Shown here piece by piece: positions 1 through 45,177 of a DNA stretch of 45,177 nt. The position numbers were made by a program, and so were the translations under genes. The notes beneath the pieces were generated by a model that saw only the letters and a program-made list of their open reading frames with translations, was not told the DNA's origin and searched no databases. Source of the stretch: Oscillospiraceae bacterium (GTDB taxonomy: Bacteria > Bacillota > Clostridia > Oscillospirales > Oscillospiraceae). The stretch spans positions 1 through 45,177 of the forward strand of contig JAJQCH010000082.1 in the NCBI GenBank assembly GCA_021202795.1, in the 5' to 3' direction. Numbering within the stretch: position 1 is the first letter of the stretch; each line of letters begins with the position of its first letter.

Positions 1-19
1 ATTGAAGCTTTTCGCGGAT

Positions 20-47
20 GTGTTCAACTTGCACTTGCAATTTTCGA
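20..47. repeat. 28-bp terminal inverted repeat copy (left end of window)
   Basis: GTGTTCAACTTGCACTTGCAATTTTCGA matches the reverse complement of 45130-45157 at 26/28 positions; it contains the near-palindrome TTGCA-CT-TGCAA. Confidence 0.85.
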
Positions 48-106
48 GAGAAAATTGTGTGGACTTTACGAGCAAAAAAGGGTATGATTGACAGGAGGTG
101 ATTCTA

Positions 107-967
107 TTGAGATCTTTGATTCAGAAAATTGATAAGTTCTGCTATAGCCATCCCCGGTTTGGCATACCCAGGCTTATGCTGTATATTATTATCGGCAACG
201 CCGTGGTGTGGCTGTTTGGGCAGATGGACACCACGAACACCCTGTACAGTCTTCTGTATTTCGATCCGGCCCTTTTCTGCAAGGGGCAGGTGTGGCGGCT
301 GGTGACATATGCGCTGGTGCCGGAATCCAGCGGTCTGCTGTGGCTGGCCATCTCGCTGTATTTCTATTACTTCATCGGCTCCGCCCTGGAGCGGGAGTGG
401 GGCGCGGGAAAGTTCACCATTTATTATTTCTCCGGCCTTCTTATCACGGCGCTGTATTCCCTGCTTGTCTATTGGATATTCCACACAAGGATTCAGGTCA
501 CGGCGACCTATCTGAATCTGTCCCTGTTTTTTGCCTTCGCCACGCTTTGGCCGGATCAGCGGGTGCTGCTGTTTTTCTTCATCCCTATGAAAATTAAATG
601 GCTGGCCTGGATCGACGCGGCTTTCTTTGCCTATACGGTCATCGTATACCTGATAAACGGCTATGTGGCCTACGCTCTGACGCCGGTAGTGGCCATGCTG
701 GTGTATCTGCTGTTCTGCGGCCAGTGGCTGTTTGATTTCTTCCGGCCCTCTCATGCCCGCCAGCGGGCCAAGACCGTAAAATTCAAGCAGGCGGCCAAAA
801 AGATACAGCGGGAGCAGGCCAACCGGCCCTATACCAGAAAATGCGCCGTCTGCGGTCGGACGGACACGGACTACCCGAACCTGGAATTCCGTTATTGCAG
901 CCGCTGCGCCGGGTATCACTGCTTTTGCCAGGATCACATCAACAATCACATCCATTTCACAGAGTAA
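107..967 (+). CDS. Rhomboid-like multi-spanning membrane protein with C-terminal Cys/His zinc-binding tail
   Basis: Several hydrophobic segments; C-terminus CAVCGRTDTDYPNLEFRYCSRCAGYHCFCQDH. AGGAGG at 93-98 suggests the TTG at 107 is the start rather than the GTG at 98. Confidence 0.65.
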   Translation: MRSLIQKIDKFCYSHPRFGIPRLMLYIIIGNAVVWLFGQMDTTNTLYSLLYFDPALFCKGQVWRLVTYALVPESSGLLWLAISLYFYYFIGSALEREWGAGKFTIYYFSGLLITALYSLLVYWIFHTRIQVTATYLNLSLFFAFATLWPDQRVLLFFFIPMKIKWLAWIDAAFFAYTVIVYLINGYVAYALTPVVAMLVYLLFCGQWLFDFFRPSHARQRAKTVKFKQAAKKIQREQANRPYTRKCAVCGRTDTDYPNLEFRYCSRCAGYHCFCQDHINNHIHFTE

Positions 968-1002
968 TCATTCATAAAACAGAGAGAAAGAGGAGTCATC
1001 AC

Positions 1003-2574
1003 ATGGGCCGGAAGGATTTTTACCGGGGACTGTTTAAATTTGCCGTCCTCGTCGCCCTTTTGGTGTGTTTGTGCGTTTTGGTATACGACCTGGCGGGGAT
1101 GCTGGCCGAGGAGGGAACGGCCCTGGAACGGCTGACCGTCAGCGCGGCCTATACCTCGCCAACGCCTGGGCCGACGCCCTCTCCAGATCCCACGGCCACC
1201 CCTGCGCCGACCCCGGAACCCACGGCGCTGCCGGAGTTTGAGCCGGTAACGGTGGCGTCGGAGGTCATCACCAGCACGTCCATCATGGTGGACGGTGAGG
1301 TGGTGGAAAGCTACCAGGCGGACGAGGATCACTACATCGACTTCGGGGGCGCGGAGGAGTATTCCCTGCTGGACGGGATCGTCACTTTCCGGGGCAATAA
1401 CTTCCGCAACACCGCCAGCTACGGTGTGACGGAGATTACGGAGGCCGCCTTCGGGGATTACTGGGTCAATTCCACCACCGGTCTGTCGGACAACAGCGGC
1501 AGCTTTTGGGGCGGCAGCGGCTGGACGGGTCAGCCCCTGATCGTGGAGTGGCCGGCGGAGACCAAGGCCATAATGAATATGTACGACTGGGCCAAGGAGA
1601 AGGACGGTCTGGTGGAGGTTATCTACGCCACCCTGGGCGGCTATGTGTATTTCTATGACCTGGAGACAGGGGAGGCCACCCGCGACGCCCTGAACCTGGG
1701 GTATACCTTCAAGGGAGCGGGTTCTCTCGACCCCAGGGGCTATCCTCTGCTGTATCTGGGCGGCGGGGTGGTCAACGCCAGCGGCTCCGTTCCCCGCATT
1801 ATGGTGGTCAGCCTGATTGATGGGGAGGTGCTGTACACTACCGGCAACGGGGACAGCTTTGCCCCCCGCTCCTGGTACGCCTGGGACAGCTCCCCCCTGG
1901 TGGACGCGGAGACCGACCAGCTCATCTATCCGGGGGAAAACGGCGTTTTGTACTTAATCCAGCTCAATTCGGATTATGACGAGGCGGCGGGGACGCTGAC
2001 CGTCGATCCCACGGTGGTGAAATTCACCTACACCTCCACCTCGGCGGACAAATACCTTTACGGCATGGAGGACAGCGCCATCATCTGGCGGGGCTATCTG
2101 TTCATTGCGGATAACGGCGGGGATTTTCTCTGTATAGACCTGAACACCCTGACCATATGCTGGCGCTTCGACTGCCTGGACGACACCAACTGCACCGGGG
2201 TGCTGGAGGTGGACGAGACGGGCCATCCCTATGTGTACCTGTCCACGTCCTATCACCTGGGTTTCCGCAGCTATGGCACGGCGGTGGTGCCGGTGTGGAA
2301 GATCGACGCCGTCACCGGGGAGGAGCTGTGGACGGTTACGTCCGACAGCTATTCCTGGTCCTCCTCTACCTGCTTTTACGACACGGAGGGCAATGGCTAT
2401 GTGCTGTATACAAGCTGCATAAACGGCAAAATGTATCTGGTGGACGGGCTGACAGGCGACGTGCTGGACACCTTCAGCTTCGGCTGTACCATGGAGGCCA
2501 GTCCCGTGGTGTATAATAACACCGTAGTCATCGGCACCAGGGGCCAGCAGATTTACGGTATTACCTTGGAATAA
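1003..2574 (+). CDS. Membrane-anchored PQQ-like/beta-propeller repeat protein
   Basis: N-terminal TM segment, Pro/Thr-rich linker (TPGPTPSPDPTATPAPTPEPT), then repeats such as GEVLYTTGNGD, GEELWTVTSDSY and GDVLDTFSFG. The 841 start of the ORF track overlaps the upstream gene; ATG at 1003 follows AGAGGAG. Confidence 0.75.
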   Translation: MGRKDFYRGLFKFAVLVALLVCLCVLVYDLAGMLAEEGTALERLTVSAAYTSPTPGPTPSPDPTATPAPTPEPTALPEFEPVTVASEVITSTSIMVDGEVVESYQADEDHYIDFGGAEEYSLLDGIVTFRGNNFRNTASYGVTEITEAAFGDYWVNSTTGLSDNSGSFWGGSGWTGQPLIVEWPAETKAIMNMYDWAKEKDGLVEVIYATLGGYVYFYDLETGEATRDALNLGYTFKGAGSLDPRGYPLLYLGGGVVNASGSVPRIMVVSLIDGEVLYTTGNGDSFAPRSWYAWDSSPLVDAETDQLIYPGENGVLYLIQLNSDYDEAAGTLTVDPTVVKFTYTSTSADKYLYGMEDSAIIWRGYLFIADNGGDFLCIDLNTLTICWRFDCLDDTNCTGVLEVDETGHPYVYLSTSYHLGFRSYGTAVVPVWKIDAVTGEELWTVTSDSYSWSSSTCFYDTEGNGYVLYTSCINGKMYLVDGLTGDVLDTFSFGCTMEASPVVYNNTVVIGTRGQQIYGITLE

Positions 2575-2586
2575 GGAGGAAAGAGC

Positions 2587-2883
2587 ATGGCGGACAATCC
2601 TATCACAAAAGAGGAGCTTCTCAATGAGGAGCAGATGGACGGCAAGATAAACCTGTACGCACGGGTCACGGTGGCCCCCTATGGGGTTTTGGCCTATCAT
2701 GCCCACCACGGGGAGACGGAGACCTATTACATTCTCTCCGGCCAGGGGGTGTATAACGACAACGGCGAAAACCGCCCCGCCGCCCCCGGCGACGTGTTCT
2801 TCTGCCAGGATGGCGGCAGCCACGGCCTGACAAACACCGGCAGCGAACCGCTGGCGTTCATGGCGCTGATTATCAGGAAGTAG
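2587..2883 (+). CDS. Cupin domain protein
   Basis: 98 aa with AYHAHHGETETYYILSGQGVYNDNGE...PAAPGDVFFCQDGGSHGLTNTG, a typical cupin metal-site pattern. Confidence 0.85.
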   Translation: MADNPITKEELLNEEQMDGKINLYARVTVAPYGVLAYHAHHGETETYYILSGQGVYNDNGENRPAAPGDVFFCQDGGSHGLTNTGSEPLAFMALIIRK

Positions 2884-3025
2884 CCGACTGGCTGTGCCGA
2901 TTTGATTCAATCAGAAGCGCCCCGGAACAGACCCTTGTGTATCGGAACCGATACCCGGCGCACTTCAGGATGGAGCGGTGGCTAAAGCTGTATGAATTCA
3001 GAGATTTCTTAATATTCCCGTCATA

Positions 3026-3067
3026 AAAACGCTGTGCCAGACCCCGCAGGGCCTGACACAGCGTTTT
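3026..3067. terminator. Terminator hairpin between convergent genes
   Basis: AAAACGCTGTGCCAG ... CTGACACAGCGTTTT, a 15-bp stem with one non-Watson-Crick position and A/T tracts on both sides. Confidence 0.75.
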
Positions 3068-3091
3068 GTCGATTCCGTATGGTTATGTTTC

Positions 3092-4321
3092 TTACAGCTC
3101 GAATATACCTGCGATGTCCATGGTGTCCGTCCCGAAGCCGTCGTTCCAGACGGCGCCGTCCTGAGCGGCGGTGGTGTATTCATTCAGGAGGTTTGAGAAG
3201 GTCTCATTGGCGATGTAATAGCGCAGGGTGTAGGAGACGTAGCTGCTGTTGACGCCATAAATCGCGTCGCCGTCTATGGGAATACGCAGGATGATGTGAT
3301 AGCCATAGCTGGACTCCACGATCTCGCTGAGCTGGTATTCCTCCAGCGCCTCCACGGCGTCCTCAAATTCCTCTACCATTTCGCCGTCCGTAAAGATGTA
3401 TCCGTCGGGATAGTAGACATAGCCGGTGTCCTCGGTGTATTCTGCCATCAGCTCGTCGAACAGGGCGAGCATTTCCTCCTGATCCTCCACGGCGGTGAGC
3501 TGGTCATACAGCTCCTGGATGGTGGCCTCCTGCTCGGCGATCTCCTCGTCAGTCAGGGCCTCGCCGGTGCTGGAATCCACAGTCATCAGCAGGATATGCT
3601 TCGCCGCCATCAGACCGTTCTCTTCGGCATAGGCGGCCACCTCCTCATCGGTGATGGCGGAGCCATCCTCGCCGTAGAGGTAGATGAACAGATCCTCGTC
3701 CAGATACTGGATCATGTTGAGATAGTTATACAGATCCATGTCCATGAACTGCTCGGAAAGATATTCCTCGAAAGCGGCGATTTCCTCGTCCGTTACCTCG
3801 CCGTCTCCGTCTCCGGCATAGGTGTCCACGTCGGACTGGTAGACGCTCTCCATCTCCGCTTCGTCCTCCTCGTCCAAGGCAATGCCGTATTCCTCGGCCA
3901 GGGCCTCTACCGCCCGGTATTGGGCAATGGCGCTCTGGGCGTTGAGGATGACCACCTCCGCGTTGGTATAGCTGGAGGACAGCTCATAGCTGTCCCAGCC
4001 GGAGAGCGTCAGTCCATAATAGCTGGCCAGGTATTCCACATAGGATGTATAATAATTCAGCCAATAGTAATACTCCCGCCATGTCACGTCAGAGCCGTTC
4101 ACCGTTCCAACGATTTCGTCTCCGTCAAAAGCGGCGTAGCCCAGGGCTGTAACTTCCTCGGCGTCAGAGCCGTCGGGAACGGAGGCGTCCGGCGCTGTGG
4201 TTGCCTCGGTGGCGGCGGCTTCGTCGTCCCCGGAGTAGGTCTCGATCTTGCTGCTGCTGCATCCTGCTATGGACAGGATCATGCACAGGCATAGCGCAAG
4301 CGCTGTGAGCTTTTTTGTCAT
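3092..4321 (-). CDS. Peptidylprolyl isomerase/foldase lipoprotein (PrsA/SurA-like)
   Basis: Lipobox signal LCMILSIAGCSSS, GTVNGSDVTWREYYYW, and a parvulin-like stretch AKHILLMTVDSSTGEALTDEEIAEQ...SEIVESSYGYHIILRI. Confidence 0.8.
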   Translation of the reverse strand: MTKKLTALALCLCMILSIAGCSSSKIETYSGDDEAAATEATTAPDASVPDGSDAEEVTALGYAAFDGDEIVGTVNGSDVTWREYYYWLNYYTSYVEYLASYYGLTLSGWDSYELSSSYTNAEVVILNAQSAIAQYRAVEALAEEYGIALDEEDEAEMESVYQSDVDTYAGDGDGEVTDEEIAAFEEYLSEQFMDMDLYNYLNMIQYLDEDLFIYLYGEDGSAITDEEVAAYAEENGLMAAKHILLMTVDSSTGEALTDEEIAEQEATIQELYDQLTAVEDQEEMLALFDELMAEYTEDTGYVYYPDGYIFTDGEMVEEFEDAVEALEEYQLSEIVESSYGYHIILRIPIDGDAIYGVNSSYVSYTLRYYIANETFSNLLNEYTTAAQDGAVWNDGFGTDTMDIAGIFEL

Positions 4322-4520
4322 TGGTTTCTCCTTTGCAAAAATCGGTTTCGTTTTGGCGACTTCTTATTATAATCGCTTTCGCGCCATTTGTAAAATAAAA
4401 TTTCCGAAAGCTGCTGCCGGGAGTACAAAAAGATGTATGTTTTCATCATTTTCCACTGAATATTCAACAATTTTTACCTTGATATACGTTTTGTAATGAG
4501 ACTATATTATCAGGTTTTCC

Positions 4521-4548
4521 TTGACATACGCGGAAAAAATGGTAAGAT
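4521..4548 (+). promoter_or_regulatory. SigA-type promoter
   Basis: TTGACA (4521-4526), 16-nt spacer, TAAGAT (4543-4548), upstream of CDS 4593. Confidence 0.55.
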
Positions 4549-4592
4549 GATACCGTTAACGCAATAACAAAAATGGAAGGAGAATTTTACCT

Positions 4593-5234
4593 GTGAAAAA
4601 ATCTGTTTTTCGTTTCCTGGCTCTGGCTCTGGCCCTGTGCTGCCTGATGGGTGTGGCCGCCTTCGCCTCCGGGGAGGCCTCCGGCGAGGTGGAGGCCGAT
4701 TCCCTGCCCCCGGTGGAGGACACGGTAGACGCCTATACCTCCGCCTCTACCACCCGTACCCTGCTGGAGGATGACGACTTGCAGCTCGCCATCGCGGAGC
4801 TGGCCTCCGTCTCCGATGATCTGGCCACCGCCGCCGACGCCGCTGCCTCCGGCTACGAGGCTCCCGCTGACGCCGTTATCGCCCAGGTTATGTCCGTGAA
4901 CGACGAGGGATCTGTCAGCCTCAGCACTATCCACGCCTGGAAGGTGGATTCCGACGGGGAGGAGGCCACCGTCACCATCGTCATGACCGACGGCCAGACC
5001 ATCCGCAACCTGATCGAGGAGGGCGACCGGGGAACCATTCTGGTTCACGCCGACCAGTATTACATCCTCCATGTGGAGACCGAGTCCGTCACCGCCCTGG
5101 AATACAGCGACGACGCCTATGAAAACGGCGCTTTCAACATCGACTACTCCGGCGCGGAAAATCAGCTCACTGAGTACACTGTCACCCTTAAAATCTACGC
5201 CCTGGAAAGCTCCATGGTCTTCATGTTCGACTGA
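4593..5234 (+). CDS. Secreted protein of unknown function
   Basis: N-terminal signal peptide MKKSVFRFLALALALCCLMGVAAFA, then an acidic Ala-rich mature region. Confidence 0.65.
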   Translation: MKKSVFRFLALALALCCLMGVAAFASGEASGEVEADSLPPVEDTVDAYTSASTTRTLLEDDDLQLAIAELASVSDDLATAADAAASGYEAPADAVIAQVMSVNDEGSVSLSTIHAWKVDSDGEEATVTIVMTDGQTIRNLIEEGDRGTILVHADQYYILHVETESVTALEYSDDAYENGAFNIDYSGAENQLTEYTVTLKIYALESSMVFMFD

Positions 5235-5251
5235 GTCTTTTTAACGGGAAA

Positions 5252-5295
5252 AACAAAATGAGAGCGGTTCCGCTGGGAACTGCCCTCGTTTTGTT
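5252..5295. terminator. Bidirectional terminator between convergent genes
   Basis: AACAAAATGAGAGCGGTTCC-gctg-GGAACTGCCCTCGTTTTGTT, a 20-bp imperfect stem with A/T-rich base. Confidence 0.75.
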
Positions 5296-5318
5296 ATAAG
5301 TGATGAAATTGCAGATGA

Positions 5319-6995
5319 TTATTCGACGCTAATCATGTAGTAATAGACCGGCTGGCCGCCGCGAATCAGGCAGGTCTCCGTGTCGGGGAAGCTGTTGCCA
5401 AGGGCGGAGGAGAAGCTCTCCGCGTCGTTTTCGGCTACGTCCTGTCCGTAGTAGACGGTGACGAACTCCGGCTCCAGAGGGGAGATGGTCGGGCCGAGAC
5501 TGGACACCAACTCGTCCGTGCTGGCAAAGGAGCCGACCAGCGCGCCGTCCATTAATGTAAGAAATTCTCCGGCGCGGATGGCGTGACCGTCGAACTCCGA
5601 ATCGCGGGCGGCGTATGTTACCTGAATGGTATGGACGGTGCTGATGGCGTCCGTAAATTCCGCCTGAAGCTGCTCCGGGGTGCTGTCCGGGGACAGGCGC
5701 ATCATAGCGCTGATGCCCTGAGGGACTGTGCGGGAGGGGATAACGATGACCTTTTTCGGCGTCAGAGGCGCGCACTGCTCCGCAGCCATGATGATGTTTT
5801 TATTGTTGGGGAACACGAACACGGTTTCCGCCGGGGTCAGATTCACAGCCCGGAGGATGTCCTCTGTGGAGGGGTTCATGGTTTGACCGCCGGAGACGAT
5901 ACCGTCCGCGCCGAGCTGGCGGAACAGCTCCTCCAGGCCGTCTCCCGCGCAGACACATACAGTCCCGATGGGCTTTTCCGCCGGGACGGGCTTGGGGATG
6001 GGCTGATTTTCCGGCTCTGCCGGAGCTTCTGTCGACGCGGAGGCCTCCTCCTGGGCCTGGGCCTCCAGAGAAGTGTGCTGCTCCCGCATATTCTCGATTT
6101 TTGTGGTCAGCAGGGGGCCGTAGGTCAGAGCCTGGGTCAACACCCAGCCCGGCGCGTTGGTATGGACATGGACTTTTATGATTTCCGCGTCGTCCACCAT
6201 GACGATGCTGTCGCCGATGTTTTCCAGATAGGCCCACAGCAAATCGGGGCTTTTGGCCGTGCCGGATTTGCGGACGATAAACTCCGTGCAGTAGGTATAT
6301 TTGATGTCCTCCGTGGCGAAGGCTGTGAAATCGGCCTTGGCCTTGGCGGCGCCGCTACCGGGGTTCTGGTTCACCGTTACCCGGCCCTCCAGATAGCCCA
6401 GCATGGCCTCCAGCATCAGGACGTAGCCATACCCGCCGGCGTCGATCACGCCCGCCTTTTTCAGCACCGGGTTTTGGTTCACGGTGCCGTCCAGAGCGGT
6501 CTTGGCTCCTTCCACGGCGGCATAGAGCATCTCCTCGAAGTTTTCGGATTCCTTGGCCTTGGCGTTGGCGGCCTCCGCCGCCATACGGCTGACGGTCAGA
6601 ATGGTACCTTCCGCCGGCTTCATCACCGCCTTATAGGCGGATTCCACGCCGGTGGTCATGGCCCTGGCGTATTCGGCGGCGGTGGCGGTCTCCAGCTTTT
6701 TCAGGCCCTTGGACAGACCCCGGAACAGCAGGGACAATATGACGCCGGAGTTGCCCCTGGCTCCCCGCAGGAGAGCGGAGGCCACCCGGTCGGCGGTGGC
6801 GGTCACGGTGGTGGCCTCCTTCCGTCGCAGGTCGGCGGCAGCGGAGCCGAGGGTCAGGCGCATATTGGCCCCCGTGTCCCCGTCCGGAACGGGGAATACG
6901 TTCAGCTCATTGATGGCCTGTTCGTTTGCTTCCAGGGCGTCGTAGGCGCACAGAACCATGTTCCGCAGCGCGGCGCCGTCTATGTGTTCTCTCAA
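5319..6995 (-). CDS. DAK2/DegV-like protein, YloV/FakA family
   Basis: NELNVFPVPDGDTGANMRLT...GARGNSGVILSLLFRGL...DAGGYGYVLMLEAMLGYLEG, the hallmark DAK2 (YloV) sequence, followed by the DegV-like C-terminal part. Confidence 0.92.
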   Translation of the reverse strand: MREHIDGAALRNMVLCAYDALEANEQAINELNVFPVPDGDTGANMRLTLGSAAADLRRKEATTVTATADRVASALLRGARGNSGVILSLLFRGLSKGLKKLETATAAEYARAMTTGVESAYKAVMKPAEGTILTVSRMAAEAANAKAKESENFEEMLYAAVEGAKTALDGTVNQNPVLKKAGVIDAGGYGYVLMLEAMLGYLEGRVTVNQNPGSGAAKAKADFTAFATEDIKYTYCTEFIVRKSGTAKSPDLLWAYLENIGDSIVMVDDAEIIKVHVHTNAPGWVLTQALTYGPLLTTKIENMREQHTSLEAQAQEEASASTEAPAEPENQPIPKPVPAEKPIGTVCVCAGDGLEELFRQLGADGIVSGGQTMNPSTEDILRAVNLTPAETVFVFPNNKNIIMAAEQCAPLTPKKVIVIPSRTVPQGISAMMRLSPDSTPEQLQAEFTDAISTVHTIQVTYAARDSEFDGHAIRAGEFLTLMDGALVGSFASTDELVSSLGPTISPLEPEFVTVYYGQDVAENDAESFSSALGNSFPDTETCLIRGGQPVYYYMISVE

Positions 6996-7056
6996 AGTTT
7001 TCTACCTCTAAATCGCTAGATTCGCAAGTTTCAGTTTCCGTGCGGGAAACGGGGCC

Positions 7057-7404
7057 TCAATCCCGGTTCATAGAGTCGATGAATACGTTTACCTGGCTGA
7101 CGGGAACGCCCGTGGTGACTGTTACCTTATAGGCTACCTCTGCAATAATGCTGGTGGACAGGGCATAAAGGTTTACCCCGTGATCTACCACGATGTGCAG
7201 ATCCACAATCAGGGAGTTGTCCTCCTCAAAGCGCACTTCTACGCCCTTAGACATAGACTCCGGGCTGAGGAGCTGCCAAATGCCGCTGCCCCGTCCGGCC
7301 ATGCCCTTGACGCCGAAGCAGCTAGAGGCCGCGTCGCCCACGATGGTGGTGAATACATCGGTGGAGATGTCGATGATACCCTTCTCGCTGGCTTTCCGAA
7401 TCAA
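7057..7404 (-). CDS. Asp23/Gls24 family envelope stress response protein
   Basis: VEVRFEEDNSLIVDLHIVVDHGVNLYALSTSIIAEVAYKVTVTTGVPVSQVNVFIDSM; it sits immediately upstream of the yloV-like gene, a known gene neighbourhood. Confidence 0.9.
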   Translation of the reverse strand: MIRKASEKGIIDISTDVFTTIVGDAASSCFGVKGMAGRGSGIWQLLSPESMSKGVEVRFEEDNSLIVDLHIVVDHGVNLYALSTSIIAEVAYKVTVTTGVPVSQVNVFIDSMNRD

Positions 7405-7691
7405 GATGAAAGACCCCCTTTGTGAGATGATTGAAAGGCTTATATTCGCAAGTATTTAAACCGCGCCGCGCGGGGCGGACGCAGGAAAAATCCTATTACA
7501 GGCCCGCTTAATAGTAAAAGGCTATTGGCTATTATAACGCATTCAGGACGCTTTCACAAGAAAAATTTTACGGTGGGAGAACATGACAATTATAAAACTC
7601 TTTTCAAAGGCGTTGGTTTGTGTTAAAATAACGATGAGAGTATGTGTATTTTATTGTCTGATTGAAAACTTTTTTAAAAGGAGATGCGCCT

Positions 7692-10600
7692 ATGTCCAGA
7701 GCCAAGAAAACAATGGACGGAAACAACGCTGCCGCCCATGTGTCCTATGCGTACACCGAGGTGGCCGCGATTTATCCCATCACGCCGTCCAGTCCTATGG
7801 CGGACTTTGTGGATCAGTGGGCTGCTGCCGGTCAGAAAAACCTGTTCGGAACCACCGTGAAGGTGCAGGAAATGCAGGCGGAGTCCGGCGCGGCGGGCGC
7901 CGTCCACGGCAGCCTGAACGCCGGCGCCCTGACCACCACCTATACGGCCAGCCAGGGTCTGCTTCTGATGATCCCCAATATGTACAAGATCGCGGCGGAG
8001 CTGCTGCCGACGGTGTTCCATGTATCCGCCCGCGCCGTGGCGAGCCACGCGCTGTCTATCTTCGGAGACCATTCGGACATCTATGCCTGCCGTCAGACCG
8101 GCTTTGCCATGCTGGCGGAGACGAACCCCCAGGAGGTCATGGATCTGTCCCCTGTGGCCCATCTGGCGGCCCTGAAGGGGCGCGTGCCTTTTATTAACTT
8201 CTTCGACGGCTTCCGCACCTCCCACGAGCTGCAGAAGATCGAGGTGTGGGACTATGAGGATCTGCGGGATATGCTGGATATGGCCGATGTGGAGGCCTTC
8301 CGCGCCCGCGCCCTGAACCCGGAGCGCCCCGTCATGCGGGGCAGCCACGAAAACGGAGACATCTTCTTCCAGAACCGTGAGGCGGCCAACCGTTACTATG
8401 AGGCCGTACCCGGCATTGTGGAGGAGTGCATGGGCAAAATTAACGCAAAGCTCGGCACCGACTACAAGCTGTTTAACTACTACGGCGCGCCGGATGCGGA
8501 TCGGGTCATCGTGGCCATGGGTTCCATCTGCGATGTGGCGGAGGAGGTCATCGACTATCTGAACGCCCGCGGCGAGAAGGTGGGCATCGTGAAGGTGCGT
8601 CTGTATCGGCCCTTTGCCGCCGATCGGCTGCTGGAGGCCATTCCCGCAACCTGCAGGAAGCTTGCCGTTCTCGACCGCACCAAGGAACCTGGCGCTCAGG
8701 GCGAGCCGCTGTATATGGACGTGGTCATGGCGCTGGCCAACGCGGGCCGCACAGGCATCCAGGTGACAGGAGGCCGCTACGGCCTTGGCTCCAAGGATAC
8801 CCCGCCCTCCAGCGTGTTCGCCGTATATGAGGAGCTGAAAAAGGATCAGCCCAAGCGCCAGTTCACCATCGGCATCGTGGACGACGTGACCGAGCTGTCC
8901 CTGCCGGAGGTTCCCGCCCCCGACACCGCCCCGGAGGGAACCATTCAGTGCAAGTTCTGGGGCCTCGGCGGCGATGGCACAGTGGGCGCGAACAAGAACT
9001 CCATTAAAATCATCGGCGACTATACGGACAAGTTCGTCCAGGCGTATTTCCAATACGACTCCAAGAAGACCGGCGGCGTCACCATCAGCCATCTGCGCTT
9101 CGGCGACAAGCCCATCAAGAGTCCCTACTACATATCCAAGGCGGACTTTGTGGCCTGCCACAACCCCTCCTATGTGGACAAGGGCTTTAAGATGGTGCAG
9201 GACGTGAAGCCCGGCGGCGTGTTCCTCATCAACTGCCAGTGGAAGCCGGAGGAGCTGGACAAGCACCTGGACGGCGCCGCCCGGCGGTATATCGCCCAGA
9301 ATAACATCCAGCTCTATATCATCGACGCCATCGATCTGGCCATCGAGATCGGCATGGGCAAGCGCACCAACACCATCCTCCAGTCCGCCTTCTTCACCCT
9401 GGCGAAGGTAATGCCTGGGGAGGAGGCCATTGCCCACATGAAGGAGGCCGCCACCAAGAGCTACCGCAAGAAGGGCCAGGACATTGTGGACATGAACCAC
9501 AAGGCCATCGACCTGGGGGCCAACGCCTTTGTGAAGATCGATGTTCCCGCCTCCTGGGCCGACTGCCCGGACACCCCCGACCCGGAGATCCATCCCGACA
9601 GGCCGGAGGTCATGAAGATGGTCAAGGAAATCCTGACCCCCGTGGATCGGATGGACGGCGACAGTCTGCCCGTTTCCGTGTTCATGGATCACGTAGACGG
9701 CACCTTCCAGCTCAGCGCCTCCGCCCATGAGAAGCGGGGCGTGGCCGTCACCGTACCCCGCTGGGACAGCGAGAAGTGCATCCAGTGCAACCGCTGCGCC
9801 TATGTCTGCCCCCATGCCACCATCCGCCCCTTCGCGCTGACGGAGGAGGAGGCTGCCAACGCCCCCGCCGCCGCGAAGATCGCTCCCTGGAAGGCCGGCA
9901 AGGGCAAGGGCGTCTATCAGTTCACCATGGCCGTGAGTCCCCTGGACTGCATGGGCTGCGGCGTCTGCGTCGGCGTGTGTCCCACTCAGGCCATCACCAT
10001 GGTACCCCGTGAGGAGGAGCAGCCCCAGGAGGCCGTGTGGGATTACATGGTGGACAGCGTCGCCCAGAAGGAGGAGCTGTTCGACATGACCGTGAAGGGC
10101 AGCCAGTTCCACCAGCCTCTGCTGGAGTTCTCCGGTTCCTGCGCCGGCTGCGCAGAGACCAGCTATGCCCGCCTGATCACCCAGGTCTGCGGCGACAGAA
10201 TGTATATCTCCAACGCCACCGGCTGCTCGTCCATCTGGGGCGGCCCGGCGGCTACCAGCCCCTATACCGTCACCAAGGAGGGGCGCGGCCCCGCCTGGGT
10301 CAACTCCCTGTTTGAGGATAACGCGGAGCATGGCTTCGGCCTGTATCTGGGCCAGAAGGCCATCCGCGACCGCATGAAGGGCGTTGTGGAGGAAGTGGCG
10401 GCCAACGGCAAGGTGGACGCCATCCGCCAGGCGGCCCAGGAGTACCTGGACACCTATAACGACGGCCCCGCCAACGACGCGGCCACCCGCAAGCTGGTGG
10501 CGGCGGTGGAAAGCTCCGGCTGCGGCGGCGAGCATTGCCAGGAAATTTTGAAGAACAAGGAATACCTCTCCAAGAAGTCCGTCTGGATCTTCGGCGGCGA

Positions 10601-11249
10601 CGGCTGGGCCTATGACATCGGCTTCGGCGGCCTGGATCACGTGCTGGCCCAGGGCGAGGACGTGAACGTCATGGTCTTCGACACGGAGGTCTATTCCAAC
10701 ACCGGCGGCCAGGCGTCCAAGGCCAGCCAGATCGGCCAGGTGGCGCAGTTCGCCGCCGCCGGCAAGGCCCTGGCGAAGAAGAGCCTCGCTCAGATCGCCA
10801 TGACCTACGGCTACATCTATGTGGCCCAGATTGCCATGGGCGCCGACCCTGCCCAGGCCCTGAAGGCCATTGCCGAGGCGGAGGCCTATCCCGGCCCCTC
10901 TCTGGTCATCGGCTACGCCCCCTGCGAGATGCACAGCATCAAGGGCGGCATGACCAACTGCCAGTCGGAGATGAAGAAGGCGGTGGACTGCGGCTATTGG
11001 AACCTGTTCCGCTATAACCCGTCCCTGATCGCCCAGGGCAAGAACCCCTTCACCCTGGATTCCAAGGCGCCCAGCGGCTCCTATCGGGATTTCATCATGA
11101 ACGAGGCCCGTTATTCCGCTCTGACCATCAACTTCCCGGAGCGGGCGGAGGAGCTGTTCACCGAGGCGGAGAAGACCGCGCAGGAGCGGTTCGCGAACCT
11201 GGAGCTGCAAAAGGAAATGTATGCCCAGGAGGCCGCCGCCGTCAAATAA
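7692..11249 (+). CDS. nifJ: Pyruvate:ferredoxin (flavodoxin) oxidoreductase
   Basis: Full-length single-chain PFOR: SYAYTEVAAIYPITPSSPMAD, CIQCNRCAYVCPH and CMGCGVCVGVCP (two 4Fe-4S motifs), GDGWAYDIGFGGLDHVLA, DTEVYSNTGGQASK. ATG at 7692 follows AAAGGAG. Confidence 0.96.
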   Translation: MSRAKKTMDGNNAAAHVSYAYTEVAAIYPITPSSPMADFVDQWAAAGQKNLFGTTVKVQEMQAESGAAGAVHGSLNAGALTTTYTASQGLLLMIPNMYKIAAELLPTVFHVSARAVASHALSIFGDHSDIYACRQTGFAMLAETNPQEVMDLSPVAHLAALKGRVPFINFFDGFRTSHELQKIEVWDYEDLRDMLDMADVEAFRARALNPERPVMRGSHENGDIFFQNREAANRYYEAVPGIVEECMGKINAKLGTDYKLFNYYGAPDADRVIVAMGSICDVAEEVIDYLNARGEKVGIVKVRLYRPFAADRLLEAIPATCRKLAVLDRTKEPGAQGEPLYMDVVMALANAGRTGIQVTGGRYGLGSKDTPPSSVFAVYEELKKDQPKRQFTIGIVDDVTELSLPEVPAPDTAPEGTIQCKFWGLGGDGTVGANKNSIKIIGDYTDKFVQAYFQYDSKKTGGVTISHLRFGDKPIKSPYYISKADFVACHNPSYVDKGFKMVQDVKPGGVFLINCQWKPEELDKHLDGAARRYIAQNNIQLYIIDAIDLAIEIGMGKRTNTILQSAFFTLAKVMPGEEAIAHMKEAATKSYRKKGQDIVDMNHKAIDLGANAFVKIDVPASWADCPDTPDPEIHPDRPEVMKMVKEILTPVDRMDGDSLPVSVFMDHVDGTFQLSASAHEKRGVAVTVPRWDSEKCIQCNRCAYVCPHATIRPFALTEEEAANAPAAAKIAPWKAGKGKGVYQFTMAVSPLDCMGCGVCVGVCPTQAITMVPREEEQPQEAVWDYMVDSVAQKEELFDMTVKGSQFHQPLLEFSGSCAGCAETSYARLITQVCGDRMYISNATGCSSIWGGPAATSPYTVTKEGRGPAWVNSLFEDNAEHGFGLYLGQKAIRDRMKGVVEEVAANGKVDAIRQAAQEYLDTYNDGPANDAATRKLVAAVESSGCGGEHCQEILKNKEYLSKKSVWIFGGDGWAYDIGFGGLDHVLAQGEDVNVMVFDTEVYSNTGGQASKASQIGQVAQFAAAGKALAKKSLAQIAMTYGYIYVAQIAMGADPAQALKAIAEAEAYPGPSLVIGYAPCEMHSIKGGMTNCQSEMKKAVDCGYWNLFRYNPSLIAQGKNPFTLDSKAPSGSYRDFIMNEARYSALTINFPERAEELFTEAEKTAQERFANLELQKEMYAQEAAAVK

Positions 11250-11318
11250 ACCTGTCAATCTGTCCGCCCCCGCAGAAATGGGGGCGGACGCCAAGAAGCA
11301 AAGAAAGGAACGGTACCT

Positions 11319-11756
11319 ATGCTGATAGGAAGCGTATTGGAAAAAATGGACGCGGAGTGCGCCTGGCAGCTCTGCGCTGACAAGCTGGCGGACAACGTTC
11401 GTACGAGCTGGCAGAAAAACACTGCCGGACGCGTGGCCAAGTGGGAGGACGCCTTCTCTGAGGATGTGGCCGCTCTGGCCGGCCTGCGGGAGGAGGGCTT
11501 TGCCAATCTGGTGGGCCTGGATTATATCTTCAAATGGTGGGGCGCCAAGGACGACGAGGAGCTGGCCGGACAGGTGGACGTAATCTGGAAGGTTGCCAGC
11601 GACGAGGGCGTCAATAGCTATCGGAGCTGGATCAAGCTGGCGGAGCGTGACTTCGTTCTGGGCCGCTACCGGGATGAACGAGCCAAGCGGGACGCCAACC
11701 GCGCCTCCTTCCGGGACGCCTTCGCCCAGTGGCGAAAGCTTTTCGAGCAGATTTGA
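11319..11756 (+). CDS. Hypothetical protein
   Basis: 145-aa ORF in the same direction and typical codon style, 69 nt after PFOR, preceded by AAAGGAACGG. No family recognised. Confidence 0.6.
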   Translation: MLIGSVLEKMDAECAWQLCADKLADNVRTSWQKNTAGRVAKWEDAFSEDVAALAGLREEGFANLVGLDYIFKWWGAKDDEELAGQVDVIWKVASDEGVNSYRSWIKLAERDFVLGRYRDERAKRDANRASFRDAFAQWRKLFEQI

Positions 11757-11906
11757 CCTGAAAAGCGTATACCAGGGGAAGAGTTCTCTTGGAAAAAGAA
11801 GGAAAAATTGTCGTCAAATCGCACAAAAAATTCAGCATTTTACCAAATATTTTACCGCGTTTTGCCCCGATAAATGAGGCCAAATGTAAAAACCGGGTAT
11901 AAACTC

Positions 11907-11935
11907 TTGCAATATGAGGCGTCGTGTGGTAAAAT
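11907..11935 (+). promoter_or_regulatory. SigA-type promoter of the EPS/capsule cluster
   Basis: TTGCAA (11907-11912), 17-nt spacer, TAAAAT (11930-11935). Confidence 0.55.
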
Positions 11936-11954
11936 GCGAAAATGCAATGAAAAG

Positions 11955-11986
11955 AGGCCGGGCGGTGGCCTGACCGTGCCTGGCCT
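11955..11986 (+). promoter_or_regulatory. GC-rich leader hairpin near the start of the EPS transcript
   Basis: AGGCCGGGCG-gtggcctgaccg-TGCCTGGCCT pairs over 10 bp (two G-U) and is not followed by a T-tract. Confidence 0.45.
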
Positions 11987-12065
11987 TGAAACAGATGACG
12001 TTGCATAAATGCGCGGATTCTGATTTGATGATAAAATGCTGTGGCATGAGGGATCGAAAGATTAT

Positions 12066-12797
12066 ATGACAGAACTGAAATCATATATCGACGTTATAAA
12101 TTTAAAGCCGCTAGAGATGGAAGTCAATGCTGTGAGTGATACAACAAAGCCGTCAGAACGAGCCTTTGAAACAATAGAATGTAAGCCCCGGCGAGCCTAT
12201 TTCTTTGCAAAGCGAGTTGTTGATGTGGCCTTCTCCCTGGCGGGGCTGATATGCCTGTCACCGTTGTTTTTGGTGCTTTCCGTCCTGATTTTCCTGGACG
12301 ACCCCCACGGATCGCCCTTTTTTGTGCAGACGAGAATCGGGAAGGACGGCAGGGAATTTAAATTTTATAAATTCCGCTCTATGGTTGTCAACGCGGAGGA
12401 GCTGCTTCCGCAGCTCATGGATAAAAACGAACGCGATGGTCGCACCTTCAAAATGAAGGACGACCCCCGCATTACCCGCATGGGGCGCTTTATCCGGCGG
12501 ACAAGCATTGACGAGCTGCCTCAGCTTCTGAACGTGCTGAAGGGCGATATGAGCATCGTAGGGCCGCGTCCCCCGCTGCCCCGCGAGGTGGAGACCTACA
12601 GCGATTATGAAATGCAGCGGCTGATGATCAAGCCGGGTCTGACCTGCTACTGGCAGACCCTAAAGCATCGTCACGAGCTGTCCTTTGAGGAGTGGGTGGA
12701 TCTGGATCTCAAATATATCGAGACCTGCTCTCCCTGGGTGGACATCAAGCTGATTTTCAAAACCTTCTCGGTAATCTTTGAGGGGCGGAACTGCTGA
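12066..12797 (+). CDS. Sugar transferase (undecaprenyl-phosphate sugar phosphotransferase family; initiating EPS transferase)
   Basis: KRVVDVAFSLAGLICLSPLFLVLSVLIFLDD...GKDGREFKFYKFRSM...GRFIRRTSIDELPQLLNVLKGDMSIVGPRPPLPREV. Start may instead be ATG 12036. Confidence 0.93.
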   Translation: MTELKSYIDVINLKPLEMEVNAVSDTTKPSERAFETIECKPRRAYFFAKRVVDVAFSLAGLICLSPLFLVLSVLIFLDDPHGSPFFVQTRIGKDGREFKFYKFRSMVVNAEELLPQLMDKNERDGRTFKMKDDPRITRMGRFIRRTSIDELPQLLNVLKGDMSIVGPRPPLPREVETYSDYEMQRLMIKPGLTCYWQTLKHRHELSFEEWVDLDLKYIETCSPWVDIKLIFKTFSVIFEGRNC

Positions 12798-12829
12798 ACA
12801 ATAACGCCGGGCCGGATGGAAAGAGATAA

Positions 12830-13750
12830 ATGAAAACAACCTTACTTATCATGGCTGCCGGCATCGGCAGCCGCTTTGGAGGCGGCATCAAGCAGCTTGA
12901 GCCGGTGGGACTGCATGGGGAAATCATCATGGACTACTCCATCCATGATGCCATACAGGCTGGCTTCAACAAAATCGTGTTCATCATCCGCCGGGATATT
13001 GAGGCGGATTTCAGAGAGATCATCGGCGAGCGCGTTGAAGCGCTCTGCCAGCGCCTCGGCGTGGAGGTGGAATACGCCTTTCAGGCCCTGGAGGATGTTC
13101 CCGCTGGGGTGACTGTCCCTGCGGACAGGACAAAGCCCTGGGGTACCTGCCAGGCCGTGCTGGCGGCCAAGGCGCTGATACATGAACCCTTTGCGGTGAT
13201 CAACGCGGACGACTATTACGGCAAGGAGGCCTTTGCCGCCCTCCACGATTTTCTTCTGCGCTATACGCCGGAGCGGCCCAACGACCTCTGCATGGCCGGG
13301 TTTATCCTGAAAAATACCCTCTCCGACCACGGCGGCGTCACAAGAGGGCTGTGCCAGGTGGAAAACGGCTATCTGACCGATATTGTCGAGACGAAAAATA
13401 TCGTCAAAACCGCCGCCGGCGCGCAGGCCAACGGGAAGGATCTGAACCCGGACGGGAAGGTCTCCATGAATATGTGGGGCCTGACGCCGGAATTTCTGGA
13501 CACACTGGAATGGGGCTTCAACCATTTTTTTGAGACCATTGGCGACGATTGGCAGGACGGCGAATACCTGATGCCCATCTTCATCGGCGACCTGCTGCGG
13601 GAGAAAAAAGTCTCCGTTCAGGTTCTGGACAGCCATGACAAATGGTTCGGCATCACCTATAAAGCGGATATGCCTGAGGTGAAGGAGAATTTGCTCCGTC
13701 TCATCCAGGAAGGCGTCTACGGCGAGGAGCTGTTTGGAGATCTGGTGTGA
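12830..13750 (+). CDS. Sugar nucleotidyltransferase family protein
   Basis: LLIMAAGIGSRFGGGIKQLEPVG (nucleotidyltransferase signature), FAVINADDYYG. Confidence 0.88.
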   Translation: MKTTLLIMAAGIGSRFGGGIKQLEPVGLHGEIIMDYSIHDAIQAGFNKIVFIIRRDIEADFREIIGERVEALCQRLGVEVEYAFQALEDVPAGVTVPADRTKPWGTCQAVLAAKALIHEPFAVINADDYYGKEAFAALHDFLLRYTPERPNDLCMAGFILKNTLSDHGGVTRGLCQVENGYLTDIVETKNIVKTAAGAQANGKDLNPDGKVSMNMWGLTPEFLDTLEWGFNHFFETIGDDWQDGEYLMPIFIGDLLREKKVSVQVLDSHDKWFGITYKADMPEVKENLLRLIQEGVYGEELFGDLV

Positions 13751-13835
13751 ATATAAATCGGCTCTTTCGCGGGGGATGTTTGCGGCAGGTATGCACGCGG
13801 ACATCGCGGAGGGGCCGAGTTTTTATATAGGCTAA

Positions 13836-13872
13836 TTATCCAATTGGATAACGGCAGGTGACCAGTTGGATA
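13836..13872. repeat. 16-bp perfect palindrome plus direct half-site repeat
   Basis: TTATCCAATTGGATAA (13836-13851) is its own reverse complement; CCAATTGGATA (13840-13850) recurs as CCAGTTGGATA (13862-13872), 22 bp downstream. Confidence 0.75.
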
Positions 13873-13889
13873 TCAGAGGGAGATATAGA

Positions 13890-14339
13890 ATGAAGATTTG
13901 CTTGGTTGGATCCAGCGGCGGGCATTTGACGCATTTATATATGCTAAAGCCGTTTTGGGAGAATAAAGAACGTTTCTGGGTCACATTTGACAAAGAGGAT
14001 GCCAGAAGTCTGCTAAAGGACGAGGTTATGTACCCGTGCTATTATCCAACAAACCGGAATTTCAAAAATCTTGTCAGAAATACGTTTGTTGCAATTAAGG
14101 TGCTAAGGAAGGAAAAGCCCGATTTAATCATTTCCTCCGGCGCTGCTGTAGCGGTTCCCTTTTTTTATCTGGCAAAGCTGATGGGGAAAAAATGCATCTA
14201 CATAGAGGTATTTGACAGAATAGACCGTCCGACATTGACCGGCAAACTGGTTTATCCTATAGCGGATAAATTCATTGTCCAGTGGGAGGAAATGAAGGCC
14301 GTTTATCCCAAAGCCATTAACCTGGGAAGTATTTTTTAG
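13890..14339 (+). CDS. PssD/Cps14F/Alg14-like glycosyltransferase subunit
   Basis: MKICLVGSSGGHLTHLYMLKPFWENKERFWVTFDKEDA...IISSGAAVAVPFFYLAKLMGKKCIYIEVFDR, typical of Alg14/PssD. Confidence 0.9.
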   Translation: MKICLVGSSGGHLTHLYMLKPFWENKERFWVTFDKEDARSLLKDEVMYPCYYPTNRNFKNLVRNTFVAIKVLRKEKPDLIISSGAAVAVPFFYLAKLMGKKCIYIEVFDRIDRPTLTGKLVYPIADKFIVQWEEMKAVYPKAINLGSIF

Positions 14340-14356
14340 GGAATTGAGGCGATAAT

Positions 14357-14851
14357 GTGATTTTTGTTACGGTAGGAACGCATGAGCAGCAGTTTAATAG
14401 ACTTGTTCAATGCGTGGACGAGCTGCGGGAAAAACAGGTCATTACAGAGGACGTTGTCATTCAAACCGGCTTTTCAACTTACGAGCCGAAATCGTGTGGA
14501 TGGAGTAATTTTTATCCGTATCAGAGGATGCTAGAGTATGTTAAGGAGGCAAGGATTGTAATCACACATGGTGGTCCAGCCAGCTTTATTATGCCGCTGC
14601 AGGTTGGTAAAATTCCGATAGTTGTTCCTCGGAAGAAGGAGTTCAGTGAGCATATAAATGATCATCAGGTAAACTTTTGTCGTACTGTGGCAGAGAGACA
14701 GGGGAACATACTCGTTGTTGAGAATATAAGTAAGCTAAGTGAAACGATAGCAAGGTATGATAATATAATCGCAGCAATGTCCGTGGAGATGAAAAGTAAC
14801 AACGTGAGGTTTTGCAGCAAGTTAGATGGGCTGGTAAAAAGCTTATTCTAG
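14357..14851 (+). CDS. PssE/Cps14G/Alg13-like glycosyltransferase subunit
   Basis: MIFVTVGTHEQQFNRLVQCVDEL...ITHGGPASFIMPLQVGKIPIVVPRKKEFSEHINDHQ. GTG start. Confidence 0.92.
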   Translation: MIFVTVGTHEQQFNRLVQCVDELREKQVITEDVVIQTGFSTYEPKSCGWSNFYPYQRMLEYVKEARIVITHGGPASFIMPLQVGKIPIVVPRKKEFSEHINDHQVNFCRTVAERQGNILVVENISKLSETIARYDNIIAAMSVEMKSNNVRFCSKLDGLVKSLF

Positions 14852-14902
14852 AAATATATGTCGATCGTAACATATTAAGCCTATATAGGAAGGGAAAACA
14901 AA

Positions 14903-16063
14903 ATGGTAAACTGGATAAAATATATTCTTCTTCTTTTCTTGAGTAAGGCGCTGAACATATTTAATATTTTCCCCATTAAAAATAATAGGCTGATGTTTTA
15001 TAGTTATAACGGAAAACAATATTCGTGCAATCCCCGTCAAATTTCTGAGTACTTGGAATTAAATTTCCCAGGACAGTTTGAAATTATTTGGGCATTCAAA
15101 AAGCCAAAAAATATGATAGACAAAATTCCGGATTGTTATAGGGTTGTCAGATTTAGGTCTATTTTATATTACTATTACGCAAAAACGTCACGCGTTATTG
15201 TGCAAAACGTTCAGGGGTATGGCGAATTACAGAGAAGAAACGGGCAGGATGTGATTCAAACATGGCATGCCAGTAACGGGTACAAGCAACAGGGGAAGTG
15301 TGATGGGGTAGAAAGGAAATTGGAATTATTATATCATCGGGATTATACATATGTTTTAAGTGGATCGAAAAGCATGATGGAAAGACGTGTACGGGGAACC
15401 ATGGGGTTTAGCGGTAAAGTGCTTCCTGGTACTCCCCGGATGGATTTGATTATTAATAAACACCAGACTGATTATAAAAAGCGGGTTTATAGTTTTCTGG
15501 AGATTGAAAGTGATAAGAAAATAGTGCTATATGCACCAACGTGGAGAAAAGACCGAAATGATAACGATTATGGAATGGATTATTCCTTAGTAAAATTGGC
15601 TTTTGAGAAAAGATTTGGGGGTGAATGGGTTGTAGTCGTCAGATTGCATCCGAATGTATACTTACCACCAAATATTCCTGAGCCCTATGTGAAAGATGCC
15701 ACAAAATATCCAGATATGCAGGAATTGCTATGCGTTGCTGATGCACTGATATCCGATTATTCATCATGTGTTTGGGACTTTTCATTCACGTATAAGCCTT
15801 GTTTTTTGTTTTGCAAAGATATGGAGAAATATGGGCGAGACAGAGATTTTGATATACCAGTAAGGGAATGGAGGTTTCCTGTAGCCGTTGACATATACAG
15901 TTTAGGTGAATTAATAAAATCATTTGATGAGAGCAAATATAAATCTGATATCGAACTTCATCATAGGGAAATGGGAAATTTTGAAGACGGACGAGCCACA
16001 CAGAGAGTTTGCAGTCTGATAAAAGACCTTTGTTCAAACAAAAATCTATACGAGGTGATTTAA
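14903..16063 (+). CDS. CDP-glycerol:poly(glycerophosphate) glycerophosphotransferase family protein
   Basis: QTWHASNGYKQQGK...KVLPGTPRMDLI...KIVLYAPTWRKDRND...LLCVADALISDYSSCVWDFSFTYKPCFLFCKDMEKY, TagF/TagB family motifs. Confidence 0.92.
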   Translation: MVNWIKYILLLFLSKALNIFNIFPIKNNRLMFYSYNGKQYSCNPRQISEYLELNFPGQFEIIWAFKKPKNMIDKIPDCYRVVRFRSILYYYYAKTSRVIVQNVQGYGELQRRNGQDVIQTWHASNGYKQQGKCDGVERKLELLYHRDYTYVLSGSKSMMERRVRGTMGFSGKVLPGTPRMDLIINKHQTDYKKRVYSFLEIESDKKIVLYAPTWRKDRNDNDYGMDYSLVKLAFEKRFGGEWVVVVRLHPNVYLPPNIPEPYVKDATKYPDMQELLCVADALISDYSSCVWDFSFTYKPCFLFCKDMEKYGRDRDFDIPVREWRFPVAVDIYSLGELIKSFDESKYKSDIELHHREMGNFEDGRATQRVCSLIKDLCSNKNLYEVI

Positions 16064-16066
16064 AAA

Positions 16067-16495
16067 ATGAAACATTACAAAGTGGGTTACACACAGGGAG
16101 TCTATGATATGTTTCATGTTGGGCATTTAAATTTAATAAATAATGCAAAAAAGCAGTGTGATTATTTAATTGTTGCCGTGAACTCCGATGATCTAGTTGT
16201 AGAGTATAAAAATAAAAAGCCAGTCATTGATCAGGATGCTAGAAGAATGATTGTTGAAAATATTCGAGCAGTAGATAAGGCTGTAATAGCAAATACTCTT
16301 GATAAGGTCGTTCAATTAAAAAAATATCAGTATGATGCAATTTTTATTGGAGATGATTGGAAAGGAAGTCCTAGGTGGGAGGCTACAAAATTTGAATTGG
16401 CAGGTTATGGTGTCGATGTGGTTTTCCTTCCCTACACAGAGGGTGTTTCATCGACAGATTTGCGTGTTATCGAGAAGAAAAAAGTTGAGGAATAA
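16067..16495 (+). CDS. tagD: Glycerol-3-phosphate cytidylyltransferase (TagD/TarD-like)
   Basis: GYTQGVYDMFHVGHLNLINNAKKQCDYLIVAVNSDDLV...IFIGDDWKGSPRW, with the HxGH and ISSTxLR-like (VSSTDLR) motifs. Confidence 0.92.
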   Translation: MKHYKVGYTQGVYDMFHVGHLNLINNAKKQCDYLIVAVNSDDLVVEYKNKKPVIDQDARRMIVENIRAVDKAVIANTLDKVVQLKKYQYDAIFIGDDWKGSPRWEATKFELAGYGVDVVFLPYTEGVSSTDLRVIEKKKVEE

Positions 16496-16516
16496 GTAAG
16501 TGAACGTAGGGCTAAT

Positions 16517-17671
16517 ATGAAAAAAATAATGAAGAAAAGGGTTTTACAGCTGAATTCAGGAAGTTCAAATTTCGGAGGTGTGTCCTCCTTCCTTTATAAC
16601 GTATACACCCACATTGATCGAGAAAAAGTACAGTTTGATTTTATATCCCCCAATAAAACTACTTACGGTATCCATCGAGAAGAAATCGAGAGTATGGGCG
16701 GACGAATATACGAATTAGGAATCTCAGGCAACATTTTAACAAGGAAAATAAAACTGTACACGAAATTAAAAAAATTTTTATTAGAGAACGAATATTCAGT
16801 TATTCATATTAATTCTGGAAATTTCTTTTTTAATCTTTTTGCAGTGAAAGCAGCAAAAAGTGCTGGTGTTAAAAATAGAATTGTTCATTCACATAATGCT
16901 GGAGATACAAGTCAGTCGGGTATAAAAAGAGTTCTATTTCAATTGTTAAAACCTGTTTTGGAAGAAAGTGCTACGGAGCTGTATGCTTGTTCCCAAAAGG
17001 CGGCAGAATATATGTACACGGATTTCTCCTGTAAGAGTGGAAAAGTATCACTGATAAAGAACGGCATTGAGCTGGAAAGATTTGACTATAGCTGTATAAC
17101 TAGAAGTGAAATCAGAAAAAAGTTAAAACTAAATGGCAAGATAGTAGTCGGTCACGTAGGAAGGTTTTTAGAGCAAAAGAACCATGAATTTCTCATTAAG
17201 GTTTTTAAGGAAATTCATGAAATGAACGACAATGCAGTTCTTTTGCTGTTCGGTACTGGGGAAAAGCAGGGTGCAATAGAGCAAATGGTTAAGGCTCTTG
17301 AGATAGAAGAGTTTGTAAGCTTTATGGGCGTTGTGAAAAATATTGAAGACATGTACCAGGCAATGGATGTTTTTGTTATGCCGAGTTATCATGAGGGACT
17401 TCCCGTTGCTTGTATTGAAGCTCAAGTTGCGGGGGTTCCATGTGTGCTTGCTGATACTATAACAGAAGAGGTTAAAATATGCGACTCTGTGAAATTTCTT
17501 TCGTTAAATTCATCGCCGAAAGAATGGGGGAGCGTGGCATTATCTATGGCTAGTTTTGAAAGACAGAGCGCTAAACCGTGTGCAGAGGCGAAAGGTTATT
17601 CGATTTACTCAGTTGCAAATATGCTTCAAAGACATTATTCGGAATTGTTTGAAATGAGTGTGGTTGAATGA
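16517..17671 (+). CDS. Glycosyltransferase family 4/1 (EpsF-like)
   Basis: [15 protein letters not shown]...[23 protein letters not shown]...[26 protein letters not shown]. Confidence 0.92.
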
Positions 17672-18246
17672 ATGGTATATTAAAGAGAACATTCCAAAAA
17701 GTTTATTCTCTTCCGAAGTGCTTTTTTTATCAAATTATTGGTCATGGTTGTATAAAAATATATGGATTACAGCGGTGGGAACGTGGTGTTAAAATTTATT
17801 TCAATGGAGGATATCTTGAAATTGGAAGATTATGTAATTTTAGACGCGGGGTTCAGCTTCATGCGCTGAACGGTGGGATTATCAGAGTTGGCGAAAACAC
17901 CGTCTTTAATCGTAATGTGAGTGTTACAGCAATGAATAAAATTACAGTCGGAAATCACGTAAAAATTGCAAATAATGTGGTAATCGTGGATCACGACCAC
18001 GATTATAAAAATAATAATAGAGGCTATAAGACGGGTTCTGTTGTGATAGAAGATGGAGTTTGGATTGGTGCCAATAGTGTTATTCTGCGAAATACATATA
18101 TTGGAGCTAACAGTGTAATTGCTGCTGGGAGTGTCGTAAAAGGAATCGTTCCCCCAAAAACTATTTACGGTGGTAAAGTTGCAACCGAGATTAAAAATTT
18201 TGAAACGATGGATAAGACAAACGATATACAAGAAAAACATGAGTGA
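17668..18246 (+). CDS. Left-handed beta-helix (hexapeptide) acyltransferase
   Basis: Hexapeptide repeats: [46 protein letters not shown]. Its ATG overlaps the end of the upstream gene. Confidence 0.9.
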
Positions 18247-19204
18247 GGTAAATGTGGTGGTGTTGGCAACCGTTATTATTCCGGTTTTTAATGCGGAAAA
18301 ATTCATTTATAAATGCTTGGACTCTGTTATCAAACAGACATATTCAAATATAGAAATTATAGTCGTTGATGATGGATCAACAGATAATTCAGCAGAAATA
18401 ATTAGAAAAATTGGCGACCGAAGGGTGAATTTACTGAATAAAAAAAATAAGGGAGTATCGAATGCCCGCAATGAAGGATTAAAACACGTAAAAGGGGAAG
18501 TTGTAGTTTTTGTAGATGCTGATGATTATTTGGAGCCACAATACATAGAGACAATGGTAAAAGCAATGGAAATAAGTAATAGCGATATAGCTATTTGCGG
18601 ATATAATACTGTAAATGAAGAAGGTAAGGTTATTGATACATTTCCATTAAATGACAAGAGAATCGCTCCAATTCGAGAAGGATTTCTTTCTCATGAAGAA
18701 TGTATTGTTGGTATACTTCAGCACAATTCAATGGCTTCTAGCTTATGGAATAAATTGTTTAGGACAAGTATTTTGAAACAAATTGCATTCAACGAGGAAT
18801 TATATATCGGTGAAGATCTTGTTTTTCTTGCTGAATATTTAAAAAAAAGTAATGTAATATATTTTGTAGAAAACCGATTATATAATCATCTACTGAATTC
18901 AAGTGGTGCTATGAAGAGTATGGCTGGGAAATGTGTATTTGATAAGAAATGGATATCTGAGTGGCGGGCAATTTGTCTGTTTGAGGATTTATACAGAAGT
19001 ATAACAAGCAAAAGGTATCGAAATAATTTGAATTGTAAAAAAGTAATAATATCAAATAAAATTCTAACAAAAGCTAGGAAATGTGGATACTGGGATAACG
19101 AGTGCAGTTCGATGAAGCGTTATCTCACAAAATCACGTATGCAAATACTACTTAATCCGAACATCAGCATTAAACTGAAAACGAAGGATGCAATGATTAG
19201 ATGA
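18239..19204 (+). CDS. Glycosyltransferase family 2
   Basis: [43 protein letters not shown]...[28 protein letters not shown] at 18239 overlaps the acyltransferase stop by 8 nt. Confidence 0.93.
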
Positions 19205-19250
19205 CCTTTGGAGCAAGCAACAGGGGAATCGAGATGAAGGTATAACAAAT

Positions 19251-20462
19251 ATGATAGAGAAGGAAAAATACACGGCGGCAGAAGTACTGTTTTTTATCAC
19301 TTGGACGCTTTACTCGGCTTCCTCCTTTATACTGGGGTCGGAGCTGGCAATTACTTGTGATCTGGATGCGCTGCAGGAGGCTATTTCCTATGCTTCGCTG
19401 TTGCTTCTGCTGATCTCCCTGCTTTTGCTGGACCGTTATACGAAAACTGAGATCATAAAATACCTGGTATTTTTAGCGGTAATTTTTCTCGTTGAAATCA
19501 CCATCACAGATCGGGCGCTGCTGATATATGTCTTTTTCATGATACTTGCGCAGCATATCGACGTTGAAAAGCTGCTGCGGTATGATATCAAGCTGAAGGT
19601 CTGTATGCTCGTCGTTATCGTGGGGATGTGCGCGGTCGGGATAACGGACAATTACACTGCCGTGATAAACGGAAACTATAAGCAGGCCTGGGGATTTCAG
19701 CACCCCAACACCTTCACCTGCTATGTGCTGACCATCCTTGTGGAGTGGCTGTGTGTCCGCTATGGGAAAATGAAGTGGTATGAATGGCTGCTCGTGATTG
19801 GATGCGCGTTGGCTGTTGAGCATATTGGCGGAGGGCGGTCCTCCGTATATACCTTTGCGGTTATTTTCCTGCTCTTTGTGCTAGCTGCGGTGGTGCCGAA
19901 GCTGTTTTATACAAAGCCCGTAAAACTCGCCTTCACGGTAGTTACGCCTCTGTTGGCCGCACTGAGTTTCCTGGCAGTCTGGCTGTATGACCGGGGCAAT
20001 GCGTTTGCAATCAAGCTGAATTCTATATTGACCACGCGGATTTCTTCGGCGTCAAGGTTTTTGAATACATATGACCTGAAATTATTCGGGCAGGAGATCG
20101 AGTATATAGGTACACGGCAGGCCCAGCTTGAGGGGGTGTCGTCTAATATACTTGACAATGCTTATATTCACTGTGCTCTCAGCTGGGGCATTCTGATTTT
20201 TGCTGCTATCATTATCGCCTATTGTGTTATGCTGCGGAAGTTTTTGAAAAACAAGCAGGTTAATATGGCGCTGTTTAGTCTGTTTTTTATCCTGATTGGG
20301 ATTGCTGAAGCGTATATGTTCAATGCGATATACAATCTGTCGTTTCTTTGTCTGCTGGGCGCGTTTGATAAAACAGGTGTGGAGAAAGCCAAGGTTTGTT
20401 ATAATCGATCCCGATGGAGCAGACGCTTAAGATCAAGGCGAAGTCAGGTGATGGATAAATGA
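19251..20462 (+). CDS. Wzy-like polysaccharide polymerase, multi-pass membrane protein
   Basis: About 10 hydrophobic segments; the loop with QHPNTFTCYVLTILVEW resembles O-antigen polymerase/ligase proteins; located just upstream of a flippase. Confidence 0.75.
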   Translation: MIEKEKYTAAEVLFFITWTLYSASSFILGSELAITCDLDALQEAISYASLLLLLISLLLLDRYTKTEIIKYLVFLAVIFLVEITITDRALLIYVFFMILAQHIDVEKLLRYDIKLKVCMLVVIVGMCAVGITDNYTAVINGNYKQAWGFQHPNTFTCYVLTILVEWLCVRYGKMKWYEWLLVIGCALAVEHIGGGRSSVYTFAVIFLLFVLAAVVPKLFYTKPVKLAFTVVTPLLAALSFLAVWLYDRGNAFAIKLNSILTTRISSASRFLNTYDLKLFGQEIEYIGTRQAQLEGVSSNILDNAYIHCALSWGILIFAAIIIAYCVMLRKFLKNKQVNMALFSLFFILIGIAEAYMFNAIYNLSFLCLLGAFDKTGVEKAKVCYNRSRWSRRLRSRRSQVMDK

Positions 20463-21940
20463 GCTCCAAACTGCTAAAACCGGACGGGGCGAAAAGTAAT
20501 TTTGCGTTTCAGGGTCTCTACAAGACGTTGGTACTTGTGGTCCCGCTTATCGTTTCGCCTTATCTGACGAGAACCTTGGGAAGCACCTCTTTAGGTGTTT
20601 ACACATACACCTACTCCATAGCGTATTATTTTGTGATCATTGCCATGCTTGGGATAGACAAGTATGGGCGGCGGATTATAGCCCTGCGAAGATATGACAG
20701 GGTAGTCCTCAGGAAAACCTTCTGGAGCCTGTATCTCATTCACTTTATCGCGTCTGTGTTCATGCTGGCGGCGTATTTAGTCTATGTGCTTCTGATTTGC
20801 AAAAGCGATGTAGATGTTGCTCTGGTCCAGGCTATTTACGTTTTTTCAGCGGCGCTTGATATTATATGGCTGTTTTATGGCTTGGAAAAGTCCAGGTTCG
20901 TGGCAATCAGAAATGCGATTGTCAAGCTGGTGGAAACAGTCTGTATTTTCTGCTTTGTGCACGATCCTTCGGATGTTCTTATATACACCATCATCATGTG
21001 CGTGTCAACCTGTCTGGGCCATGTCGTCGTGATGCCACAGGTGCTGGCGGTGCTCCCTCCGATTCATGTGACAAAGGAGGATATGCGGGAGCATATTAAG
21101 CCGCTGCTTACCCTGTTTTTGGCGGTGATTGCGGTGTCGCTCTATACGGTGTTTGATAAGACACTTCTGGGGCTTTTGTCTACCAAGGATAATGTGGCGT
21201 TCTATGAGTATTCCGATAAAATTGTCAGGGTTCCAATAACCTTTATTGCAATGATTGGGACAGTCTTATTCCCAAGATCGTGTCGATATGCCGAAGAAAA
21301 TAATTTTGGAAAACTAAGCGAAAATTTCAGTATTTGCTTGACGGTAGCCAGCTTTATTGGTTTTGCGGCCTCGTTTGGCATTGCTTCTGTGGCTGATTCG
21401 TTTGCAGTGTTGTACTATGGAGAGGATTTCGCTGTTTGCGGCTCAGTGATGGTAAGTATGTGTCCGCTTATCCTGGTCATAGGGCTGGGAGACGCTGTTC
21501 GAAGCTGCTATATTTATCCGCTTAAACACGATTCCACGATGGTAAAAATAGTCACTATAAACGCTGTCGTCAATCTAATACTTTCAGCGTTGCTGATTCC
21601 TGTGCTTGGTATTTATGGCGCGGTGATAGGAACGGTTTCAGCAGAACTGACTGGTTTCTGTCTTCAGATATGGCTATACAGAAAATATGTTTCCGTTAAA
21701 GATTATGTGACCGCCGCACTTCCATTCCTCGTGATTGGTGTGATCATGTACGCGGGCGTAAAGCTTGTGGCGCACTATATTGACGGCAGTATAGTAGCAT
21801 TGATAGTGCAGGTTGCCGTTGGCGCGGTGATTTACTGCGGGCTGTCTTTTGTTTATGGGTACTTCATGAACGATACCACCAAAGGTATGCTCCAAAGCGT
21901 TTTCAGCGCCCTGAAAAAGAGGATCCGCCGCGCGGGGTAA
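20459..21940 (+). CDS. Wzx-like oligosaccharide flippase (MATE/PST superfamily)
   Basis: NFAFQGLYKTLVLVVPLIVSPYLTRTLGSTSLGVYTYTYSIAYYFVIIAMLGIDKYGRR, typical PST flippase N-terminus. Confidence 0.92.
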   Translation: MSSKLLKPDGAKSNFAFQGLYKTLVLVVPLIVSPYLTRTLGSTSLGVYTYTYSIAYYFVIIAMLGIDKYGRRIIALRRYDRVVLRKTFWSLYLIHFIASVFMLAAYLVYVLLICKSDVDVALVQAIYVFSAALDIIWLFYGLEKSRFVAIRNAIVKLVETVCIFCFVHDPSDVLIYTIIMCVSTCLGHVVVMPQVLAVLPPIHVTKEDMREHIKPLLTLFLAVIAVSLYTVFDKTLLGLLSTKDNVAFYEYSDKIVRVPITFIAMIGTVLFPRSCRYAEENNFGKLSENFSICLTVASFIGFAASFGIASVADSFAVLYYGEDFAVCGSVMVSMCPLILVIGLGDAVRSCYIYPLKHDSTMVKIVTINAVVNLILSALLIPVLGIYGAVIGTVSAELTGFCLQIWLYRKYVSVKDYVTAALPFLVIGVIMYAGVKLVAHYIDGSIVALIVQVAVGAVIYCGLSFVYGYFMNDTTKGMLQSVFSALKKRIRRAG

Positions 21941-22046
21941 TGCCCCTTTCGTCAAAACCACCCAAAACACCCCGGTTCCATGCGCCAAAACACAACCAAT
22001 TTCAACAAAATGCTCAAAATCGGCCCCCAAAACTGTTAAAAGTGCC

Positions 22047-22075
22047 TTGACAAATCCTTTCAAGAGGTTTATAGT
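22047..22075 (+). promoter_or_regulatory. Near-consensus SigA promoter for amt-PII
   Basis: TTGACA (22047-22052), 17-nt spacer, TATAGT (22070-22075). Confidence 0.75.
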
Positions 22076-22085
22076 GCAATCATTG

Positions 22086-22136
22086 AAACGGCAAGGACGT
22101 CGCAGCAATTACTGTGACGTCCTTGCCGTTTTCTAT
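22086..22136 (+). promoter_or_regulatory. 20-bp leader hairpin followed by T-rich tract (attenuator or terminator-like)
   Basis: AAACGGCAAGGACGTCGCAG-caatta-CTGTGACGTCCTTGCCGTTT, 20 bp with one G-U, followed by TCTATTTTT. Confidence 0.75.
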
Positions 22137-22204
22137 TTTTCCCGTCTGTATGTGTCTGCATATGGGAAGCACGAGATCAACATCATCAAAGGAGGAGTAT
22201 AACA

Positions 22205-23989
22205 ATGACACAAGAAATCATTGAAGGAGTGCAAGAAGTTGTTTCCGGCACTACGTTCGGCGTCTGGTTCCTGATCGGCGCGGCGCTGGTGTTCTGGATG
22301 CAGGCCGGCTTCGCCATGGTGGAGAGCGGCTTCGCCAGAGCCAAGAACACCGGCAACATCCTGATGAAGAACCTGATGGACTTCTGCATTGGCACGGTGA
22401 TGTTCATCCTCATCGGCTTCAGCCTGCTGCTGGGGGAGGATATGCTGGGAATCATCGGCAAGCCTGGGTTTGACATCTTCACCGACTATGCAAACTTCGA
22501 CTGGTCAAACTTCGTCTTTAACCTGGTGTTCTGCGCCACCACTGCCACCATCGTCTCCGGCGCTATGGCCGAGCGCACCAAGTTCTCGTCCTACTGCGTT
22601 TATTCCGCCATTATATCCGCGATCATCTACCCCATCGAGGCCCACTGGGTCTGGGGCGGCGGCTGGCTGGCTCAGATCGGCTTCCACGATTTCGCCGGTT
22701 CCGTCGCCATCCATATGGTCGGCGGCGTGTGCGCCCTGATCGGCGCGGCCATGGTCGGCCCCCGTATCGGCAAGTTCGTCCGGGATAAGAACGGCAAGGT
22801 GACAAAGGTTCACGCCTTCCCCGGCCACAACATCGCCATCGGCGCCCTGGGCGTTTTCATCCTCTGGCTTGGCTGGTACGGCTTCAACGGCGCCGCCGCC
22901 ACATCTGTGGAGCAGCTCGGCTCCATCTTCCTGACCACTACCGTCGCCCCCGCCGTGGCCACCGTGGTCTGCATGATTTTCACCTGGCTGAAATACGGCA
23001 AGCCCGATGTTTCTATGTGCCTGAACGCGGCATTGGCCGGTCTTGTGGGCATCACCGCCGGGTGCGACGTGATGGACTGCTTCGGCGCGATTATGGTTGG
23101 CATTGTTTCCGGCCTGCTGGTGGTGTTCGGCGTGTGGCTGCTGGACTATAAGCTCCACATCGACGACCCCGTGGGCGCTGTGGCCGTCCACTGCTTCAAC
23201 GGCATCTGGGGCGGCCTGGCCGTGGGCCTGTTCGCTACCACCTCCGCTCCCGGCAACGACAGCGTTGTGGGCCTGTTCTATGGCGGCGGCCTCTCCTGCC
23301 TGGGCATCCAGCTTCTGGGTGTGGTCGCTATCATCGCCTGGACTGCCGTTACCATTTCCCTGTTCTTCCTGCTGCTGAAAAAGACCATGGGTCTGCGTGT
23401 CAGCCCGGAGGATGAAATCACCGGCCTGGACATCAGTGAACACGGCCTGGTCAGCGCTTACGCCGACTTCATGCCTGCCATGGGCGCTGGCGTCGCCTCC
23501 ATCGGCACCGTCACCGCCGAGCCTGCTGCTCCCGCTCCGGCTGCCGCCGCCCCCGCTCCTGTGTCTGTGGATGACGCGGTACCCGTTCAGGTGCGCTCTC
23601 CCAAGCCTGTGGCCAGCGATTCCGATGTGAAGCTGACGAACGTCACCATCCTGCTCCATCAGGAGAAGTTCGAGGATCTCAAGGCCGCCATGATGGGCAT
23701 CGGCATCACCGGCATGACTGTTACCAACGTCATGGGCTGCGGCGTCCAGAAGGGCAAGCCCGAATATTACCGCGGCGTTGCCCAAGACATCACCCTCCTG
23801 CCTCGTATGCAGGTGGAGATCGTGGTCAGCAAGGTTCCCGTTCAGACCGTTGTGGACACCGCCAAGCAGGTGCTGTATACCGGCCATATCGGCGACGGCA
23901 AGATATTCATCTACAACGTAGAGAATGTCATCAAGGTTCGCACCGGCGAGGAAGGCTATGCCGCTCTCCAGGACGTGGAGCAGTTCTAA
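22205..23989 (+). CDS. amtB: Ammonium transporter with C-terminal P-II (GlnB/GlnK) domain fusion
   Basis: Amt core: GFAMVESGFARAKNTGNILMKNLMDF...AIHMVGGVCALIGAAMVGPRIG...NAALAGLVGITAGCDVM. Ala/Pro linker, then P-II: VTILLHQEKFEDLKAAMMGIGITGMTVTNVMGCGVQKGKPEYYRGV...LLPRMQVEIVVS...GDGKIFIYNVENVIKVRTGEEG. Confidence 0.95.
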   Translation: MTQEIIEGVQEVVSGTTFGVWFLIGAALVFWMQAGFAMVESGFARAKNTGNILMKNLMDFCIGTVMFILIGFSLLLGEDMLGIIGKPGFDIFTDYANFDWSNFVFNLVFCATTATIVSGAMAERTKFSSYCVYSAIISAIIYPIEAHWVWGGGWLAQIGFHDFAGSVAIHMVGGVCALIGAAMVGPRIGKFVRDKNGKVTKVHAFPGHNIAIGALGVFILWLGWYGFNGAAATSVEQLGSIFLTTTVAPAVATVVCMIFTWLKYGKPDVSMCLNAALAGLVGITAGCDVMDCFGAIMVGIVSGLLVVFGVWLLDYKLHIDDPVGAVAVHCFNGIWGGLAVGLFATTSAPGNDSVVGLFYGGGLSCLGIQLLGVVAIIAWTAVTISLFFLLLKKTMGLRVSPEDEITGLDISEHGLVSAYADFMPAMGAGVASIGTVTAEPAAPAPAAAAPAPVSVDDAVPVQVRSPKPVASDSDVKLTNVTILLHQEKFEDLKAAMMGIGITGMTVTNVMGCGVQKGKPEYYRGVAQDITLLPRMQVEIVVSKVPVQTVVDTAKQVLYTGHIGDGKIFIYNVENVIKVRTGEEGYAALQDVEQF

Positions 23990-24048
23990 TTCATTGATAA
24001 TCCTCAAATCAGTATAGATTCAGACGTTTCTCCTTTCAGTAGTATGGG

Positions 24049-24074
24049 CCGCCCCAGGGTTTTCCCTGGGGCGG
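24049..24074 (+). terminator. Hairpin terminator after amt-PII
   Basis: CCGCCCCAGGG-tttt-CCCTGGGGCGG, 11-bp perfect stem; the downstream T-tract is weak. Confidence 0.6.
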
Positions 24075-24119
24075 TTCATCATGTTCTTTCATGCTTTGCA
24101 GATTTTGAGAAAAATGCAT

Positions 24120-24171
24120 CCCCCTGACAATCTTGCCCGATTATGCGCGGCGAGAGGATTATGTCAGGGGG
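24120..24171 (-). terminator. Possible terminator of the lpd operon
   Basis: Inverted arms CCCCCTGACA (24120-24129) and TGTCAGGGGG (24162-24171). On the minus strand the distal arm is followed by ATGCATTTTT. Confidence 0.45.
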
Positions 24172-24206
24172 TGATATTTTGTCAGGGGGTGATATTTTGT
24201 CAGGGG
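24163..24206. repeat. 18-bp tandem repeat, about 2.4 copies
   Basis: GTCAGGGGGTGATATTTT at 24163-24180 and 24181-24198, then partial GTCAGGGG at 24199-24206. Confidence 0.9.
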
Positions 24207-24231
24207 CGTGTTGATGGTTTTAAAAGGGGTA

Positions 24232-25623
24232 CTATTTTTTCTCCAGCTTTCCGCACAAATCATGGAGCGCGTCAGTCAGGGCCTCCTCATAGGTGGGGTG
24301 TGGGCGCATGGTATGAAGAAGCTGGCGGGCGGTCAGACGATCGGCGATGGCGCCGCTGAGCTGGGAGATCATGTCCGTGCTGTTCAGGCACATCAAATGC
24401 GCCCCCAAAAGCTCGCCGGTCTCGGCGTTGGCCACCAGCTTCATAAAGCTGCGGCCCGCCTCCGCCAGCAGGGTGCGGGCGTTGCCGCCCATGACGCATT
24501 TGCCCACCTTCACCGGGATGCCTGCGGCCTTGGCCTCCGCCTCCGTCAGGCCCACGGTGGCGATTTCAGGCCGGCAGTAGATGCAGCTCGGCACCAGGTC
24601 AAGGTCGGTGGCGTTCTCCACACCGCAGAGCATTTCCACGCAGGCCGTCCCCTGGGCTGCCGCTACATGGGCAAGCTGGTACCGGGAGGATACGTCTCCC
24701 ACGGCGTAGACGCCGGGGATACTGGTCTGAAACCGCCCGTCCACCCGCAGGCTCCGCCCGTCCGTCTCCGGCTTTATATCCTCCGCGAACAGTCCCTCAT
24801 AATAGGGCCGCCGCCCAATGGCGCAGAGAACGGCCTCCCCTGTGACGTCGCCGGATTTTCCCCTGGCGTCGAAGCAGACCCGCAGGCCGTCCTCAGCCCG
24901 CTCTACCCGTTCCACGGTGGCGTTGGTGAACACCTGCACGCCTTGCCTTTTCATGCCCATGGCAAGGTTTTGACCCAGTTCCCGGTCAAGGGTGGGGAGC
25001 AGCCGGTCAAGGCCCTCGATGATCGTCACCTGACAGCCCAGGTCGGCGTAGAAGGTGGCAAACTCCACCCCAATGACCCCGCCGCCGATGATGACGATGG
25101 AGCGGTACAGGTGGTCTGTTCCCTGCAAAAGCTCGTCGGAGGTCATGACGCCCTCCAGCTCCAGCCCCGGAATGGGGGGCCGGGCGGGTACGGAGCCGGT
25201 GGCGATAAGAATATTGTCCCCGGTGTAGCTGGCCGCGGTTCCGTCTGCCCCCGTCACCTGGACGGTGTGAGGCCCGGTGATCCGCCCCCGGCCCCGGAAC
25301 AGGGGAACCCTGGCGCTTTTCAGAAGATTTTCCACCCCGGCGGCCAATGTCTCCGACACATGGCGCTTATAGGCGAAAATCTCTCCCATATCCACCCGCG
25401 CTCCCTGGATATGAACGCCGATGTCTCCGCTGTGGACAGCGCTGTGATATACGTCCGAGGCGTGGAGCAGGGTCTTCGCCGGGACGCACCCCCGGTTCAG
25501 GCAGGTGCCGCCCGCCTCCCGGCTCTCCACTACGGCGGCCTTCATCCCAAGCTGAGCCGCCCGCAGAGCCGCGCTGTAGCCCCCCGGCCCGGCGCCGATG
25601 ACAATGAGCTGATAATCGTTCAT
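24232..25623 (-). CDS. lpdA: Dihydrolipoyl dehydrogenase
   Basis: IVIGAGPGGYSAALRAAQLGMKAAVVESREAGGTCLNRGCVPAKTLLHASD (FAD site and redox disulfide), IIGGGVIGVEFATFYADLG, AHPTYEEAL-like C-terminus (RPHPTYEEALTDALHDL). Confidence 0.96.
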   Translation of the reverse strand: MNDYQLIVIGAGPGGYSAALRAAQLGMKAAVVESREAGGTCLNRGCVPAKTLLHASDVYHSAVHSGDIGVHIQGARVDMGEIFAYKRHVSETLAAGVENLLKSARVPLFRGRGRITGPHTVQVTGADGTAASYTGDNILIATGSVPARPPIPGLELEGVMTSDELLQGTDHLYRSIVIIGGGVIGVEFATFYADLGCQVTIIEGLDRLLPTLDRELGQNLAMGMKRQGVQVFTNATVERVERAEDGLRVCFDARGKSGDVTGEAVLCAIGRRPYYEGLFAEDIKPETDGRSLRVDGRFQTSIPGVYAVGDVSSRYQLAHVAAAQGTACVEMLCGVENATDLDLVPSCIYCRPEIATVGLTEAEAKAAGIPVKVGKCVMGGNARTLLAEAGRSFMKLVANAETGELLGAHLMCLNSTDMISQLSGAIADRLTARQLLHTMRPHPTYEEALTDALHDLCGKLEKK

Positions 25624-25642
25624 GGATGATGCTCCTCAGAAA

Positions 25643-26623
25643 TCAGAAGTTTTGCGCCTCCAAAAGGGCGCATATATCCGCGCTGTGGGGGACGCGGGCG
25701 GCGGTGATTTTTTCCTCCATCTCCGGCAGAACGAAACGGCAGCCGGTCAGGGCCGTCTCCAGCCGGGCGGAAAGCTCCCATTCCATGGCGTCCGTCCAGA
25801 CGGAGCAGTGCCGGATGACGCCGTTTTCCGCGGCCAGCTCCAGCCCCAGCTCCCCCCAGGGCCAGCGCCCCTGACAGGAGACGTCAAAGGGCAGCCGGGG
25901 GCCAAAGCACCAGCCCCAGCTCTGGTTCCTCTGGAAAAAGCCGTGGATGGCAGCCTCATCCAGCCGCTCCGGCGGCACCGGCGTTATCGGCAGGCCGTAC
26001 ACTCTCCCGAAGGCCAGGGCCAGGGCCTCCCGCAGGGCGGGAACGGTGATGTCCGGCTGTATATCCGCCAGATTTACCACCCTGGCCCGGACGGAATCCA
26101 CCCCCTTGGCCTCAAGCTTGGCGGGGGAGGGGTTCAGGTACTGGCCCATTTTCTCCCTGTCCACCTGCACCAGCAGGGTGCCGTGGTGATAGGAGCGGCC
26201 ACGGTTGTGATAAAAGGCGCTGCCGGAAAATTTCTTTCCCGCCGCCGTCAGGTCGTTCCGGCCCGACAGAACCGCCGGGACGCCCAGACTCTGGCAGGCG
26301 GTCAGGATGACCTCCGTCTGCTTTTTCAGGTCATAGTCCGCCGTGGGGAGCAGAAAGGTGAAGTTCAGGTTTCCCAAATCATGGAACACCGCCCCGCCCC
26401 CGGAGAGGCGGCGGGCCAGGGTGCCGCCGTCCTCTTCCAGGCGGGACACCCGGCACTCCTTCCAGGCGTTCTGGTTCCGGCCAATGACCACCGTGTTCTG
26501 GTTCTGCCAGAGATATAAAATACACTCCCCCGGCTGAACCGTCTCCAAAAGCTGCTGCTCCACCGCCAGGTTGTAGTGGGGGTCGAAGCCGACCCCCTCA
26601 TACAGATACAGCCGCTCTGTCAT
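25643..26623 (-). CDS. lplA: Lipoate--protein ligase
   Basis: ILYLWQNQNTVVIGRNQNAWKECRVSRLEEDGGTLARRLSGGGAVFHDLGNLNFTF...GRNDLTAAGKKFSGSAFYHNRGRSYHHGTLLV. Confidence 0.95.
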   Translation of the reverse strand: MTERLYLYEGVGFDPHYNLAVEQQLLETVQPGECILYLWQNQNTVVIGRNQNAWKECRVSRLEEDGGTLARRLSGGGAVFHDLGNLNFTFLLPTADYDLKKQTEVILTACQSLGVPAVLSGRNDLTAAGKKFSGSAFYHNRGRSYHHGTLLVQVDREKMGQYLNPSPAKLEAKGVDSVRARVVNLADIQPDITVPALREALALAFGRVYGLPITPVPPERLDEAAIHGFFQRNQSWGWCFGPRLPFDVSCQGRWPWGELGLELAAENGVIRHCSVWTDAMEWELSARLETALTGCRFVLPEMEEKITAARVPHSADICALLEAQNF

Positions 26624-28023
26624 GCCTCTTCCCAGCGAAGGACGGGGTTTCTGGAGGCCCGCACCTCGTCCGGGCGGCCAATCTGGGCGTGATGGGGTGC
26701 GGCGCGCATATAATCCGGGTCTTTGTACCCCAGGTCGTAGAGCTTGCGGAATATCTCCGCCGCCCAGTCCAGGGTCTCCTTGCTCTCCGTCTCTGTCGGC
26801 TCCAGCATCAGGGCCTCGTGGACGATCAAGGGGAAGTACATGGTGGGCGGGTGCATCCCGTAGTCGATGAGGGATTTTGCCACGTCTAGGGCGGAGACAC
26901 CGGTAGCCTTTTTATACGGCCCCAGATCCAGCACAAACTCGTGCATACACACCCGGTCATAGGCGGGCTGGAAGGTACCCTTGATTTTCTCCATGAGGTA
27001 GTTGGCGTTCAGCACCGCGTTTTGAGCCGCCTCCGGGATGCCCTCCCGGCCCAGGCTCATGAGGTAGGTCAGCGCCCGAACCACAATCAGGAAGTTTCCC
27101 TGGAAAGAGCGCACCTGGATATGACCCGGCTCCTCCGCCAGGGCGGAGCGGGGCAGAAACTCCGCCAGAAAGGCTTTGCAGCCCACGGCGCCCGCCCCCG
27201 GCCCGCCGCCGCCGTGGGGGGTGGCGAAGGTCTTGTGCAGGTTCATGTGGATGCAGTCGAAGCCCATGTCTCCGGGCCGCACCACCCCCATGACCGCGTT
27301 CAGGTTGGCCCCGTCGTAATAGCACAGGCCCCCGGCCTGATGCACCAGGCGGGTGATCTCCAGAATATTTTCGTCAAAAAGGCCCACGGTGTTGGGGTTT
27401 GTGAGCATAAGCCCGGCGGTGTCCTCTCCCAGCACGGCCTTCAGGGCCTCGATGTCCACGCACCCGTCCGGGGCGGAGGGGACGTTCACCACCTGGTAGC
27501 CGCACATGGCGGCGGTGGCGGGGTTAGTGCCGTGGGCGGAATCGGGGATAATGATTTTCCTGCGCCCTGTGTCTCCCCGGCTGTCGTGGTACTGCTTAAT
27601 CAGCAGCACCCCGGTGAACTCCCCGTGGGCTCCGGCGGCGGGCTGGAAGGTCATGGCGTCCATGCCGGATATTTCGCAGAGATAGCGGGACGCGGTGTCC
27701 AGTACCTCCCGGCAGCCCTGCACCGCGCTCTCCGGGGCCAGGGGGTGTATGTCGGTGAAGCCCTCCAGGGCGGCCATGTCCTCGTCGATACGGGGGTTAT
27801 ATTTCATGGTGCAGGAGCCAAGGGGGTAGAAACCGCAGTTGACCCCGTGTACCTGCTGGTTCAGGGCTGTATAGTGGCGGGACAGATCCACCTCGCTGAC
27901 CTCCGGCAGGGCGGGGGGCGTCTGCCGCGCAAAGCCCTCCGGCAGGGAGACATAGTCCACATCGCACTTGCCCAGAATGTCGCACCGGCGGCCTGCGACG
28001 CTTTTTTCAAATATCAGCTTCAT
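26620..28023 (-). CDS. gcvPB: Glycine dehydrogenase (aminomethyl-transferring) subunit 2
   Basis: GFYPLGSCTMKYNPRIDEDMAALEGFTDIHPLAPESAVQG...NLHKTFATPHGGGGPGAGAVG, P-protein PLP lysine region. Confidence 0.96.
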   Translation of the reverse strand: MKLIFEKSVAGRRCDILGKCDVDYVSLPEGFARQTPPALPEVSEVDLSRHYTALNQQVHGVNCGFYPLGSCTMKYNPRIDEDMAALEGFTDIHPLAPESAVQGCREVLDTASRYLCEISGMDAMTFQPAAGAHGEFTGVLLIKQYHDSRGDTGRRKIIIPDSAHGTNPATAAMCGYQVVNVPSAPDGCVDIEALKAVLGEDTAGLMLTNPNTVGLFDENILEITRLVHQAGGLCYYDGANLNAVMGVVRPGDMGFDCIHMNLHKTFATPHGGGGPGAGAVGCKAFLAEFLPRSALAEEPGHIQVRSFQGNFLIVVRALTYLMSLGREGIPEAAQNAVLNANYLMEKIKGTFQPAYDRVCMHEFVLDLGPYKKATGVSALDVAKSLIDYGMHPPTMYFPLIVHEALMLEPTETESKETLDWAAEIFRKLYDLGYKDPDYMRAAPHHAQIGRPDEVRASRNPVLRWEEA

Positions 28024-29333
28024 TTCGACAGCACCTCCCTGACGATGGCGGCGGCCCGGTCAAGGGCCTGGCGGCTGGCCTTTTCCGTGGCGCACCACAA
28101 TATGCCCTCCGGCACAGGCAGACCGCCCAAAATCCCCTGGGCCTCCAGGGCGGACAATATCTCCTCCCGCCGGGGAGCGGTGGTGACGAATTCCTGGTAG
28201 AAGGGGCCGGGATATGCAAGCTCTATTCCGTCGATGGCGGTGAGGGTGTCTGCAAAATAATGCGCCTTCGCCATAGACTGCCGGGCGGCCTCCGCCAGTC
28301 CCTTCGGCCCCATAGCGGCCAGATACACGGCGGCGGTCAGGGCGCACAGGGCCTCGTTGGAACAGATGTTGCTGCTGGCCTTCTCCCGGCGGATGTGCTG
28401 CTCCCTCGCCTGGAGAGACAGGACAAAGCAGCGCTCCCCGGCGCTGTCAACCGTCTGGCCTACGATACGGCCCGGAAGGCGGCGCATATATTTTTTCGTG
28501 GTGGCCATAAAGCCCAGGTACGGCCCGCCGAAGCCAAGGGGCAGACCAAGGCTCTGCCCTTCACCCACGGCCACGTCCGCCCCCTGCTCCGCCGGGGTCT
28601 TTAAAACGCCCAGAGAGATGGGGTCGCAGCCCATGACGTACATGGCTCCGGCCTGATGGACAAGCCGGCCCAGGGCCTCCCCGTCCTCCAACAGCCCGAA
28701 GAAGTTGGGCTGCTGGACGTAGAAGCTGGCCACGTCCGGCCCCAGCATTTCTTCCAACGCTGCCGGGTCGGTCTTCCCGTCCTTCGCAGGGACAACCCGC
28801 AGCTCCTCTCCGGCCCCATAGCAATAGGTACGCATGGTGTTGATGGTGTCCGGGTGCGCGGCGGCGGAAATCAGGGTCACGCGGCGCTTTCTGTCCCGGC
28901 ACATCCCGGCGGCCTCCGCCGCGGCGGTGGCCCCGTCGTACACGGAGGCGTTGGAGACCTCCATGCCGGTGAGCTGGCAAATCATGGTCTGATACTCAAA
29001 GATGGACTGCAAAACCCCCTGGCTCATCTCCGCCTGATAGGGGGTGTAGGCGGTTAGAAACTCCTCCTTGGACGTGACGGAGCGGACGATGCTGGGGATG
29101 TAGTGGTCATAGGCCCCCGCTCCCCGAAGGATGGTGTCAAAGCGGGTGTTCTTCGCGGCCATAGCGGAAACGGCCCGGCGCACCTCCAGCTCTCCCATCC
29201 CCTCCGGGATGTCCAGCGGCTCGGTCAGGAGCATTTCCGCCGGCACGTCCCGGTACAGCTCCCGCCAGTCGCTCATCCCAAGGGCTTCCAGCATTTCCCG
29301 GCGCTGTGCGCCGGTAGAGGGCACATAGCTCAT
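28020..29333 (-). CDS. gcvPA: Glycine dehydrogenase (aminomethyl-transferring) subunit 1
   Basis: SYVPSTGAQRREMLEALG...FLTAYTPYQAEMSQGVLQSIFEYQTMICQLTGMEVSNASVYDGATAAAEA. ATG at 29333 abuts the gcvH stop. Confidence 0.96.
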   Translation of the reverse strand: MSYVPSTGAQRREMLEALGMSDWRELYRDVPAEMLLTEPLDIPEGMGELEVRRAVSAMAAKNTRFDTILRGAGAYDHYIPSIVRSVTSKEEFLTAYTPYQAEMSQGVLQSIFEYQTMICQLTGMEVSNASVYDGATAAAEAAGMCRDRKRRVTLISAAAHPDTINTMRTYCYGAGEELRVVPAKDGKTDPAALEEMLGPDVASFYVQQPNFFGLLEDGEALGRLVHQAGAMYVMGCDPISLGVLKTPAEQGADVAVGEGQSLGLPLGFGGPYLGFMATTKKYMRRLPGRIVGQTVDSAGERCFVLSLQAREQHIRREKASSNICSNEALCALTAAVYLAAMGPKGLAEAARQSMAKAHYFADTLTAIDGIELAYPGPFYQEFVTTAPRREEILSALEAQGILGGLPVPEGILWCATEKASRQALDRAAAIVREVLSK

Positions 29334-29334
29334 A

Positions 29335-29724
29335 TCAGCCCTCGGCCTCCTCACATTCGGCGCAGAAGCTCTCGTATTCCTCCGCGCCCAGCAGATCCTC
29401 TGTGTCGCTTATGTTTTCCACCTTGATGAGCCACGCGTCGTAGGGATCCTGGTTTACCAGCTCCGGGCTGTCCAGCAGCGTCTCGTTCACGGCGCACACC
29501 ACCCCGGACACAGGGCTTACCAGGTCGCTGACCGCCTTGACGGACTCGATGTCCCCGAAGGGTTCCCCGGCTTGGGCCTCGTCCCCCTCCTGGGGGAGAT
29601 TGATGAACACCACGTCGCCCAGAGAGTGCTGGGCATAGTCAGAGATGCCGACGACGGCCACGCCGTCCTCCATGCGAAGCCACTCGTGGCTTTTGGAATA
29701 TTGCAGTTCAGAGGGGAAGTTCAT
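29335..29724 (-). CDS. gcvH: Glycine cleavage system H protein
   Basis: YSKSHEWLRMEDGVAVVGISDYAQHSLGDVVFINLPQEGDEAQAGEPFGDIESVKAVSDLVSPVSG, including the lipoyl-lysine region. Confidence 0.97.
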   Translation of the reverse strand: MNFPSELQYSKSHEWLRMEDGVAVVGISDYAQHSLGDVVFINLPQEGDEAQAGEPFGDIESVKAVSDLVSPVSGVVCAVNETLLDSPELVNQDPYDAWLIKVENISDTEDLLGAEEYESFCAECEEAEG

Positions 29725-29765
29725 GGTTTTGGTCTCCTTTATAATAAATAGTAATAGTGATTTGT

Positions 29766-32413
29766 TTAAAATCCGATTTTGCTAATGAATGATTCCAATG
29801 CGGCGTCAAATTCCGGGCCGTCGAAGCAGTAGCGCATTTTCGTAAAGCCCTCCCGCAGGCGGGATACGTCCTGGGATACGTCCCGGTTTCGCAAAATGCA
29901 GTCCGCCATCAGAGAGGCCAGGACGTCAAATTCCTGGAAGCCGAAGCCGAAGCGGGTCATCTCGCTGACGCCCATGCGCAGGGCGCCGGAGGCGGTGAAG
30001 CCCTCCTCGTCCGGGGTGGCCTGGTAGTTCACGATGATGTTGTTCTCCTCCAGGCGGCGGGCCACGTCCGCCCCCGCTCCGTAGCCCACGGACACGATGA
30101 CCTGGTGGGTCTCGGTGTAGTCCATGGCCGGGTCTCCGGCCACGTCCAGCCCCTGGGCCTTCAGGGCTTTGGCGAAGTGCTTGGCGTTTGCGATAACGGC
30201 GGACTGATACTCGTCCCGGAAGGCGCTCATCTCATAGGCGGCCATCAGCAGGCCAAGCTGGGTACCCAGGTGATGGTTGGACACGCTGCCGGGGAAGGCC
30301 CGGCTCTCGATGGTCTCCCACAGGCCGTATTTCAGCTCCTCCTTCTCATAGTTCACGGCGATCACGCCCCGCTGGGGGCCAAAGAAGGTCTTGTGGGTGG
30401 AGCCGGTGACGATCTCCGCCCCGTCCGCGAAGGGATCCTGGAAATGCGGCCCGGCAATGCCAAGCACATGAGCCATGTCGTACATGATGGTGGCGGGGAT
30501 ATTCTGCTCGTCCAGGAATCGGCGTATTTCCGCCACCGGCTCCTTCCGTAGCACCATGCGCTTGCCGAAGATGATAAGCTCCGGGCGATACTCGTCGATG
30601 ACCTTTTTGGTCTCCTCCACGTCGATTTTGTATATATCGTCCTTACAGACCGGGAAGTTCACCACGGCGCTCCGCTCCGTCACCGGGTCGATGGCGATAT
30701 AATCATGGAGCGCCCCCATAGGCTGGGCGGACAGATGGCCGCCCTTGATGATGTGGTTATTCAGCACATAGCCCAGGCGCTGGGGAGTGTGCTTTTTGTC
30801 CAGGCGGTTTTTCCAGTCCATCAGGGCGGAAAAGACCACGGTGTTGGCCATCTGGCCGCTGGTGGCGCGGGTCTCCACCTGGGTACAGCCGAAATACTGC
30901 CGCAGCTCCTCTGCCAGAAGCTGCTCCACCTCGTCGATGAAGCCGGTACCCTGGTAATAGAATATGTCCTTGTCGTAGAAGGATTTGATCTTTTTATGCT
31001 CCGCATACCGGCAGGAGGGGTCGGAGGCGGAGAACATCTGCACCGCCCGGCTGGGGGTGTTTTCCGAGGGAATCAGGTTCACGCACAGCTTCTGCCGCCA
31101 GAGGTGGTTTTCCTCCGCCCGCTTCAGCAGGGCCACGGCCCGCGTTTCGCCGCTCTCCTCAGCCGTTTCCCGTCCGGCCAGCTCTACGCCGTAAAGGATG
31201 GGCCGGGCAAAGGGAGGCGCGTCCGTCCGCAGATGACAGGCGGGAACGACGGCCCGCACCCGCTTGCCCCGGATGTCCACCTCCACGATGTCGTCCTCCA
31301 GCACGTCGCTGGCGATATAGGCGAGACCAATGGCCCGCTTGGCGGTGTCCTCGGTGATGACGGTCTCCAGGCCCTCTCCCTCGGAGCGGTAATAGGGTAC
31401 CATGGTGCCGCTCGTCACCCAGCCGATCTGCTCGCCGTCCCGGTATACCGGCATACCGGCCCGCATGACGCCCCGGTCGATCAGGGCGATGGGGCGTATG
31501 CTCCTGGGCAGGTCGGCCATGTCGGAGAAATCCCGGTTCTGGATGCGGCAGAAGGCTTTGTTCTGGGCCTCCAGGGCCGCCCGGCCTATGTAATCTCCCT
31601 TCTGGGGAGAGAAGCTGACGGCGAATTTCGCAAGCGATACGGCAAAAATCGGCATGGGCTGACCGTCCGGGTCAAGGCCCATCTCATGACCGTACAGCGG
31701 CATTCCCGCCTCCAGGCGCAATGTGTCCCTGGCTCCCAGACCGGCGGGCTTTGCGCCCAGCTCGCACAGCCGATTCCACAGCCACGCACCGTCCTCCGAG
31801 GGGACGTACAGCTCATAGCCCAGCGGCTCTCCCGTATAGCCCGTGCGGGCGGCCCGGACGGTGTGTCCCTCCAGGGTAACGGTACCCAGGGCGTTTTTCA
31901 TCGGCTCCGTAATAGCCGCGCCGCTGGACAACGTCAGCAGCAGTTCCTTGCTTTTCGGCCCCTGAAGGGCGATGGCCGCCCACTGGGACGTGATGTTCGT
32001 GATGGTGCAGTTATAGCCCGGTAGCGCCGCCGTCAGATGGGCCAGATCCTTTTCTGTGTTGGCGGCGTTCACCACCAGCAGAAAACGCTCTGCCTCAAAG
32101 CGATAGAGATACGCGTCGTCCACCGCGCTGCCGTCGGGGGCGGGAATGATGCAGTACTGGGCCTTTTCCAGATCCAGGCCCGCCACATTGCTGGTCAGGA
32201 CGTGCTGCAAAAAGGCCACCTGTCCGGCCCCTCGATCAGAAGCCTCCCCATGTGGGACACGTCGAACAGGGAGCAGAAGTGCCTGGTGTAAAGATGCTCG
32301 GTAATGATGCCGGTGGGGTACTGGATGGGCATTTCCCACCCGCCGAAGTCCACCATGGTGGCTCCTGCCGCCACATGGGTGTCATAAAGCTGCGTGCGTT
32401 TCAATTCGCTCAT
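29766..32413 (-). CDS. gcvT: GcvT (aminomethyltransferase)-GlyA (serine hydroxymethyltransferase) fusion, with an apparent frameshift near 32220-32228
   Basis: ORF 32413-32195 gives the GcvT N-terminus (MSELKRTQLYDTHVAAGATMVDFGGWEMPIQYPTGIITEHLYTRHFCSLFDVSHMGRLLIEGPDR). ORF 32339-29766 continues in another frame with VAFLQHVLTSNVAGLDLEKAQY... through GcvT, then KLCVNLIPSENTPSRAVQMF...GAEIVTGSTHKTFFGPQRGVIAVN (SHMT, PLP lysine). Confidence 0.88.
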
Positions 32414-32443
32414 AGCGTGACCTCCTGACTATCTTATGACAAA

Positions 32444-32486
32444 ATAATAAAAGCGGAGACACCAAGCCCCTCGCTTGATGTCTCCG
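32444..32486 (-). terminator. Expression-platform terminator of the glycine riboswitch
   Basis: Minus strand CGGAGACATCAAGCGAGGGGCTTGGTGTCTCCG followed by CTTTTATTATTTTG. Confidence 0.8.
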
Positions 32487-32491
32487 TTTCT

Positions 32492-32655
32492 TGACCTGAG
32501 AGATTCCCCGCCTGACGGCGGGTTGCTCCTTCGGTGTGCGGACGCCGCCAGTGGCGATCCGCCCTATTCAGAGTATCGTCCTGACCCAGTCCTTTTGCCT
32601 GAGAGCTGTTTATCCCCTTCGGCGCTGCGTTTTCCACAGTCTCTCCTGAGCCAAT
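32492..32655 (-). promoter_or_regulatory. Tandem glycine riboswitch
   Basis: Minus strand reads GGAGAGACTGTGG...GCGCCGAAGGGGATAAACAGCTCTCAGGCAAAAGGACTGGGTCAGGACGATACTCTG...CACACCGAAGGAGCAACCC...GAATCTCTCAGGTCAAGAAACGGAGACA, with two CCGAAGG/CTCTCAGG signatures. Confidence 0.93.
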
Positions 32656-32708
32656 CATCCGAATCCATATGTATTTTTCAGTCCGCGTCCCCGCTTTCTT
32701 TAGCAAAA

Positions 32709-32737
32709 ATAATACCACTCATGAGAAAAAGTGTCAA
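32709..32737 (-). promoter_or_regulatory. SigA promoter of the glycine-cleavage operon
   Basis: Minus strand TTGACA (32737-32732), 17-nt spacer, TATTAT (32714-32709). Confidence 0.75.
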
Positions 32738-32795
32738 CAATAGATATATTAATGACGATTTTTTACAGTATCCTGGCATCTGAAAGGCTTTTTCA

Positions 32796-32825
32796 TTGAC
32801 AATATTTGTTATTCCGGCGTATAAT
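32796..32825 (+). promoter_or_regulatory. SigA promoter of the YbjN-like gene (divergent)
   Basis: TTGACA (32796-32801), 18-nt spacer, TATAAT (32820-32825). Confidence 0.75.
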
Positions 32826-32860
32826 AGAGGCAATTTCAAAGAGAAGGAGCGCGAATCTCA

Positions 32861-33271
32861 ATGGCAGACTACAAAAAACTTTTCATGGAGTATATGGACG
32901 ATAAAGGAATCAAATATAAAAATGTAAAGGATTTCGTGGTGCAGGTGACATACAGCGGCGATCACCTGAAAACTATCCCTGTCTATGTATTCTTTGACAA
33001 GGACGGCGACCCTATGGTGAGCTTCAAGTGCTGGGAGATCGCTAACTTCAAGGAGAAGCCGGAAAAGGGCGTCGCGACCTGCAATGACCTGAACGCGGAG
33101 TATCGCTGGGTCAAATTTTATATCGACAAGGACAGCGACGTGATCTGCCAGGCCGACGCCTACGTGGATGAGGAAAGCTGCGGGGAGATCTGCCGGAAGA
33201 TGGTCAGCCGCGTCGTCAACATATCGGACGACGCCTATCCCGTTCTCATGAAGGCTCTTTGGGCGGACTGA
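32861..33271 (+). CDS. YbjN-like domain protein
   Basis: 136-aa ORF with RBS AAGGAG; sequence style (IPVYVFFDKDGDPMVSFKCWEIANF...CNDLNAEYRWVKFYIDKDSDV) resembles the YbjN fold family. Confidence 0.65.
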   Translation: MADYKKLFMEYMDDKGIKYKNVKDFVVQVTYSGDHLKTIPVYVFFDKDGDPMVSFKCWEIANFKEKPEKGVATCNDLNAEYRWVKFYIDKDSDVICQADAYVDEESCGEICRKMVSRVVNISDDAYPVLMKALWAD

Positions 33272-33281
33272 GATTTAGAAA

Positions 33282-33311
33282 ACGGGCTGCGACCTGTGGG
33301 CCGCAGCCTGT
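33282..33311 (+). terminator. Hairpin terminator
   Basis: ACGGGCTGCG-acctgtgggc-CGCAGCCTGT followed by ATTTTC. Confidence 0.55.
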
Positions 33312-33338
33312 ATTTTCATGGAAAAGGGTGTAAATGAG

Positions 33339-34532
33339 ATGAAAATAAAACCCCTGTCTCGGGGCATCGTCGGCACATTTTTAATGCTGCTCCTTGGATC
33401 CATGTATACATGGAGCTACTTTAAGGTGTCCCTGGGCGAAGCCTACCCGGTCTGGAGCCAGACCCAGCTTACGCTGAACTTCACCATCCTGATGATCTGC
33501 TTTTGCCTGGGCGGCCTGGTTGCCGGGAGTATGCTCAGCGGTTTGCGCAAGCCGCTTCAGGTATGCCTTGCGGCGGTTTTGATGGGCGTCGGTTTTTTCG
33601 GCGTCTCCCTTCTGCCGGAGAATCCGAACGCGGCCCTGTTTCAGATGTATATTTGCTATGGCGTGCTGACCGGGCTTGGCACGGGTATTGCCTATAATGC
33701 GGTGCTGTCCGGTATTCAGCCCTGGTTTCCCCAGGCCGCTGGCCTGATTTCCGGCGTTTTGCTGATGGGAATGGGCTTCGGCTCGCTGCTTCTGGGAAGC
33801 CTTGCCTCCGCAGCGCTGAAGGTGCTGTCCCTTTCAATGACCTTCCGCCTGTTTGGAATCGGTGCGCTGGCGCTTCTGCTGCTCTGCGCCCCGGTCATAC
33901 GGCCTCCTAGGCCGGAGGAGCTGACTGCCGCCGCTGAGGGGCATACGGCGGCCTCTGAGACATATTCCTATAAAACAAAGGAAATGCTGAAAAGGCCCAC
34001 CTTCTGGCTGTACTTTATATGGAACATCATGCTCTCCGCCGGGGGGATGCTGGTTATCAATTCCGCCTCCTCCATCTCTTTGTTTTACGGGCTGAGCGCC
34101 GTCATCGGCCTGGTGGTGTCGGTGTTTAATGGCCTGGGGCGGCTGGCCATTGGGGGCTGCATGGATCGCCTGGGATGGAAGAAGACTATGTATCTGAATA
34201 ACGGCATCCTGCTTTGCTCCGGGGTTCTTCTGCTGCTGGGAGACCGGGCGGAGGCCGGATTTGTCGTGCTGGCGGGAATGTTGGTCGTGGGTATTTGTTA
34301 TGGCGGCGGCATCACGATTTCCGCGTCCCTGATTCGTTCCCTGTACGGCCCGGAGCATTACGCCGCAAACTTCTCCGTCTGTAACCTCTGCGTCATTCCA
34401 GCTTCCATACTTGGCCCCATGATTTCCGCCAGCCTGCAGGACGGCTCCGGCGCCTATCTTTCCACCTTTGTGATGGTGCTGGTCATCGGTCTTGTGGCGC
34501 TGGGGCTGAACGTGTTTATCCGCAGACCATGA
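33339..34532 (+). CDS. MFS transporter, OFA (oxalate/formate antiporter)-like family
   Basis: 12-TM pattern; GSMYTWSYFKVSLGEAYPVWSQTQLTLNFTILMICFCLGGLVAG...YGVLTGLGTGIAYNAVLSGIQPWFPQAAGLISGVLLMGMGFGS. Alternative ATG at 33318. Confidence 0.88.
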   Translation: MKIKPLSRGIVGTFLMLLLGSMYTWSYFKVSLGEAYPVWSQTQLTLNFTILMICFCLGGLVAGSMLSGLRKPLQVCLAAVLMGVGFFGVSLLPENPNAALFQMYICYGVLTGLGTGIAYNAVLSGIQPWFPQAAGLISGVLLMGMGFGSLLLGSLASAALKVLSLSMTFRLFGIGALALLLLCAPVIRPPRPEELTAAAEGHTAASETYSYKTKEMLKRPTFWLYFIWNIMLSAGGMLVINSASSISLFYGLSAVIGLVVSVFNGLGRLAIGGCMDRLGWKKTMYLNNGILLCSGVLLLLGDRAEAGFVVLAGMLVVGICYGGGITISASLIRSLYGPEHYAANFSVCNLCVIPASILGPMISASLQDGSGAYLSTFVMVLVIGLVALGLNVFIRRP

Positions 34533-34558
34533 GCCAGGAGAATGGCCGGGAAAAATCA

Positions 34559-34586
34559 TTGACAAATGGCAAAAAAAGTGTATAAT
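34559..34586 (+). promoter_or_regulatory. SigA promoter of rpsF-ssb-rpsR
   Basis: TTGACA (34559-34564), 16-nt spacer, TATAAT (34581-34586). Confidence 0.75.
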
Positions 34587-34669
34587 AAATTGGCTTGACC
34601 ATCGGTCAGGTTAATTTCCTTGCTCCTGAGGATACATCAGGGGCCAAATGACCAGAAGGAGGTGCTAAC

Positions 34670-34966
34670 ATGGCAAAGACAAGCGAAAAGTACGAGTGTA
34701 TGTATATCATCAACCCGAACCTGGAGGAAGCGGATCGTACCGCCCTGGTGGAGAAGTTCCGTGCGCTTGTGGAGCAGTATGGCACAGTCGATGAGATGGA
34801 GGTTCGTGAAAAGCAGAAGCTGGCTTACGAAATCAACTACATCGGCGAGGGCTATTATGTTCTCATCAAATTCACAAGCGACCCGTCTTTCCCGGCGGAG
34901 CTGGATCGTGTGCTTGGCATTACGGACGGCATCATGCGCAGCCTTATCACCCTGCGCGTGGACTGA
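34670..34966 (+). CDS. rpsF: 30S ribosomal protein S6
   Basis: YECMYIINPNLEEADRTALVEKFRALVEQYG...KLAYEINYIGEGYYVLIKFTSDPSFPAELDRVLGITDGIMRSLI; followed by ssb and rpsR. Confidence 0.97.
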   Translation: MAKTSEKYECMYIINPNLEEADRTALVEKFRALVEQYGTVDEMEVREKQKLAYEINYIGEGYYVLIKFTSDPSFPAELDRVLGITDGIMRSLITLRVD

Positions 34967-34985
34967 GCGGAGGTAATCTTTAGAA

Positions 34986-35486
34986 ATGCTCAACCACATT
35001 GACCTGATGGGCCGCCTGACCCGCGACCCAGAGCTGCGATATACCCAGTCCAACACCCCTGTGGCCACGTTCACACTGGCGGTGGATCGGGATTTTGCAG
35101 ACAAGACCACCGGCCAGCGCCCCACCGATTTTATCGACTGCGTGGCCTGGCGGCAGACAGGAGAGTTTGTCTCCAAGTATTTTTCCAAGGGCAGCATGGC
35201 CGTTGTGTCGGGCCGACTGCAAATCCGTGATTGGACGGATCGGGACGGAAACAAGCGCCGTTCCGCGGAGATCGTGGTAGACAATGTCTACTTCGGCGAG
35301 AGCAAGCGCCGGGACAGCGCCCCTCAGTCCGGCGGATATGGCAACGGCGGTTATAACAATAATAACGCCGGCGGCTACAACAATGGCGGCTATAACCGAT
35401 CCGGGTCTTCGTCCTATGGATCGTCTGCACCCACCGGCGGCGCCTTTTCGGAGCTGGACGATGGAGACGGTGAGCTGCCGTTTTAA
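34986..35486 (+). CDS. ssb: Single-stranded DNA-binding protein
   Basis: MLNHIDLMGRLTRDPELRYTQSNTPVATFTLAVDRDF...DFIDCVAWRQTGEFVSKYFSKGSMAVVSGRLQIRDWTDRDGNKRRSAEIVVDNVYFGE, Gly/Asn-rich tail, acidic tip DDGDGELPF. Confidence 0.98.
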   Translation: MLNHIDLMGRLTRDPELRYTQSNTPVATFTLAVDRDFADKTTGQRPTDFIDCVAWRQTGEFVSKYFSKGSMAVVSGRLQIRDWTDRDGNKRRSAEIVVDNVYFGESKRRDSAPQSGGYGNGGYNNNNAGGYNNGGYNRSGSSSYGSSAPTGGAFSELDDGDGELPF

Positions 35487-35517
35487 AAGGAACCAGTATA
35501 AAAAAGGAGGATAGCAT

Positions 35518-35763
35518 ATGCCTTACGATAGAGACAATCGGAGCGCTAAGCCCCGCAAGCGCAGAAAGGTATGTCAGTTCTGCGTGGACAAGATGACCCA
35601 TGTGGACTATAAGGACACCGCCCGCCTGCGGAAGTATCTGTCCGAGCGGGGAAAGATTCTGCCCCGCCGCACCACCGGCACCTGCGCCATGCACCAGCGT
35701 CAGTTGACCGAGGCCATCAAGCGCGCCCGGCAGATCGCGCTGCTGCCCTATGTAGCAGATTAA
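35518..35763 (+). CDS. rpsR: 30S ribosomal protein S18
   Basis: [66 protein letters not shown]. Confidence 0.98.
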
Positions 35764-35777
35764 TCGTGTAAAAAAGA

Positions 35778-35812
35778 CCCTGTCAAAACTGCGGTTTTGA
35801 CAGGGCCTTTTT
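35778..35812. terminator. Terminator after rpsR
   Basis: CCCTGTCAAAAC-tgcg-GTTTTGACAGGG followed by CCTTTTT; A-tract on the other side could also serve the convergent sortase gene. Confidence 0.9.
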
Positions 35813-35828
35813 ATGTTCATATCGAATA

Positions 35829-37130
35829 TCAATCGAGCGGCACCAGCAGCCCGTGGAGCAGGAAACGAGGGTCGTTGTAGCTGGAGGAATAGTCGCAGGT
35901 GGACAGGGTGATGAGCTGATAGTCTGTGCTGACCGTGGCGTTGGTAGAAAACAGAGAGGAGGAGGTGATCTGGTTCAGATACGCCTGATAATCCGCTGTG
36001 CTGTCAAAGTAGCCGGGGTAATTGTCCAGGGTGGACTCCACGATGTGGGCGGCGATCAGGTCTATCCGATAGGTTTCCGTGGGCGTCAGATAGTACATGA
36101 TCGGATGTTCCTCATAATAGCTCTGATCCACATAGCCCTCGATGGTGCCGAGCATGGAGTCGTCCTTCATGTTGTGACCGTAAATGATGAAGTTGCACAT
36201 ATTGATGCCCATGACGGAGTTGACGTCTGCAAACAACGTGCCGGAGGTGTTGCTCTCCTTGTTGAAACCCCGCTTCAGGTAATACTCATTGTCGCTGGTC
36301 TGCACTACCGGGTAGTTGATCACCGTGTCCGGGCAGTATAGCCAGCCCACAATGTCCGTGTTGATGGATTCCAGATACTCCCAGTCCACGATGATGGGGA
36401 CAAAGGTATCGTCCTCGGTCTCCTCGCCGGTGTCCTCGGTGCTGCTGTCGGTATCGCCCTCTGTCTCTGCCAGGGCGGAAATGGCGTTGGAGGCCAGGTC
36501 GTTGTAGGCAGAGCGATCCCGCTGATAGTTGAGCAGGATTGAAATAAGCTGCCACCCGGCGATTACCATGCCGACGGCCAGTACCACGGCCAAAATAATC
36601 AGGGGGACGTTCCTTTTCCGCCGCCGCCGGCGGCTGTTATTGCTTCTGACCCTGGCCTGCTCCTCATAGGAACGCCCGGAGCGTTCCGCCGGGGCGCGGG
36701 TTTGGCTCCGCTGGTCATAGGTGCGGGAGCGGCTGGACGACCGGCTGCCCTGATCCGTCGGCCTCCGGCTTCCGCCGGATTGGGTGGAGCGGGTACGATT
36801 ATACTCACCGTTCTGTGCGGAACGGGAGGACTGACGGCTGGTCTGCTCCCGTGAAGAACGGGAGGACTGGCGGCTGGCCTGCTCCCGTGAAGAGTGGGAG
36901 GACTGGCGGCTGGTCTGCTCCCGTGAAGAACGGGAGGACTGGCGGCTGGCCTGCTCCCGTGAAGAGTGGGAGGACTGGCGGCTGGCCTGCTCCCGCGAGG
37001 AGCGGGAGGAACGCCGGGAAGGGTAGCTCTCCTCCTGGCTCCAGTCTATATCCTCCAGACCGCTCTCTGTATATTCGTCCTTCCAAAAATCCTCATTGTC
37101 GGGGTCAAAATGGAAATCATCGTCTCTCAT
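35829..37130 (-). CDS. srtB: Class B sortase with long Ser/Arg/Gln-rich N-terminal repeat region
   Basis: TM segment NVPLIILAVVLAVGMVIAGWQL; sortase core DIVGWLYCPDTVINYPVVQTSDNEYYLKRGF...FIIYGHNMKDDSMLG...LITLSTCDYSSSYNDPRFLLHGLLV (TLSTC active site). RBS GGAGGA precedes ATG 37130. Confidence 0.92.
   Translation of the reverse strand: MRDDDFHFDPDNEDFWKDEYTESGLEDIDWSQEESYPSRRSSRSSREQASRQSSHSSREQASRQSSRSSREQTSRQSSHSSREQASRQSSRSSREQTSRQSSRSAQNGEYNRTRSTQSGGSRRPTDQGSRSSSRSRTYDQRSQTRAPAERSGRSYEEQARVRSNNSRRRRRKRNVPLIILAVVLAVGMVIAGWQLISILLNYQRDRSAYNDLASNAISALAETEGDTDSSTEDTGEETEDDTFVPIIVDWEYLESINTDIVGWLYCPDTVINYPVVQTSDNEYYLKRGFNKESNTSGTLFADVNSVMGINMCNFIIYGHNMKDDSMLGTIEGYVDQSYYEEHPIMYYLTPTETYRIDLIAAHIVESTLDNYPGYFDSTADYQAYLNQITSSSLFSTNATVSTDYQLITLSTCDYSSSYNDPRFLLHGLLVPLD
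36819..37015. repeat. 36-bp tandem repeat array, about 5 units, inside the sortase gene
   Basis: Unit GAAGAACGGGAGGACTGGCGGCTGGCCTGCTCCCGT recurs with alternating variants (AACG/AGTG, GGCC/GGTC); encodes the 12-aa repeat SREQ(A/T)SRQSS(R/H)S. Confidence 0.9.
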
Positions 37131-37267
37131 ATGTTCCTCCCATCCCCATTCCCCATACCGCGGGGAAGGATTATGCGAATCGGTTACAAAAGTATCATAT
37201 ATTGGCAGTATAGCACAGTTCGTCAGTCTTTTCAATCGGTATCTGAATATGTTGATTCAGGGATTCC

Positions 37268-38467
37268 TTACACCACCTGGAAAATATAAAACTTGAGATA
37301 ATCCGTCTCCGGGACGTTCCAGAGGATGGGGTGGTCGGGGGCCTGGCGGCCTGTGAAGACCTGGCGGAGGCTGACGACGGTGTCTTTGGCGGCGGAGGAG
37401 AGCATCTGGCGGAATTTCTCATCCGTCATGAAGTGGGAGCAGGAGCAGGTGGCCAGCAGTCCCCCGCGAGGCAGCAGCTTCATGGCCCGCAGGTTTATCT
37501 GCTTATAGCCACGATAGGCCCCGTCCACCGTGTCCCGGCCCTTGGTGAAGGCCGGGGGGTCGAGAATTATAAGGTCGTAAGGCCCCCGGCCCCCCTGTTG
37601 GCCCATGGAGGTCAGCAGGCGGAACACATCCTCCCGCAGAAACTGAATATTATCCAGACCGTTCAGGGCGGCGTTTTCCCTGGCGGTGTCCAGGGCGGTC
37701 TGGGACACATCCACCGCCGTGACGGAGGCCGCTCCGCCCATGGCGGCGTGAAGGGCGAAGCCCCCGGTGTGGGTGAAGCAGTCCAGCACCGTCCGGCCCT
37801 GGGAAAGCTCCATCACCGCCCGCCGGTTGGAGAGCTGGTCGAGAAAAAAGCCGGTTTTCTGGCCGTTTAAGTAGTCCACGTTAAAGTGTATGCCGTTTTG
37901 CGTGATGACCGTCTGGCCGGAGGCCTGGCCTACGGCCCAGCCGACAAAGGGGGGCAGGCCCTCCTTATGCCGGAGGGGACTGTCGCTGCGCTCATAGACG
38001 GCGGAAACCTGGCCTCCCAGCTCGTCCAGCAGCAGGGGGTAGAGAAGGCCCTTCATTCGGTCTGTTCCGGCGCATAGCACTTCCGACACCAGTACGTCGT
38101 TATAGCGATCCACGGTCAGGCCGGGAAGCTGATCCGACTCTCCGAACACCAGGCGGCAGGCGGAAAAATGCGGCCCCATCACCATCCGCCGGTATTCTAC
38201 GGCGTAGTGGATCCGGCGGCGGTAAAACGCCTCGTCAAAGCGGTCGTTGGTGTTCCGGGACAGGAGCCGCACCTGTATTTTGGAGGTGTGGCTGCCATAG
38301 CCTGCCCCCAGCCACCGGCCCTTGGGGGAATATACGTCCACAATGTCCCCGGTCTGCCAGCCGCCCTCGTCCTCCGTTATCTCCGCCGCGTACACCCAGG
38401 GGTGGCCGCCCCGCAGCGCCCGTTCTCCCTTGGGGGTGACGGTCAGCTTTGGATAGGGTCTGTCCAT
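37268..38467 (-). CDS. Class I SAM-dependent rRNA (cytosine) methyltransferase, RlmI-like with PUA domain
   Basis: KGERALRGGHPWVYAAEI...GLTVDRYNDVLVSEVLC...GFFLDQLSNRRAVMELSQGRTVLDCFTHTGGFALHAAMGGAASVTAVDVS...YDLIILDPPAFTKGR. Confidence 0.93.
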   Translation of the reverse strand: MDRPYPKLTVTPKGERALRGGHPWVYAAEITEDEGGWQTGDIVDVYSPKGRWLGAGYGSHTSKIQVRLLSRNTNDRFDEAFYRRRIHYAVEYRRMVMGPHFSACRLVFGESDQLPGLTVDRYNDVLVSEVLCAGTDRMKGLLYPLLLDELGGQVSAVYERSDSPLRHKEGLPPFVGWAVGQASGQTVITQNGIHFNVDYLNGQKTGFFLDQLSNRRAVMELSQGRTVLDCFTHTGGFALHAAMGGAASVTAVDVSQTALDTARENAALNGLDNIQFLREDVFRLLTSMGQQGGRGPYDLIILDPPAFTKGRDTVDGAYRGYKQINLRAMKLLPRGGLLATCSCSHFMTDEKFRQMLSSAAKDTVVSLRQVFTGRQAPDHPILWNVPETDYLKFYIFQVV

Positions 38468-38469
38468 GG

Positions 38470-39510
38470 TCAGTCCTCCTCTGTCCGAGCGGCGGAGCCT
38501 GTCGGATTGCCGGAGACGGATACCGTCACCTCGCCGGAGGCGTCCTCCTCCGGCCAGGTATAGCCCCAGGCCCCGACGGCGGATATACCGCTGTCCACCA
38601 CCTGATAGAGAACCGCATCCGGCTCTGTGGCGATGGAGTAGGTCAGCGTACCCTCCCGCACGTCCAGACCGTATATGACTCCCTCGGTGGTATCCGCCGT
38701 CAGCTCCACGGTCAGATCCTGTCCCTCCAGGTCAACGGAGTATATTTCATAGGGGGTGCTGAAATAAAGCCTGTCGTTTAGCAGAATCAGCCCGGAATAC
38801 AGCCCGGAGCGATGGCTGCCCTCCACGCCCCAGATGGGCCAGCGCTCGTCCATAGAGAGGAGAAGCTCCGTCTCCCAGGTAGCCCGATCGCAGCGCCAGA
38901 GGTTAAAGTCCTCGTCTATGTAATAGCAGTAATCTCCATAGAATATGACCCTGGTCATGGCTGTGAGCCAGGGAGCCTCTTCCAATTCGCCGCCGGGAAC
39001 GGTCTCCTCGCTGTCCCAGCCGTAATGGCCGGTATCTCCGGCATTGGTCTCGTCAAACAGGAAATAGAGGTGGCGGATTAGACCCATCTTGGCGTTCTTG
39101 CCGTCGTCCCAGGTGCTGTCGGAGAAATAGCGGACGCCGTCCAGCGTGACCAGTATCCAGGCGTGATCCATATCCTCGCTGTAGGTGGCCACGCCCTCCA
39201 GCCCGGCCAGCTCCGCCAGATAGGCGAAGCCCGCCGCGTAACCCGTGCAGACCGCCGACCCCTCCACAATGGCGCCATAGGCTGTCTGGCTGCGAAGGGT
39301 GGCCCCATAATCTACGTTCAGGCACATCCAGTCATGGAGTGCCGTCAGCTTTTCCAGGTCGGTCATGTCCTCGTCGATACAGGAGGCGATGGCGGCCATG
39401 CCCGCCTCATACAGCAGCGTCTCTTGCTCGTCCTCCGTGACGGCCAGGGCCGATACGGACAGAGAGAAAATCATCATCAGCCCCAGCAGCAGGGCGAAAA
39501 ACCTTTTCAT
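38470..39510 (-). CDS. Secreted transglutaminase-like domain protein
   Basis: Signal peptide; LTALHDWMCLNVDYG...GAIVEGSAVCTGYAAGFAYLAELAGLEGVATYSEDMDHAWILVTLDGVRYFSDSTWDD, with Cys-His-Asp transglutaminase-like triad. Confidence 0.85.
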   Translation of the reverse strand: MKRFFALLLGLMMIFSLSVSALAVTEDEQETLLYEAGMAAIASCIDEDMTDLEKLTALHDWMCLNVDYGATLRSQTAYGAIVEGSAVCTGYAAGFAYLAELAGLEGVATYSEDMDHAWILVTLDGVRYFSDSTWDDGKNAKMGLIRHLYFLFDETNAGDTGHYGWDSEETVPGGELEEAPWLTAMTRVIFYGDYCYYIDEDFNLWRCDRATWETELLLSMDERWPIWGVEGSHRSGLYSGLILLNDRLYFSTPYEIYSVDLEGQDLTVELTADTTEGVIYGLDVREGTLTYSIATEPDAVLYQVVDSGISAVGAWGYTWPEEDASGEVTVSVSGNPTGSAARTEED

Positions 39511-39696
39511 GGTACGGCTCCTTTTCGGCCCGCGTGTTTCAGGGCCGATTCAAAATGCTTCCGCCCTTATTGTATCATTCCAAACGCCGGGAATCAACAG
39601 GAACTTTCACATTAGCGGGGCAGATTGACAAAAAAAGATTGATTATAAATAAACATCGTGTTACAATACATATATTACCAACGGGAGTGAAACTAG

Positions 39697-40707
39697 GTGC
39701 TTTTGTGCAATATAGACAAGGCCGTAGCCCTGCTCCGCCAGGCGGAGGATGTCCTGATCATCACCCACATCAGGCCGGACGGGGATGCCGCAGGCAGCGG
39801 CTGCGCCCTCTGCCTGGGCCTGCGAGCCATGGGAAAACGGGCGTTTTTGGCAAAGAATCCCCCCTCGATGGGGCGGTATGAAAAATATATGACCCCCTAT
39901 TTTGCCCCGGCGGACTTTGTCCCGGCGTTTGTCGTAGCAGTGGATACCCCAGGCCCCGGCCAGTATCCCCCTGGTTGGGAGTCGTTTGCAGAGCGGACAG
40001 ACCTTGCCATCGACCACCACGGCACAAACAGCGGCTATGCGAAGGCCACCCTTCTGGAGGGGGACAGCGCCGCCGCCGGGGAGCTGGTCTATCTGGTGCT
40101 GGAGACGATGGGCGTTTCCCTGTCCCCGGCTATGACGGAGGCGCTGTATGTGGCGCTGACAACGGACACCAACGGCTTCCGCACAGCGGACACCACCGCC
40201 CGGACGCTGTATATCGCATCCAGGCTGTATGACAGGGGCTTTGACGCGGCGGCCCTGACCCGGTCGCTGTTTGAGACGAAAACTGCCGCCCGCCTGCGGC
40301 TGGAATCGTTTCTGTTCGATTCCATGCGGTTTCCAAGGGAGGACATATGCGTTATGACCCTTCCCCTGGACGCCATAAAACGCTGCGGGGCGGGGGAGAA
40401 CGACATGGACAAAATCTCCCTTCTGACCATGACGCCGGAGGGCGTGAAATATGGTCTGCTCCTGCGGGAGCTGGAGGACGGGACGTGGAAGATCTCCCTG
40501 CGGACGGACGGCTCCGTGAACGCCGGAAGCGTTCTTGGAACGGTAGGCGGGGGAGGACACGCCGCCGCTGCGGGGGCTGTGCTGCCGGGCGAGCCGGAGG
40601 CCATAGCGCAGGCGGTTTTGTCCGCGCTGGAGGCTGTCCTATACATTGTAATCCCGGCGCCGGAGCGCGCCAAATATAGATTTATGAAGGAGAAACGAAA
40701 TGAGTAA
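39697..40707 (+). CDS. DHH/DHHA1 family phosphoesterase (NrnA-like)
   Basis: VLIITHIRPDGDAAGSGCALCLGLRAMGK...LAIDHHGTNSGYAKAT...GTVGGGGHAAAAGAVL. Confidence 0.9.
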   Translation: MLLCNIDKAVALLRQAEDVLIITHIRPDGDAAGSGCALCLGLRAMGKRAFLAKNPPSMGRYEKYMTPYFAPADFVPAFVVAVDTPGPGQYPPGWESFAERTDLAIDHHGTNSGYAKATLLEGDSAAAGELVYLVLETMGVSLSPAMTEALYVALTTDTNGFRTADTTARTLYIASRLYDRGFDAAALTRSLFETKTAARLRLESFLFDSMRFPREDICVMTLPLDAIKRCGAGENDMDKISLLTMTPEGVKYGLLLRELEDGTWKISLRTDGSVNAGSVLGTVGGGGHAAAAGAVLPGEPEAIAQAVLSALEAVLYIVIPAPERAKYRFMKEKRNE

Positions 40708-42478
40708 ACGCATCCTATCCCTGCTTTTGGCTGTGATTCTGTGCCTTGGCCTTGGCACCGCGGCACTGGCTGACAGCGACAATTTCCTCGACCTGGTGGA
40801 CGAGGTCTACGAGGTCACAGAGGCCATTCATCTCAGCCGTCTGACCATCGATGAGAACAGCTCTCTCACCGCCCCGGAGGGCTATGTCCCCGTGGTCACG
40901 GTGGACGGCTACCTCAAGACCATCGAGGAGGGTACCGCCTATGCCTTCTATGGCAATGTGGACGTGTATCCTCTGGCAGATGCCATTGTGAGTGAGAACA
41001 TCCGCGGCGCTTCCGCCGCCTATGTGGAGGACGGCGCTTCCGTGTCCTTTGAGGATCAGGTCTTCCTGTCCTATGGCTATATCAGCGGCGAGTATATCGA
41101 CGCGAACGGGGACGGCGAGCTGACCGAGGACGAGTGGCAGTCTGACACCACTAACGAGTACGGCAGCAAGTTCGGTATGTCCGCCGGCGTCCTGGCAAAC
41201 GGCGAGGGGACCACTGTTGACCTGACCGACGTGACCGTGCTGTCCGCCAGCGGCTCCACCTCCAACGGTGTGTTTGCCGCCAACGGCTCCACCATCACCA
41301 TCACCGATTCCACCGTCATCACCAACAACTCTCAGGGCCACGCTCTGGACGCCACCTTCGGCGGCACCTTCATCGTGGACAACTGCGTCCTGCGCACCAA
41401 CGGCGGCTCCTCCTCCGTTCTGTCCACCGACTTCGGCGGCGGATTCTTTAAGGTGACAAACACCTACTGCGAGTCCAACACCACCGGCTCCGGCGCTATC
41501 TACGCCGCCGGCTCCTCCATCTTCGTGCTGGAGGACTGCGTCCTGCACACCAATAAGTCCGAGACGGTCATGAACGCCCACAACAACAGCGTTGTGGTGC
41601 TGAAGGACTGCTCCCTGTACGGCCCGGAGATCTTTGACGGCCACCAGGCCATGCCCTCCCCTGAAAACGCCTCCGGCGACACCACCTTCAGCTTCAACTG
41701 CACCTATGAGGCGGTAGACAACGCCATCATCCATGAGCAGGGCGGCGTCACCACCCACTACATCATTGGCTGCGACACCTCCGCCTGCTCTGCGGACTAC
41801 GCCATCCAGGTGGAGTATGAAGACGGCATGGGTACCGGCAAGGTCTATGTGAATCTGTGGGATACGGAAATGACCGGCGACATCTACTGCTATGAGGGCG
41901 GCGTTGTGGAGCTGAACCTCTATGAGGGTGCTGTCTTCACCGGCGAGGTAATCATGGACGGTGAGTGCGAAGTCACCATCAACGTCTACAACGGCGGCGA
42001 GTATATCGGTGAGTATGAGGCCAACTACATCGACGAGACCGTGGCGGCTCCTGAGTATTCTGAGGACACCTACGGCTCCATCGAGTGGATCAAGACCGAG
42101 TCCGGCCTGTGGGCTGAGGGCAATAGCTGGTCCAGCTATGAGACCGCCTATGACACCTATGTCCAGCCTGTTATCGCGGCTGCCTCCGCCAACGTAAACG
42201 GCGAGGCCAACGAGCCCACCGTTGTCACCGCCTCCGGCAAGACCGAGGCCAATGTGGACATCTTCGACCTGTACATCGAGTATATGCGCAGCCAGCTCAT
42301 CGAGGGAGACGAGTTCTATGAGGAGTTCTCCGCTGCCCTGGATTCCGTCCACGAGGCAGGCTACGATGAGTCCACCATGCCCTTTGAGATGCTCATCTCC
42401 ATGGGTGCTTACGGCTATGAGGGCTTCGCCGCCTATTATCTTGAAAACGGCGAGATCCCCCCGGTAGCCGAGTGGTAA
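40700..42478 (+). CDS. Secreted right-handed beta-helix protein
   Basis: Signal peptide MSKRILSLLLAVILCLGLGTAALA; repeated turns such as GVFAANGSTITITDSTVITNNSQGHALDATFGGTFIVDNCVLRTNGGSSSVLSTDFGGGFFKVTNTYCESNTTG. Confidence 0.75.
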   Translation: MSKRILSLLLAVILCLGLGTAALADSDNFLDLVDEVYEVTEAIHLSRLTIDENSSLTAPEGYVPVVTVDGYLKTIEEGTAYAFYGNVDVYPLADAIVSENIRGASAAYVEDGASVSFEDQVFLSYGYISGEYIDANGDGELTEDEWQSDTTNEYGSKFGMSAGVLANGEGTTVDLTDVTVLSASGSTSNGVFAANGSTITITDSTVITNNSQGHALDATFGGTFIVDNCVLRTNGGSSSVLSTDFGGGFFKVTNTYCESNTTGSGAIYAAGSSIFVLEDCVLHTNKSETVMNAHNNSVVVLKDCSLYGPEIFDGHQAMPSPENASGDTTFSFNCTYEAVDNAIIHEQGGVTTHYIIGCDTSACSADYAIQVEYEDGMGTGKVYVNLWDTEMTGDIYCYEGGVVELNLYEGAVFTGEVIMDGECEVTINVYNGGEYIGEYEANYIDETVAAPEYSEDTYGSIEWIKTESGLWAEGNSWSSYETAYDTYVQPVIAAASANVNGEANEPTVVTASGKTEANVDIFDLYIEYMRSQLIEGDEFYEEFSAALDSVHEAGYDESTMPFEMLISMGAYGYEGFAAYYLENGEIPPVAEW

Positions 42479-42503
42479 AAGCAAACAAAATGTAATCCAC
42501 CAT

Positions 42504-42539
42504 AATAAACGTAAAGGGCGGAAGCCCTTTACGTTTATT
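42504..42539. terminator. Perfect 16-bp terminator hairpin
   Basis: AATAAACGTAAAGGGC-ggaa-GCCCTTTACGTTTATT followed by TATTTGG. Confidence 0.85.
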
Positions 42540-42564
42540 TATTTGGTAATTTTACAAAAAAGAC

Positions 42565-42592
42565 TTGACGGCGGCCAAAAAATGTGTAAACT
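42565..42592 (+). promoter_or_regulatory. Candidate promoter for a noncoding RNA
   Basis: TTGACG (42565-42570), 16-nt spacer, TAAACT (42587-42592). Confidence 0.5.
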
Positions 42593-42597
42593 GTTAA

Positions 42598-42826
42598 ATA
42601 GGGAACGATGTGAGCCGGGAGTCGTGTCGGTTCCTATCGCCGGCCATCGCCCCTGCATATGGGCCTGCCCACTTCATGTGACTCCCCTTTCTCCTCTTAA
42701 TGCTTTCTTATCATACCAAGAAAACTCCTTTACTGTAATTTTTGTTTCCTAAGCGCGCAGGGGCGTTGGTTTACGGGGGGCGTTTTCTCCTTCGCAGAGG
42801 CGTTCAGCCTTTGCGGTTTTTTTATG
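42598..42826 (+). ncRNA. Candidate structured, pseudoknotted noncoding RNA (class not confirmed)
   Basis: No convincing CDS; predicted promoter and intrinsic terminator; helices GGGAGTC/GACTCCC (42617-42623/42680-42686) and CGCCCCTGC/GCAGGGGCG (42648-42656/42757-42765) interleave. Confidence 0.55.
42797..42822 (+). terminator. Intrinsic terminator of the candidate ncRNA
   Basis: CGCAGAGGC-gttca-GCCTTTGCG followed by GTTTTTTT. Confidence 0.75.
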
Positions 42827-43397
42827 CCAAAAGCACGGGCTGAAGCTGGCGGCCCCTGGCCGCGGCCTCCACCGTAGCGGCGATTTGGGCATAATCGCAG
42901 CTCAGAGACGCAGGCTTTTCGGCGGGAGCGTCCTGGCGGAAGGGGACAAAATAAATATTCCTCCGATTCAGCAGCCGCCCGATGCTCTCCGCCGATGCGC
43001 CCAGGCCGTCGTTGGTGGACACGCCGACGACCAGGGGCTTGCCGTTTCGCAGATGGCCCTTGGCGGCCATGGTGACGGCGGTGTCCGTAATGCCGTGGGC
43101 AAGCTTCCCCAATGTGTTTCCCGTGCAGGGGACGATGGCCAGCACGTCGATGACGTTGCTGGGGCCAAGAGGCTCCGCGTCGAAAATGGTCGTGACGGCG
43201 CTGTGGCCGCTCTCCTTTTCCAGCAGAGACAGCCAGTCCCCGCCGGGGCCGAAGCGGCTGTCCTGCAGGGCGTTCTCGCTGAAGATGGGGTAAACCTCAA
43301 ACTGGCGGCACAGGGCAGGCAGCACCTGGGCCAGCTTTCCAAAGGAGCAGTAGGAACCGGTCAGGGCAAGCCCCAGGCGCAGCTTATTGTTTTCCAT
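42822..43397 (-). CDS. dpaB: Dipicolinate synthase subunit B
   Basis: LRLGLALTGSYCSFGKLAQVLPAL...YPIFSENALQDSRFG...IVPCTGNTLGKLAHGITDTAVTMAAKGHLRNGKPLVVGVSTNDGLGASAESIGRLLNRRNIYFVPFRQD. Confidence 0.95.
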   Translation of the reverse strand: MENNKLRLGLALTGSYCSFGKLAQVLPALCRQFEVYPIFSENALQDSRFGPGGDWLSLLEKESGHSAVTTIFDAEPLGPSNVIDVLAIVPCTGNTLGKLAHGITDTAVTMAAKGHLRNGKPLVVGVSTNDGLGASAESIGRLLNRRNIYFVPFRQDAPAEKPASLSCDYAQIAATVEAAARGRQLQPVLLA

Positions 43398-44001
43398 TTT
43401 CTTCCTCCTCGATGACGCGATAAATGGCCTCAGCCATCACGTCTGCCGCCGCCTTGGGCGCGTACAGACCGGGCAGCCCCGGCGCCTTCAAAACGGCGAC
43501 GCCGTCGGCCCAGCCTCCGGGCGCGCTGGCAAGCTCCAGACACAGCGCCCCGCCGTAGTCCCCGGCGAGGACGGGAGCGGGGATGGTGTTCACCACAATG
43601 TCAAATTTGCGGGGGATAGCCGTCAGCTCTACAGCCCGGCAGCCCACCGCCCTGGCGGCGGCCCTGTCGCTCCGGCTTCTGGCCGCCACGGTCACATGAA
43701 CGCCCAGGGAGGACAGCATCCCCGCCAGAAACCGTCCGATCCGGCCATACCCGGCCAGCAGGGCCTCCGCGCCCATCATGGCCCGGTTCGACCGGCGCAT
43801 CAGCAGCTCCAAGGCCCCTTCTGCCGTCAGCGCGGCGTTTTCGATGATGTATATCTCGTCCCTCCAGTAGGGGAGGCCGGTTTCCATCGCCGGGGGCGCG
43901 ATGATATGGCCTCCCTCCGCCGTGATGGAGTGTCCGTCCGTCTCCAGCCGCCGCCGCAGATACAGAAACCGCGGGTCGGCTCCCAAAAAGGTAAAATCCA
44001 C
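43384..44001 (-). CDS. dpaA: Dipicolinate synthase subunit A
   Basis: VDFTFLGADPRFLYLRRRLETDGHSI...LLAGYGRIGRFLAGMLSSLGVHVTVAARSRSDRAAARAVGCRAVEL...FDIVVNTIPAPVL. GTG at 44001 follows GGAGGTGATAACT. Confidence 0.93.
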   Translation of the reverse strand: MDFTFLGADPRFLYLRRRLETDGHSITAEGGHIIAPPAMETGLPYWRDEIYIIENAALTAEGALELLMRRSNRAMMGAEALLAGYGRIGRFLAGMLSSLGVHVTVAARSRSDRAAARAVGCRAVELTAIPRKFDIVVNTIPAPVLAGDYGGALCLELASAPGGWADGVAVLKAPGLPGLYAPKAAADVMAEAIYRVIEEEENGKQ

Positions 44002-44125
44002 AGTTATCACCTCCCGCCATACTATGTGATTGCAGTCGTTTTTGCTAACGCAAAAACGAAGGGGGCTGCGGCCTGTGCGCGCTTGCACACCGCCTGCGGG
44101 CCGGGGGCGGCCAGGCATAAAAACG

Positions 44126-44166
44126 CCCCGGCAGACGGCTGCATTTTCTGCGGCGGTCTGCCGGGG
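44126..44166 (-). terminator. Terminator after the VanY-like gene
   Basis: Minus strand CCCCGGCAGAC...GTCTGCCGGGG followed by CGTTTTTAT. Confidence 0.8.
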
Positions 44167-44190
44167 TATGTTATATGCGGTCTGCGGGCG

Positions 44191-45036
44191 TTATTGGTAC
44201 TGCTCCAGCAGCTCCAGGAACTCCTCCAGGCACAGGTCGTTTTCCATCATGTACATGGCGGCGTCCGCGCCGACATAGCGGAGATGCCACGGTTCGTATT
44301 CCACGCCGGTGATGTCCGTTTTGCCGTCGGGATAGCGGATCACATAGCCAAAGGCGGCGCAGTTTTCCTCCAGCCACAGCATCAGGCCGGAGCCGCCGAT
44401 GTACGGCTCCATATCCTGGCCGGAATATTCCAGAATGTCCGCCGCCAGACCGGACTGATGCTCACTGGCGCCGGGATAGTTGACGGCCAGGCGGGTGGCG
44501 GCTTCCGCCTCCTCCTGGGTCATGCCCTCCTCCATATAGCTGTCCACATGGTTCCAATATATGCTGTATTGGGTGCTGTAGGAGCGATAACAGGAGCAGA
44601 CATAGACCGAGTATCCGCTGGCCCTGGCGGCGGCGATCATGTCTATCAGGGCGTTGGCCACGCGGGAGTCCATATATTCTCCGTCCTCTATCTCCGTCAG
44701 GGAGGGTGGTTCATAGTCCTCCCCCAGGGGGTATTCATATCGTATGAGCTGCAAATACCATTCGGAGGTGTCCAGATCCGGCAGGCCCAGGGGCGTGGCG
44801 AGAGGGGTCGGATCCGCATCCGTTGTGGAAACGATTTCCGCCTCATATGCCTCAGATATTTCCGCCTGACTGCTCTGACTCAGCGCCCCGATTTTGTCCG
44901 CAATCAGAATCAGGACTGCCGTGACAACAAGCAGGACGGCGAACAGTGACAGCAGCCGGCCACGGGCCTCTGCCCGCTGCCTGGCGGATTGTCGGTAGGG
45001 TCTTCTGTTTTTCTGTTGTGTCGCGATAAGGAACAC
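44191..45036 (-). CDS. D-alanyl-D-alanine carboxypeptidase, VanY/M15B family
   Basis: N-terminal TM anchor; SGYSVYVCSCYRSYSTQYSIYWNHV...ATRLAVNYPGASEHQSGLAADI...GYVIRYPDGKTDITGVEYEPWHLRYVG, with SxHxxGxAxD-like and EPWHxRY motifs. Confidence 0.93.
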   Translation of the reverse strand: MFLIATQQKNRRPYRQSARQRAEARGRLLSLFAVLLVVTAVLILIADKIGALSQSSQAEISEAYEAEIVSTTDADPTPLATPLGLPDLDTSEWYLQLIRYEYPLGEDYEPPSLTEIEDGEYMDSRVANALIDMIAAARASGYSVYVCSCYRSYSTQYSIYWNHVDSYMEEGMTQEEAEAATRLAVNYPGASEHQSGLAADILEYSGQDMEPYIGGSGLMLWLEENCAAFGYVIRYPDGKTDITGVEYEPWHLRYVGADAAMYMMENDLCLEEFLELLEQYQ

Positions 45037-45129
45037 CTCTGTCTGTCGAAATTCATCCCGTTAAAGAATACCATCCCGCCCTGCTATAAGTCAATAGAAA
45101 AGGCGGGATGATGTTGGATTTTAAAAGAT

Positions 45130-45157
45130 TCGCAAATTGCAAGTGCAAGTTGGACAC
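45130..45157. repeat. 28-bp terminal inverted repeat copy (right end of window)
   Basis: TCGCAAATTGCAAGTGCAAGTTGGACAC, inverted relative to 20-47 with 26/28 identity. Confidence 0.85.
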
Positions 45158-45177
45158 TCGGTAGAATGAATTTATGA

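Follow-up and report, generated by a model that had tools for sequence, protein, structure and literature searches.

A small RNA family from one uncultured genus of Oscillospiraceae, with a nearly invariant C/U-rich core and candidate targets among nutrient-transporter genes

The intergenic gap at 42479-42821 of the window (the whole 45,177-nucleotide stretch of Oscillospiraceae DNA that was analysed) harbors a small RNA (sRNA) gene, which represents a real, previously unclassified family confined to one uncultured genus. The gene has a well-defined anatomy, is conserved across the genus and is non-coding, and orthologous genes of sister species carry conserved complementarity to its core. On the strength of sequence comparison, its product is probably a trans-acting base-pairing sRNA of ~225 nt that represses the translation of nutrient-transporter mRNAs. 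Transcription would run from the gene's own promoter to an intrinsic terminator, and a 5' hairpin together with a long closing helix would display a C/U-rich seed of almost constant sequence. Over ~16-23 nt, antisense pairing of this seed would cover the Shine-Dalgarno region and the adjoining upstream bases of mRNAs that encode a TrpX-like ABC binding protein, AmtB, FeoA2 and a sulfate-type binding protein, so that the 30S subunit could not enter and translation would fall; pairing, repression and physiological signal alike are what we infer. The original prediction had proposed a compact, pseudoknotted noncoding RNA with its own promoter and terminator; the compact RNA, at about 225 nt, is well supported by genus-wide conservation, but the pseudoknot is not. 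The elements of the gene in the window are as follows.

42565-42592, plus strand: sRNA promoter, TTGACG-16-TAAACT, with the transcription start expected near 42599
42600-42635, plus strand: 5' hairpin (arms 42600-42613 and 42622-42635), assigned from pairing, stem-preserving changes and fold z
42644-42656, plus strand: 5' arm of the closing helix P1, containing the previously noted CGCCCCUGC
42680-42711, plus strand: C/U-rich core, nearly invariant and the proposed seed, assigned from conservation, predicted openness and antisense matches to ribosome-binding sites (RBSs) in sister species
42715-42731, plus strand: small hairpin region rich in A/U, corresponding to GGAAA-CUCC-UUUCC of other species
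42757-42769, plus strand: 3' arm of P1, containing GCAGGGGCG
42792-42824, plus strand: intrinsic terminator, with a T-tailed hairpin at 42792-42816

Both the promoter and the T-tailed terminator are present where they had been proposed, and both recur among relatives. Throughout the genus the promoter reads TTGACGA, followed ~17 nt on by a TTAGAT/TTATAT box, below an A/T-rich stretch. In nearly all relatives P1 is followed by a strong T-tailed stem, so that the position of the terminator is conserved while its sequence varies by species; a terminator scan taken alone performs near chance (2 found versus 1.5 expected). The A/U-rich hairpin at 42715-42731 is weak in the window's clade, where stretches of 5 and 10 nt have been inserted around it. 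The gap is bounded on the left by a gene for a secreted beta-helix protein (40700-42478, plus strand) and on the right by a convergent dpaB-type flavoprotein gene (42822-43397, minus strand). The location beside dpaAB named in the original prediction is incidental, as other clades have different downstream genes. Across the genus, the usual position of the sRNA gene is 3' of a DHH-family phosphoesterase gene, either adjoining it or with one gene between, and gene content on the side facing away from the phosphoesterase varies between genomes. Just 3' of the beta-helix gene, the window also holds a perfect 16-bp inverted repeat with a 4-nt loop (42504-42539), which is probably the terminator of that gene; a similar 36-bp stretch occurs in the window's clade and in L032. 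Elsewhere in the window, tandem glycine riboswitch aptamers (32482-32658, minus strand) score above the Rfam threshold.

Homologous intergenic regions, proposed earlier as a check on the locus, were found in 32 of the 35 genomes of a single Oscillospiraceae genus that includes the window's own, when 149 related genomes were searched. All 32 keep the promoter, the helix, the core and the position of the terminator, there is one copy of the gene per genome, and the three genomes lacking it are 64-82% complete. In one genome (G028) the gene is split over two contig ends, L004 and L044, and its 3' end in L004 is unreliable. A covariance model found no match in ~105 other Oscillospiraceae genera or in a sample of the order, under strict filters that may lose weak relatives. 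An exact 22-nt pattern of the core, scanned against 84,980 species genomes, returned 32 stretches, all from metagenome-assembled genomes (MAGs) of Oscillospiraceae, 31 of which are the sRNA gene and one a target site; viral contigs had no match to the core. Aligned relatives share a 5' hairpin of variable sequence, then GCCGGCCA-CGCCCCUG, the conserved run ACUCCCCUUUCUCCUCUU(G/A)AUGCUUUCU(C/U)AU, a small GGAAACUCCUUUCC hairpin and the partner CAGGGG(U/C)G. The core, the proposed seed, is the most conserved part of the RNA: it reads GACUCCCCUUUCUCCUCUUAAUGCUUUCUUAU in the window and AACUCCCCUUUCUCCUCUUGAUGCUUUCUCAU in most species, and is nearly invariant over 25-31 nt.

As originally proposed, the gap contains no convincing coding sequence, and no reading frame on either strand is conserved among relatives that could better explain the conservation. 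The nearest approach to one is a short gene on the minus strand, in which AAAGGAG and a spacer of 8 nt precede ATG AGA AAG CAT CAA GAG GAG (MRKHQEEKGE...); in nearly all species other than those of the window's clade, the Shine-Dalgarno sequence is well spaced and the start is open. Its frame, however, shifts between species within ~15 codons and meets a stop after five codons in the window's clade, the conserved run is devoid of synonymous variation, and promoter and terminator lie on the plus strand. This peptide was rejected for its frame shifts and early stop, and a coding origin of the conservation is given next to no credence. Membership in a known RNA class, for which 6S RNA and the raiA motif had been suggested, fares little better. 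Size and a long closing helix would fit a divergent member of 6S RNA, the raiA motif or another Rfam family. Yet neither the window nor ten relatives reach the curated or gathering score of any Rfam 15 family, and permissive searches of the same sequences return matches at chance level only. Although the locus resembles 6S RNA (RF00013) in length and closing helix, a canonical 6S RNA is encoded elsewhere in 32 of the 35 genomes, the window's included, and the 6S identity of the locus was rejected on that ground. A divergent known class is therefore extremely unlikely.

The fold of the window's own sequence is no better than that of shuffles (z = -0.65), so the case for an RNA rests on comparison; the full transcript of one relative folds with z = -6.4. 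The 9-bp long-range helix of the original prediction (42648-42656 with 42757-42765) stands and proves to be part of the longer P1. Its nine central pairs are intact in 21 of 21 aligned sequences, and P1 extends to 13-14 bp in most of them. Pairs vary between G-U and G-C and among U-A, U-G and C-G; covariation is slight because P1 hardly varies. The 5' hairpin is kept while its sequence changes, with a median z of -2.2 and 28 of 32 sequences below -1 against mononucleotide shuffles. Within the window's clade, 94% of its cells are paired and two pairs have changed on both sides. A different picture emerges for the second predicted helix, GGGAGUC/GACUCCC. Although present as sequence, it is restricted to the window's five-genome clade and shows no covariation. 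In two of these five genomes a U to C change breaks it and at the same time turns an A-U pair of the 5' hairpin into G-C. As the helix is unconserved and the disruptive substitution acts as a compensatory one in the 5' hairpin, only one of the two interleaved helices is maintained in relatives, and the pseudoknot was rejected. The core is predicted to be 0.70 unpaired, versus 0.43 for the RNA as a whole.

In sister species, the core is antisense to the RBSs of genes for a TrpX-like ABC substrate-binding protein (trpX), amtB, feoA2 and a sulfate-type binding protein. One such case is a 22-nt exact match on the feoA2 RBS of the MAG that carries sRNA locus L064; the site is the second RBS of a feoA-feoA-feoB operon (L072, ~6442-6934, minus strand). 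A search of genus genomes for the complement of the core returned more low-mismatch sites, mostly on RBSs: amtB in five species, trpX in about a dozen and a sulfate-type binding protein. Since the core resembles an anti-Shine-Dalgarno sequence, chance matches to RBSs are expected. Indeed, counts at 3 mismatches approximate those of a reversed control, and RBS matches overall are no more numerous than for control seeds. The argument consequently rests on orthologous sites rather than on counts. The trpX site is found in about 20 species at -30 to -7. Of 23 main-clade species, 18 carry ATGAGAAAG at -30/-29 of the trpX leader, most having 19-21 of 23 positions complementary to the seed. Sequence identity reaches 0.63 in one main block of the site and 0.80 in the other, compared to 0.37-0.50 around them. 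Extended sites occur in 9 of 18 species at amtB and in 5 of 14 at feoA2. Complementarity reaches beyond the Shine-Dalgarno part, through ATGAGAAAGCAT in trpX and GCATCAAG in amtB and feoA2. Mean complementarity of the three ortholog sets exceeds that of all 1000 seeds with a shuffled non-Shine-Dalgarno half, a statistic that is not blind, as the sets were chosen for their complementarity.

A gene-by-gene ranking was obtained for one nearly complete genome (G010; a simple gene caller gave 1,959 gene starts), using an ungapped complementarity score and the gain over controls in which only the non-Shine-Dalgarno half of the seed was shuffled. There, trpX ranks first of about 1,959 and a gene whose product is, by sequence, a probable solute-binding protein ranks second; the top gain was reached by 12 of 200 control seeds and the second-best by 2 of 200. 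Among the orthologs compared, no single target has a site in every species. Matches to secreted beta-helix proteins, a MetQ-like lipoprotein and SmpB were weak, and none of these was counted among the targets. L206, L207, L396 and the window gene at 40700-42478 encode secreted proteins with signal-peptide-like starts, the last of them a predicted right-handed beta-helix, and some of these genes have an RBS partly complementary to the core. The orthologous sites likely reflect a small set of real targets rather than a proven large regulon. A grander scenario is conceivable: the RNA would govern nutrient uptake throughout the genus, its seed of >23 nt having been frozen by near-perfect antisense silencing of several transporter mRNAs, with clades recruiting further transporter mRNAs through sites evolved to fit the fixed seed. 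We regard it as speculative and rather doubtful.

The window's own clade departs from this pattern. Its seed is partly changed, reading CUUAAUGCUUUCUUAU, and the clade with the changed seed is also the one whose trpX leader is without the site. An amtB-type ammonium transporter gene starts in the window at ~22204, with an ordinary Shine-Dalgarno match only. Neither the window's own genome nor its clade yielded a strong target, and the function of the sRNA is therefore inferred from sister species.

Two further readings bear on the core itself. It could belong to a structured noncoding RNA whose partner is a protein or the ribosome; it might, for example, imitate the pyrimidine-rich 3' terminus of 16S rRNA or serve as a decoy, and the RBS matches would then reflect nothing but anti-Shine-Dalgarno likeness. 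Such a role would suit a core that is more constant than most sRNA seeds and whose RBS matches equal controls in number, but it leaves unexplained the complementarity outside the Shine-Dalgarno sequence at orthologous genes (ATGAGAAAGCAT at trpX, GCATCAAG at amtB and feoA2); on balance it is unlikely. Alternatively, a transcription factor could recognize the conserved run, and the leader sequences that resemble it, as DNA sites, in which case they would not be RNA pairing partners; sequences like the run do precede several genes, and the RNA status of the locus is itself deduced from sequence. Promoter, stem-preserving variation of the hairpin and terminator nonetheless point to an RNA, and the sites, which overlap Shine-Dalgarno sequences, lie antisense to the sRNA in every case, making this reading very unlikely. 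The preferred reading, a trans-acting sRNA that pairs with RBSs, is consistent with an independent gene that has a promoter, a terminator and no conserved open reading frame; a conserved seed, predicted to be accessible and complementary to the initiation regions of unlinked genes in several species, is found in the main clade but not in the window's. If correct, the family would be one that Rfam lacks and whose targets can be named and tested (TrpX-like binding protein, AmtB and FeoA2), and conservation of target sites over ~20 species of an uncultured genus would, from assembled genomes alone, have pointed to a function.

A literature search of limited scope brought up no sRNA from this family of gut anaerobes, and the closest parallels come from other bacteria. 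LhrC1-5, Rli22 and Rli33-1 of Listeria are trans-acting sRNAs whose C-rich single-stranded motifs pair with the oppA RBS and which act on heme and iron genes; this family is 105-121 nt long and multicopy, with short UCCC motifs (PMC8079631). The likeness would lie in a Gram-positive host and a C-rich seed directed at the RBS of a transporter binding protein gene (PMC8079631). The present RNA differs in its ~225 nt, single copy per genome and one long seed, in place of the 105-121 nt, several UCCC motifs and multiple copies that define LhrC members, and no sequence relation was found. The streptococcal csRNAs aim unpaired anti-Shine-Dalgarno stretches at translation initiation regions; they occur as several similar copies per genome, combine anti-Shine-Dalgarno with anti-start codon sequences and are controlled by CiaR (PMC3091779). 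An anti-Shine-Dalgarno stretch is shared, whereas the present sRNA has extra predicted pairing upstream of the Shine-Dalgarno sequence. In GcvB, a strongly conserved seed acts on several mRNAs for amino-acid uptake; the main seed of GcvB is rich in G and U and pairs with C/A-rich sites in an Hfq-dependent manner. GcvB is an sRNA of enteric bacteria that targets amino-acid uptake (PMC3879156). A conserved seed and uptake mRNAs as targets would be common to both, while the type of seed differs and no sequence relation was found. Taken together, the trans-acting sRNA that pairs with RBSs is a known kind of RNA, of which the family described here differs from LhrC, the csRNAs and GcvB in size, copy number and seed.
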